Below are positions 1-41,944 of a stretch of DNA of 41,944 nt, piece by piece. The notes beneath the pieces were generated by a model. That model was not told the origin of the DNA, searched no databases, and saw nothing but the letters and a program-made list of their open reading frames with translations. A program made the position numbers and the translations under genes. Source of the stretch: a virus; IMG/VR virus record IMGVR_UViG_3300031576_000133, positions 1 through 41,944 of that record. The stretch is one strand, 5' to 3'. Within the stretch, counting starts at the first letter, position 1. Each line of letters starts with the position of its first letter.

Positions 1-246
1 GCATGGCGCGGCGCGGCGCGGCGCGGCGGGGCATGGCGCGGTAACGCCGACAAGGCAAGGCATGGCGCGGCGCGGCGCGGCGGGGCACGGCGGGGCACGG
101 TAACGCCGACAAGGCAAGGCATGGCGCGGCGCGGCGCGGCGGGGCACGGCGGGGCACGGTAACGCCGACAAGGCAAGGCATGGCGAGGCAAGGCCAGGCA
201 CGGTAACGCCGACAAGGCCAGGCACGGCCAGGCAAGGCTGGCAGGC
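1..246. repeat. GC-rich 59-bp tandem repeat array, left end
   Basis: The core GGTAACGCCGACAAGG recurs with its TAACGCC at 42, 101, 160 and 204, giving spacings of 59, 59 and 44 bp. Units 42-100 and 101-159 are identical; the last two are shortened and diverged. Between cores lie runs of GGCGC and GGGGCACGG. The array ends right at the exonuclease start codon (247). It is the same array as at 41739-41944, so on a circle it separates the gene ending at 41770 from the exonuclease gene. No coding capacity is credible: reverse-strand frames give only P/A/R/C-rich peptides. Confidence 0.95.
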
Positions 247-1176
247 ATGGGCATAACAGCCAAACAGCTCGAACGACGCAAGACCCAGCCCTACACGTCG
301 GGCAGCGACTTAGCGGCTGTCTGCGGGTGCGACCCGTTTCGCTCCGCCTACGACGTGTGGTTGGTCCGACGCGGCATGGTGGACGACGCGCGCCTTGAGG
401 TTGCCCACGCACACAACCGGGCGATGCAGATGGGCACGATGTTGGAGCCGGTGATACTGGATTGGGCATCGCAGCGGCTTGGGAAGCTGCTACGCAACCA
501 ACGGCGCGTCAATCGTCCGGCGATGTTGGCGTGCCACCTGGACGCGATCACCGGTCGGACGGAAGGTCGGGACGATCCCGGCGACACCGTCGAGGCCAAG
601 TCCTCCGGCATGACGTGGGCTCTCAGCGAACAGTGGGGCGACACGGACGACGATTACCCGACAGACGAGATCCCCATGCGAATCGTCCCGCAAGCTTACG
701 CGGGGATGATCTGCAACGGGTCCCGGCGATGCTGGGTGCCGACGATCCTCGGCGGGCGTGGGTTCCGCATGTACCTCGTCGAATACCGGAAGTCCGTCGC
801 CGATGAGTTGGTCCGCCGCAATCTCGCGTTCATCGGCGGACACGTCGAGACGCGCATCCCCCCGGAAGATTGCAAGCCTTCGATGGAGTTCGTTCGAGCG
901 CTTCGACGCCAGCCGGAGCAGGTCCGGGAAATACCAGTCGAGATGGTGTCGGCGTGGCGGGACGTGAAGCGCAAGCGCCTCGAACTAGAAAAGGCGGAGG
1001 ACGAAGCCAAGCGAGATATATGGCTTGAGCTTGAGGGATGCGACGGCGGGACGATAGACGGCGAGCTGGTCGTGACGAACAAGATGCAGACGCGGAAGGC
1101 GTACACGGTAGCGGAATCGAGTTTCGCCGTACTCAGGGAAGTGAAACGGCCCACGGGTTGCGGATTTGTTTCCTGA
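247..1176 (+). CDS. YqaJ/lambda-Exo-type 5'-3' exonuclease
   Basis: A 309-aa protein of the YqaJ viral recombinase family, a PD-(D/E)XK nuclease that resects double-stranded DNA ends to make 3' overhangs for the annealase encoded next. The family pattern is visible: an N-terminal helix with GSDLAAVCGCDPF, a conserved glutamate in GTMLEP, then the metal-binding set D99 (HLDAI), E116 and K118 (VEAKSSG). A basic, coiled C-terminal segment follows (about 220-270). recT begins 31 bp downstream, so the two form a recombination cassette. The start ATG at 247 abuts the repeat array, with only a weak GGCAGG upstream. Family assignment is firm; activity is inferred. Confidence 0.9.
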   Translation: MGITAKQLERRKTQPYTSGSDLAAVCGCDPFRSAYDVWLVRRGMVDDARLEVAHAHNRAMQMGTMLEPVILDWASQRLGKLLRNQRRVNRPAMLACHLDAITGRTEGRDDPGDTVEAKSSGMTWALSEQWGDTDDDYPTDEIPMRIVPQAYAGMICNGSRRCWVPTILGGRGFRMYLVEYRKSVADELVRRNLAFIGGHVETRIPPEDCKPSMEFVRALRRQPEQVREIPVEMVSAWRDVKRKRLELEKAEDEAKRDIWLELEGCDGGTIDGELVVTNKMQTRKAYTVAESSFAVLREVKRPTGCGFVS

Positions 1177-1207
1177 CGACCACGGGCTTTGAGAGGCAGC
1201 AAGCAGC

Positions 1208-2218
1208 ATGGCAGCGACAGCAGAACAGTTGGACGCAAGTCCGATCAACCTCGCCAAGCCGGTGGGCAGCAAGGACACACTCATTCAGTTGCTCGAATCG
1301 AGGAAGGCGAGCATTGCAGCGATCCTTCCGCGGCATATGGATGCGGACAGGTTGCTCAAGCTGGCGTTGCTGGCGTTCAGCCGCACGTCGAAGCTCATGC
1401 AATGCACGCAAATTAGCATCCTCTCGGCAATCACGCGCGCTGCCGAGTTAGGCATCGATTTTACCGGAACCCTCGGCGGCGGGTACCTCGTTCCGTACGG
1501 TAGCGAGTGCCAATTCATCATCGGCTACCGTGGCCTCATGGATCTCGCACGGCGACACGGCGACGTTAAGGTTATCGAGGCGCGCGTCGTGCGGACCGGC
1601 GACAAGTTCGACTACGACTATGGCCTTGAGTCGAAGCTCACGCACAAACCGGAACCGTCTTCGTCTGGCAAGCCAACGCACGTTTACGCGATCGCACGTT
1701 ACAAGAGCGGGTTCAGCCAGTTCGAGGTGATGACCATCGCGGAGGTGAACGAGATCCGCAAGCGTTCCAAGGCGGCGAACAATGGACCGTGGACGACCGA
1801 CTACAACGCAATGGCGGTGAAGACGGTCGTTCGCAAGCTCTGCAAGATGCTCCCGCTTTCTCCGGAGTTCGCTCAGGCGGTCCGCGAATCAGACGAGGTG
1901 GAATTCGGACTGGCGGCGAACACCATCGACGTGGAGCCGCTGGGCGGCGGCAACGAACGTCTCGCGAAAACTCTCGGCGTCGGCAACGGGCAGGAACCAG
2001 CCGAAGAGGCAAGCTCCGACCCTGCTGGCGATGCGATCGTTGCCAAGCGGCAGGACATCATCGACCGGTATCGCGCGATGTCACAGGCCGTCCGCGACAT
2101 TTTCCATGGGGCAGTCGGGTTCACGGGCGTGGAGCCGCGCGTGCTGGAAATGACCGACATCGGAGACTTGGACAAGCTGCTCGCCCACGCGGTGAACGTG
2201 GGCAGGAAGCCGCGGTGA
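1208..2218 (+). CDS. recT: RecT-family single-strand annealing protein
   Basis: A 336-aa RecT-family recombinase that coats and anneals single-stranded DNA made by the upstream exonuclease. Family hallmarks are visible: LMQCTQISILSAITRAAELG, then GGGYLVPYG, CQFIIGYRGLMDLARR, and later YNAMAVKTVVRKLCKMLPLS. Residues after about 240 are an acidic, low-complexity linker followed by a short helical tail, consistent with an interaction tail. The ATG at 1208 follows GAGGCAGCAAGC. It is cotranscribed with the exonuclease and probably with the initiator-like gene at 2339. Homologous recombination by such a pair could also drive repeat copy-number change in the neighbouring 59-bp array; that last point is inference. 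Confidence 0.92.
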   Translation: MAATAEQLDASPINLAKPVGSKDTLIQLLESRKASIAAILPRHMDADRLLKLALLAFSRTSKLMQCTQISILSAITRAAELGIDFTGTLGGGYLVPYGSECQFIIGYRGLMDLARRHGDVKVIEARVVRTGDKFDYDYGLESKLTHKPEPSSSGKPTHVYAIARYKSGFSQFEVMTIAEVNEIRKRSKAANNGPWTTDYNAMAVKTVVRKLCKMLPLSPEFAQAVRESDEVEFGLAANTIDVEPLGGGNERLAKTLGVGNGQEPAEEASSDPAGDAIVAKRQDIIDRYRAMSQAVRDIFHGAVGFTGVEPRVLEMTDIGDLDKLLAHAVNVGRKPR

Positions 2219-2338
2219 AATGACACTGTAACCACCCCCGGACGGCGAGGCGCGGGAGAGCCGCGTCAGTGTGCCGAACGCGCCTCCGGGGAACGGTCAA
2301 TAGCGGCTGTGAAAACAGCCTCAAAGAAGGTGGGCGGA

Positions 2339-3382
2339 ATGATCGTCGGGCAGTGGATAGCGATGCGATTAGACCTCTCGGTTGACCCCGCCGTATTGTC
2401 CATCGGCTACACGTTGGCGCGCACAAACAACGAGGTGATCGGCGCGCTCTACAAGGTCTGGGTTTGGGCGAATTCGCAGTCTACAGACGGCACATTTCCG
2501 TGCGTTCCGACGCGTCATGTAGACAAGATTGCCGAGATTGAAGGCTTCGCGCAGGCCATGATTGACGTCGGATGGTTGGCCGATTGTCGAGAAGGCAAAG
2601 GCACGCAAGTCCCCAATTTCAAAAGGTTTAACGGCCAATCAGCCAAGCGCCGAATGCTTAATTCACGCCGTCAAAAGATGTCGCGCGATTGTCATCCAAA
2701 TGTCGCGCTTCCAGCGCGACAAAAGCGCGACAGCAGCGCGACAAAAACGTTACGCCTCTCGCGTAAGAATAAGAATGAGAATAAGAATAAGAAACAGCAG
2801 CAGACCCCCCTACCCCCCGTTCGCTCCGAATCCACGCCGCCAGACACGCCAGGAACGCCGGGGCTTGCTGCTGGAGTTGCACTTCGTGCCGAGGGGATCG
2901 ATCCGCCGACCGACGCGATGCTGTTGGCCGAGTTCCCCGGCCTGACGCCGGAGTTGGTTCGCGAGTGCCTGACCGGGGTGAACGGCGGCCCTGGTCTCCG
3001 AGTCACGGTCCTCCGCGAGAAGCTCCCCGGGCTCATGGCCGCGCGGTCGGCGAACGCCGAGGCTTCCGGCCGGCTTGGCGTCGTGCTCGCCAGGTACCGC
3101 GCGGCGTACGAGGCGGACCCGGCCATCGGTGAGCTCTACGGGCGGCTGGCCGTCTGGGAGCAAACCGATCGGGATCGCGCGGTCGCGGAACGCCTCGCGG
3201 CGGAGATCGGGACCGCCGCTGGCACGGCCATCGCCAAGGCTTGGGTGCGCGGCTCCCGCGTGCCAGGGCGCGAGAATCACGCCGCCTACCGCGCGATGTC
3301 GGTCTCGACCGTGAGAGAGTCACCGAGCAAATACACAGTGTCGCCGGCGAAGCCCGTGCAGTCGGGGGATCGATTGACGTGA
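2339..3382 (+). CDS. Replication-initiator-like protein with internal repeats
   Basis: A 347-aa protein. The N-terminal 100 residues (MIVGQWIAMRLDLSVDP, then LYKVWVWANSQSTDG and WL-FKRFNGQSAKRR) resemble the N-terminal domain of phage replication/DnaT-like proteins, usually followed by a charged linker. Here the linker is RKNKNENKNKKQQQ, encoded by AAGAAT-type repeats at 2764-2804. The coding sequence carries clustered GCGCGAC repeats (2681-2742). The C-terminal half (150-347) is Ala/Arg-rich and helical. The ATG at 2339 is preferred over GTG 2309 because AAGAAGG lies 8 nt upstream. It is the third gene in this genome with a wHTH-like N terminus and internal repeats. Function as an initiator is inference. 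Confidence 0.7.
   Translation: MIVGQWIAMRLDLSVDPAVLSIGYTLARTNNEVIGALYKVWVWANSQSTDGTFPCVPTRHVDKIAEIEGFAQAMIDVGWLADCREGKGTQVPNFKRFNGQSAKRRMLNSRRQKMSRDCHPNVALPARQKRDSSATKTLRLSRKNKNENKNKKQQQTPLPPVRSESTPPDTPGTPGLAAGVALRAEGIDPPTDAMLLAEFPGLTPELVRECLTGVNGGPGLRVTVLREKLPGLMAARSANAEASGRLGVVLARYRAAYEADPAIGELYGRLAVWEQTDRDRAVAERLAAEIGTAAGTAIAKAWVRGSRVPGRENHAAYRAMSVSTVRESPSKYTVSPAKPVQSGDRLT
2681..2747. repeat. GCGCGAC repeat cluster inside the 2339 gene (iteron-like)
   Basis: Three direct copies of GCGCGAC lie at 2714, 2725 and 2736, exactly 11 bp apart. Two inverted cores, TCGCGC, lie at 2681 and 2703. Helical-turn spacing and position just after the DNA-binding-like domain suggest protein-binding sites or an origin inside the gene. 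Whether anything binds here cannot be told from sequence. Confidence 0.55.
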
Positions 3383-3413
3383 TCTACCCGCGCATCACCA
3401 CGCTGGAGTTCGC

Positions 3414-3953
3414 GTGATCCACTTTGAACTCAACATTCAGCCGCAGGCCAAGCAGGCGGACCGGTCGTTCTTCAGCCGGGGCCTTGGCCGGATCATGCAC
3501 TACCAGACGTCTCGCGTACGTCGCCACGCCGACTTGATGGCCGCGCACCTCGAGCGATATCGACCGGCCGAACCGATGACCGGTCCGATTGCGTTGACCG
3601 TGGTGCTGATGTGGAAAGCCACCAAGGACTACCCGGCCGGGTTCCGCGACGGACGTCCAGACTATGACAACTGCGCGAAGCAAACCGCAGACGTTCTGCA
3701 ACGCTGCGGTTTCATTGCGGACGATGCGCAGATTTGCAGGGCGACGATTTGGAAACGAGCCGGCCGTCGGGCTGGTATGGTGATTCGGTTGGAATGTCTG
3801 ACCGAACAGAATTGGGTTGATTGGAAAAAGGAGTTTCGGCATGGCAACGATTGGGTTGATTGCAACGAAGAAAAAGTCAGCGACGGTCAAGCTTCCGAAG
3901 TCCGGAATGAGCAAGTCGAAGAAACAGAAGTCGTCCGACGGTGCGCCGTCTGA
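3414..3953 (+). CDS. rusA: RusA-family Holliday junction resolvase
   Basis: A 179-aa homologue of RusA, the phage endonuclease that cuts Holliday junctions using acidic metal ligands. The family signature is clear: GRPDYDNCAKQTADVLQRCG with D83, D85, N86 and K89, followed by FIADDAQI, which supplies further aspartates. The core ends near residue 140; the last 40 residues are acidic and lie in the stretch overlapped by the next gene (3841), an unusually long 113-bp overlap. Start is GTG 3414 with TGGAG upstream. It completes an Exo-RecT-RusA recombination and resolution set. Confidence 0.9.
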   Translation: MIHFELNIQPQAKQADRSFFSRGLGRIMHYQTSRVRRHADLMAAHLERYRPAEPMTGPIALTVVLMWKATKDYPAGFRDGRPDYDNCAKQTADVLQRCGFIADDAQICRATIWKRAGRRAGMVIRLECLTEQNWVDWKKEFRHGNDWVDCNEEKVSDGQASEVRNEQVEETEVVRRCAV

Positions 3954-4395
3954 CAGCGGCCGTCACTTCGACAACGGCGAATACAATGTGCCGGTGAGGC
4001 TCGGCAGAGTGAGTGTGGACAAAATAAGTTGCAGCGTCGGAATGTCCGTGCCGCGGACTTCGTTTCGGTCGCTCAGGGACGAGGAAACATTCATCGCGGC
4101 AGAACACTCAGCTGTGTTTACCACGGACGACGAACTGTTCGGCAAGGGTTTCAAGTTGCCGCTCAACTTCACGACGGCAAACTTGAGCAAGGGCACGAAG
4201 CGACTCTCGTTCACCGCGTCGTTCAACAGGAAAGCCAACGACATGGAGATTGTCGAGCTTTGCAACTGCGAAGGTTTCCTGAAAGGCAAAGCCGTCGCGG
4301 TGGTCGAAAAGAAGCCGGGCCGTCCCAAGAAATGCGAAACCACACCAGTCGAAGATGTCCCCGGCCAGGGCTCGCTCATGGATGACAAAGCATGA
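3841..4395 (+). CDS. Hypothetical protein (184 aa)
   Basis: Not recognised. It starts at ATG 3841 with a strong AAGGAG 8 nt upstream, inside the 3' end of the rusA-like gene. The first 40 residues are Lys/Ser-rich (KKKSATVKLPKSG). The middle (45-150) looks like a compact beta-rich domain with YNVPVRLGRVSVDKISCSVG and FTASFNRKANDMEIVELCNC. The tail is KKPGRPKK, an AT-hook-like basic patch, then an acidic end. Its stop overlaps the next start as ATGA, so translation is coupled. A DNA-binding accessory role in recombination is possible from context only. Confidence 0.7.
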   Translation: MATIGLIATKKKSATVKLPKSGMSKSKKQKSSDGAPSDSGRHFDNGEYNVPVRLGRVSVDKISCSVGMSVPRTSFRSLRDEETFIAAEHSAVFTTDDELFGKGFKLPLNFTTANLSKGTKRLSFTASFNRKANDMEIVELCNCEGFLKGKAVAVVEKKPGRPKKCETTPVEDVPGQGSLMDDKA

Positions 4396-4526
4396 AAGCC
4401 GTCTGGATGCAAAGTGAACGCAAAAGGGCGATGGCGCTACTCTCGGACGAAAAGCATTTGGTGCCAGGGTTCTCTCGGGCGCGACGAAAAAGGCCGCTTG
4501 GCCGATCCTTGCACCATGAAGTGTAA
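4392..4526 (+). CDS. Small basic protein (44 aa)
   Basis: A short ORF translating to MKAVWMQSERKRAMALLSDE and then a basic tail. Its ATG overlaps the preceding stop as ATGA and its TAA overlaps the next ATG as TAATG, so it sits in a tightly coupled chain 3841 - 4392 - 4526 - 4733. The composition looks like a real protein, unlike the overlapping frame starting at 4414. No function is recognisable. Confidence 0.55.
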   Translation: MKAVWMQSERKRAMALLSDEKHLVPGFSRARRKRPLGRSLHHEV

Positions 4527-4728
4527 TGGCTCGCTGCGCGATTGGCGTCATCATCATGGTAGCGACCAAGGATCGGTTGGACATCTTGCATACGGCGATG
4601 CGCGTACATGTGAACGAACTAACCCTACGGCGTTTTTTTGGTTGTTGTCTTTGTGGAATGACGAGCCCGGACGTAAATTCGCCGAAGTCGTAGAGGCGTT
4701 CAGAACGATTCCGTGCGTGGAGGACTGA
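4526..4728 (+). CDS. Small protein, possible -1 frameshift at T7 (67 aa if shifted)
   Basis: The zero frame starts at ATG 4526, overlapping the previous stop, and reads MARCAIGVIIMVATKDRLD through TLRRFF, then ends after a cysteine-rich tail at TAG 4691-4693 (55 aa). At 4633-4639 a T_TTT_TTT run is phased as a classical -1 slippery heptamer. Shifting there gives WLLSLWNDEPGRKFAEVVEA and ends at 4728, 4 nt before the next gene. The shifted product looks more protein-like than either frame alone. An under-called T in the homopolymer would give the same product, so a sequencing error is an equal alternative. Function unknown. Confidence 0.5.
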
Positions 4729-4732
4729 AAAC

Positions 4733-6079
4733 ATGAACCTATCCGATTGCCTAGCCCTCATCGAATGCCCCGAACCCGGCAAGCTGGTTCGGGACGCGCA
4801 TCCCAACCGGCCCGTCGACGGTTATACGAATTCGCCGTGCTACGACTTGGCAGAAGCGGCTATCCGCCTCATCGCCCCGCTAGTCAACTCCGTCATCGTC
4901 GTCGTGACACCGGCGGATCGGCATTGGCTGGCCGCATTCGCTGATTTGTTCCCCGGCAAGGTAACGCCCGGCCTCAAGGGCAATATTGTAGCGGGGGATA
5001 ATCTAATCAGCCTCGCCAAGTGGCGAACACTGCACACCTCCGCAACGCAAGCGGCAGAATTATGCGGCTCGGATGTCTGCTACGTCGATTTTGAATCGGC
5101 GTTGGCAGCATACTGGGCTGATAGCACGCAATATCTATTGCTCGACGCTGTTTCAGACGCGATCCGGCTGACATTCGGTCAGCCGGGCGTGAAGCTCATG
5201 GCCTACGGCCCGCAGTACATTTATAGCAAGGACGCCGATAGCGGTGCTATCACGAAGGCGTTCGCGGACGGTATGAAACCCGGTGATTCTTTCGCACCGG
5301 GATTTCTAAGCAGCAAGGAGTTCCCTGAGTTAACGCACGATCGATATGTCCATCAATTACTGACTGGACCGCCGTATTACGAGCAATTGCTCGTGTCCAT
5401 GACGGCGATCCGCGGCCGATACGATTGCCACGATCCGGCATCCGTGCTCAAGACTGTGGCTGTTGTCGATTCGCGGTATCTCCACGATACCATTCCAATC
5501 CTGAACCTACCGGCGGCCGATTGTATTGCGGTCGCTAAAGAGATAAACCGGCTGGCGACAGCAGCCACAACAACAACGGAGAAACCGAAAATGATAAAGT
5601 CCAATCGAATCGTCGGACGGTTTGCGGTGAATTTCAAAAAATGTCTCGTGGCCATGCCGTACGTCGGGCCTCCGGCCTATCGGGAAATAGGGCCGGTATT
5701 ATGGGCCAACAAAGATAACGGCGGCGGTGGGCAAACGATATATTTGCGGCAAGTCGGCAACAAGGCAATCTGTCGAGTGATGCTGCCGATAGAGACGGAG
5801 CCGTATTGGATCATTCCGGAGCTTGGCGTCGGCACGCTGTACGGGCCGCACGCATTGGAGGGTACCAACGGATTCGACCTCCAAGCAATGGGTGCGGCAT
5901 TCTCGGACGAAATGCTGCCGCTGACGATCCACAAGCGGAGCATTGCCGAGCCGACGAAAATCGAGACGTCCGAGATGGGAATCTGGCTCGATTACGAGGT
6001 GCCGCTGATGGGCAATGTGATGGAGCCGGAGACGATTTTCGTCGTCAATCTGCATTGCTATCGGGTGTTGGCGTCGTGA
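4733..6079 (+). CDS. Hypothetical protein (448 aa), possible TIM-barrel-like N-terminal domain
   Basis: Not recognised. It starts at ATG 4733 with GGAGG 9 nt upstream. The first 250 residues alternate hydrophobic strands and helices, with SVIVVVTPADRHW, a strand ending VDFE (YVDFESALAAYW) and KLMAYGPQYIY, loosely recalling glycosidase-type barrels. After a Thr-rich hinge (TATTTTEKPK, about 280) comes a separate beta-rich domain (290-448) with TIYLRQVGNKAICRVMLPI. Codon use is more AT-rich than its neighbours, suggesting a cargo gene. It converges on, and overlaps by 22 bp, the leftward gene ending at 6058. No enzymatic claim is justified. Confidence 0.75.
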   Translation: MNLSDCLALIECPEPGKLVRDAHPNRPVDGYTNSPCYDLAEAAIRLIAPLVNSVIVVVTPADRHWLAAFADLFPGKVTPGLKGNIVAGDNLISLAKWRTLHTSATQAAELCGSDVCYVDFESALAAYWADSTQYLLLDAVSDAIRLTFGQPGVKLMAYGPQYIYSKDADSGAITKAFADGMKPGDSFAPGFLSSKEFPELTHDRYVHQLLTGPPYYEQLLVSMTAIRGRYDCHDPASVLKTVAVVDSRYLHDTIPILNLPAADCIAVAKEINRLATAATTTTEKPKMIKSNRIVGRFAVNFKKCLVAMPYVGPPAYREIGPVLWANKDNGGGGQTIYLRQVGNKAICRVMLPIETEPYWIIPELGVGTLYGPHALEGTNGFDLQAMGAAFSDEMLPLTIHKRSIAEPTKIETSEMGIWLDYEVPLMGNVMEPETIFVVNLHCYRVLAS

Positions 6080-6276
6080 ACAGCAAAGAGATTCGTCCGA
6101 AACAAAACCTCGGATCTATAGTCGAAGCTTTTTGCGACGATCACGAGGTAGACGGCCAGAGCCGCCGGCGTGAGGTTGCGGAGTGCCCCAGCCAGGATGG
6201 GCTTCGACGGGAGCCGGCCGAATCCGTCTTTCGCTTTACCGTTGTAGTTTGCTATAATGTCCACTTCGTCAACCAC
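6058..6276 (-). CDS. Short protein, possibly a truncated winged-helix domain (72 aa)
   Basis: Last gene of the leftward cluster. GTG 6276 is chosen because GGGGAG lies 6 nt upstream; longer starts upstream give an unlikely Arg-rich leader. The segment GRLPSKPILAGALRNLTPAA then LAVYLVIVAKSFDY resembles the first helices of the wHTH domains at 7691 and 10627 (compare LTGRSLKVFLVLALH). The expected recognition helix and wing are missing, so it may be a truncated paralogue cut by the join to the 4733 gene. Its 3' end overlaps that gene on the opposite strand. Confidence 0.5.
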   Translation of the reverse strand: MVDEVDIIANYNGKAKDGFGRLPSKPILAGALRNLTPAALAVYLVIVAKSFDYRSEVLFRTNLFAVHDANTR

Positions 6277-6331
6277 TCGCCGCTCCCCGCTGTCCATGCC
6301 TGGTCGCGGGGTTCGGCGTTTACAGACATCA

Positions 6332-6544
6332 TCACGCCATCCGTGACGCCACGAACCGCACAAGCTGTTCCTCGGTGTAAAGCACTTTCCGGCCGATGCG
6401 CACGTGCTCGATCTCGCGGCAGTTCGTCAGCGTCCAAAGGAGCCTCGTGCCGATTCGCAGCTTCGCCGAGGCCTCCCGGGACGTGTACATCGTCGGCAGT
6501 ATGTCCGGGCCGGGATCGATTCGGTTGCGAAGGGCAAGCGTCAT
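6332..6544 (-). CDS. Excisionase/MerR-like HTH protein (70 aa)
   Basis: A small DNA-binding protein of the helix-turn-helix type found in excisionases. The segment MYTSREASAKLRIGTRLLW is the HTH, and REIEHVRIGRKVLYTEEQLV is the wing plus the downstream strand and helix typical of HTH_17 proteins. ATG 6544 is chosen because it overlaps the stop of the upstream HTH gene as ATGA, and because the region upstream in this frame translates to low-quality Arg/Pro-rich sequence. It is probably a transcription regulator or a recombination directionality factor; the integrases in this genome are broken, so a regulatory role is likelier. Confidence 0.75.
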   Translation of the reverse strand: MTLALRNRIDPGPDILPTMYTSREASAKLRIGTRLLWTLTNCREIEHVRIGRKVLYTEEQLVRFVASRMA

Positions 6545-6738
6545 GCCGTCACCGTCGCTTTCGAGGGCGTTGCTTCCGCAAGCGATCGGCGGACGACGTC
6601 GATCGCGAACATCCGCCGACGGCCTGCCATGACGAACGGGATGCGCCCGGCTTCCACCTCGCGCTTGAACCACGCCAGGGGCAGCCCCAACCGCAACGCA
6701 CAAACCTCTTGTGGTACGAATGCCGTTGTTGTGTCCAT
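6541..6738 (-). CDS. Excisionase/MerR-like HTH protein (65 aa)
   Basis: Second tandem HTH_17-like protein: VPQEVCALRLGLPLAWFKRE (HTH) then AGRIPFVMAGRRRMFAIDVV (wing and strand). It overlaps the next gene by 4 bp, so the two are translationally coupled and may form a heteromer. The HTH block is similar in layout to its neighbour but clearly diverged. The 83-bp gap before it (6739-6821) holds a 5-bp inverted repeat, GCCCG/CGGGC, directly upstream of the ATG. Confidence 0.75.
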   Translation of the reverse strand: MDTTTAFVPQEVCALRLGLPLAWFKREVEAGRIPFVMAGRRRMFAIDVVRRSLAEATPSKATVTA

Positions 6739-6821
6739 GCCCGTACTTTCGGGCCGGTTGAACCCCGCGGAAAAGGAATGGTCAGTGTGCTACGAAAATG
6801 GTCCGACTTTGACCCGGAAAT

Positions 6822-7427
6822 CTATTTCTGTCGCCGCCGGTAAAGCGAGTCGAGGTCTGATTTTGACACCCAGTTCTTGCCTTTCATCCGGAGCGGGTAG
6901 GAGATGAGGCGGCCCGCATAAATCGCACGCTTAATCGTCGTAGGACTTGTCTCGTACAAGCCCACTGCAACATTCAAATCGACCAGATCAGGCGGACGGA
7001 TTTTCACGGGTTCGATTGCGAGTTCGTTGGGCATAGCCTCCAGCGACTTGATCCAGCCGAGAAACGGTGCGACTTGTGACGAACCTCGCACCGTCGATCG
7101 GTATCGTCGCATGTATGGAACCTTGTGCCGAACCATCGACCACGTCGGTACCAGGTACCGCCATGCCAAACCGGCCTTGCGTTGAAGATCCAGGGGCCAG
7201 TTCTCCGCAAGTGCGCAGAGGCGTTCAAGTTCGTCAGCTACCTCAACAGCCACCGGGTTTGTCACGTCGATAGCCCGTTGCAGTTTCACCCAGTACGGGT
7301 GAAGCACCTGATTCGAAGCGTCGAGGAAGGGGTTGTCCGGCGGGCCCTTCGCGTCATTGATCCACGTCAACGGTACACGACGGGCAATCGCAAGCAGTCT
7401 GTCGAGTTCTGGCGGGCAGTTCGGCAT
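6822..7427 (-). CDS. Hypothetical regulator-like protein with C-terminal HTH (201 aa)
   Basis: First gene of the leftward cluster. The N-terminal 130 residues are helical with many Trp/Arg (WPLDLQRKAGLAWRYLVPTW) and match no family I know. The C-terminal 55 residues, VDLNVAVGLYETSPTTIKRA then GRLISYPLRMKGKNWVSKSD, look like an HTH followed by a wing, as in excisionase-type proteins. The ATG at 7427 has GGATGG upstream, and that sequence is also one arm of a perfect 9-bp inverted repeat. Being the promoter-proximal gene facing the replication operon, it is the best candidate for a control protein, by position only. Confidence 0.65.
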   Translation of the reverse strand: MPNCPPELDRLLAIARRVPLTWINDAKGPPDNPFLDASNQVLHPYWVKLQRAIDVTNPVAVEVADELERLCALAENWPLDLQRKAGLAWRYLVPTWSMVRHKVPYMRRYRSTVRGSSQVAPFLGWIKSLEAMPNELAIEPVKIRPPDLVDLNVAVGLYETSPTTIKRAIYAGRLISYPLRMKGKNWVSKSDLDSLYRRRQK

Positions 7428-7430
7428 TTT

Positions 7431-7476
7431 GCACCATCCTTAGCGGGCCGCCCGCCCGGCCTCGTGTGGATGGTGC
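7431..7476. promoter_or_regulatory. Perfect 9-bp inverted repeat between the divergent operons
   Basis: GCACCATCC (7431-7439) and GGATGGTGC (7468-7476) are perfect inverted copies with a 28-bp GC-rich spacer that itself contains CGGGCCGCCCG. The right-hand copy in the leftward transcript overlaps the ribosome-binding region of the 7427 gene. It could be an operator pair or a hairpin that occludes initiation. No clear sigma-70 boxes were found in the 7428-7690 region. Confidence 0.45.
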
Positions 7477-7566
7477 CCGACACGAAAACCGGGTGGACGT
7501 TCGACGACCGTCGCCGCCTACCCGCCGCGATTCTACCGCCGACCAAATCGCCAAGACCTGGCCGAC

Positions 7567-7710
7567 ATGGCCTTCCTTCGGCTGCTTTCGGCAGCGACCA
7601 AGCGCGCACGCCGTCGGCGCGATTGGAACCGAGTCGCGTATTTCTGCCGGTGTGCTGATCAGCTGCGTGACCGCAGGGAGGTGGCGCCCGATGGCGTTCG
7701 TGAAAATTGA
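7567..7710 (+). CDS. Possible small basic protein (47 aa)
   Basis: ATG 7567 opens a frame reading MAFLRLLSAATKRARRRRDW and then VAYFCRCADQLRDRREVAPD, with a plausible helical, basic composition. Its stop at 7710 lies 20 bp inside the initiator gene at 7691, a typical coupling overlap. There is no good ribosome-binding site and a competing open frame exists, so this is a weak call. Its position at the head of the replication operon would suit a small regulator. Confidence 0.35.
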   Translation: MAFLRLLSAATKRARRRRDWNRVAYFCRCADQLRDRREVAPDGVREN

Positions 7711-8284
7711 TTCGACATTCCTTGAGCGGGCGGACTTTTCGATCATGGCGAAAGTGATCTTCTCGGTGTTGACGGACGAAGCCCGTGGGGGCCCTCGTGT
7801 ATCGCTTGGGCTCCGCAGGTTGGCCGGCCTGATCGGCTGCAACGTTAAACCTGTTCGGCGGGCGATAAACGAACTCACCAAGCGTGGTCTCATCAAGGTC
7901 GTCGATGGGAAGTTCGGCGGCCGTAACACATACTGCCTGACCGGTGAAACCGTGTCGATTTCCGCCACAGTTTCCGAAACGCCAACCGTGGTCAAAAGCG
8001 CTACGGTTTCACCAAAGGACCTTCCAGACCGACCGTGGTCAAAAGCGCTACGGTTTCACCAAAGGACCTTCCAGACCGACCGTGGTCAAAAGCGCTACGG
8101 TAGCGTGGTCAAAAGCGCTACACTAGCGTGGTCAAAAGCGCTACACGTCCAGACTCAGACTCAGACTATAATGGCGCGCAGCCTTCGGCTGGCGCCCCCG
8201 CGTTGTTCAAAGACGATCCACCCAGGGGCAAGCGCGCTCCGAAGGGAAGCACGAAGACCAAGCGCCCGTCAGATTCCCGGGTGA
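7691..8284 (+). CDS. Winged-helix replication initiator, N-terminal part (frame lost at the iterons)
   Basis: ATG 7691 follows GGGAGG at good distance. Residues 1-85 form a winged-helix domain (FSIMAKVIFSVLTDEARGG, LRRLAGLIGCNVKPVRRAIN, ELTKRGLIKVVDGKFGGRNT). From residue 100 the gene runs through the 7988-8144 repeats; each repeat encodes VVKSAT, but units of 47 and 23 bp shift the frame, and beyond 8144 this frame is noise (Arg/Pro-rich, ending at 8284). The natural continuation is the ORF at 8128. Architecture matches lambda O: DNA-binding domain, origin iterons within the gene, then a helicase-recruiting domain, followed by the helicase gene. The role is inferred from that architecture. 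Confidence 0.75.
   Translation: MAFVKIDSTFLERADFSIMAKVIFSVLTDEARGGPRVSLGLRRLAGLIGCNVKPVRRAINELTKRGLIKVVDGKFGGRNTYCLTGETVSISATVSETPTVVKSATVSPKDLPDRPWSKALRFHQRTFQTDRGQKRYGSVVKSATLAWSKALHVQTQTQTIMARSLRLAPPRCSKTIHPGASALRREARRPSARQIPG
7988..8144. repeat. Five-copy iteron array GTGGTCAAAAGCGCTAC (candidate origin)
   Basis: The 17-bp core GTGGTCAAAAGCGCTAC occurs at 7988, 8035, 8082, 8105 and 8128, all identical, with spacings 47, 47, 23 and 23. The first two units include an extra 24-bp segment (GTTTCACCAAAGGACC...). Each core is flanked by short inverted arms, ACCGT/ACGGT in copies 1-3 and TAGCG/CGCTA in copies 4-5. The array lies inside the initiator gene, just upstream of the DnaB gene, as iterons do in lambdoid origins. 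Use as an origin is inference from architecture. Confidence 0.85.
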
Positions 8285-8772
8285 CCACGTTCGTTGCGGC
8301 TTGGCGCGTCGCCTTCGCGAAGCACCGCGGCAGCCCGTGGGTTGATTCGACCCCAGCGAAGGACCGGACACTCATCGCTCAGGCGCTTCGGCAGATCGAC
8401 GCCGATCGCCCGAGTGAAGACGCGCTAGCACTCCTGACCAGCGCGGCGGATCGACTCTGCCGCAATGGGATTCACTGGGCAAAAGGCGCGCCGTCTATCG
8501 GCATTCTGCACAAATCAATCAACGACCTTTTGCCCAAGGCAGCGCCGACACCGCAGAGCGCTCCGCCTCATCCGGTGACAAGGCAAGCTGCCGAGAAATT
8601 CGCCGAGGACATAACCCAGAACCCGGACGCTTACCGCGCTATTGGCGAACGAGTCGATCGGAAAGAAGTGTCAACCCGTGCGGCTCTGCAATCGCTCGCG
8701 AATGCGAAGTCCGGCGCGGCGTTCCGGGCCGCAATGCTCCCGGAGAAAAGTGAGGCCCACATTGTCGCTTGA
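8128..8772 (+). CDS. Initiator C-terminal part, out of frame with its N-terminal part (214 aa)
   Basis: This frame opens at the GTG of iteron copy 5 (VVKSATRPDSDSDYN). An acidic then Lys-rich linker (to about 50) is followed by a helical domain, TFVAAWRVAFAKHRGSPWVD and DRTLIAQALRQIDADRPSED, then WAKGAPSIGILHKSINDLLP, resembling the C-terminal module of phage replication proteins that contacts the helicase or loader. No ribosome-binding site precedes it, so it is probably the second half of the 7691 gene separated by a frame change within the repeats. Total core-to-core distance is 140 bp (remainder 2 of 3); losing one 23- or 47-bp unit would restore one reading frame. It overlaps the DnaB gene start. 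Confidence 0.7.
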   Translation: MVKSATRPDSDSDYNGAQPSAGAPALFKDDPPRGKRAPKGSTKTKRPSDSRVTTFVAAWRVAFAKHRGSPWVDSTPAKDRTLIAQALRQIDADRPSEDALALLTSAADRLCRNGIHWAKGAPSIGILHKSINDLLPKAAPTPQSAPPHPVTRQAAEKFAEDITQNPDAYRAIGERVDRKEVSTRAALQSLANAKSGAAFRAAMLPEKSEAHIVA

Positions 8773-10177
8773 TCGACTCATTCCACCACAAAACCTCGAT
8801 GCCGAGAAGGCTGTGTTGGGCTGTCTCTTGATGGACTGCGCAGACTTCGACGAAGTCGTCGCGCTCATCGGCGGAGTCGAATCGTTCTACACGCCGGCGC
8901 ATCGGGAAATTTACCAGCGCGTTGTCGATCTGCACGAGACCGGGGATCCGATTGACCTGGTCGTATTCGAGGCGTGGCTGAACAAGTGTCACGTGGATGG
9001 CATTCCGGAATTGCGGGAGCTTGCGATTGAATGCGCCGAATCTTTTGCCGACCTGGCCAACGCGCAACACTACGCCCGGATCGTCCGCGGGTGCGCCGAT
9101 CGACGCGACTTGATTCGGGTCGGGCAGGAGCTCGCCGCGGCCGCATGCGATGACGCAAACGAGCCCGCTGAACTCATCGCGAAGTTCAGCGGCCGACTTG
9201 AGGCGGTGCAGGGACCAACGAAGCGCGGCGACGTGATCGACGGCGTTGACTTGGTGCGGCAGTTGCCGGCTGCGATGGACGATTCATCCCGCCAGTTTGT
9301 GCCGACCGGCCTTACGGTCATCGACGTCGAGATGAGCGGTCTCGAGCGCGGCAGTTTGACGATCCTGGCGGCGCGTCCGAGCGTGGGCAAGACGGCACTC
9401 GGGCTCGGGTTCGCCCTGAACGCGGCGAGCGCCCAGCAGGAGGGTTGCCCGGCTTTGTTCGTCTCCGTCGAAATGCCCAGGCTCGCGATTGCGGCTCGGC
9501 TCGTTGGGCTGTTGACGCACGCGAACGTGTCCAATCTACGCAGCGGTGTGATGAGCGACAGCGATCGCCAAAGGGCGGTCGACGAAGCAACACGACTCCT
9601 CGCGCGAGGGCGGCTGTACGTCATCGACTCCATCTCGAACGTCGGGGACATCGTGGGCATCGCCCGTCAACACGTCCGCCGCGGCGTGGGCCTTGTGGTC
9701 GTTGATTATCTCCAGCTCTGTCAGCCGGCGGGTCGTGCCGAGAATCGCAATCTCGCTGTTGCATCGATGTCTGCGGCGTTCAAGCGGCTTGCCCAGCAGA
9801 CGGGCGCGGCCGTGGTCGTGTGCAGCCAGCTCTCCAGAGACCACGAGAAGTCGGGTCGCAAGCCGACGCTCGGCGATTTACGCGACTCCGGCGCGATCGA
9901 ACAGGATGCCGACGTGGTGATGTTCCTTCATCGCGGAGACGACGCGAACGGCTATCCAACACCGGTCGAGCTGCTCGTGCGCAAGAACCGGAACGGGCGG
10001 ACGTTCGAGGGTACCCTTGCGTTTTATGGGCAGCAAATGTGGTTCGAAAACTGGACGACGGCGCCTTCGGCGAACACGGCGACGCCAAGCACACTTTTTC
10101 AGGCTGACCAACGCCGCACCGCTTGTTTTCTCGCTCCGAATCGGTGTGGAGAGATTCACACTGTTGGCACATCGTAA
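8750..10177 (+). CDS. dnaB: Replicative DNA helicase, DnaB family
   Basis: About 475 aa. The N-terminal domain (LIPPQNLDAEKAVLGCLLMD, then YTPAHREIYQRVVDLHETGD) and the RecA-like C-terminal domain are both complete. Walker A is ARPSVGKTAL with K214; Walker B is LVVVDYLQL; the motif GDLRDSGAIEQDADVVMFLHR and the arginine-bearing VRKNRNGRTFEG end the fold. It unwinds DNA ahead of the fork as a hexamer. Start: GTG 8750 with GGAG upstream, or TTG 8762; both overlap the preceding gene. A 40-residue tail after WFENW is unrelated to the family. It lies directly after the iteron-bearing initiator, as expected for a phage replication module. Confidence 0.92.
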   Translation: MRPTLSLDRLIPPQNLDAEKAVLGCLLMDCADFDEVVALIGGVESFYTPAHREIYQRVVDLHETGDPIDLVVFEAWLNKCHVDGIPELRELAIECAESFADLANAQHYARIVRGCADRRDLIRVGQELAAAACDDANEPAELIAKFSGRLEAVQGPTKRGDVIDGVDLVRQLPAAMDDSSRQFVPTGLTVIDVEMSGLERGSLTILAARPSVGKTALGLGFALNAASAQQEGCPALFVSVEMPRLAIAARLVGLLTHANVSNLRSGVMSDSDRQRAVDEATRLLARGRLYVIDSISNVGDIVGIARQHVRRGVGLVVVDYLQLCQPAGRAENRNLAVASMSAAFKRLAQQTGAAVVVCSQLSRDHEKSGRKPTLGDLRDSGAIEQDADVVMFLHRGDDANGYPTPVELLVRKNRNGRTFEGTLAFYGQQMWFENWTTAPSANTATPSTLFQADQRRTACFLAPNRCGEIHTVGTS

Positions 10178-10232
10178 GCGTCTGCTGTTTTGCTATTTGT
10201 ATCCCTGTCGGAAACGACCTGGAGAAATGGCA

Positions 10233-10565
10233 ATGGCAATCGACAGAACGACCGAAACGATTCTCAGTCTGAGAGACGCAACCCGAGAAGTTCCCCCGCT
10301 CGACGGGAAAAAGGTCCACATTAGTACGCTGTGGCGATGGGCGCGCAAAGGCGTCCGCGGCGTGAAGCTTGAATACATCCAGCTCGGTCATCGAGTCGCC
10401 ACGTCGCGCGAGGCTATTGACCGATTCTTCGCGGCACTTGTTGCGGTCGAACCAGAACCGACGGAGCGCCCGCGTCCCGTCCATGTTTCCAAGACACGCA
10501 CGTCTGCCAGTCGCCAGCGCGCTGTTGAGCGAGCGGAAAAGCGGCTCATTGCGATGGGTGCTTGA
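10233..10565 (+). CDS. DUF1580-like protein (110 aa)
   Basis: The sequence SLRDATREVPPLDGKKVHIS then TLWRWARKGVRGVKLEYIQL and GHRVATSREAIDRFFAAL matches the pattern of DUF1580 proteins, small HTH-like proteins known mainly from Planctomycetota. The stretch HISTLWRWARKG is the probable recognition helix region. ATG 10233 is chosen over ATG 10227 because GGAG at 10221-10224 is then 8 nt away. It is placed between helicase and second initiator genes, so a regulatory or DNA-binding role is likely. This is one of the main host clues in the window. Confidence 0.75.
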   Translation: MAIDRTTETILSLRDATREVPPLDGKKVHISTLWRWARKGVRGVKLEYIQLGHRVATSREAIDRFFAALVAVEPEPTERPRPVHVSKTRTSASRQRAVERAEKRLIAMGA

Positions 10566-10626
10566 TTCCCCTGAAACGCCGCAAGCCGCGCCCGGGCGGA
10601 CCGCGACTTGCAGCGAGTGGTCGAAG

Positions 10627-11472
10627 ATGTCAGAGATTCTATCCCACCGACGATCCAAACGCGACAACGCCGTTGACGGCAACGGCCGGGCCAACGAGTC
10701 CGAGGCCGGCAAGAGGATCGCAATCATCCCGGAATCATTCTTTGAGTCGGGTCGAATACGATCACTGACGGGCAGGTCCTTGAAAGTGTTTCTTGTGCTG
10801 GCCCTGCACCGGGGGAACGAAAACGGGAAGGCGTACCCGAGCGTTGACACCATCTCTAGGTTGAGCGGAGTCGATTGCAGGGACGTTCGCCGACACCTCC
10901 GCACCCTTGAAGACCTGAAGTTCATCAACGTCACGCTCAGTACGGGACGGAAGACAAACCACTACCGGATCGATTGGGGAACCCTGGTGGAAACACCCCA
11001 GGTTGCAACCCTGGGCAAATCCACCCAGGTTCAAAACGCCAACCCTGGTGGAAACGCGCCGCCAACCCTGGTGGAAACGCGCCGCAACCCTGGGCAAATC
11101 CACCCCCCAGAACATAGTAGAACAGAGAATGAACAGAGTATCCCCGCTGCGCGGGGCGCTCTGTGGGATTCAATATGCCAAGTGTTCGACTTCGACCCGA
11201 ACCCGAAAGCGAGAACACACAAGACCCGCCTCGGCAAGCTGGTCCGCGAATTTGGAGAACTGAATGCTACGCCTGATGAAATCTCGAAACGGGCCGATCG
11301 GCTCCGTCGCACCTGGGGGGACAAGTGCCATACCCCAGAGTCGCTTCACAAGCACTGGGGCAAGTTTGCCGCGGACGTCGCGGACACTCCCCGCGGCGAC
11401 CGTACAGCCCGCGTGGCAGCGGCTGCTGGAAAATATGATGGCATCGCAGTTGTCGTTGACGCGAACGTGTGA
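10627..11472 (+). CDS. Second winged-helix replication initiator-like protein (281 aa)
   Basis: Residues 35-115 form a winged-helix domain: SLTGRSLKVFLVLALHRGNE, AYPSVDTISRLSGVDCRDVR, RHLRTLEDLKFINVTLSTGR. A linker of about 45 residues is encoded by a repeat cluster (10980-11105; NPGG, TLVET motifs). The C-terminal 100 residues are helical and basic (TRLGKLVREFGELNATPDEI, RADRLRRTWGDKCHTPESLH), like the C-terminal module of phage initiators. Start ATG 10627 is chosen on composition; GTG 10558, overlapping the previous gene, is possible. The DnaC-like loader gene begins inside its 3' end. The architecture copies the 7691/8128 gene, but the repeat sequence differs. Confidence 0.75.
   Translation: MSEILSHRRSKRDNAVDGNGRANESEAGKRIAIIPESFFESGRIRSLTGRSLKVFLVLALHRGNENGKAYPSVDTISRLSGVDCRDVRRHLRTLEDLKFINVTLSTGRKTNHYRIDWGTLVETPQVATLGKSTQVQNANPGGNAPPTLVETRRNPGQIHPPEHSRTENEQSIPAARGALWDSICQVFDFDPNPKARTHKTRLGKLVREFGELNATPDEISKRADRLRRTWGDKCHTPESLHKHWGKFAADVADTPRGDRTARVAAAAGKYDGIAVVVDANV
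10980..11105. repeat. AACCCTGG-type iteron cluster inside the second initiator gene
   Basis: Five copies share AACCCTGG. Three read AACCCTGGTGGAAAC (10980, 11041, 11064) and two read AACCCTGGGCAAATCCACCC (11007, 11086). Copies at 11041 and 11064 are 23 bp apart, the same spacing as in the first array, and 11086 follows after 22 bp. The first B-type copy forms a near-palindrome with its left flank (CCCAGGTTGCAACCCTGGG, 10998-11016). Position between the winged-helix and C-terminal domains suggests a second initiator-specific origin; this is inference. Confidence 0.75.
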
Positions 11473-12037
11473 GCCGCTCGTTGGCGGCGGACGCAAGGCG
11501 TCAGCACCCACCATCGACCGAGATGTTGACGAAATCGCACCGCGGGTGCGTGCGACGATCCGACAGGCGGTCAACGGTGAATTGCCGTGGCCGCTGGTGT
11601 TCGTCGGGCCTGCCGGTGCAGGGAAATCGTGCGCGGCGTTGTGTGTGTTCGACCGCTTCGGTGGTTGGTATCTGACGGTTGCGGAACTACTCGAAAAGAT
11701 ACTGCTTTCGCAACGCGGCGACCTACGCACTGCTTCGGGACACAGTTGGACGGCGACGGAGCTGTGGCGCGACTGGTCAACCGCGTCCGTGGCCATCCTC
11801 GACGAACTCGGTTCGCGCAGCACGGTGAGCGACTTTCACTACGAGCAGGTCAAACGTGCGATCGACTTGCGGCAGGAGCGACCGCTCATCGTCGTCAGCA
11901 ATCACACTATCGAGCGCATCGCCGACCTGTATGACGACAGGATTGCGAGTCGCCTGGCGGGCGGAACCGTCATCGCATTCGAGGGCAAAGATCGCAGGCT
12001 GTCATGCCGGAAGTCTCACGTGGAGGCGGTCGCATGA
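11435..12037 (+). CDS. DnaC/IstB-like helicase-loader ATPase
   Basis: A 200-aa AAA+ ATPase of the DnaC type, which loads DnaB at the origin. Walker A is FVGPAGAGKSCAAL with K64; Walker B is VAILDELG with D123 and E124; the sensor strand is RPLIVVSNHTIERIADLYDD and the arginine finger region is RIASRLAGG. The N terminus before the ATPase is only about 50 aa, short for DnaC. Start is the double ATG 11435/11438 within the preceding gene; the ORF remains open further upstream but that part is the shadow of the initiator. IstB is excluded by the lack of any transposase nearby. Confidence 0.85.
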   Translation: MMASQLSLTRTCEPLVGGGRKASAPTIDRDVDEIAPRVRATIRQAVNGELPWPLVFVGPAGAGKSCAALCVFDRFGGWYLTVAELLEKILLSQRGDLRTASGHSWTATELWRDWSTASVAILDELGSRSTVSDFHYEQVKRAIDLRQERPLIVVSNHTIERIADLYDDRIASRLAGGTVIAFEGKDRRLSCRKSHVEAVA

Positions 12038-12333
12038 GTGCCAACGCGATGACACACCAACGACCACGATCAGAACTTCTCGCCCGCTTCGATGACAAGC
12101 CGCGGCCGGGCTATCGGCCGTGGTGCTACCGAACACCCGAGGACCTGGCCGCGAAGATGCAGCGTCCGACCAGAATGACGGCTGAGGCGTGGCGTGCGAC
12201 GCTCAAGGATCGGATGAGCCGGACAAACGATGTGTTCGTTCTGGAAGCCCTGCGGATGGCCCTGGCTGCAACGGACGCGGCGGAGGTCCAACCAGTGCCG
12301 AAGCGTGGCACGAAGCGACGGAGGGCAGCATGA
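12034..12333 (+). CDS. Hypothetical protein (99 aa)
   Basis: Start ATG 12034 overlaps the loader stop as ATGA and has GGAGG 7 nt upstream, so translation is coupled. The protein is basic with one helical stretch, RMTAEAWRATLKDRMSRTND then VFVLEALRMALAATDAAE, and a Lys/Arg tail. No family is recognised. Being the last gene before the packaging module, it may be a late-operon regulator, but nothing in the sequence proves it. Confidence 0.65.
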   Translation: MSANAMTHQRPRSELLARFDDKPRPGYRPWCYRTPEDLAAKMQRPTRMTAEAWRATLKDRMSRTNDVFVLEALRMALAATDAAEVQPVPKRGTKRRRAA

Positions 12334-12356
12334 GGGCTTGGGCGATGCCACATGAT

Positions 12357-12400
12357 GACCCCCCCCCGTCACGGGTCCTTCCGGCCCGGGGGTGGCCTTC
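12357..12400. other. cos-like GC-rich sequence upstream of the small terminase gene
   Basis: A run of nine C (12359-12367) is followed by GTCACGGGTCCTTCCGGCC and five G (12388-12392), forming an imperfect inverted structure. It lies in the 143-bp gap before a small terminase gene that pairs with a GpA-type large subunit, where cos lies in lambda-type phages. Whether it is nicked cannot be told from sequence. The rest of the gap to 12476 shows no gene I would support. Confidence 0.4.
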
Positions 12401-12476
12401 GGGTCAGAGATGCATCGACGGCAATTGTCGGCATGGATCGAAAAATCGGCTGCCGCCGTCCAGTAGGGATTTAATT

Positions 12477-13022
12477 ATGAGCGCAAAAACCAGCATGACA
12501 GTCCCCGAACTCGCGAAACACTTCTCTCGCGATGAGCGGTCTATCCGGCGATGGGTTGACCGTCCCGGCTTTCCAAAAGCTGACAAGTCCGGCCGGCGGA
12601 AGGCCGAGGCCGTTCAGAAGTGGTTCAACGCCAACATCGTCGCCGCGGGCGGACGGTCCGAATCCGGCGAAGAGCTTGACCGGGAACGCACGCTCATGGC
12701 TCGCCTCAAACGCGAGCAATTGGAAAGCACGCTTGTTCCCGCAACGTGGCATCGCGCTCTGCTCGGTCGTTGGGAAGCCGAGGTGCGCGCCCACATGGCC
12801 GACATGTGCGACACGATCCCGGCCGGTTGGCCGTACAAAACGGCCGTGGAACTGCGCGACGCCTGCCGGGAGATTTACACCGCGCTTTGTGAGCGAATCA
12901 ACAACGCCTCCGCGGAGATCAAGGCCGAGCTGGGTGTGTCGTCGGAAAAGGACCCGCGCGCAGTGAAAGCCGCAAGCCGGAGGCACCGGACATGGGGGGT
13001 CGGCCGGCGCAGGGCAACGTAA
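12477..13022 (+). CDS. terS: Terminase small subunit (Nu1-like)
   Basis: A 181-aa protein with an N-terminal winged HTH (MTVPELAKHFSRDERSIRRW, then a wing with KADKSGRRKAEAV) as in lambda Nu1, which recognises the packaging site. A linker of about 25 aa leads to a helical domain with ERTLMARLKREQLESTLVPA and TWHRALLGRWEAEVRAHMAD that should bind the large subunit. ATG 12477 is chosen because the upstream frame (from 12330) is Pro/Arg-rich noise across the cos-like tract. The last 20 residues (SRRHRTWGVGRRRAT) look out of register, and a decayed copy of the C-terminal half follows directly. Confidence 0.8.
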   Translation: MSAKTSMTVPELAKHFSRDERSIRRWVDRPGFPKADKSGRRKAEAVQKWFNANIVAAGGRSESGEELDRERTLMARLKREQLESTLVPATWHRALLGRWEAEVRAHMADMCDTIPAGWPYKTAVELRDACREIYTALCERINNASAEIKAELGVSSEKDPRAVKAASRRHRTWGVGRRRAT

Positions 13023-13320
13023 TTCCGCGCACCTACCTACACGCATTCCTCGGTCGTTGGTCAGCCCGAGATCCGTGCGCACCTCGACGAATCGTGTGAC
13101 GTGATCCCGGCCGGTTGGCCGTACAAGTCGTCAAACGAGCTGTGTGATAAAGGTGCGGAGCGTCTACACTGCCTTATGTGGGCGACTGACGACGGCGACG
13201 GAGGACGTTGAACGCGAGCTCGGTGACCCGACGTCTGGTAAGGACCGACGGACGTCACGGGGCAGCACCGGCGGCACGGGACATAAAGACAGGCAGATTG
13301 CTTGCCGATCATCGACGTAA
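13019..13320 (+). pseudogene. Decayed duplicate of the terminase small-subunit C-terminal half
   Basis: Three reading frames in succession reproduce the terS C-terminal domain. Frame at 13019: VIPRTYLHAFLGRW (terS: LVPATWHRALLGRW). Frame at 13068: EIRAHLDESCDVIPAGWPYK (terS: EVRAHMADMCDTIPAGWPYK). Frame at 13165: YTALCGRLTTATEDVERELG (terS: YTALCERINNASAEIKAELG). Two +1 shifts, near 13062 and 13165, break it. The divergence is too great for a recent duplication; it may be a remnant of a related phage's terS left by recombination. The final frame closes at 13320, inside the large subunit gene. Confidence 0.8.
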
Positions 13321-15218
13321 ACTACTGGTACTTTCCTGAATTTTTATCAGTCTCCGAGTGGTCCGACCGCTATCGACGTCTCCAGCGTGACTACGCGGCC
13401 GATCCTGGACCGTACGACTCTAGCAAGACGCCCTACATCCGCGAGATTCAGGACTCGTTTGCCACGGCCGGCGTCCGTCGAATCACCATCGTCAAGGCAT
13501 CTCGTGTCGGTGGAACCGAGGCGGCGAACAACATGCTCGGCTACGCGATCGACAACGCGCCAGGCCCGGCGCTGTACGTCTACCCGACCGAGAAGGACTC
13601 GCGTGATGAAGCAAAGAATCGACTGAGCAAGTTCATCGAGGGGAGTCCACAACTCAAGACCCACGTGCCGTCCATCGGTTGGTGGACTGGAGACGAACTG
13701 AATGTTGATCGGATGACGATCTGGATGGCCTGGGCGGCGGCGCCCGGGACACTCACACGTCGCACGATCCGTTACCTGTTCATCGACGAGCTGGACAATT
13801 GCAATCATCAGGTCGGAGCACTTGGCGACACGCTGTCGCTCGCCGAGAAGCGGATCACGACGTTTCAGGCTCGATCGCGCACCGTAGTCGTCACCAGTCC
13901 GACCCTCGATTCTGCCGCGGCGTGGACGGCCTACAACGAGAGCGACCAGCGACGATACCACGTCCCTTGCCGGAATTGCGGCGTCTATCAACTTCTCGCG
14001 TTCGAACGATTGAAGATTCCCGAGGGCATGCGCGACCCTGAGCGGGTCGAGAACGATGGGCTCGCGTGGTATCAGTGCTCGGCGTGCAACGCGCGTCTAG
14101 CTGAGGATGACAAACCCTGGATGCTGGCGAGGGGCGTCTGGGTACCAGAGGGCGTGACGATCGTCGAGGCGTTGCCTCGCGAGATACCCGAAGTCGTCGA
14201 TCGTGCATCCTGGGCGTCTGGTCGTTGGCGGCCGGCCGTGGAAGGCCATGGTAAGGCGACCCGCAACATCGGATTCCACATCGGCGGGCTGCTGAGCCCG
14301 TGGCGAACATGGTCCGAGGTGATGGCCGAGTTCCTCCGCGCCAAGGATCACCCTGAGCGCCTTCGCGTATTCTTAAACCAAGTGCTTGGCGAACCGTGGA
14401 AGGAAACCGTCGACGAAGTCCTACCGGAACGGGTCCAGTTGCTCACGACCAATGCATACCCGCGGTTGGTCGTGCCGAAGAAGGCCGAGATTCTCATCGT
14501 TGCGGCCGACGTCCAGAAGGACCACCTGTACTACATCGTCCGGGCCTGGGGTCCGAACCGGGAGTCTTGGTTGATCGACGAAGGCGTGATGTCGGACTTC
14601 GACGAATTACTTATGGTCTGCCTGCGCAACTACCAGATTCAAGATGGCGAGACGATGTCGGCCAAGTGGGCGGCGATCGATGCGAAGTACCGAACGCCGG
14701 AGGTCTACGCTTTCGCGTCGAAATACCACGGCATTTATCCGATGACCGGTGTGCAGCGTGCAACGGTTCCCGTCCGACCGCGGCCGATCGAGTATGTGTC
14801 GAACGCATCTGGACGGGTCGAGTCAATTAGTGGTTTGGTGGTCGACACCACTTACTATAAGTCCATGTTCATGCGTACAATGAGAACGTCGGCAAGGGCC
14901 TTTGAAGATGGCCTTGACGGAATTTGGCATCTTCATCGGCAGGTTTCGGAGGACTACTGTGAACAAATCAGGGCGGAGCAACAGGTATGGAAAACCGTAA
15001 AACGACACCACGTAAGGATGCGAGTGCTCGTGTGGGAACCAAGGACCCAACACGCGAAGAATCACTTCCTCGACTGCGAGATGATGGGATTGGCCCTCGC
15101 GGACCACAAGGGAATCCTGTCGCTGAAGGAAATGGGCGAAGCGGAGGCACCGCCGGTCACGCCGGAGCCGAACGGTCAGCAGGACAAAGCGGGGTATCGG
15201 ATCAGACGCTACTCGTGA
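13302..15218 (+). CDS. terL: Terminase large subunit (GpA family)
   Basis: A 638-aa packaging motor and nuclease of the lambda GpA family. Family features in order: LSVSEWSDRYRRL and PGPYDSSKTPYIREI at the N terminus, the Walker A-like KASRVGGTE (K65), Walker B YLFIDELD (D162, E163), a zinc-ribbon-like C223/C226 and C259/C262 set found in GpA proteins, then the C-terminal nuclease with ILIVAADVQKDHLYYIVRAW and WAAIDAKYRTPEVYAFA. Start is TTG 13302, the only reasonable codon before NYWYFPEFLS, with a poor ribosome-binding site. Its stop overlaps the next start (GTGA). GpA-type terminases normally make cohesive ends, supporting a cos mechanism. Confidence 0.93.
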   Translation: MPIIDVNYWYFPEFLSVSEWSDRYRRLQRDYAADPGPYDSSKTPYIREIQDSFATAGVRRITIVKASRVGGTEAANNMLGYAIDNAPGPALYVYPTEKDSRDEAKNRLSKFIEGSPQLKTHVPSIGWWTGDELNVDRMTIWMAWAAAPGTLTRRTIRYLFIDELDNCNHQVGALGDTLSLAEKRITTFQARSRTVVVTSPTLDSAAAWTAYNESDQRRYHVPCRNCGVYQLLAFERLKIPEGMRDPERVENDGLAWYQCSACNARLAEDDKPWMLARGVWVPEGVTIVEALPREIPEVVDRASWASGRWRPAVEGHGKATRNIGFHIGGLLSPWRTWSEVMAEFLRAKDHPERLRVFLNQVLGEPWKETVDEVLPERVQLLTTNAYPRLVVPKKAEILIVAADVQKDHLYYIVRAWGPNRESWLIDEGVMSDFDELLMVCLRNYQIQDGETMSAKWAAIDAKYRTPEVYAFASKYHGIYPMTGVQRATVPVRPRPIEYVSNASGRVESISGLVVDTTYYKSMFMRTMRTSARAFEDGLDGIWHLHRQVSEDYCEQIRAEQQVWKTVKRHHVRMRVLVWEPRTQHAKNHFLDCEMMGLALADHKGILSLKEMGEAEAPPVTPEPNGQQDKAGYRIRRYS

Positions 15219-15448
15219 GCGAAGACGAGCCCGTGGACTTCGAGGTTCCATTCGTCAAGTTCAAAAAGCTCTGTTGCCCGTTCTGCAAGTCAGAGGATCG
15301 ACAACGCATATACGGTCATTCGCCAAAGGGGTTCGTATACGTGCGATGCGGTTTTTGCATTCGCCCGTACAATGAGCGAAAGGCCGCGGGGCAGCTTGAT
15401 CTCGTGGGGCAGCAGACGGCGTACAAGTACAAGGCGAAAGCAGAATGA
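15215..15448 (+). CDS. Zinc-ribbon protein (77 aa)
   Basis: GTG 15215 overlaps the large terminase stop. The centre carries two CxxC pairs, CPFC and CGFC, separated by about 20 residues with basic and aromatic content (RQRIYGHSPKGFVYVR), a treble-clef or zinc-ribbon arrangement. It is of a size seen in phage Com-like or transcription-related zinc proteins. It may bind nucleic acid during packaging or late regulation. Function not established. Confidence 0.75.
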   Translation: MSEDEPVDFEVPFVKFKKLCCPFCKSEDRQRIYGHSPKGFVYVRCGFCIRPYNERKAAGQLDLVGQQTAYKYKAKAE

Positions 15449-15467
15449 GAACAGAGAGGGAGTAACA

Positions 15468-15750
15468 ATGGAATCACATGCCGACAGAGACTACCGAAAT
15501 CAGTTTTTCAACAATCTCCACAAGCGGGCGGACACCATGCGGGAGGCTGGTCTCTCGCAGATAACTGGCGGACTGCCGGGCGAGTCTGTACTTGCGACCC
15601 GACGACGAGCAGGGCATTTTGAGAATCTCCATCGGCGGCGGAATTAAAGAAGTCGATGACATGGTGTATTGCGTGTTCCGCGGCGACGCCCACAAGTGCC
15701 TGTTTTTGTTGAAATCGGCGGTTGCGGCGATGGAGGAAAAGTTGCCATGA
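15468..15750 (+). pseudogene. Frameshifted small head-module gene
   Basis: ATG 15468 follows a strong AGGGAG and reads MESHADRDYRNQFFNNLHKR through SQITGGLPGES, then becomes Arg-rich noise to a stop at 15647. From 15586 the next frame reads LYLRPDDEQGILRISIGGGI, then KEVDDMVYCVFRGDAHKCLF and LLKSAVAAMEEKLP, ending at 15750 with an ATGA overlap onto the next gene. Together they form one natural protein of about 93 aa interrupted by a +1 shift between 15565 and 15588. No known programmed +1 motif is present, so mutation or a single-base sequencing error is likely. Family not recognised. Confidence 0.65.
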
Positions 15751-16157
15751 TGTGGCGTAACGCATCGGAGTCCTACCGGCTCCGCGTGATGACCGAATTG
15801 AAAGTCGCTGGCGCGATGGCGCTGGTGGGTGCAGGACTGGGCGCCGGTGCCCAGGAACTCCGTATCCGATCCGCCGCGACAGAATCGCGGGCCTACCTGT
15901 CCTATCCGTTTTCCCGCTTGCTACCGATGGCCGACGAATGTTGGCGGGAATCGGAAACGCTGAGCCGCACCGATCCGAAGTGCATCCATCGATACGATCA
16001 GGACGGTGACGGCGACGTGGACGGCGTCGATTTGCAAGCGATCCGAGACCTCGCGGCGAAGCATTGGGAGGCGTGGCGGAATCGCATCACGGAGAACCCG
16101 GCGGACGCGGCTCGGATGATCGAGGCGATGGACGCGATGGTGGAGCGGATGAGATGA
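15747..16157 (+). CDS. Protein with an EF-hand/dockerin-like calcium loop (136 aa)
   Basis: The start ATG 15747 overlaps the preceding stop, with GGAGG upstream. The N-terminal 40 residues contain a small, hydrophobic Gly/Ala segment, AMALVGAGLGAGAQ, possibly one membrane pass. From residue 84 the loop DQDGDGDVDGVDL matches the DxDxDG calcium-binding pattern of dockerins and EF-hands, preceded by a cysteine-bearing helix. A helical C terminus follows. Such loops are abundant in Planctomycetota proteins. Its job in the head module, between terminase and joiner genes, is unknown. Confidence 0.7.
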   Translation: MMWRNASESYRLRVMTELKVAGAMALVGAGLGAGAQELRIRSAATESRAYLSYPFSRLLPMADECWRESETLSRTDPKCIHRYDQDGDGDVDGVDLQAIRDLAAKHWEAWRNRITENPADAARMIEAMDAMVERMR

Positions 16158-16287
16158 GCGTAGCTTGCGAGTGAACACCCAGGGAATCAGCTCCCATCAT
16201 CACAAAGTGGCTCAATGAACTGGCAAGATCAATTCTGTTGATATATTTCGGTTTGACGATTCGGCGCCATGTTCCAATTATCCCGGC

Positions 16288-16503
16288 GTGGCCTACACGA
16301 CCGATGCCGCTCTCCTGCAAGATGTTCGCGACGCGATCCAAGCGTTGATCGTTGGTCGCGTCAAAGCCTACCGAATTGCCGATCGTAACTTCACGTACAA
16401 CGAACTCGGTGAGCTGCGCGCAATAGAAAAGGACCTCGTTGCGCGCGTTGGAATCGCGGATACGGGCGGCACCGGTGTCGTCTCTTTCAATGGTGCAAGA
16501 TGA
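16288..16503 (+). CDS. gpW-like head-tail joining protein (71 aa)
   Basis: The length (lambda gpW is 68 aa), position directly before the portal gene and layout (helix LLQDVRDAIQALIVGRVKAY, beta hairpin with RNFTYN, helix ELRAIEKDLVARV) fit gpW, which stabilises DNA in the filled head and builds the tail-joining site. Start is GTG 16288 with a poor ribosome-binding site. The 130-bp gap before it (16158-16287) shows no gene and no convincing promoter. The stop overlaps the portal start (ATGA). Confidence 0.7.
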   Translation: MAYTTDAALLQDVRDAIQALIVGRVKAYRIADRNFTYNELGELRAIEKDLVARVGIADTGGTGVVSFNGAR

Positions 16504-17927
16504 GAGAGAAAAAAACGACAACCACTCCGCCGTTGCAGGACGACGTTCGCGTGTTCGTCCCGCTGGCGTCGTTTAAGGGCGCGGTCAAGACTCGTCTCGA
16601 TCGCGCGTGGCCTTCCGCGCGGCAAACGTACAAGTTCGGCTGGGATGAGGAAGGTGAGCTGAGGAGTCTACGCGAACGCGCGATTCACCTCGACCACACG
16701 AACGTCCTTGCGCGAACGCTGATCGATCGTACGGTTGATAATGTCATCGGCGATGGCATTCAGGTCCAGGCTGCAACCGATGATGAGGACTGGAATACGC
16801 TGGCCGAGGCCCTGTTCAATGAATGGGCCGAAGAATCGGCAGACGCACGGCGCCTCGACACATGGTCCGACCTCCAGCGGCTCTACTGTCGGCACTTCGT
16901 TCGCGACGGGGATGCTGCGTTTGTTTTGCGCGACGATGGGTCGCTCCAACTTCCGGAGCCCCGGCTGCTTGAAACTCCGCCGAAGCTCTCCGGTGACATG
17001 AATGTAATCAGCGGCGTTCACTTGGTTGGGGAGGAAGGGGTCCCGGCCGCGTTCCACTTCTACGCCGGTTCGCCCAACAAATACACCGAAGTGCAGGCGC
17101 GAGACGTCGTCTATTCGCGGCGCACGACCGAAGCTGGTCTGACGCGCGGTGTCCCGGCGTTCGCTACGACGGCCCGTGACCTCGATCAAGTCGACGGACT
17201 CATCGAGGCGGTGATCTCCGCGGCCGAGATGGCGGCGATGTTCGGTCTTCTACTCAAGACCGACAACGCACAAGCGGAGCTTGGCGCGCTTCGCACTGTC
17301 GTCCAAACATCCGCCGGCCAGAAGCGGGAGTTGAAACTTGAGCCGGGCATGTTCAAGGCGTTGCTTCCGCACGAAGACGTGACGCAGATCAGTCCGCAGC
17401 AGCCGTCGCAGAACTTGCAAGAGTTCCTGACGATGATGTTCCGGCGCATCGGCCTAGAATTCGGGATGCCGCTAGAGCTCGTGATGCTCGACTTCTCGAA
17501 AACAAACTACAGCAGTGCTCGGGCGTCTTTGTTGCAGTCGTACCGCGTGTTCCGTGCGATCCAGAAGCGGATGATGCACGCTTTCAAGCGTGTCTACCGA
17601 TGGCGTATTTCCAAGTTCATCAAGGCTAAAGCGCTGGCCAATCGGCCGGATGCGTGGTTGTGCCGGATGATTCCGCCGGGCTGGCAGTGGGTGGACCCCG
17701 TCAAAGAAGCTCAGGCCATGCTCATGGGATTGGATGGCGGATGGAACACGCTTGCCGAGATATGCGCAAGCCAAGGACGCGACCTCGGCGATGTGCTCAA
17801 GCAACGCAAACGCGAACTTGCAATGATGGAAGACGCCGGCGTCGCACAACTACACAGCACCCTGACGCGCGAGCACGGACCAACTGCCGCTGCCGTTTCT
17901 GTGGAGGACGAAGACGATGAAGTGTGA
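16500..17927 (+). CDS. Portal protein, lambda gpB family
   Basis: A 475-aa portal protein of the lambda family, forming the dodecameric DNA channel at one capsid vertex. Family features: early ARQTYKFGWDEEGELRSLRE, the LARTLIDRTVDNVIGDGIQV block, RHFVRDGDAAFVLRDDGSLQ, and the LEFGMPLELVMLDFSKTNYS segment where lambda-type portals have the conserved Y-S-S motif, followed by ASLLQSYRVFRAIQKRMM. The start overlaps gpW (ATGA) and the end overlaps the protease gene by 11 bp. Length is close to lambda gpB (533 aa). No cleavage signal is evident. Confidence 0.92.
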   Translation: MREKKTTTTPPLQDDVRVFVPLASFKGAVKTRLDRAWPSARQTYKFGWDEEGELRSLRERAIHLDHTNVLARTLIDRTVDNVIGDGIQVQAATDDEDWNTLAEALFNEWAEESADARRLDTWSDLQRLYCRHFVRDGDAAFVLRDDGSLQLPEPRLLETPPKLSGDMNVISGVHLVGEEGVPAAFHFYAGSPNKYTEVQARDVVYSRRTTEAGLTRGVPAFATTARDLDQVDGLIEAVISAAEMAAMFGLLLKTDNAQAELGALRTVVQTSAGQKRELKLEPGMFKALLPHEDVTQISPQQPSQNLQEFLTMMFRRIGLEFGMPLELVMLDFSKTNYSSARASLLQSYRVFRAIQKRMMHAFKRVYRWRISKFIKAKALANRPDAWLCRMIPPGWQWVDPVKEAQAMLMGLDGGWNTLAEICASQGRDLGDVLKQRKRELAMMEDAGVAQLHSTLTREHGPTAAAVSVEDEDDEV

Positions 17928-19254
17928 TCCGTCAACACTGTTCGGCATGTGGCTCATCGACGAGTCGCGCTTCCGCGCGATGGTCGCGACCGCGAAAGAC
18001 GCGGACCGCAAGCCGCCAACCGCGCAGCAGGCGCCGGGCTACCGCACCGGCGGACGTCGCGGCAGCCTCGCGTTCATTGAAGTCAGTGGACCCCTCACCA
18101 AGTACCCGACGAGTTTTTCTGAATTGCTCGGCGGAACGGCGATGCTCGAAACGAAAAACGCTTTGCGACGGGCGCGTGAGGATGCGTCGGTCAAGGGCAT
18201 CGTCATGGTCTACGATTCACCGGGGGGCACGGTCGCGGGTTCGTCTGAGTTGGTTTCAGAGATTCGCAAGACCGACAAGGTCAAGCCGGTCTATTCCGTT
18301 ATCGACGACAACGCCATGTCGGCGGCGTACAAGCTCGCGAGCCAGGGGCGTAGGGTATTCGCAAATCCATCGTCGCTGGTCGGTTCCATCGGTACGGTGA
18401 TGGAGCTTTACGATGAGAGCAAGAAGCTCGCCGGTGAAGGAATCAAAGTCCACGTCGTTGCGTCGTCTAACTTCAAAGCGACGGGCTACGGCGACAATTT
18501 CAGCAAGGAACAAATCGCAGACGTACAGCGCGTGGTAGACGATTTGCGCAATGTATTCGCTGCGACTGTTGCCGCGGGACGTGGTCTCACGGCTGAACAA
18601 GTAGACGCCTTGGCCGACGGGCGAATTCACGTCGGCGCCAAAGCCAAAGAGATCGGGCTTGTCGACGAGATTGTCTCGTTCGACGAAGCGATCGAAATCA
18701 TTGATCGAGAGGTGTTCGCAATGAGTGATCCCATCGGGGCGTTCGCGTCGGCCCATCCAGACGCGGTCGAGAAGTGGCGCGCCGAGGGCGTCGCCAGTGC
18801 ATTGGCAGGAAACTCGAAAGCCGTGGAACAGGCGAAAGCCGAGGGCATCGCATCGGAGCGCACGCGATTCGGTGTGTTGCAGACGGCGTTTGCCTCGCGG
18901 CCGGCGTTCGTCTGTGAACAGTTCGGCAAGGGCGCTAACGTTGGCGAGGCCAAGGGCGCTTTGGCTGACGTGCTTGAGACAGAACTGAAGGCTGAGCGAG
19001 AAAAGTCGAAAGAGTTGGCCGAACAGGCGGCGAGCGGACACACAGGCGTGACACTGCCGCGCAAGGGCGCGCCTGCGGCAAGTTTCGAGCGTCACAAACT
19101 CAAGCCCGAGGACGTCGATGTGACGGTCGCCGAACACTGGTCGGCTGATGCGGCCGGAGAAAAGACGCTGGCGAGTGAGTTCAAAACAAAAGAGGGCTAC
19201 CGGCGATACCTCGCGAGCGAGGCGAACGCCAACGTCGTAGCTGGTCGTGTCTGA
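17917..19254 (+). CDS. S49 prohead protease fused to scaffold (gpC/Nu3-like)
   Basis: A 445-aa protein with two parts. Residues 45-260 are a ClpP/SppA-fold S49 peptidase: GIVMVYDSPGGTVAGSSELV, the catalytic serine S135 in DDNAMSAAYKLAS, and the partner region NPSSLVGSIGTVMELYD. Residues 270-445 are charged and helical (VEKWRAEGVASALAGNSKAV, ETELKAEREKSKELAEQ), the expected scaffold. In lambda the C gene makes the protease and an internal start makes scaffold Nu3; an equivalent start exists here at 18721. It processes and shapes the procapsid. Confidence 0.9.
   Translation: MKCDPSTLFGMWLIDESRFRAMVATAKDADRKPPTAQQAPGYRTGGRRGSLAFIEVSGPLTKYPTSFSELLGGTAMLETKNALRRAREDASVKGIVMVYDSPGGTVAGSSELVSEIRKTDKVKPVYSVIDDNAMSAAYKLASQGRRVFANPSSLVGSIGTVMELYDESKKLAGEGIKVHVVASSNFKATGYGDNFSKEQIADVQRVVDDLRNVFAATVAAGRGLTAEQVDALADGRIHVGAKAKEIGLVDEIVSFDEAIEIIDREVFAMSDPIGAFASAHPDAVEKWRAEGVASALAGNSKAVEQAKAEGIASERTRFGVLQTAFASRPAFVCEQFGKGANVGEAKGALADVLETELKAEREKSKELAEQAASGHTGVTLPRKGAPAASFERHKLKPEDVDVTVAEHWSADAAGEKTLASEFKTKEGYRRYLASEANANVVAGRV
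18721..19254 (+). CDS. Probable internal-start scaffold protein (Nu3-like, 177 aa)
   Basis: In frame within the S49 gene, ATG 18721 begins MSDPIGAFASAHPDAVEKWR exactly where the protease domain ends, and GAGAGG lies about 8 nt upstream. In lambda, Nu3 is made the same way from inside gene C. The product would be a soluble, highly charged helical scaffold. Separate expression is inference; the protein sequence is shared with the longer product. Confidence 0.6.
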   Translation: MSDPIGAFASAHPDAVEKWRAEGVASALAGNSKAVEQAKAEGIASERTRFGVLQTAFASRPAFVCEQFGKGANVGEAKGALADVLETELKAEREKSKELAEQAASGHTGVTLPRKGAPAASFERHKLKPEDVDVTVAEHWSADAAGEKTLASEFKTKEGYRRYLASEANANVVAGRV

Positions 19255-19273
19255 TCGTGATTGAAAAATAACT

Positions 19274-19367
19274 GGCCTCCGGGCGGGGTTGCAACCCCCG
19301 GAAGCCTTACTCCCGGAGCGCTGGTAAGGGGCGCGATGGTCGAAAGACCGTCGTGCCCTCTTTTTTT
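19274..19367 (+). terminator. Three consecutive hairpins ending in an intrinsic terminator
   Basis: Hairpin 1 (19274-19306) pairs GGC.TCCGGG with CCCGG.GCC around GGGGTTGCAACCCC. Hairpin 2 (19305-19329) pairs CCTTAC with GTAAGG. Hairpin 3 (19328-19359) is a stem of about 14 bp with a GAAA tetraloop, and seven T follow after one C (19361-19367). The last is a textbook Rho-independent terminator, yet it sits 12 nt before the decoration-protein start and its T-run abuts that gene's GGAG. It probably sets the ratio between scaffold and major capsid products, or marks an mRNA processing site. Confidence 0.8.
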
Positions 19368-19378
19368 GGAGACATGAG

Positions 19379-19816
19379 ATGGCAACTCTTGCTGCTGACA
19401 AACCACGAAGTTACGAGATGGGCATCGCGCCCATCTACAACGATGTTCCGGTAATAGCCGCCGACATCATTTACGAAGGTGCCGCGGTCGGTGAAGTTCT
19501 GACGACCGGCATCGGCAACGTTCGACCGTTGGTCGCGACGGACATCTTCATCGGCTTTGCAGATGCCCAGAGCGACAACTCGCTTGGTGCAGCCGCGGCG
19601 AAAAACGTCCGCGTCCGCTCGAAGGGCGCCGTCCAGCTTGCGGTCGCCGGTACCGAACCGGCGGTTAACTTCCTCGGCACGGCAGTGTATGCGTCGGACG
19701 ACGATACGTTCACATTCACCGCGGCCGGCAACACGCAAATCGGAAAACTTCACCGCAAGATTTCCGCCGGCGTCTACATCGTGTTGTTCGAGGGTGTGAC
19801 GGTTCGTTCCGTCTGA
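19379..19816 (+). CDS. Capsid decoration/cement protein (gpD-like position)
   Basis: A 145-aa beta-rich, Ala/Val-rich protein (VIAADIIYEGAAVGEVLTTG, DIFIGFADAQSDNS, SKGAVQLAVAGTEPAVNFLG), the composition of DUF2190-like capsid cement proteins. The position between protease/scaffold and major capsid matches lambda gpD. It should bind the outside of the expanded capsid. The ATG at 19379 is preceded by GGAGACATGAG, directly after a terminator hairpin. Family placement rests on composition and order. Confidence 0.75.
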   Translation: MATLAADKPRSYEMGIAPIYNDVPVIAADIIYEGAAVGEVLTTGIGNVRPLVATDIFIGFADAQSDNSLGAAAAKNVRVRSKGAVQLAVAGTEPAVNFLGTAVYASDDDTFTFTAAGNTQIGKLHRKISAGVYIVLFEGVTVRSV

Positions 19817-19843
19817 TTTGTCTTTGACTTTTGGAGTTTTCAC

Positions 19844-20788
19844 ATGCCATTCGGACTTCCGACTTTGGACAGCCTGAACACCAGGCGTCAGTTTTTCGCG
19901 TCTCTTGCGGTGCAGGAGGCGGGTACGTTTTGGAAACAGCTTGCAATGGAGGTGAGCAGCCGTCGTGCCGCTGAAGAATACAAGTGGCTCGGCGCGTCGC
20001 CGGCCATGCGCGAATGGATCGGTGGACGCCAGGGAAAGCGGCCGGCGGTTCAGGGTATCACCATTCCCAACAAGCCGTTTGAGGCGTCGTTTGAAATCCC
20101 GGTCGAGGACCTTGACCGGGATGCTACCGGGCAGATCAACGTCCGCGTGCAGGACTTGGCTACGCGAGCCGCGATGCACGTCGATAGCCTGCTGTCCGAC
20201 GCGATCAACGTGTCCGAATCGACCGTTTGCTACGACGGGCAATTCTTCATCGACACGGACCATTTGACCGGCGACTCCGGTACGCAATCGAATGATCTGA
20301 CGACGACGGAGGTTCCGGCCTCCAACGTCGTTGTCACTACGCGAATGACCGCGGTCGAGGCGGCCGACGTGATCTATCAGATGATCGCGCACATGTTTTC
20401 GTTCAAGGACGACGCTGGCCAGCCGATCAACCAGAACGCGCGGCAGTTCGCCGTCATGGCATCGCCCGGCCACATGGCCGGTATCGGTGCCGCGCTCAGT
20501 GCTCAGTTCCTCACGGCCGGCGTGACGAACCCGTTGCTCGCGTCGGCGTTCCAAGTCGTGCCGATCATCAACCCCCGGTTGACGCTGACGACGAAGGTCT
20601 TCGTGTTCCGCATCGACGGTGCGATGAAGCCGTTCATCTACCAGACGGAAAAGGAACCCGAACTCACGATCTTCGATCGCAACAGCGAATACGCGCTCGA
20701 TACCCGCCATGTGAAGGCCGGCGTCGATGCGCGGCGCAACGTGGGCTACGGCATGTGGGAAAGTGCTGCGATGGTGACGTTGACGTAA
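19844..20788 (+). CDS. Major capsid protein, Mu gpT-like
   Basis: A 314-aa shell protein (HK97 fold expected). The block AEEYKWLGASPAMREWIGGR followed by ITIPNKPFEASFEIPVEDLD resembles the Mu-like major head subunit gpT family, and later FRIDGAMKPFIYQTEKEPEL fits the same family. No prohead-cleavage delta domain is obvious at the N terminus, in keeping with a separate scaffold. Start ATG 19844 has TTTGGAG upstream. Lambda-type portal and terminase with a Mu-type shell show module mixing. HK97 gp5 is excluded by the missing delta domain and different motifs. Confidence 0.85.
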   Translation: MPFGLPTLDSLNTRRQFFASLAVQEAGTFWKQLAMEVSSRRAAEEYKWLGASPAMREWIGGRQGKRPAVQGITIPNKPFEASFEIPVEDLDRDATGQINVRVQDLATRAAMHVDSLLSDAINVSESTVCYDGQFFIDTDHLTGDSGTQSNDLTTTEVPASNVVVTTRMTAVEAADVIYQMIAHMFSFKDDAGQPINQNARQFAVMASPGHMAGIGAALSAQFLTAGVTNPLLASAFQVVPIINPRLTLTTKVFVFRIDGAMKPFIYQTEKEPELTIFDRNSEYALDTRHVKAGVDARRNVGYGMWESAAMVTLT

Positions 20789-20824
20789 TTATTTCTCCTC
20801 CCCCTGCGGAAGGGTTGGTAGGTG

Positions 20825-21181
20825 ATGGCTTTCGATCCGGCCAGTGACAACGCCATGCTAGTTGCGGGCGAGGTGTCGTCGGCCATTACCTACCACCCGA
20901 CCGGCGCGGCGGATGTTGCGATCCGCGGCGTGTTCGCGCCGACGCCGGCGTTTGAATCGATGGATCAGCGCGGCCGGTCCCATGTTCGCGAGGGCACGTT
21001 GCACATTCTGAACACGGCAGCCGGTAGAACTTCTATCGATTCTCGGGACGAGGTCACGATCAACGGTGCGCGTTACGGGATTGTGTCCTATCACGACGAC
21101 TTTGGTGTGTGGGTCCTGACCATCCGCTTGACGCAGCGTCGCGAGCGGGCCGGTGGGCCGTTCATGCAGTCGAGGGTATAG
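20825..21181 (+). CDS. Head-tail connector/completion protein (gpFII-like position)
   Basis: A 118-aa protein directly after the capsid gene. A beta-rich pattern (GEVSSAITYHPTGAADVAIR, VREGTLHILNTAAGRTSIDS, EVTINGARYGIVSYHDDFGV) with a final VLTIRLTQRRER strand is typical of FII-like head-completion or stopper proteins that form the tail attachment site. ATG 20825 is preferred over GTG 20822, with GGAAGG upstream. Assignment is by fold pattern and order. Confidence 0.65.
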   Translation: MAFDPASDNAMLVAGEVSSAITYHPTGAADVAIRGVFAPTPAFESMDQRGRSHVREGTLHILNTAAGRTSIDSRDEVTINGARYGIVSYHDDFGVWVLTIRLTQRRERAGGPFMQSRV

Positions 21182-21183
21182 GT

Positions 21184-21684
21184 TTGCCGCAATCGTCTCC
21201 ATCGGGAATCATCGGCGTTGCGCGCCTCAATCTGCGCAATTTGATTGCGTCCTCTGTGACGTTTCAAGCCCAATGCGGTGTCGGTGATGAGACGGCCGCG
21301 AAAGAGTTCGTCTATTTCCAGTCGGGGACGCCGGCCGAGGTGAGCCTGCCTGATTTCTTCGCTGTGATCGGCAATCGGTTCGACGGCGGACCAGACTCTT
21401 ACGACGCTTTGTCGTACGGCGGAACGAGCTCCGTGACCGGTGCGGTTGGCGTGGAGTTCTACGCGATCGATGCCGCGGCCGTCCTGGAATACAACGAAAT
21501 CACGCGCATCCTCAACATCACGGATGGCATTCTCGCCGAGATGAACGTGAATCGTACGGTCCACTTCGACTTTCTCCACGTTGACGTGTGGCAGCCGATC
21601 TTGACCAACGAGGACGACCGGAGCTCGGATCGCAACTACATCACGCGGGCGTGTCAGTTCGCGTACGGTCCGTCGCCTGGGTGA
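21184..21684 (+). CDS. Putative tail terminator/neck protein (166 aa)
   Basis: Starts at TTG 21184, 2 nt after the previous stop. Alternating strands and helices (GVARLNLRNLIASSVTFQAQ, GVEFYAIDAAAVLEYNEITR, TVHFDFLHVDVWQPIL) ending with RNYITRACQFAYG resemble the edge-strand arrangement of gpU-like tail terminators, which cap the tube. Lambda order would place it near Z and U. The assignment is weak; no diagnostic motif is visible. Confidence 0.5.
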   Translation: MPQSSPSGIIGVARLNLRNLIASSVTFQAQCGVGDETAAKEFVYFQSGTPAEVSLPDFFAVIGNRFDGGPDSYDALSYGGTSSVTGAVGVEFYAIDAAAVLEYNEITRILNITDGILAEMNVNRTVHFDFLHVDVWQPILTNEDDRSSDRNYITRACQFAYGPSPG

Positions 21685-21688
21685 GATC

Positions 21689-22177
21689 ATGCTGTTCATC
21701 CGCAACGTACTCATCATCGACGGCCCCGAGGTCATCGGCCGCAAGATGCGGACGCAACTCGGTCGCGCCTGCGGCGAGGGCGTGCGGTTCTGGCATGCAG
21801 AGTTTCTCAAAAAGCGACACTTCGGGCCTGGCGCGTCGGCTCGCTATGGGCACAAGCCGCGGTCTCGGAACTACCTCGCACGCAAGCACAAGGCGAAGCC
21901 CGGCGCGCCGGATCTGGTGTGGTCCGGTCTCACGCGACGGCAGGCCACGCGCGCGATTTTCATCAACACACGCGGTACGCGGGCGGTCGGTACCATGATC
22001 GTGCCGAGCTACATTCGTATTCGTCCGCGACACCGCAACGCGCCGAACATGGCGAACGAGTTGCTCGCGACGACTCCCGACGAAGTGCGGATCATCGGCA
22101 ACTACATCAAGCAACGGCTGTTCGGGGCTCTGACGGCAGGTCCGGTAGACAGAAAAGAGGTGCGTCTTGCCAGCTAA
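21689..22177 (+). CDS. HK97 gp10/lambda Z-like neck or minor tail protein (162 aa)
   Basis: Basic 162-aa protein. IIDGPEVIGRKMRTQLGRAC then GVRFWHAEFLKKRHFGPGAS resemble the N-terminal helix of gp10-like tail completion proteins (the family with conserved F.P and R.G.L.S patterns), followed by PDLVWSGLTRRQATRAIFIN. Located immediately before the tube genes, as in HK97 and lambda. Its 3' end overlaps the first tube gene by 11 bp. Confidence 0.65.
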   Translation: MLFIRNVLIIDGPEVIGRKMRTQLGRACGEGVRFWHAEFLKKRHFGPGASARYGHKPRSRNYLARKHKAKPGAPDLVWSGLTRRQATRAIFINTRGTRAVGTMIVPSYIRIRPRHRNAPNMANELLATTPDEVRIIGNYIKQRLFGALTAGPVDRKEVRLAS

Positions 22178-23108
22178 TCAGTATGGATTGTCGATGGTGC
22201 GATTCGGCGGAGGTACGCCGGCAGACATCGGCGGCATCAAGGACTTCCGTCTCGACAACGGGATCAGCGAGATTGTCGAATCTTCCGACGGCGAGGTCGA
22301 CCCGCGCTTCGCGGCGGCAATGACGCAGGCACAGAAGATTCGCTTCCGAAGCACAGACGTCAAGGCGGTGCTGGACCTCATCGGAGTGAGCGGTCGCGCT
22401 TTCGCGACGGGCGGCACCTACACAAGCTTTTCATTCTATTTCCGTCGCCGTTCGGCGGGTGGGATATACACGGCAAGCGGGTCTGAGTTCATCCTGACAG
22501 CTACGACGGGGATGGCCGTTCCTGTCGGCGTGCGTGTCTCACATGGGCAAATTGCGGAAGTCGAAGTCGAGGTCACGCTTGTCTCGGATGGGACGAATCC
22601 TCCGCTTGCTGCCGATTCCAATTCGACCATTCCTGCGTTCGCGTTTGGTCCGACTCAGATGTGGACTTGCGGCCCGGCGTACCTGAATGCGGTGCTCGTG
22701 GAAGGTGTGCAGGATTTGTCCGTCGACTTCAACATCGAGCTCGAAACGATTCAAGGCGATGGATTCCCGTGGCCGACTCAGGTCAGCCTCAAGCAGCGTC
22801 GGCCGATGTTGCGTTTTTCGACGTTCCATCTCGACGCCGTCGATGACGATGTGATCGCGGTGATTGGCCAAGTGCGATCCGGCAATACTCGGCTATTCCT
22901 CCGAAAGAAGTCTGAGGGCGGCGCTAACGTTGCCGATGCTACGGCGCAGCACATCCGTTTCGACGTCGCCGAGGGTCGGATCAAGATGGACAACATCGGC
23001 ATCGGACACCCTGAGAGCGCACTGGTCAGCATATCGATCACTCCGACACACAATTCAGCGGTCGACAGTGTCGTCGTCAATACCGCAGCCGCGGTTTCTG
23101 GAGCTTGA
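22167..23108 (+). CDS. Tail tube protein paralogue 1 (313 aa)
   Basis: Major-tail-protein candidate: beta-rich, directly before chaperone and tape-measure genes. Start TTG 22167 with GAGG 6 nt upstream. It shares motifs in the same order with the next gene: QYGLSMV, the DG.VDPRFAAAMTQ block, SF.FRRR.AGG, HGQIAEVEVEV, GFPWPTQ.S.KQRRP, FHLDAVDDDVIAVIGQVRSG and HIRFDVAEGRIKM. The stop lies 3 nt before the paralogue. Tube identity is inferred from position and repetition of a single-fold domain of this size. Confidence 0.75.
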   Translation: MPANQYGLSMVRFGGGTPADIGGIKDFRLDNGISEIVESSDGEVDPRFAAAMTQAQKIRFRSTDVKAVLDLIGVSGRAFATGGTYTSFSFYFRRRSAGGIYTASGSEFILTATTGMAVPVGVRVSHGQIAEVEVEVTLVSDGTNPPLAADSNSTIPAFAFGPTQMWTCGPAYLNAVLVEGVQDLSVDFNIELETIQGDGFPWPTQVSLKQRRPMLRFSTFHLDAVDDDVIAVIGQVRSGNTRLFLRKKSEGGANVADATAQHIRFDVAEGRIKMDNIGIGHPESALVSISITPTHNSAVDSVVVNTAAAVSGA

Positions 23109-23111
23109 TGC

Positions 23112-24050
23112 ATGGCTAGTACGCAGTATGGATTGTCGATCGTCGAACCGCTCGGACACATAAACGGCATCATTGGCGGTATCACCGATGTTCGTGTCGA
23201 GTCCGGCCTTACCGAGGTTGTGCAGTCTACGGACGGCAGCATCGATGCCCGTTTTGTGGCGGCCATGACGCAGGTTTCGCGAATACGATTCAAAACGAAC
23301 GACATCCGTGGCGCGCTTGAAGTTGCAGGATTCAATGGCGCCCCGTTTTCCGCCGCGGATACCATTACGGCTCTCGCGTTTTATTTCAGAAAAAGGTTGG
23401 CCGGTGGCGCGTTTGAAGGAGGCGAGGGTTTCATCGCGTATATGTTCAATGGGATTTTGGTTCCCATTGGCTTGCGGGCTGCGCATGGGCAGATCGCCGA
23501 GATCGAAATTGAGGCGATCCCGGTTTACGACGGCACAATTCTCCCGCTGCAACTCGACACGGGCGTGCCGGTGTCGGTTGGGAATACGCCGAGCCGATTG
23601 TGGACGGTGGGGCCGTGGTACGTTAACGGAACTCTGTTGGAGGGCATTCGAGATTTCTCGCTTGACTTCGGACTGGATGTGGAACTGTTGGAAGCTGACG
23701 GGATTCCGTGGCCGACCAAAGCTTCGATCAAACAGCGTCGTCCGCGATTCGAGTGCAACACGTTCCATCTCGACGCCGTCGACAAGGATGTACTTGCCCT
23801 TATTGGTCAGGCTCGGTCCGGCGTGACGCGAGCGTTTCTCCGAAAAAAGCTTGAAGGCGGCGCGAATACACCGGACGGGACGATTGGGCACATTCGTTTC
23901 GACGTCGCCGAGGGCCGGATTGCAATGCAGGACCTCAGCGACGGTCATCCGGATAGTGCGATGTGCCGGATAGGCGTGACGCCGACAAAGACCGGGGCTA
24001 CGGACCCGATTGCGATCAATGTGAACGTCGTCATTGGAACCGGGGCCTGA
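23112..24050 (+). CDS. Tail tube protein paralogue 2 (312 aa)
   Basis: Nearly the same length as paralogue 1 and clearly homologous end to end (TQYGLSIV, DGSIDARFVAAMTQVSRIRF, LAFYFRKRLAGGAFEGGEGF, GIPWPTKASIKQRRP, FHLDAVDKDVLALIGQARSG, GHIRFDVAEGRIAMQDLSDG). Gaps are few; divergence is substantial, so the duplication is old and both copies are under constraint. Start ATG 23112 has GGAG upstream. The stop shares a base with the chaperone start (TGATG). Either both form the tube, or one is a specialised ring or decoration. Confidence 0.75.
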   Translation: MASTQYGLSIVEPLGHINGIIGGITDVRVESGLTEVVQSTDGSIDARFVAAMTQVSRIRFKTNDIRGALEVAGFNGAPFSAADTITALAFYFRKRLAGGAFEGGEGFIAYMFNGILVPIGLRAAHGQIAEIEIEAIPVYDGTILPLQLDTGVPVSVGNTPSRLWTVGPWYVNGTLLEGIRDFSLDFGLDVELLEADGIPWPTKASIKQRRPRFECNTFHLDAVDKDVLALIGQARSGVTRAFLRKKLEGGANTPDGTIGHIRFDVAEGRIAMQDLSDGHPDSAMCRIGVTPTKTGATDPIAINVNVVIGTGA

Positions 24051-24858
24051 TGCTCTACTACATCGATGATTCGCATCCGACGAAAGTCCTGCTTGCTGAG
24101 CGCGGCTTCTCGGCCGACTTGTGCAAGCTGGCCGGGCTTCCTGGCGCGCAGCTTCTGACCGGACCTGACGGGAAATCCGGCTCGCTGTTTCGGTTGTCGG
24201 ATGAAGGGCTTGCGTCGCCCGCGCCATACACGCCGATTCGATACGATTCCGCCGGACAACGGTGGTTCTACCGGGGGGCCGGTATTTGGTTCGGCTGGAG
24301 TGAGCGACCTCCGGCGCCGGGGGTCCTGCGGCGCAAAACGACGCTGAGCGGGCACATGGTGCGGTTGCGAGACGGCAACGACTGGGAAGTCCCGGCCATA
24401 CGAATCATTACGGGCGAGACCGGTTTGCCGCGAGTGTTCTGTCTTGACAACGACGGACAGGTCACGCGCGTCGTGCCGATTGAGTACGCGGCGCTACAGG
24501 GGTTCGTGGAGCGCGCGTGGACAGTGATCTCCGGCGGACCTGATAGCGACCTGATGGACAACGAGGCTTTCGAGTTCGCGTGTGCCGCGTTGCGGCTGAA
24601 CTACCGGATTGAGCGGTCCGAAGTTGCGGCGATGGAACTCATCAGCGACCGCAATGAGTTGATTCCGTGTCTCCGCGCTATGTGTGATGGTCCGACGTTG
24701 CAGGCCTATATGGAGCAACTGAACGCGGAGACGGCTCAAAAAAAAACAGCCTTGGCCGAAGTGCCAAGTTTATGAGGGTCGCGGCGTGGGTTCGAGGACT
24801 TAATACCGGGCACGAGCCGACGCTCGCCGACCTTGCCGTGTTGCCTTTGTTGGTGTGA
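24050..24858 (+). CDS. Tail assembly chaperone, G and G-T forms by -1 frameshift
   Basis: Zero frame from ATG 24050 ends at 24775 (241 aa). At 24738-24746 nine A follow CTC, and the phase (A AAA AAA, 24739-24745) is a perfect -1 slippery heptamer. Slipping there continues as NSLGRSAKFMRVAAWVRGLN, then TGHEPTLADLAVLPLLV, and stops at 24858, 2 nt before the tape-measure start: a 269-aa fusion. This copies lambda G/GT, which keeps the tape measure soluble and recruits tube subunits. The N-terminal half (YIDDSHPTKVLLAERG) is unrelated to lambda G by eye. Position between tube and tape measure makes the call strong. Confidence 0.85.
24738..24746 (+). promoter_or_regulatory. A9 slippery site for -1 ribosomal frameshifting
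   Basis: Zero-frame codons CAA AAA AAA ACA allow tandem slippage to the -1 frame at 24739-24745. The -1 frame is open for 37 codons and protein-like. No strong pseudoknot or stem was identified downstream by eye; lambda's own G-T site also works without an obvious strong structure. Confidence 0.85.
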
Positions 24859-24860
24859 CG

Positions 24861-26327
24861 ATGGCCGAACTCAAGTACCAGATCGAAGGCGATCCGCAGA
24901 AAGCCATTGCTGCGCTCAGCAAGCTCGTTGCCAAGCAAGAGGAGGCGGTCCAGAAACTCCGCGACACCAATAAGGCGGGCCGCGACGTCAATCGCACCTT
25001 CGACGGTATGGGCGATGCGATCGGCCGCTATGTCACGGTTGGGGCTGGGATTGCGGTAGTCGCGACGGCTCTACGTCAGCAAGAGCAGATTGCCAATGAG
25101 GCCGCGCAGCGCATCAGCGGCATGGCTGACAACCTCAAGCGGTTGATTCAGATCAGCAACTCGGCCGGCGAATCGAGAGCTCTGCAAGGATTGGCTAGGG
25201 GTATAGCGTCGGATGTCGGCATTCCCGAGGGACAGGCGATCGGGCTGGCCGTCGAGGGTATCACGTCCGGCTTTACGCCGGCCGAGACAAAGACGCTAAG
25301 CCGTGCAGTGTTGTTCGAGGCGGACGCCCAACGGTTCATCAAGGCAATCGATTCGATTCACGATGCGTTCACCGACTTGCCGGGCGGCGTCGAGGGGACA
25401 GCGAATGTCGCCTTGCGAGGTCTGAAAGAGCGGACGCAAGCGAACGTCAACGAAGTTCTCGAAGCGGCGAAGGCTAACGCGGACATTTTCGGCGAGCTCG
25501 GTGGCACCTTTGTGCAGGCTGCGGCAATCGGCACCGTGACGGCTGGGCAACGAGATCCGCAGCAAGCGGCTGCCCAGGTTCGGATGTTCTTGTCGAAGCT
25601 CATCACGGACCCGCAAGGGCGATTCAAGGGCGGGGCTGACGTCTTCGCTGACATCAAAGCATCGGAAGCACTATCCGACCCGGAAATGGACAAGTTGTTT
25701 GGCGAACGCGAGAAGGCTGGCGCCGCTCTCGCACGCGGGCTGTTGCTTCGCAATCTGCCTCGCATGGAAACTCTCGCTGGCGCGATGTCCGCGGCGGCAG
25801 GCGCGGCTGGTACGCCGTCGTCATTGTTCGCGCAAGCGCAGCGTCGCGCCATCGAAGATCCGCGACTTGCGAGCGATCTCGCCAAGAGACGAGCCGAGGA
25901 ACGTCTAGCGGAGTCGCGTGAAGGTGAAGGCATTACAGAGAATCGACGCAAGGCCGTCATTGCCGAAACGATGAGGCGACTCGAAGGCGAGGGCCGCAAT
26001 TTCCTGAACTTGGGTCTGAATCGTTTAGGTTTGGAATTGTCGCGCGTTACCGGGATGTCCCCAGAGTACATCGCCCAACAAGGAGCCGTGTCTATTCGTG
26101 GACGTGCCCCGTTCATGCCGGCGACGCGGGCGTTGCGAGATCGCGTCAATCGGGAACGCGATGAGGTTCTTGAGTCTTCCGGGAGTCTTCCCGGCTTGGA
26201 CACCAACAACGCCGTAGTTGCCGAAAACAACATGCTGTTGAAACAGCAGAACGACCTTCTACGCGGGCTCCAGATTTCCGGCTTCCTGGGTGCGACCCGT
26301 CCATCATTGAATGCTGGGATTGAATAG
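24861..26327 (+). CDS. Tape measure protein (488 aa)
   Basis: A long, mostly helical protein after the chaperone. The N terminus has a coiled-coil pattern (KAIAALSKLVAKQEEAVQKL, RDTNKAGRDVNRTFDGMGDA), then a hydrophobic segment VGAGIAVVATALRQQ, long Ala-rich helices (FVQAAAIGTVTAGQRDPQQA, LAGAMSAAAGAAGTPSSLFA) and a helical tail (NNMLLKQQNDLLRGLQ). It sets tail length and helps DNA entry. At about 1.5 angstrom per residue it predicts a short tail of roughly 70-75 nm. ATG 24861 is 2 nt past the frameshift product's stop; GTG 24855 is possible. Confidence 0.8.
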   Translation: MAELKYQIEGDPQKAIAALSKLVAKQEEAVQKLRDTNKAGRDVNRTFDGMGDAIGRYVTVGAGIAVVATALRQQEQIANEAAQRISGMADNLKRLIQISNSAGESRALQGLARGIASDVGIPEGQAIGLAVEGITSGFTPAETKTLSRAVLFEADAQRFIKAIDSIHDAFTDLPGGVEGTANVALRGLKERTQANVNEVLEAAKANADIFGELGGTFVQAAAIGTVTAGQRDPQQAAAQVRMFLSKLITDPQGRFKGGADVFADIKASEALSDPEMDKLFGEREKAGAALARGLLLRNLPRMETLAGAMSAAAGAAGTPSSLFAQAQRRAIEDPRLASDLAKRRAEERLAESREGEGITENRRKAVIAETMRRLEGEGRNFLNLGLNRLGLELSRVTGMSPEYIAQQGAVSIRGRAPFMPATRALRDRVNRERDEVLESSGSLPGLDTNNAVVAENNMLLKQQNDLLRGLQISGFLGATRPSLNAGIE

Positions 26328-26750
26328 ATGGCGCGCAACATGGTTGGAGCCTTGCAGTTTTTCACGGTGCGTCGGCCGACGGCGCCTCCGGCCGAAGTGC
26401 CCGAGGACATCACGAGGCCTAACGTGGACGGCGTGGCGTTCCGTAAAACAGGCCGCCGCGGCGAGACGTATCAGTTGGTCGCGACCATCGACCTGATTAC
26501 GTCAGCCGACGTCAAGGCTCGCATCGATGCGGCGGCGAATCTGTGCAGCACCGTGGTGACCATCATCGACGACATCCGCGACGGGAGCGGCAACGGTACC
26601 TCGTGGGGCTTGCAGTTGATTCATGCGTCGCGCGTGGTGTCTGCAAATCGTGTCGAAGGCGCGGTCGGCGGGATCAACGGAACCGCCGCGAAATTCATCG
26701 TGGTTATCGAGTTTGAGGTGCGAGACACGCGAAGGAACCCGAGCGAATGA
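26328..26750 (+). CDS. Hypothetical tail protein (140 aa)
   Basis: Starts immediately after the tape-measure stop (TAGATG). The fold looks like one alpha/beta domain (TYQLVATIDLITSADVKARI, NLCSTVVTIIDDIRDGSGNG, AAKFIVVIEFEVRDTRRNPS). The position after the tape measure suggests a distal tail or tip component. Not recognised. The stop overlaps the next start (ATGA). Confidence 0.65.
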   Translation: MARNMVGALQFFTVRRPTAPPAEVPEDITRPNVDGVAFRKTGRRGETYQLVATIDLITSADVKARIDAAANLCSTVVTIIDDIRDGSGNGTSWGLQLIHASRVVSANRVEGAVGGINGTAAKFIVVIEFEVRDTRRNPSE

Positions 26751-27259
26751 GCCACCGCTGTATATTACATTACGCTTGGTCGCTCCACCTGCTGTGGGTG
26801 GGATGCCTCATCGCATCGACACATCCGGCGGCCACGTCGAGTATTCGGCCGATCGCAACCATGTGCGGCGGCCGGTGGGGCGCGATTGTCTTTTTGACGC
26901 TGGCTTGCGGCCTGTCGATCGTTAACATTTTCAGGCTGGTATGCGTGCCGAGAATCTTCGGGTTCATGGCCATGCTGCCTCAGCAGGCGGCGATGTGCAC
27001 CTCGGCACTGGGAGCCATCAGCTATGCGATCCAATGCCAATACGCGGACGGAGTCGCCAGGCCGTTCTGGTTCATCTTCGCGGATCAGTTGCCGTGCATC
27101 ATGGCTGCGGTGTGGCACACGGTGGCTCTGCTGGATGAGTATGGCGGCCGTGGGCTGTTCAACGGCAAAGCTGGTGGAAGTCCGGGGTCGAACGGGCGGG
27201 GGTCCAAACTGGTGGGATACTACTCGGCAAGTTCAGCGGGAAAACAGCCTAAACCCTGA
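26747..27259 (+). CDS. Polytopic membrane protein, possible holin (170 aa)
   Basis: Three or four hydrophobic segments are visible: LHYAWSLHLLWVGCLIAST, WGAIVFLTLACGLSIVNIF, IFGFMAMLPQQAAMCTSALGA and FWFIFADQLPCIMAAVWHTV, then a polar Gly/Ser-rich tail. Size and multiple spans would suit a holin or another phage membrane protein, but a holin call rests only on topology and on the coiled-coil membrane protein two genes downstream. It has ATGA coupling to the previous gene. Confidence 0.55.
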   Translation: MSHRCILHYAWSLHLLWVGCLIASTHPAATSSIRPIATMCGGRWGAIVFLTLACGLSIVNIFRLVCVPRIFGFMAMLPQQAAMCTSALGAISYAIQCQYADGVARPFWFIFADQLPCIMAAVWHTVALLDEYGGRGLFNGKAGGSPGSNGRGSKLVGYYSASSAGKQPKP

Positions 27260-27290
27260 GCCGATCGAGGACCACTTTGTGGAGGTGCAA

Positions 27291-27434
27291 GTGTCGCAGG
27301 GATTCGACTTTGTGCTGAGCAACGGAGTGACACTCTCTGTCACTTACATTCGGCGAGACGCACCGGAGACCGACGTTCATCAGCAGATCCTCGGGCTGGA
27401 AGTTTCGTACCCGATTTGGAAGGCGAAGCGATAG
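27291..27434 (+). CDS. Small hypothetical protein (47 aa)
   Basis: GTG 27291 is favoured since GGAGG (27281-27285) lies 5 nt upstream; GTG 27279 would add four residues. The sequence VSQGFDFVLSNGVTLSVTYI then EVSYPIWKAKR predicts a small beta sheet. The next gene starts at the base after its stop. The frame is open further upstream, but that part overlaps the membrane protein and looks like its shadow. Confidence 0.5.
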   Translation: MSQGFDFVLSNGVTLSVTYIRRDAPETDVHQQILGLEVSYPIWKAKR

Positions 27435-27695
27435 ATGCTGACCGGCGAATGGATAGCCATCTCAGCGGCTGCGGTGAGCGTCGGAACGCTCGCGGTCTCG
27501 GCGTTGACGTTTCGCGCCAAGGCCGCCGTCGACTACGTGAAGCAACTCGAAACGCGGATCGGACTTCAGGATGCCCGCATCGAGAAGATGGAAGCAGCCA
27601 ACCAGGCGTGCGAGGCCCGGTGCGCAGGTCTGGAACGGCAGAACTTGTCACTGATGAGGCGGTTGGTGGCGAACGACGTAAAGAATGGGAGTTGA
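27435..27695 (+). CDS. Membrane-anchored coiled-coil protein, spanin/holin-like (86 aa)
   Basis: One N-terminal membrane segment (WIAISAAAVSVGTLAVSALT) followed by a predicted coiled coil (VDYVKQLETRIGLQDARIEK, ACEARCAGLERQNLSLM). This topology is common in i-spanins and in phage proteins of the same size in lysis cassettes. Two cysteines in the coil could crosslink a dimer. No lipoprotein partner overlaps it, so a classic Rz/Rz1 pair is not shown. It starts right after the previous stop. Confidence 0.6.
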   Translation: MLTGEWIAISAAAVSVGTLAVSALTFRAKAAVDYVKQLETRIGLQDARIEKMEAANQACEARCAGLERQNLSLMRRLVANDVKNGS

Positions 27696-27697
27696 AT

Positions 27698-27898
27698 ATG
27701 GGCGGAATAATACCTCCACCCGGCAAGGCGAAAATATCAGCCTGGGCGGACGGCAAGTACACGACATACTACGCGACCGAGTTCAGGTTAGTCAAAAAGG
27801 GAGACACGCTATGGCTTGCGTTTCGAGATGGGGATAGCCAATGGGTCGAACTGCCAATGAGCGACGCAGATGTGGAGCTGCCGGACGGTGGGGCGTGA
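27698..27898 (+). CDS. Small hypothetical protein (66 aa)
   Basis: ATG 27698 follows GGGAG 6 nt upstream. The sequence KISAWADGKYTTYYATEFRL then KKGDTLWLAFRDGDSQWVEL predicts a small beta-barrel-like domain with an acidic end. Not recognised. It sits between a coiled-coil membrane protein and an FN3-like protein in a tight operon. Confidence 0.6.
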   Translation: MGGIIPPPGKAKISAWADGKYTTYYATEFRLVKKGDTLWLAFRDGDSQWVELPMSDADVELPDGGA

Positions 27899-27902
27899 AT
27901 GG

Positions 27903-28415
27903 ATGGCGATCACGTTTCTCAATCCGCAGAAAGTCGGGGCGTCCGCGTGGCGGCTGACGTGGACTTCGGACGTTGCCGATCCGACGTTCAACATCTATGT
28001 CAACGGTGTTCAAGCCGCAGAGCAGCGCGTCAACACGTTCGTGGTCGGCGGGGACTACATAGACACGCACGTCGTCGAAGTGATGGACGACGGCTCGGCT
28101 CCGCGGTATGCCGCCAACAACCGAAGCGAGCTATTATTCAACACAGACGCCAATGCCGACCACTACGACGTGGAGCACAATCCGGGAAGCGGGTTCGTTA
28201 AAATCGCGCAGATGCCGCGTGCCGGTGGGCGAGAGGCAATGCGGACGTCGCCCCTGGACGATGCGTCCGTGCATCAGTTTCGGGTGACCCCGGTTCGGGA
28301 GGATGGCACATCCGGGACTGTGGTAACGGTATCCGGTAGATCAATCAGACATGCGGACGTGCCGCTCGTGTCTCTGGCGTATGCCTCTGGCACCGGTGTA
28401 GTCACGATTTCATGA
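27903..28415 (+). CDS. Fibronectin type III-like structural protein (170 aa)
   Basis: The N-terminal domain reads ASAWRLTWTSDVADPTFNIY then VNGVQAAEQRVNTFVVGGDY, the strand pattern of FN3-like domains (W in strand B, Y in strand C), and a second part, DADHYDVEHNPGSG-like with YDVE...FVKI, repeats the theme. Such domains decorate tails and heads and bind carbohydrates or surfaces. Start ATG 27903, 4 nt after the previous stop. Confidence 0.65.
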   Translation: MAITFLNPQKVGASAWRLTWTSDVADPTFNIYVNGVQAAEQRVNTFVVGGDYIDTHVVEVMDDGSAPRYAANNRSELLFNTDANADHYDVEHNPGSGFVKIAQMPRAGGREAMRTSPLDDASVHQFRVTPVREDGTSGTVVTVSGRSIRHADVPLVSLAYASGTGVVTIS

Positions 28416-28424
28416 GGTGAAAAA

Positions 28425-29456
28425 ATGGCCAGCGTAATGACACATGCGGACTCTATTCGAGAGTATCTAACCGGGGCTTCGTCGCACTTCGGCGCACAAT
28501 CGAACAGCGACCTGAGTCTGGGCAACCACCAGTCTTCGACCGAGATTGGCGGGATGTCGTTTAACGTCTCCAGCCCGATTGCAAATATCAGCGTCGACTT
28601 TGCCAGCGCGGCGAACAGCACTGGTGCCGGAACGCTGACGGTCACTGGAAGCGACATGCTCAAGTGGACTCCGCCGGGGGGCGGACAGGGGAACGACGTC
28701 ACGATCCTCAATGGGGAGTCGAAGGTTGTCGAGGGTACCGACCTCAACATGTACGTGCGGATATCGCGTACCTCGGCAACGGCCCTGACGGGCACGGCAA
28801 CAGTCACGATCAGCGAGCCGGTCAACAACGTTTTCGGGTTCGACAACGTGTCTGCGGCCGAAGCGGCCGCGGGCGACACCGAATACCGCGCGGCGTGTAT
28901 CGAAAATGTGTCTTCTGTGGCGGTGACCAGCGTCAAGGTGAAGCTGAAGACTCTTGGGACCCAGCAGGTTTCAGGCGTCACTCAGTTGCCTGCATCCGGC
29001 GCGGGGACGATTGTGACGGCCGGGTCCTTTTCGACGTGGCCGAATCAAGGCTATGCGATGGTCAAAACGAGCGGCGGCTCTGTTCGAGAGTCTATCTATT
29101 ACACGTCGAGGACGGCAACGGCGCTCACGGTGCCGGCCGCCGGCCGAGCGTTGCAGGGTACGTCCGCTGCGGCCGGCGCTGCATCGGATACCGTCGACGC
29201 CATTCCGTCGATTGCGATCGCGAAAGAAGCGCCGAGCTCCCAGCCGTCGGGGTCGTTTCAAACGATCGCGAACGAGAGCACGGCGCCGACGGCGGTCACT
29301 TTTTCTCAGCCTCTTACCGATACCGAGGCGATCAGCATCGGAACACTGAATCCCGGTGAGATACAGGCAGTCTGGATGCGGCGTGTGATGCCAGCCGGTT
29401 CGGCGACAGACGTTGCCGCGTCGAATCAGATTCGGTTTACGTTCGACGCATCGTGA
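28425..29456 (+). CDS. Structural/fibre-like protein (343 aa)
   Basis: A Ser/Thr/Ala-rich beta protein with no recognised family. Regularly spaced strands (GTLTVTGSDMLKWTPPGGGQ, LTGTATVTISEPVNNVFGFD, VAVTSVKVKLKTLGTQQVSG) and low charge are typical of tail-side or fibre proteins. The N-terminal 50 residues (MTHADSIREYLTGASSHFGA) may be the attachment region. The ATG has GAGGTGAAAAA upstream. Confidence 0.65.
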   Translation: MASVMTHADSIREYLTGASSHFGAQSNSDLSLGNHQSSTEIGGMSFNVSSPIANISVDFASAANSTGAGTLTVTGSDMLKWTPPGGGQGNDVTILNGESKVVEGTDLNMYVRISRTSATALTGTATVTISEPVNNVFGFDNVSAAEAAAGDTEYRAACIENVSSVAVTSVKVKLKTLGTQQVSGVTQLPASGAGTIVTAGSFSTWPNQGYAMVKTSGGSVRESIYYTSRTATALTVPAAGRALQGTSAAAGAASDTVDAIPSIAIAKEAPSSQPSGSFQTIANESTAPTAVTFSQPLTDTEAISIGTLNPGEIQAVWMRRVMPAGSATDVAASNQIRFTFDAS

Positions 29457-29471
29457 GATCGGAGTAGATCG

Positions 29472-30050
29472 TTGGCTATCGACTTCATGCAGTTTGACGA
29501 CGTCCCCGATGTGATCGGTGGGTTCGAGCAATATTGTGCTGCCGACGCTGTGTGCTTTGTCCCGGATTGGAGAAAGTCGGCACAGGGTGCCTCAGCCGGC
29601 ACGGCGACATTCACGTATACCCAAAACAATCCGCTTGGCGCTTTGCATGTTGTCGGCGGATGGGAGCTCCATGTGGGGGCTTACACCTGTCCGGCCGGAA
29701 CGTGGACTGTGCGATTTAACAATGTTACCGACAACATAGACCTCACGGTGACAGATGTTGACATCTGCCATGTGCGTGGAGGTGTTAGTATCGCATCCAT
29801 CGGGCATGCGGATACCGCTCTCAATTTGGAGTTCACAGGCGTCAAAACGGCTGCCGTAACCGGAATTGCGGTTACGTTGCAAGCCGGAGACTATGTTGCT
29901 GTTCTATTGACGATGCAGAACGACAACGAATTGGCTCAGACCGTCGACTACAAGTCGAACCAAAACATTACGACGCCGCTAGTTAGTGCCGGTATGTCAG
30001 CCGCGATCAAGCGTCGCCTACTGACTCGTGGAGGAAATCGATGGCTGTGA
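29472..30050 (+). CDS. Structural/fibre-like protein (192 aa)
   Basis: TTG 29472 with GGAG 8 nt upstream. A beta-rich protein (GTATFTYTQNNPLGALHVVG, VRFNNVTDNIDLTVTDVDIC, VTGIAVTLQAGDYVAVLL) with a basic C-terminal tail. Not recognised. The stretch TCPAGTWTVRFN followed by strands is reminiscent of jelly-roll receptor-binding domains, which is only an impression. It overlaps the next gene by 10 bp. Confidence 0.6.
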   Translation: MAIDFMQFDDVPDVIGGFEQYCAADAVCFVPDWRKSAQGASAGTATFTYTQNNPLGALHVVGGWELHVGAYTCPAGTWTVRFNNVTDNIDLTVTDVDICHVRGGVSIASIGHADTALNLEFTGVKTAAVTGIAVTLQAGDYVAVLLTMQNDNELAQTVDYKSNQNITTPLVSAGMSAAIKRRLLTRGGNRWL

Positions 30051-31237
30051 CGTATCTGCGAAAGTACGGGGTTCAAACCACGGTCGACTTCCCGCTGCTC
30101 GACGCAACGACCGCCCAATACATCGTCACCGCTGCGCATGCTTCCGGCGATACGAAGATCATGAAGGACGAGGGCACCGAAGCCAACACGACAAACGCCT
30201 TCACCGACGAGGGGCAAGGCTATTCGATTGTCCTTACGGCGACAGAGATGCAGGCCGCTCGCATCGTCGTGTACGTTGTCGATCAAGGAACCAAGCTGTG
30301 GTTCGACGAAGCGCTCATTATCGAAACGTACGGCCATGCGTCGGCGATGCATGCAATTGACTTCAGCGTTGCGACACAACCGGTCAACGTCACGCAGCTA
30401 CTCGGTACCGCGTGGGCCACGCCGACGACTGCCGGATACCCGGACGTCAACGTTGCGAAGCTTTTGAACACCGCCTGGGAAGCGCCCGCAACGGCCGGAA
30501 GGCCCGACGTCAACGTCAAGGCTATCTCCACGGACACAGTTGCGGCCGACAATGCCGAAGCATACTTCGACGGTTCCGGTTATGCGGAGATTTTGCGGGG
30601 CGGGACAACGCAGGCAGGCGGGACGCTTACAACGGCGGTGCTGGATGCCGGAGCATCGGCAACCGATGAGGCGTACCGCGATGCGCTTTTCGTTATCACG
30701 TCCGGGGCGAACATCGGCAAGGTTCGGCAAATCTACAGCTACGTCGGTTCCACCAAGGTGGCTACGTTCTTCGCAGACGATCCGTTGAATGCGGCGCCGA
30801 ACACCGTGTCGTATGTTTTGCTTGCGTCGTCGCTTGCGCGCAAGGCGTACGGCGCGGCATATCCTGTTACTCCATTGACGGGAACCGAGGGAAAAGCCGC
30901 GAACAATTCCGGCGAGATGATCGTCGTCAGCGGGTATCCGTGGATCGATCTTCGCAAGATCGCAGGGGACGAAACGGCCGTCACCAATCTACTCGCCGCC
31001 ATGCTTACAGAGTTGGTCGGTGCCGCGTCCGGTGGCGGACACACAACGACTGTGATGAACACGAACCTCACCGAAACCGTCACGGGGAAGTTCATCGGAC
31101 GTCGAGTGTACTGGACTTCGGGAGTCCTCAACCGCGAATCGGCTACGATCACGGCATACAACGGGACGACCAAGCAACTCGGTTACGCCGCGACGACGGC
31201 GGCTCCGTCGAATGGCGACACCTTTGTCATTGTGTAA
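30041..31237 (+). CDS. Fibre-like protein with TAG.PDVNV repeats (398 aa)
   Basis: ATG 30041 with GGAGG upstream, inside the 3' end of the previous gene. The N-terminal 110 residues form one domain (QYIVTAAHASGDTKIMKDEG). At about 125-165 two repeats of about 21 residues occur: LLGTAWATPTTAGYPDVNV and LLNTAWEAPATAGRPDVNV. The C-terminal domain contains ALFVITSGANIGKVRQIYSY and repeats of strand-loop units. Repeats of this type are seen in fibre or neck-appendage proteins of environmental phages. A role in the distal tail is inferred. Confidence 0.7.
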   Translation: MAVTYLRKYGVQTTVDFPLLDATTAQYIVTAAHASGDTKIMKDEGTEANTTNAFTDEGQGYSIVLTATEMQAARIVVYVVDQGTKLWFDEALIIETYGHASAMHAIDFSVATQPVNVTQLLGTAWATPTTAGYPDVNVAKLLNTAWEAPATAGRPDVNVKAISTDTVAADNAEAYFDGSGYAEILRGGTTQAGGTLTTAVLDAGASATDEAYRDALFVITSGANIGKVRQIYSYVGSTKVATFFADDPLNAAPNTVSYVLLASSLARKAYGAAYPVTPLTGTEGKAANNSGEMIVVSGYPWIDLRKIAGDETAVTNLLAAMLTELVGAASGGGHTTTVMNTNLTETVTGKFIGRRVYWTSGVLNRESATITAYNGTTKQLGYAATTAAPSNGDTFVIV

Positions 31238-31240
31238 ACG

Positions 31241-33052
31241 ATGCCAAGTTCCGCACTGCAACTATGGGGCGGTCCGGGTCCGGACTTCGCGATCCCGGCG
31301 AAGCTGGCTGCGTTCGCGCGAGTCGTCGGCGGTAATGACGCGCATACGCTTCTATTGCTACATTGCGATGGGGACGACGGGTCGGTCACATTCGTAGACT
31401 CATCGCTCGGCGGTTCGCCGAAGACGATCCTTGCCAATGGTTCGGCCCGGGTGCGACCGACGTCGAAGTTCGGGGACGGCGGGTTGTACTGCGATGGCAG
31501 CGGCGCATACCTCCAAGTGCAGCCGTCGGCCGACTTCTACTTCGCCGGGGACTTCACCATCGACTTTTGGGCGAATGTCACGCGAGACAGCTCGCGTCCG
31601 TTCTTGTTTACGTTCTGGGGAGGAGTCGATGACTACCTTGCGATCGAGGGCAGGTACACCCGGGGCAATCAAGCGTCGTTCGTTCTGCGGTTCGTGTCCG
31701 GGCGGCGCATCGAGTTCGTGGTTGAAACCGACTACGTCGACTGCGTCGGGCAATGGAATCACTTCGCGATCTGCCGATCGGGTAGCACGGTGCGTTTGTT
31801 CATTGGCGGCGCCGAGATCGGCTCGGCTACGTTCTCCGGCGCGGTCAACCTGACGTCGCATAGCCTCTACGTCGGGCGTTCGTTGCGCTATGGATTGCCG
31901 GATCTGCAAGCGCTCGATGGTCATGTCGATGAGTTCCGCATCACCAACGATGCGAGGTTCCCTTCGGCTTTTACGCCGTACAGCAATGAGTACACCATGC
32001 AGTTCTCAACCGACGCAACAGGGCGGTCCATAGTTTACGGTTCGTTCGTGTTGGAAGGCCGCGGTCGAGCCGGCGTCGTCAAGGCAACCTTCAGCGCGGA
32101 CGGCCGCGGTTCGGCACGGATCTTCAATTCGCTGTCGTGTGACGGTCGGGGGCAAGCAGCGATCGTCAAGACCTTCAGTGTTGATGGCCGCGGCAAGTGC
32201 GGCGTCATTGGGTTGCCGGTCCAGACATTCAAGACGGATGGTTCGGGTGTCGCAAAGGTATACCGCACGTTTAGCGCTGATGGTCGAGGGCAATCACGGA
32301 CACTTGTCCCGTACGCGGGCGAGGGTCGAGGCAATGCGAGGATCGTCCGCGACTTTGTTGTGGACGGCAGAGGCAATGCCAAGGTGTTTCGATCATACAC
32401 CGCGGACGGGCGTGGCATCCACCGCGTGCTCGGGACGCCGATTTATCAAGTGTTCTACGGCAACGGCAGCCCCCCGGACTTGGCCGGTGCTCCGTGGCAG
32501 ACTTTCACGGTCCTGCCGTTCGCCACGCCCGCAATCAGCGGTGTCGGCAAGCACTACTTCGTGGTGCGGCGGTGGAACCTGTGGGGACTGCAAACACAAA
32601 ACGACCAGACAACCATCATCGAACTGGACGGCGCAGGCAACCAGTTGCAGCCGCGCCCGTCCGGTGCGCACTACTGGACGTTCATCGTCGCGCCGGTCCC
32701 CAAAGTCTCGGTCGTCGCGAGCTATGCCTACCCGATCGAGGGTACAAATCAGGCCGATCAATGGCTCGTTTACGCGAAGGTCGGCTCGGCTCCGGTTATC
32801 GGCGTCGATGCGCCGGTCGTTGTCCCGATGCTCAAGTCTGACGGAGTTGCGAAGCTGCGCTGGTTGTCCGGAGACTACAGCATCGGGAACGCGATCCACG
32901 TGAAGGTGCTTACGCGGCGCACGACGGGTACGGCTCGCGACAGCGACGACGTTGCAGCGAAGGTCAACACCATTATCTCGGCTGCGTCCGTGGCGGCCGG
33001 TGGCATCGGCGTTTTCCAATCTGGTTCGCGCGGGTTTGTTCAGGAGGGTTGA
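31241..33052 (+). CDS. LamG-domain tail protein with DGRG repeats (603 aa)
   Basis: Residues 40-250 form a LamG/concanavalin-like lectin domain (GLYCDGSGAYLQVQPSADFY, FTIDFWANVTRDSSRPFLFT, GHVDEFRITNDARF), probably binding host polysaccharide. Residues 264-397 hold about nine tandem repeats of roughly 14 residues of the type F..DGRG.ARV (DGRGSARIFNSL, DGRGQAAIVKTF, EGRGNARIVRDF), a likely beta-solenoid stalk. The last 190 residues are FN3-like beta domains (FVVRRWNLWGLQTQNDQTTI). Probably the host-recognition protein. The DGRG copy number may vary. Confidence 0.8.
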   Translation: MPSSALQLWGGPGPDFAIPAKLAAFARVVGGNDAHTLLLLHCDGDDGSVTFVDSSLGGSPKTILANGSARVRPTSKFGDGGLYCDGSGAYLQVQPSADFYFAGDFTIDFWANVTRDSSRPFLFTFWGGVDDYLAIEGRYTRGNQASFVLRFVSGRRIEFVVETDYVDCVGQWNHFAICRSGSTVRLFIGGAEIGSATFSGAVNLTSHSLYVGRSLRYGLPDLQALDGHVDEFRITNDARFPSAFTPYSNEYTMQFSTDATGRSIVYGSFVLEGRGRAGVVKATFSADGRGSARIFNSLSCDGRGQAAIVKTFSVDGRGKCGVIGLPVQTFKTDGSGVAKVYRTFSADGRGQSRTLVPYAGEGRGNARIVRDFVVDGRGNAKVFRSYTADGRGIHRVLGTPIYQVFYGNGSPPDLAGAPWQTFTVLPFATPAISGVGKHYFVVRRWNLWGLQTQNDQTTIIELDGAGNQLQPRPSGAHYWTFIVAPVPKVSVVASYAYPIEGTNQADQWLVYAKVGSAPVIGVDAPVVVPMLKSDGVAKLRWLSGDYSIGNAIHVKVLTRRTTGTARDSDDVAAKVNTIISAASVAAGGIGVFQSGSRGFVQEG

Positions 33053-33054
33053 CC

Positions 33055-35199
33055 GTGGCAGGCAAGATGATCCAAGTCGGTCCGGTTATCGCGGCTCCGT
33101 TGGTCGGGCCGATCACTTCGCAGCCCGCGGCCGGTCAGCAAATCCCGCGGACTTATACGCAAGTTTGGATTCGCACCGCGTGGAACCTCCCTTGGTTCCC
33201 GGTGGACTACTTGCGGCCGGTGTCGGCGATCGAACGGGCGATGCCCGGCGGAAGCGAAGCGACGTTCGTCTTCAACTTCGGAGACATCAAACGCGAGGAC
33301 GAGGACGCCGTGCGCGTGTTCAACGAGCTGCGGCACGCCGACTTTTACGTCTGTATCGTTGCGATCCCCGAGATCCAGGGGGCGACGCCGTTTACGATCT
33401 GGTGTGGAATCTGTCCGGCGTCGTCGCGCACGGTTCACGCGACGCGAGAGCCGACGCCGGGCACGTTCGTCGAATCGGGTGACCAAACGTTCCATGCGTT
33501 CGGCCTGGAGTACCTGTTGCGCCGCCGGAGAATCAGCGGCGCGTGGGTGTACGACACTGGCGGTGGCGCTGCAATCACCGCACGCAAGATGGCGTGGGCT
33601 CCGCAATTCAACGAACGCCTTCAGGGCGGCTTGCAGTTGGCGCAGGGGAATCGATCTACGACGCGGGTGACGCGCACTGTGCCATCGCCGACGGTTGTCG
33701 GCTCGTATGCGTTTGGCGGCGACTTGCTGTGGTCGGCGAAAGACATCCTTGAGTACCTGCTGTTTTTTGCGGTCGATCCGGTGCGCGGCTACGACAAGCG
33801 CGAACCCGAGTTCCGACTGGCGAGCACGCCGCCGTCGTTGCTGAATAGTTACCTCGCAAGTTTTTTTCCGATCCTCGACCAAGAGGATTCCGACGTGTGG
33901 ACGTTGCTCGGCAAGATCATCGATCGACGGCGCGGCATGACCGCGGCGATCGCCTGGGGTCTCACGGCCGTGGACAACGTGCTGTTGCCGAACAGCAACC
34001 CACTCGACTTGACGCTGTTTCCGCTGACAGACCAGGACATCACGATCGGTGGATCGACGCTGCCGAAGAACCCAATGACGCTCGACGTGAACATCGAGCG
34101 TGACATCGACTTCGGCGAGGTCACGATCGAACAGGATTCCGCCTCGACTTACGATCAGGTGGTCGTGAAGGGTGAGCGTTGTATTGCGGCAATCAGCGCG
34201 TCGGTCGGAAACACCGCGTACATAGCCATGATTCCAGCGTGGAGCGGCGCTGATGAGTCCGCGTACGAAGCGGCCAACGACGACAATCGTCGCCTCCAAG
34301 ATCTGTTCGGCCGGGTATATCGCGGATTCAAACTGCCGAATCCATTCGGTTGGACTGACCGCGCGGGCCTGACGCTGAATCCAGCGTTTACGCCGGACGG
34401 CCGCCCCATATGGGCTGGTCTTGTGCCAGTGGCCGCGGTGCAGCGCAACGAGCCGACGCTACTCGCCGAGCTTCCCTTCGCAAGACTCTCGGAAGACGGC
34501 GTTTCCGCAACTGCATCGCTGTTGACCAAGCCGTTTGCCTTGTGTTACGCGGAGAACGATTCGGACGCATCGGCCAACCGCTACGTCTACGCAGAGGACC
34601 CGCCGGATAGCATCGACGTGACAGCGGCATCGGTGCGAATTCGAGATCGGGAGTCCATGATCGAGATCGACTTCCGTCCGAATCACTTACACGGGAAGCG
34701 GTTTTTCAGTGCCGGTCCATCGGTGCCCGCCGAGAAACAGCCGGTGTTCGACTACACCAAGACCATCATGACGCTCGCCATTCTGTGCGACTCACGCCCG
34801 TCTGTGACGCTGGACATTCAACAGCCGCCGACGTCCATGCAACAGCGAGTATTGACCATCGAGGTGGCGGAAGCGCATTTTTGGTTTGCGGCCGCCAACA
34901 CGCTCCGAGGGCTGACGTCGATAATCAGTATTGTTCCCTCGGCTATTTTGCGCGATGACACCGACAGACTGCGCGCGATTGCAGCATCCGCAAGGGCGTG
35001 GTACGGACGACGCCGGGCTCGACTGGAGTTCACTAAGCGACGAATCGAAGACGCCTACTCGCTCGGCACCTACATCGCGACGGCGCGGACGCAGGCGAGC
35101 GGCACGCGGATCAACTCATGTGTCACGCAACGAAGATGGGACTTCGAGAAACAGACGACCGGTATCTCTACTGAGTTCGCGGAGTTTGATTTCCGATGA
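33055..35199 (+). CDS. Tail hub-like protein (714 aa)
   Basis: The largest protein. GTG 33055 has GGAGG 7 nt upstream and is preferred to TTG 33049. The N terminus (QVWIRTAWNLPWFPVDYLRP, FNFGDIKREDEDAVRVFNEL) and middle (LLGKIIDRRRGMTAAIAWGL, ASTYDQVVVKGER) suggest hub-type barrel domains such as in gp27/lambda gpJ-like baseplate proteins, where a VVVKGER strand recurs. The C terminus (IAASARAWYGRRRARLEFTK) is helical and basic. A single copy in a late operon beside fibres supports tail-tip hub, but the assignment is by size and order. Confidence 0.65.
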   Translation: MAGKMIQVGPVIAAPLVGPITSQPAAGQQIPRTYTQVWIRTAWNLPWFPVDYLRPVSAIERAMPGGSEATFVFNFGDIKREDEDAVRVFNELRHADFYVCIVAIPEIQGATPFTIWCGICPASSRTVHATREPTPGTFVESGDQTFHAFGLEYLLRRRRISGAWVYDTGGGAAITARKMAWAPQFNERLQGGLQLAQGNRSTTRVTRTVPSPTVVGSYAFGGDLLWSAKDILEYLLFFAVDPVRGYDKREPEFRLASTPPSLLNSYLASFFPILDQEDSDVWTLLGKIIDRRRGMTAAIAWGLTAVDNVLLPNSNPLDLTLFPLTDQDITIGGSTLPKNPMTLDVNIERDIDFGEVTIEQDSASTYDQVVVKGERCIAAISASVGNTAYIAMIPAWSGADESAYEAANDDNRRLQDLFGRVYRGFKLPNPFGWTDRAGLTLNPAFTPDGRPIWAGLVPVAAVQRNEPTLLAELPFARLSEDGVSATASLLTKPFALCYAENDSDASANRYVYAEDPPDSIDVTAASVRIRDRESMIEIDFRPNHLHGKRFFSAGPSVPAEKQPVFDYTKTIMTLAILCDSRPSVTLDIQQPPTSMQQRVLTIEVAEAHFWFAAANTLRGLTSIISIVPSAILRDDTDRLRAIAASARAWYGRRRARLEFTKRRIEDAYSLGTYIATARTQASGTRINSCVTQRRWDFEKQTTGISTEFAEFDFR

Positions 35200-36107
35200 T
35201 GAACGATCGACGGATAGCGAACCTTGAAAGCGAGCTGCAACGGATCAGGGCGCAACTGTCCGAGATCCCGGTCCGGTTCCCGTCTCCGGGCAGCAAGGGC
35301 GTGGGTTCTGAGATTCAGCAGTTCGTTTTCAAGTCGCAGCAAGCGAACTGGATCACCTGTCGCTCGTGGGACGGCTTGGCCGAGGGCGCCAACGACGTCC
35401 TGGTCACCAAGCCTTGGGACCTGCGGCCGTACGTGTTCAGCGGCAAGACGTATGTACCGAGCGGCGCGCCGGCGTTGACGCGAGTGCTATACTCATATCC
35501 AACCAACGATCGGCGCGAACTCATCACACAGCGGCAGATCGGCGGCGTGTATACCGAGCAATCGCGCGCAACCGAGTCAGTCTATCCGCCGTGGGACTTG
35601 AGGACGATCGGGGCGGACCGCGGCCTCATCTATGCGTTCAAGCCGGTCGGCGGAACAAGCGAGGAAGACGGCGCCAGCAATGCCATCGTCTGGCAGGACG
35701 CGAACGTGTCGGCGCGGACGTGGCGTGGCGCGGCGTCGGCGCTCGGTGCGATCGTCGGGACGGCGTCCAGTTTGCAAAATGACACCATCACGATCGGCAC
35801 AACGGCCGGCAGTGTGGTCGTCGCGAAGCACCACTTGCATCGGCTGTCGTTGACCAGCGAAGGGCGCGGCAGCGCTTTAATCAACTTCACGCTCCCGAAT
35901 GCGAGTAATAGTAGTCGCAGGGCTACGCGGTTTCAGGACAACATTTTCCAAAACGAGCAAATGATTCCCCGCTGCCTTTCTGTCGATAGCAACGAGGTTG
36001 AAGTCGGCGACAAGATCATTGCGCTAGACGTCGGTGAAACGGTCACCGGTATTCCCGGCGTCAAGTATCTCGACATGACGCCACGCATATGGGGGCGCAT
36101 GCCGTGA
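35196..36107 (+). CDS. Distal tail/fibre protein with N-terminal coiled coil (303 aa)
   Basis: ATGA overlap with the hub gene. Residues 1-25 form a short coiled coil (MMNDRRIANLESELQRIRAQ), a usual trimerisation or attachment unit. The remainder is beta-rich (RPYVFSGKTYVPSGAPALTR, SLQNDTITIGTTAGSVVVAK, VEVGDKIIALDVGETVTGIP). A repeat-like SEGRGSALI motif recalls the DGRG repeats at 32 kb. Not recognised. Confidence 0.65.
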   Translation: MMNDRRIANLESELQRIRAQLSEIPVRFPSPGSKGVGSEIQQFVFKSQQANWITCRSWDGLAEGANDVLVTKPWDLRPYVFSGKTYVPSGAPALTRVLYSYPTNDRRELITQRQIGGVYTEQSRATESVYPPWDLRTIGADRGLIYAFKPVGGTSEEDGASNAIVWQDANVSARTWRGAASALGAIVGTASSLQNDTITIGTTAGSVVVAKHHLHRLSLTSEGRGSALINFTLPNASNSSRRATRFQDNIFQNEQMIPRCLSVDSNEVEVGDKIIALDVGETVTGIPGVKYLDMTPRIWGRMP

Positions 36108-36919
36108 GCTTTCGGACGGGCACTTGCCGAAAGGCATACTGGAGGGTGTCGGACCTTGACACAACCGGTTTCGATACTTCGCTTTGGAAAGATGGTTCAG
36201 CTTGCGCGGCTCCGCGTTTTCGCGCGTTGGACAACTTTTCCGTTTTGCAGATCATCGCAGTTGGCCCGAACTCTTGGTATGTGAATCAGCCCTGGCATCA
36301 CTACACGCCGCACGTTGGCGGAGATGTCGGATGGGACGACAATCTCGCATTATTTGAGGCGCAACGATTACTGTGGCCTGCCTGGAACAATGTTCAGTAT
36401 CTCATACTCCACTTCCCAAGCGAGATTATGCGCAACGGCCAGCAGATTTTCGATTCTTTGGTTCCCGCAGACCGGACGTTGCCAAGCTATTTCAATGTTC
36501 GCCAAATTACGAGCTGGGGCGTTCCGCCTGTTCCACCGGAGGTGGTGCCGACGCTGAACATGGCACAGTTGGATGCTGCGTACCTGTCGGTGCGCAATGA
36601 AGCCGATCGCGCCTATGACGTTGTGACTGCATCGTACGCGGATCAAATTGAGCTCAGCAACGTGGAGCATCCATTCGGCAACGGCATCGACGCCGTGACG
36701 GCACTTCAAACGTGGCACGCGAGTAGATTTAAGCCGGTCAGCAACCCCAACAGGCCGACTGAACCGACTCCGCCCGGAAGCGTATCGCACCTGTGCGGAC
36801 GGTTTTTCAATTGGGTTGTGCAAGGAGCTCCGAATGTTGGCGCGATCGGCGATCCGCGATGGCTTCTGTTCCCGATCCACGACATGGGAGCCGTTGCCCC
36901 GGCGCCGTACAACTACTGA
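36104..36919 (+). CDS. Hypothetical late protein (271 aa)
   Basis: GTG 36104 overlaps the previous stop as GTGA. Trp/Pro-rich, globular (AYWRVSDLDTTGFDTSLWKD, WYVNQPWHHYTPHVGGDVGW, RFFNWVVQGAPNVGAIGDPR). No enzyme motif was found, so it is not called as an endolysin. It is the last gene of the late operon, facing the remnant recombinase on the other strand. No terminator hairpin with a T-run is evident after it. Confidence 0.6.
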   Translation: MSFRTGTCRKAYWRVSDLDTTGFDTSLWKDGSACAAPRFRALDNFSVLQIIAVGPNSWYVNQPWHHYTPHVGGDVGWDDNLALFEAQRLLWPAWNNVQYLILHFPSEIMRNGQQIFDSLVPADRTLPSYFNVRQITSWGVPPVPPEVVPTLNMAQLDAAYLSVRNEADRAYDVVTASYADQIELSNVEHPFGNGIDAVTALQTWHASRFKPVSNPNRPTEPTPPGSVSHLCGRFFNWVVQGAPNVGAIGDPRWLLFPIHDMGAVAPAPYNY

Positions 36920-36932
36920 GCCAGTTTCCAAG

Positions 36933-37608
36933 TCACATTTTCAGGCCACATCCATAAACCACGTCATATAAACGACTTAGAATAGGCTTCATCAGAATCA
37001 TAATCACTTGGTCGGGACCGGCGCAGAAGCGGATGCGGTACAGGACCGAGCCGTCCGGCCCCATGATCTCACGGTCATACCCGTATGGCGTCAGGCGGCC
37101 AGGATCGGAGGCGCCCAGCACGGACGAGATCTGTCCGCGAAGCGTGTTCTGCGACAGACTGATCGAGAACTGGCGGTTCTGAAATTGCCTGAAATTGCTT
37201 CACCGCTCGCAAGACGTCGCCATCGATCCCTTCGCGGGCGATGTAGTCCTCGGTCACGGACAACAGGACGGCACCGGCCTTGCGGAGCAGGTACCGGTAG
37301 TACTCCGTCTCGGTAACATCGCCGCGCGAGAAGCGATCGGAGTTCCAGACAATAACGGCCTTGAAGTTACCCCGTTCTGCGTCTGCGATCATTCGTTGAA
37401 AGGCGGGCCGCTTGTCGGCCGAGGTGCCGCTGATGGCGTCGTCGAGGTACTCGCGGACGATGTCGTAGTCGCGTTCCGCGGCCCAGCGCGCTACCTCGGT
37501 GCGCTGGTCGCCGATGCTGTGCTCCTGGCGGTCAGTCGAGCGTCGAAGGTACGCGACGGCTGGGATTCGTGGCTTCGTTGCGATCTCCATTTTTCGGTTC
37601 CCGTTCAC
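36933..37608 (-). pseudogene. Serine recombinase, broken by a 10-bp tandem duplication
   Basis: The GTG 37608 (or ATG 37590) frame encodes a resolvase catalytic domain: AVAYLRRSTDRQEHSIGDQR with the nucleophile serine in LRRS, then VREYLDDAISGTSADKRPAF and AVIVWNSDRFSRGDV. After LRAVKQFQ the frame is lost. The next frame resumes with NRQFSISLSQNTLRGQISSV and ASDPGRLTPYGYDREIM, the expected start of the recombinase domain, and then runs out at 36935. The break coincides with CTGAAATTGC repeated at 37179 and 37189; removing one copy restores a continuous frame of about 220 aa. Even so the DNA-binding part would be missing, so it is a remnant. Divergent from the late operon. Confidence 0.85.
37179..37198. 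repeat. 10-bp tandem duplication CTGAAATTGC
   Basis: Two exact adjacent copies, 37179-37188 and 37189-37198. Their presence shifts the serine recombinase frame by one base; deletion of one copy joins the two coding halves exactly. It looks like a replication-slippage insertion. Confidence 0.85.
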
Positions 37609-37938
37609 GGACCTTTGTCCGACCTATCCAGCGGTTCCACGGTCGCGGACGCACCCTTACCTCGACCGCGCGGGGGAATCCAGGCAGTTTCCCGCCTCAT
37701 TACGGCCTTTCGCGAATGGCGTAGTCGTGCACTCATCCCCACCAGCGTCCCCCACCTAAAATGAAGGTTGAGGATTTCTGGGTTCGGCGGGACAGCGTCC
37801 GGTCGTGGGTTGCTACCAACGCCTGGGCCCATTGCGTCAGAATGCGGTTTTTGGCTGGCAATGGCCTAGCTGCGGCTGCTTTGCAGGATTCTTCCAGTGT
37901 CTTGCATTGGCTTCTAGTTTGCCTCTTACGCCACTTTT
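37609..37938. other. Non-coding stretch between two recombinase remnants
   Basis: About 330 bp with no supported gene. The only open frames are short and poor (reverse 37605-37832, forward 37761-38039). No tRNA, terminator with T-run or promoter with both boxes was recognised. It may be old attachment-region DNA, since it lies between a serine and a tyrosine recombinase remnant, but no repeated core sequence was seen. Confidence 0.5.
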
Positions 37939-38670
37939 ATGGCAGATTTTTTGATCGAACTCGAAGTCGGCGGGAAGCGACACCGGTTGAAGCCGCCGGC
38001 GGACCAACGCCAAGCTCGAGCGCTCGCCGCGTGGCTTGATCGCGAGCGCTCATTCCGCGACGCGGGCGCGCCGCTGCCTCAGGCGCTCATTGACGAGGCT
38101 GGGCGGTTGCCACGTCGCATCCGCAACCGGCTGGCGGCGTGGGGGATGCTGGGCGGGGGAAGCGCATGGCGGAGACCTCAAGTCGCTTGCTGGCCGCTAC
38201 GCGGCTTCCCTGCGCGCGGGGGGACGCTCGGAAGGCCACGTCGGACGTACGGAACTGGCCATCCAATTGCGCCTTGAGCCTCTCATCGCGTGGCTGGCCG
38301 GACGGCGGGCGATGGACGGTAAGACGATAGAAGTGGCCTCCACTCGCGGTCACTCGCGCCCCGTCCGGTTCGGCACTCGGACATCGAACGCCTATCTGAT
38401 GGCCATGTGCTCGTTTGCCCGCTGGCTCACCGTCGAGGGTCACCTCGAGCGCAACCCGCTGGTCCGCGCGAAACCGCTACGGCAGGATGTGAAGCGGGTG
38501 ACGCGGAGGGCGCTCCTGCCGGCGGAGGTTGGGAAGCTCTTAAAGGTCGCTGGTCCGGTGTTCGGCGTCCCCGCGGCTGATCGCGTCATGCTCTACCGCA
38601 TGGCCCTGGAGACGGGCCTGCGGTCCGGGGAGCTGCGGTCGCTGACGGTGGGGTCCAGTGCATTCCTTGG
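37939..38670 (+). pseudogene. Tyrosine recombinase (phage integrase), frameshifted and truncated
   Basis: ATG 37939 encodes MADFLIELEVGGKRHRLKPP through LPRRIRNRLAAWGMLGG, an N-terminal domain. A five-G run at 38155-38159 breaks the frame (four G would keep it). The next frame continues with EAHGGDLKSLAGRYAASLRA, the SAM-like core-binding domain (NAYLMAMCSFARWLTVEGHL, ERNPLVRAKPL), then the start of the catalytic domain with ALETGLRSGELRSL, which holds the first catalytic arginine. Similarity stops near 38665, and the later H, R and Y residues are absent; AT-rich promoter-like DNA follows. No integrase activity is expected. Confidence 0.8.
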
Positions 38671-38735
38671 ATTGGCATTAAATCCTTTCAGCGGCAAGAC
38701 TTACACGAAAACGCATTGTGCCTATATTATTTCCA

Positions 38736-38763
38736 TTGACACATACACGATTTCGATTATCTT
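38736..38763 (+). promoter_or_regulatory. Candidate sigma-70-type promoter for the early operon
   Basis: TTGACA (38736-38741) is a perfect -35 box; TATCTT (38758-38763) matches four of six -10 bases at 16-bp spacing. It lies in a clearly AT-rich tract (38670-38770) where the integrase similarity ends, upstream of a run of coupled forward genes. Transcription would begin around 38770, almost at the ATG at 38772, implying a leaderless message. TACACGA occurs at 38702 and 38744 and could be an operator. Confidence 0.5.
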
Positions 38764-38771
38764 TCCGCCTC

Positions 38772-38981
38772 ATGCTCAGTGCAGTTGTTTTAGATCGACG
38801 GGTGAGGGGCGGGAAGTTTTGCGACGTGATCGACGTCGCGGACGTGCTCGCGGAAGGCGACCTCCATACGCCGGCGAACGCAATCGCGGTCATGTGTCGC
38901 CAGTCGTCGCTGTTTGCTGAGACGGTCGCAAAGCTACAGCAGCAGCAGCAGTGTTCAAAGCGAAAGAAGGTGCCCGCATGA
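38772..38981 (+). CDS. Small hypothetical protein (69 aa), first early gene
   Basis: MLSAVVLDRRVRGGKFCDVI then DVADVLAEGDLHTPANAIAV and AETVAKLQQQQQ with a basic end. The five glutamines come from a CAG-repeat (38937-38951). No ribosome-binding site precedes ATG 38772, consistent with leaderless translation from the promoter just upstream. The stop overlaps the next start (ATGA). Not recognised. Confidence 0.6.
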   Translation: MLSAVVLDRRVRGGKFCDVIDVADVLAEGDLHTPANAIAVMCRQSSLFAETVAKLQQQQQCSKRKKVPA

Positions 38982-39127
38982 GAACTCGTCACTTAGTAGT
39001 GATCGCTGTGTCGTGTCTCTGTTTCTTCTGCTGGCTCGGCGAACTCTACCGCCGATCAGTGCAGGCGACGCTCGACATGCTCGAACGCGACGTGCCGCTC
39101 ATCACGATGGGAGGGATGGAAGGATGA
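38978..39127 (+). CDS. Small membrane protein (49 aa)
   Basis: ATGA overlap and GAAGG 7 nt upstream. The sequence MRTRHLVVIAVSCLCFFCWL is a membrane segment or signal anchor, followed by a short helical tail (RRSVQATLDMLERDVPLI). It is coupled to another MRT-starting membrane peptide downstream. Function unknown; small early membrane proteins of phages are often superinfection-exclusion or host-takeover factors, which is only a suggestion. Confidence 0.6.
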   Translation: MRTRHLVVIAVSCLCFFCWLGELYRRSVQATLDMLERDVPLITMGGMEG

Positions 39128-39195
39128 GAACACTCGGCATCATCGTCTGCGGCGCCATCATCCTGGCTCTCGCCTACGGAGCGATGTACCTGTGA
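39124..39195 (+). CDS. 23-residue membrane peptide
   Basis: MRTLGIIVCGAIILALAYGA plus MYL: a single membrane span and nothing else. ATG 39124 overlaps the previous stop, GGAGGGATGGAAGG lies upstream, and its stop overlaps the next GTG. The coupling on both sides argues that it is translated. It begins with the same MRT as its neighbour. Confidence 0.5.
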   Translation: MRTLGIIVCGAIILALAYGAMYL

Positions 39196-39446
39196 ACCCG
39201 CCCACCATCGACAGCTTGGCAGGCCGCGGGCGGAAGCCTGTTGGCGTGCCCGAGGCGTGTGAGCGGCTCGGGATCGGCAACAAGCGACTCTACGCAAGGA
39301 AGGCAGATCAGGTTGTGAAAGTCGGCGACAACATCACGGTTACGGTGGTGGCCATTCGCGGCGATCAGGTTCGGTTGGGATTCCAGGCGCCGCGCCACGT
39401 GCAGAGTGTGTCGAGCAACGGCCGGAGCCGGAGCACGACTACTTGA
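39192..39446 (+). CDS. HTH/CsrA-like fusion protein (84 aa)
   Basis: Residues 1-35 contain VPEACERLGIGNKRLYARKA, the beginning of an excisionase-type HTH. Residues 40-70 read VVKVGDNITVTVVAIRGDQV then RLGFQAPRHV, the core strands of CsrA, the post-transcriptional regulator that binds GGA motifs in mRNA leaders. The first CsrA strand (LVLSRK in the family) is represented by RLYARK. The segment after APRHV (QSVSSNGRSRSTTT) lacks the VHREE region that carries the key RNA-binding arginine. It may be a fusion created by recombination at a shared sequence. Start GTG 39192, coupled to the peptide upstream. Confidence 0.65.
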   Translation: MNPPTIDSLAGRGRKPVGVPEACERLGIGNKRLYARKADQVVKVGDNITVTVVAIRGDQVRLGFQAPRHVQSVSSNGRSRSTTT

Positions 39447-39455
39447 AAGGAGTCA

Positions 39456-39884
39456 ATGGTGTACATCAAAGGAACTGTACGGCGTACTGGTGGAGCTTGC
39501 CTACTGGCGTTGTCGGGGTGTCTGGAGGGATGCCAGCTGCCCAATGCGTTCCCGAGGGAACTGGCCGAAGCGACGAAGATGATCGTCCAGAAGGTCGCCG
39601 ACGAGGGGACCCTTGAGAAGTGGGCCAGCAACGTTGAGGGCGACGTTTTCAATCCGGGCGTCGAAGCGTACGTCTGTGTGTCGAGTGGCGTCCGGCTCGT
39701 AGGCGTGCAGGGCGAGATTGACCTGACGGCTGGCGGCGATTCGACGCGCCTACCGTCGGGCGTGCGCGATGCCTTGATTGCACAACTGAGCGGTCCGCTC
39801 GGTGACCAGCAGCGAATGGCAATCCTCGAAATTCTTGGGTGGAATCGGACGCCAGCGGGTGGGACGCCGACGCCAATCCCATAA
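39456..39884 (+). CDS. Predicted lipoprotein (142 aa)
   Basis: ATG 39456 has AAAGGAG upstream. The N terminus MVYIKGTVRRTGGACLLALS ends in LSGC, a good lipobox, with a second cysteine just after. The mature part (ATKMIVQKVADEGTLEKWAS, VRLVGVQGEIDLTAGG) is small and globular, with a Pro/Thr-rich tail. Exported lipoproteins of this kind in early regions can block superinfection; alternatively it is an outer-spanin-like partner. Not recognised. Confidence 0.65.
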   Translation: MVYIKGTVRRTGGACLLALSGCLEGCQLPNAFPRELAEATKMIVQKVADEGTLEKWASNVEGDVFNPGVEAYVCVSSGVRLVGVQGEIDLTAGGDSTRLPSGVRDALIAQLSGPLGDQQRMAILEILGWNRTPAGGTPTPIP

Positions 39885-39950
39885 CGGTTCCCGGTGCGGT
39901 GATCTTGGACATGGGATGGCCACGGGCTTGTCTCGACAAGATGGGAGGTG

Positions 39951-40007
39951 ATGGCATGGGCTGAATCAGATTTTGTGCGTCGAACACGGGGGGGGCGGTG
40001 TGGCTGA
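39951..40007 (+). CDS. Possible 18-codon ORF
   Basis: ATG 39951 directly follows GGGAGGTG and reads MAWAESDFVRRTRGGRCG. Its 3' half overlaps the left arm of a strong hairpin (39991-40025). It could be a leader peptide affecting the hairpin, or chance. No family. Confidence 0.25.
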   Translation: MAWAESDFVRRTRGGRCG

Positions 40008-40025
40008 CGATTCCATGCCGCCCCC
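39991..40025 (+). promoter_or_regulatory. Strong 13-bp hairpin in the 39885-40070 gap
   Basis: GGGGGCGGTGTGG pairs with CCATGCCGCCCCC (two GU pairs) around a 9-nt loop. AAATTT follows, not a T-run, so this is not a clear intrinsic terminator. The gap also holds a short ORF with a good ribosome-binding site. A transcript-processing or attenuation role is possible. Confidence 0.5.
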
Positions 40026-40070
40026 AAATTTCCCACGAATTGAGCGATCCATGACCATCCGCAACACCAA

Positions 40071-40376
40071 GTGAATGTACTGCCCATCCTCGGTATGGCG
40101 TGCATCGTGTTCGGTTGCCGCGCGGCCGGCGTGGATATGCCGAAGCAGGTGACCACGACCCAGCAGCCGGAACAAAAGACGGCCAGCGACCAGGATCCTA
40201 CGCTCGTGGCGTACGGCGACCTCAAGAGCTTTGTCGAGAGCACGATTCGCAACACTCAGACCGTCAACGACCTTTGGCCGAGCGTGGTGACCAACGGAAT
40301 TCAGACGTTGTGCGTTCTGGTGGCTGTGCTGTGGTTCATCAGGCGCCACAGTTACCGCGCGGGAAAGCCGCTGTAG
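40071..40376 (+). CDS. Lipoprotein-like protein with C-terminal membrane span (101 aa)
   Basis: GTG 40071 reads MNVLPILGMACIVFGC, a signal with a plausible FGC lipobox. A Gln/Thr-rich spacer leads to a helical segment (LKSFVESTIRNTQTVNDLWP) and a C-terminal membrane span, VVTNGIQTLCVLVAVLWFIR, then a basic end. Both ends would sit in or at membrane. Not recognised; a holin or spanin relative is possible. No ribosome-binding site was found. Confidence 0.55.
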   Translation: MNVLPILGMACIVFGCRAAGVDMPKQVTTTQQPEQKTASDQDPTLVAYGDLKSFVESTIRNTQTVNDLWPSVVTNGIQTLCVLVAVLWFIRRHSYRAGKPL

Positions 40377-40443
40377 GAAGCCGAGCGGATGCGGCAAGTG
40401 ATGTCCATTCGTGAGGCGCAGCGAACGGCGGATGACGGGGCAA

Positions 40444-40469
40444 GGCGCGGCGCGGCGGGGCACGGCGGG
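40444..40469. repeat. Dispersed 26-bp copy of the terminal repeat unit
   Basis: Identical to positions 69-94 of the terminal array (GGCGCGGCGCGG then CGGGGCACGGCGGG). It lies in the 172-bp gap between 40377 and 40548, outside any gene, about 1.3 kb from the main array. Confidence 0.85.
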
Positions 40470-40497
40470 CAAGTGGCCACGACTGTTCGTGGTGCGG

Positions 40498-40530
40498 AAC
40501 GTTCGCTCCGCTTTTTACGGCGAACACGTT
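40498..40530. promoter_or_regulatory. Inverted repeat upstream of the 40549 gene
   Basis: AACGTTCGC (40498-40506) and GCGAACACGTT (40520-40530) are inverted copies with a two-base bulge around TCCGCTTTTTACG. It ends 18 bp before ATG 40549. It could be an operator or a transcript hairpin at the head of the recombination genes. Confidence 0.4.
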
Positions 40531-40548
40531 TGAACAGGAGCACAGAGC

Positions 40549-41211
40549 ATGGGATTTGCGAAAAAGGATGAAGGCGTCGCCGTAATCAAACCGGCGAACA
40601 TCGTGAGGACGACGTTGCGGATCAAGGGTACGGCACCGCTGGTGATGGCCAAGTTCAGTCAGAAGACCCGCCAACAGCTTCTCGCAAACATGTCGGCAAG
40701 CGGCGCCAACAAAAAGGCCAAGAGTGCGCGGCCGCCACGGAACTACGATGAGGAGTTCAAGAATGCCCAGCATAGAACGGTTGGGGGCAGGCACGGGATT
40801 CCTTGCGCTGCATTCCGCAACGCGATGATAGATGCGTGTCGGTTGGCCGGCGTGATGATGACGCGGGCGAAGATGTCGATCTTCATCATCGCGGACGGCG
40901 TTGACGAAGACGATGGAACCCCACTTGCGTACATCGTCAGCAAAAAGGCACCAGAGAAGCTTGAAAGCTTGGTGCGTAATGACAACGGATCGGCGGACAT
41001 TCGCATCCGTCCGATGTGGCGGGAATGGGGAGCTGACGTAACTATTGAGTTTGACGCGGACATGATTACGGCCGAGTCTGTCGTCAATCTGCTGGATCGC
41101 GCAGGGCGCCAAGTCGGAATTCTTGAGGGCCGACCGTTCAGCAAGAACAGTTGTGGTCAAGGCTGGGGTACGTTCACTGTGGTTACAGGAGATAACAAAC
41201 GTGACAAGTAA
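40549..41211 (+). CDS. Hypothetical phage protein of the recombination operon (220 aa)
   Basis: ATG 40549 with AGGAG 9 nt upstream. The two halves are: VRTTLRIKGTAPLVMAKFSQ, a basic linker (GANKKAKSARPPR), GIPCAAFRNAMIDACRLAGV, then VTIEFDADMITAESVVNLLD and RAGRQVGILEGRPFSK, GQGWGTFTVV. I recall similar proteins next to RecT/exonuclease genes in other phages but know no function. The alpha/beta pattern would suit a DNA-binding accessory. It overlaps the next gene by 11 bp. Confidence 0.7.
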   Translation: MGFAKKDEGVAVIKPANIVRTTLRIKGTAPLVMAKFSQKTRQQLLANMSASGANKKAKSARPPRNYDEEFKNAQHRTVGGRHGIPCAAFRNAMIDACRLAGVMMTRAKMSIFIIADGVDEDDGTPLAYIVSKKAPEKLESLVRNDNGSADIRIRPMWREWGADVTIEFDADMITAESVVNLLDRAGRQVGILEGRPFSKNSCGQGWGTFTVVTGDNKRDK

Positions 41212-41770
41212 ACCGAAGAACATGGTCGCCGAGATCGACGTGAGGACTGAGTCAATCAAGAGTGAGTTGACGCGGATAGCGGCACACTACAACGGTGTGC
41301 TCAATCCGCGGCAGGTCGTCGAGGCGGCGCGCGACGAGTCTCACGCTTTACACGGGGAGTTTTGTTGGGACGACAGTGAGGCTGCGGACAGATACCGCAT
41401 CGCGCAAGCCGGTGCGCTGATTCGCCGCGTGTCCTATACGATCACGCGCCAAGATCCCAAGACGAAAGAGATCAGATTGACGACGACGCGGGCCTATCAG
41501 TCCAGACCTTCCATGAGAAGTGCGGACGGCGGCTATGAGGATGTCAACGCGATCGTTTCCGATGAGGAAAAGCGTCAGGAGATGCTACGTCAAGTCATGT
41601 CTGAGTTGGCGGCCTACCGTCGCCGCTACGACGCGCTCGTTGAGTTGCGCTCCGTCTGGGCCGCTATCGATGAGGCGGCGCTTACCGCCAAGGAGTTGAA
41701 GGCACCTCGGAAGCACGTTGCGAAGAATGTTCCTGTTGTTAGGCGCGGCAAGGCAAGCATGGCACGGTAA
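41201..41770 (+). CDS. Hypothetical protein preceding the repeat array (189 aa)
   Basis: GTG 41201 with AGGAG 9 nt upstream; ATG 41222 is an alternative. A first domain, SELTRIAAHYNGVLNPRQVV, resembles the start of a common phage domain of unknown role (EAARDESHALHGEFCWDDSE, ADRYRIAQAGALIRRVSYTI). A helical segment with QEMLRQVMSELAAYRRRYDA follows and then a basic tail. Its stop TAA (41768-41770) is the first TAACGCC of the repeat array, so the last residues RRGKASMAR are encoded by repeat-like DNA. Across the circle junction the next gene is the exonuclease. Confidence 0.75.
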   Translation: MTSKPKNMVAEIDVRTESIKSELTRIAAHYNGVLNPRQVVEAARDESHALHGEFCWDDSEAADRYRIAQAGALIRRVSYTITRQDPKTKEIRLTTTRAYQSRPSMRSADGGYEDVNAIVSDEEKRQEMLRQVMSELAAYRRRYDALVELRSVWAAIDEAALTAKELKAPRKHVAKNVPVVRRGKASMAR

Positions 41771-41944
41771 CGCCGACAAGGCAAGGCATGGCGCGGCGCG
41801 GCGCGGCGCGGCGGGGCATGGCGCGGTAACGCCGACAAGGCAAGGCATGGCGCGGCGCGGCGCGGCGGGGCACGGCGGGGCACGGTAACGCCGACAAGGC
41901 AAGGCATGGCGAGGCAAGGCCAGGCACGGTAACGCCGACAAGGC
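41739..41944. repeat. GC-rich 59-bp tandem repeat array, right end
   Basis: TAACGCC cores at 41768, 41827, 41886 and 41930 repeat the left-end spacings of 59, 59 and 44 bp. Bases 41786-41911 are identical to 1-126, and 41911-41944 equal 185-218. The right end is therefore the left end minus one 59-bp unit, so the contig ends overlap. Collapsing the overlap gives a circle near 41.8 kb, uncertain by repeat copy number. Confidence 0.95.

Follow-up and report, generated by a model that had tools for sequence, protein, structure and literature searches.

A frame-broken initiator gene built like lambda O around a putative nested origin in a planctomycete-type phage record

Introduction

In lambdoid phages the origin of replication is located in the middle of gene O (PMC7466680). 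Phage lambda itself carries iterons at 39034, 39054, 39078 and 39101 within an intact O gene, with spacings of 20, 24 and 23 bp and a span of 67 bp. Relatives with six iterons instead of the four of lambda encode an O protein that is longer by 13 residues, and the frame was kept (PMC7466680); in the phage collection, six-iteron O genes comprise 939 bases compared to 900. A related arrangement is known from plasmid pIGRK, where a full initiator, RepR, and a short antagonistic form, RepR′, originate from one locus. RepR′ arises there at an internal in-frame start and is devoid of the N-terminus (PMC6854812).

Here we describe an initiator gene, referred to as initiator 1, from a virus record. 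The window, meaning the whole stretch of DNA that was analysed, comprises 41,944 nucleotides (IMG/VR record IMGVR_UViG_3300031576_000133, positions 1 to 41,944). It carries terminase, portal and protease genes as well as a gene for a DUF1580 protein, a family known mainly from planctomycetes, and the record is that of a planctomycete-type phage. The GC skew gave no origin signal in the record. GC-rich tandem arrays with 59-bp units at 1–247 and 41742–41944 share 126 identical bases, and these terminal arrays suggest a circular or terminally repeated genome that was cut within the array.

Results and Discussion

The iteron array of initiator 1 extends over positions 7985–8145 (+) and contains five exact copies of the 18-bp core CGTGGTCAAAAGCGCTAC, with start positions 7987, 8034, 8081, 8104 and 8127. 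All cores share a single orientation, with start-to-start spacings of 47, 47, 23 and 23 bp and a span of 140 bp. The original prediction of five identical 17-bp cores at these distances could thus be confirmed, the 17-bp sequence being found inside CGTGGTCAAAAGCGCTAC. With up to three mismatches allowed, exactly five matches occurred on both strands of all 41,944 bases, all of them in the array, compared to a chance expectation of 0.06 as the mean over dinucleotide shuffles. Over its first 117 bases the array repeats with 100% identity at a periodicity of 47 bp; judging from this sequence identity, the 47-bp-periodic part is probably a recent duplication. A difference of two bases distinguishes the two 23-bp units. 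Cores 1–3 open the imperfect dyad ACCGTGG...CTACGGT, in whose arms six of the seven outer pairs match in copies 1 and 2 (by inspection), while the later copies are weaker.

The region concerned is larger than the stretch originally marked, 7988–8284, which reaches from core 1 to the stop of the frame-2 open reading frame; the gene as a whole covers 7691–8772. Its N-terminal, O-like open reading frame lies in frame 2 at 7691–8284 (+), from an ATG at 7691 to a TGA at 8282–8284. A Shine–Dalgarno-like GGGAGGTGG is found a few bases 5′ of the ATG, and frame 2 is open from 5′ of this start through to the TGA. The encoded half consists of a winged helix at approximately residues 8–85 and, after it, the iteron-coded linker. 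It matches the replication initiation protein family phrog_270 (2.1e-6), phrog_186 (3.4e-6) and the O-like phrog_678 (0.0015); the match to HTH_36 is weak and under the Pfam cut-off. The predicted order of elements, H-H-H-H-E-E, corresponds to a winged helix in a low-confidence model.

The C half is read in frame 1, open at 8104–8772 (+), and is bounded by a TAG in the same frame at 8101–8103 (+). Its helices were predicted at a pLDDT of 54, the first one from about 8272, and no family match was obtained in pfam, phrog or ncbifam. GTG 8128, TTG 8203 and GTG 8281 are candidate starts, and a Shine–Dalgarno sequence is absent at all three. GTG 8281 was set aside as the start of the C half (no Shine–Dalgarno sequence; frame 1 signal earlier). 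The C half is directly followed by a gene for a DnaB-type replicative helicase at 8762–10177 (+), identified by PF03796 (2.9e-60), PF00772 (1.1e-19) and phrog_19 (8.6e-84). Its start, TTG 8762, overlaps the end of the C half and has GTGAGG upstream.

Codon-usage scores were trained on the record's own genes; in controls, where the control genes were the training genes, true frames scored 0.42 and false frames −0.39. Over 7691–7984 frame 2 reaches 0.28, compared to −0.20 and −0.30 in the other frames, and over 8285–8772 frame 1 reaches 0.30 per codon versus −0.30 and −0.28. Within the array neither frame is clearly ahead. Downstream of it the frame 1 score is weak in 8146–8280, and in 8176–8280, upstream of GTG 8281, frame 1 scores 0.05 versus −0.34 for frame 2. 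A signal in frame 2 before and in frame 1 after the array is as expected of one gene that lost its frame. Family matches and codon scores therefore bear out the earlier claims of an initiator gene that houses its own iterons and of a winged-helix half and a C-terminal half read in different frames. Iterons, similarity to a winged helix, two coding halves in different frames and an adjacent dnaB gene are found together at this locus.

In comparison to lambda O with its origin, the same order is found: iterons lie mid-gene, with a DNA-binding N half before and a C half after them. In both cases they form imperfect dyads around an A-rich centre and are spaced by about 20–24 bp, the core span is not a multiple of three, and lambda likewise has its helicase-recruiting gene adjacent. 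Winged helix, internal iterons, imperfect dyads and adjacent helicase are the lambda-type features present in initiator 1, whereas a single continuous frame through the iterons is absent. Further differences are the two 47-bp spacings and the neighbouring gene, which encodes a DnaB helicase and not a P-type loader. The frame of lambda O is uninterrupted and an AT-rich element lies beside its iterons; in initiator 1 the frame changes and the AT-rich element is weak, since AT beside the array peaks at 50% (30-base windows), the GC content of the record being about 60%. By its sequence, initiator 1 is best described as a frame-broken gene built like a lambda-type (O-like) initiator with a nested origin. 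With respect to the neighbouring gene, the P22-type replication module is comparable: it consists of gene 18, encoding an O-like initiator, and gene 12, encoding a DnaB-type helicase. The likeness lies in the gene order, with the initiator directly followed by a phage DnaB-type helicase, but unlike the P22-type initiator, initiator 1 is split.

Two further predicted initiator genes were found. Initiator 2 (10627–11472, +) is an O-like gene whose frame is intact; it carries iterons of its own and matches phrog_270 (7.5e-14), the O-like phrog_391 (2.1e-9) and HTH_36 (PF13730, 5.6e-11). Its iterons (CCCTGG...) at 10982, 11009, 11043, 11066 and 11088 span 106 bp, which is not a multiple of three. 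Similar to initiator 1, it combines a winged helix, a linker coded by five iterons, here spaced by 22–34 bp, and a C half; in contrast, the frame is intact, the iteron sequence is unrelated and the partner gene is a different one. The BLASTP comparison of the two proteins was not significant (E 0.32). Beside initiator 2 lies a gene for a DnaC-like helicase loader with an uncertain start (11264–12037, +; phrog_50, 6.4e-20), so that initiator 1 adjoins a DnaB helicase and initiator 2 a DnaC-like loader. Initiator 3 (2309–3382, +) is an intact predicted replication initiation gene (phrog_2509, 1.3e-35) with internal AGCGCGACA/TGTCGCGC sites at 2679–2743, followed by a tract of 67–70% AT at 2760–2804. 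Overall, three predicted initiator genes occur in one 42-kb record (2309–3382, 7691–8772 and 10627–11472), each with its own repeat set.

The unit counts named in the original prediction and some neighbouring counts were translated in silico. Removal of either one 23-bp or one 47-bp unit had been proposed to join both halves. This holds for the 23-bp unit, after whose loss the frame continues to 8772, the sole read-through among the single-unit changes tested. When one 47-bp unit is lost, the length likewise becomes a multiple of three; translation of the joined halves nevertheless ends at codon 122, at the TAG of 8101–8103, and the part of the proposal concerning this unit has to be given up. 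In the tested gains of one or two units the joined frame stops as well. Divisibility of the core span by three turned out to be no measure of intactness, as the spans of lambda O (67 bp) and initiator 2 (106 bp) are not divisible either and both genes are intact. What matters is the agreement of the flanking frames, and those of initiator 1 disagree. The 47-bp units look youngest, yet undoing one of them leaves the frame broken, whereas the 23-bp unit, whose loss mends the frame, is not the youngest-looking (two-base difference). The youngest-looking duplication therefore differs from the frame-restoring one, which fits no simple history.

Searches of IMG/VR, of GTDB contigs and of phage and plasmid records revealed no homologue of either half of initiator 1, and 392 planctomycete genomes yielded only weak matches (E ~1e-3). 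Initiator 2, the portal and the exact core CGTGGTCAAAAGCGCTAC had no match in viral contigs, nor did the C half in genome contigs, and the terminase had one relative (24%). Structure predictions were made without alignments and were too weak for fold searches. Because no homologue of either half was found, a fused ancestor of the two is only inferred, from anatomy, codon signal and analogy. Internal repeats in initiator-type genes were looked for among relatives of the DnaB helicase (at most 37% identity). Just upstream of one such relative, at L006:3664–4983, AATTAGAAAAA repeats with spacings of 27 and 42 are contained in an intact frame of 440 codons; this candidate is possibly another nested origin.

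Elsewhere in the record, an integrase-like tyrosine recombinase lies at 37939–38920 (gene 37939–38660, +). It is frame-broken, the change falling within about 38160–38198, and truncated at its end before the distal catalytic part. A planctomycete homologue of 613 codons aligns to both pieces in one frame, and in planctomycete genomes the integrase homologues each form one long frame. Frame lesions in the record, as judged by these alignments, are not confined to iterons. In the same region, a serine recombinase (37075–37608, −) comprises the N-terminal resolvase domain only (PF00239, 113 of 145 positions), and no clear continuation in the same frame was found.

We consider it probable that initiator 1 contains a lambda-type origin nested in its own initiator gene and that the frame lesion in or beside the array is most likely unprogrammed. 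The five iterons, which also encode the linker of the protein, would be the binding sites of the N-terminal winged helix; recruitment of the DnaB helicase from the neighbouring gene would fall to the C-terminal helical domain, and the array would act as replication origin. The lesion may result from a slippage or duplication variant, from decay of a redundant module or from a sequence error. As the record has two further initiator-like genes that are intact and contain internal repeats, the phage could tolerate the lesion in initiator 1. Since the integrase gene is also frame-broken, and there without iterons, an ordinary lesion would suffice. No switch is needed to account for the frame change; the likeliest readings are a tolerated lesion, a strain variant or an assembly slip that affects one replication module out of several.

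A sequence or assembly error, with an intact natural gene and a contig that miscounts a unit or contains a small indel, overlaps with this explanation as one of its causes. As the actual cause we regard it as a tentative possibility that deserves consideration. The record originates from a collection of uncultivated viruses, and its ends fall in the 59-bp arrays with their 126 shared identical bases, pointing to arrays having troubled the assembly. The 117 bp of perfect 47-bp periodicity in the iteron region point in the same direction. However, the 47-bp unit, which is easiest to miscount, mended the frame in none of the counts tested. The 23-bp units differ by two bases, so that fairly short words tell them apart, and the break in the integrase gene involves no repeat array.

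Two separate proteins, with the N-terminal frame ending at 8284 and the C-terminal domain restarting at GTG 8281 or 8128 to give a two-subunit initiator, are unlikely. In the GTGA at 8281–8284 (+) the frame-2 stop overlaps a frame-1 GTG, which offers a possible but weak restart site in the correct frame and close to where the predicted helical domain begins. Such an overlap results whenever TGA is preceded by A, G or T, though, and is thus frequent by chance, and none of the candidate starts of the C half is equipped with a Shine–Dalgarno sequence. Moreover, the first predicted helix (~8272) begins ahead of GTG 8281, and the codon score leans to frame 1 already upstream of this position.

That the initiator is made deliberately in two forms, by a change in iteron number or by recoding at core 5, with the binding sites setting the amount of helicase-recruiting protein, appears quite improbable. 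No precedent for initiator phase variation or frame switching via iteron number was found in the open-access literature. Recoding at core 5, where a programmed −1 frameshift on A AAA G would produce short and long forms in a set ratio, has very little probability. Core 5 reads TCA AAA GCG in frame 2, where a −1 slip on AAA restores full pairing and leads into the C-terminal frame with no stop on the way. On the other hand, frame 2 contains no X XXY YYZ heptamer within 8104–8284, and a GC-rich hairpin at about 8172–8197 lies some 35 nt downstream, too distant for a usual stimulator. Folding 3′ of the array is no better than in shuffles (z 0.67, DNA energies), and the A4 is present in every core, being part of the repeat.

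Least probable of all is the repeat-number switch originally proposed, in which variation in the population would toggle the gene between the full-length initiator and a short form that binds DNA and represses its own origin: the units are identical enough to slip, one 23-bp loss reads through and the short Rep form RepR′ of plasmid pIGRK, which resembles the proposed short form, antagonises the full initiator, although it stems from an internal start and not from a change in repeat number (PMC6854812), but losing a 47-bp unit leaves the frame unrestored, in the O genes of lambda-type phages the frame survived natural iteron changes (PMC7466680), searches revealed no related genome with a different unit number, and no iteron lies near the gene start or any promoter, so that an operator for an autorepressor is missing. 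Neither the switch nor the repressor function was supported.

Conclusion

Initiator 1 extends the nested-origin layout of lambda to a phage that has no close sequenced relative and comes from a planctomycete-type setting, and to a record in which each of three initiator-like genes holds internal repeats. Its frame change illustrates that an initiator becomes prone to frame lesions when iterons lie within its coding sequence. If the frame change were programmed after all, the copy number of the origin would be tied directly to the form of the initiator.
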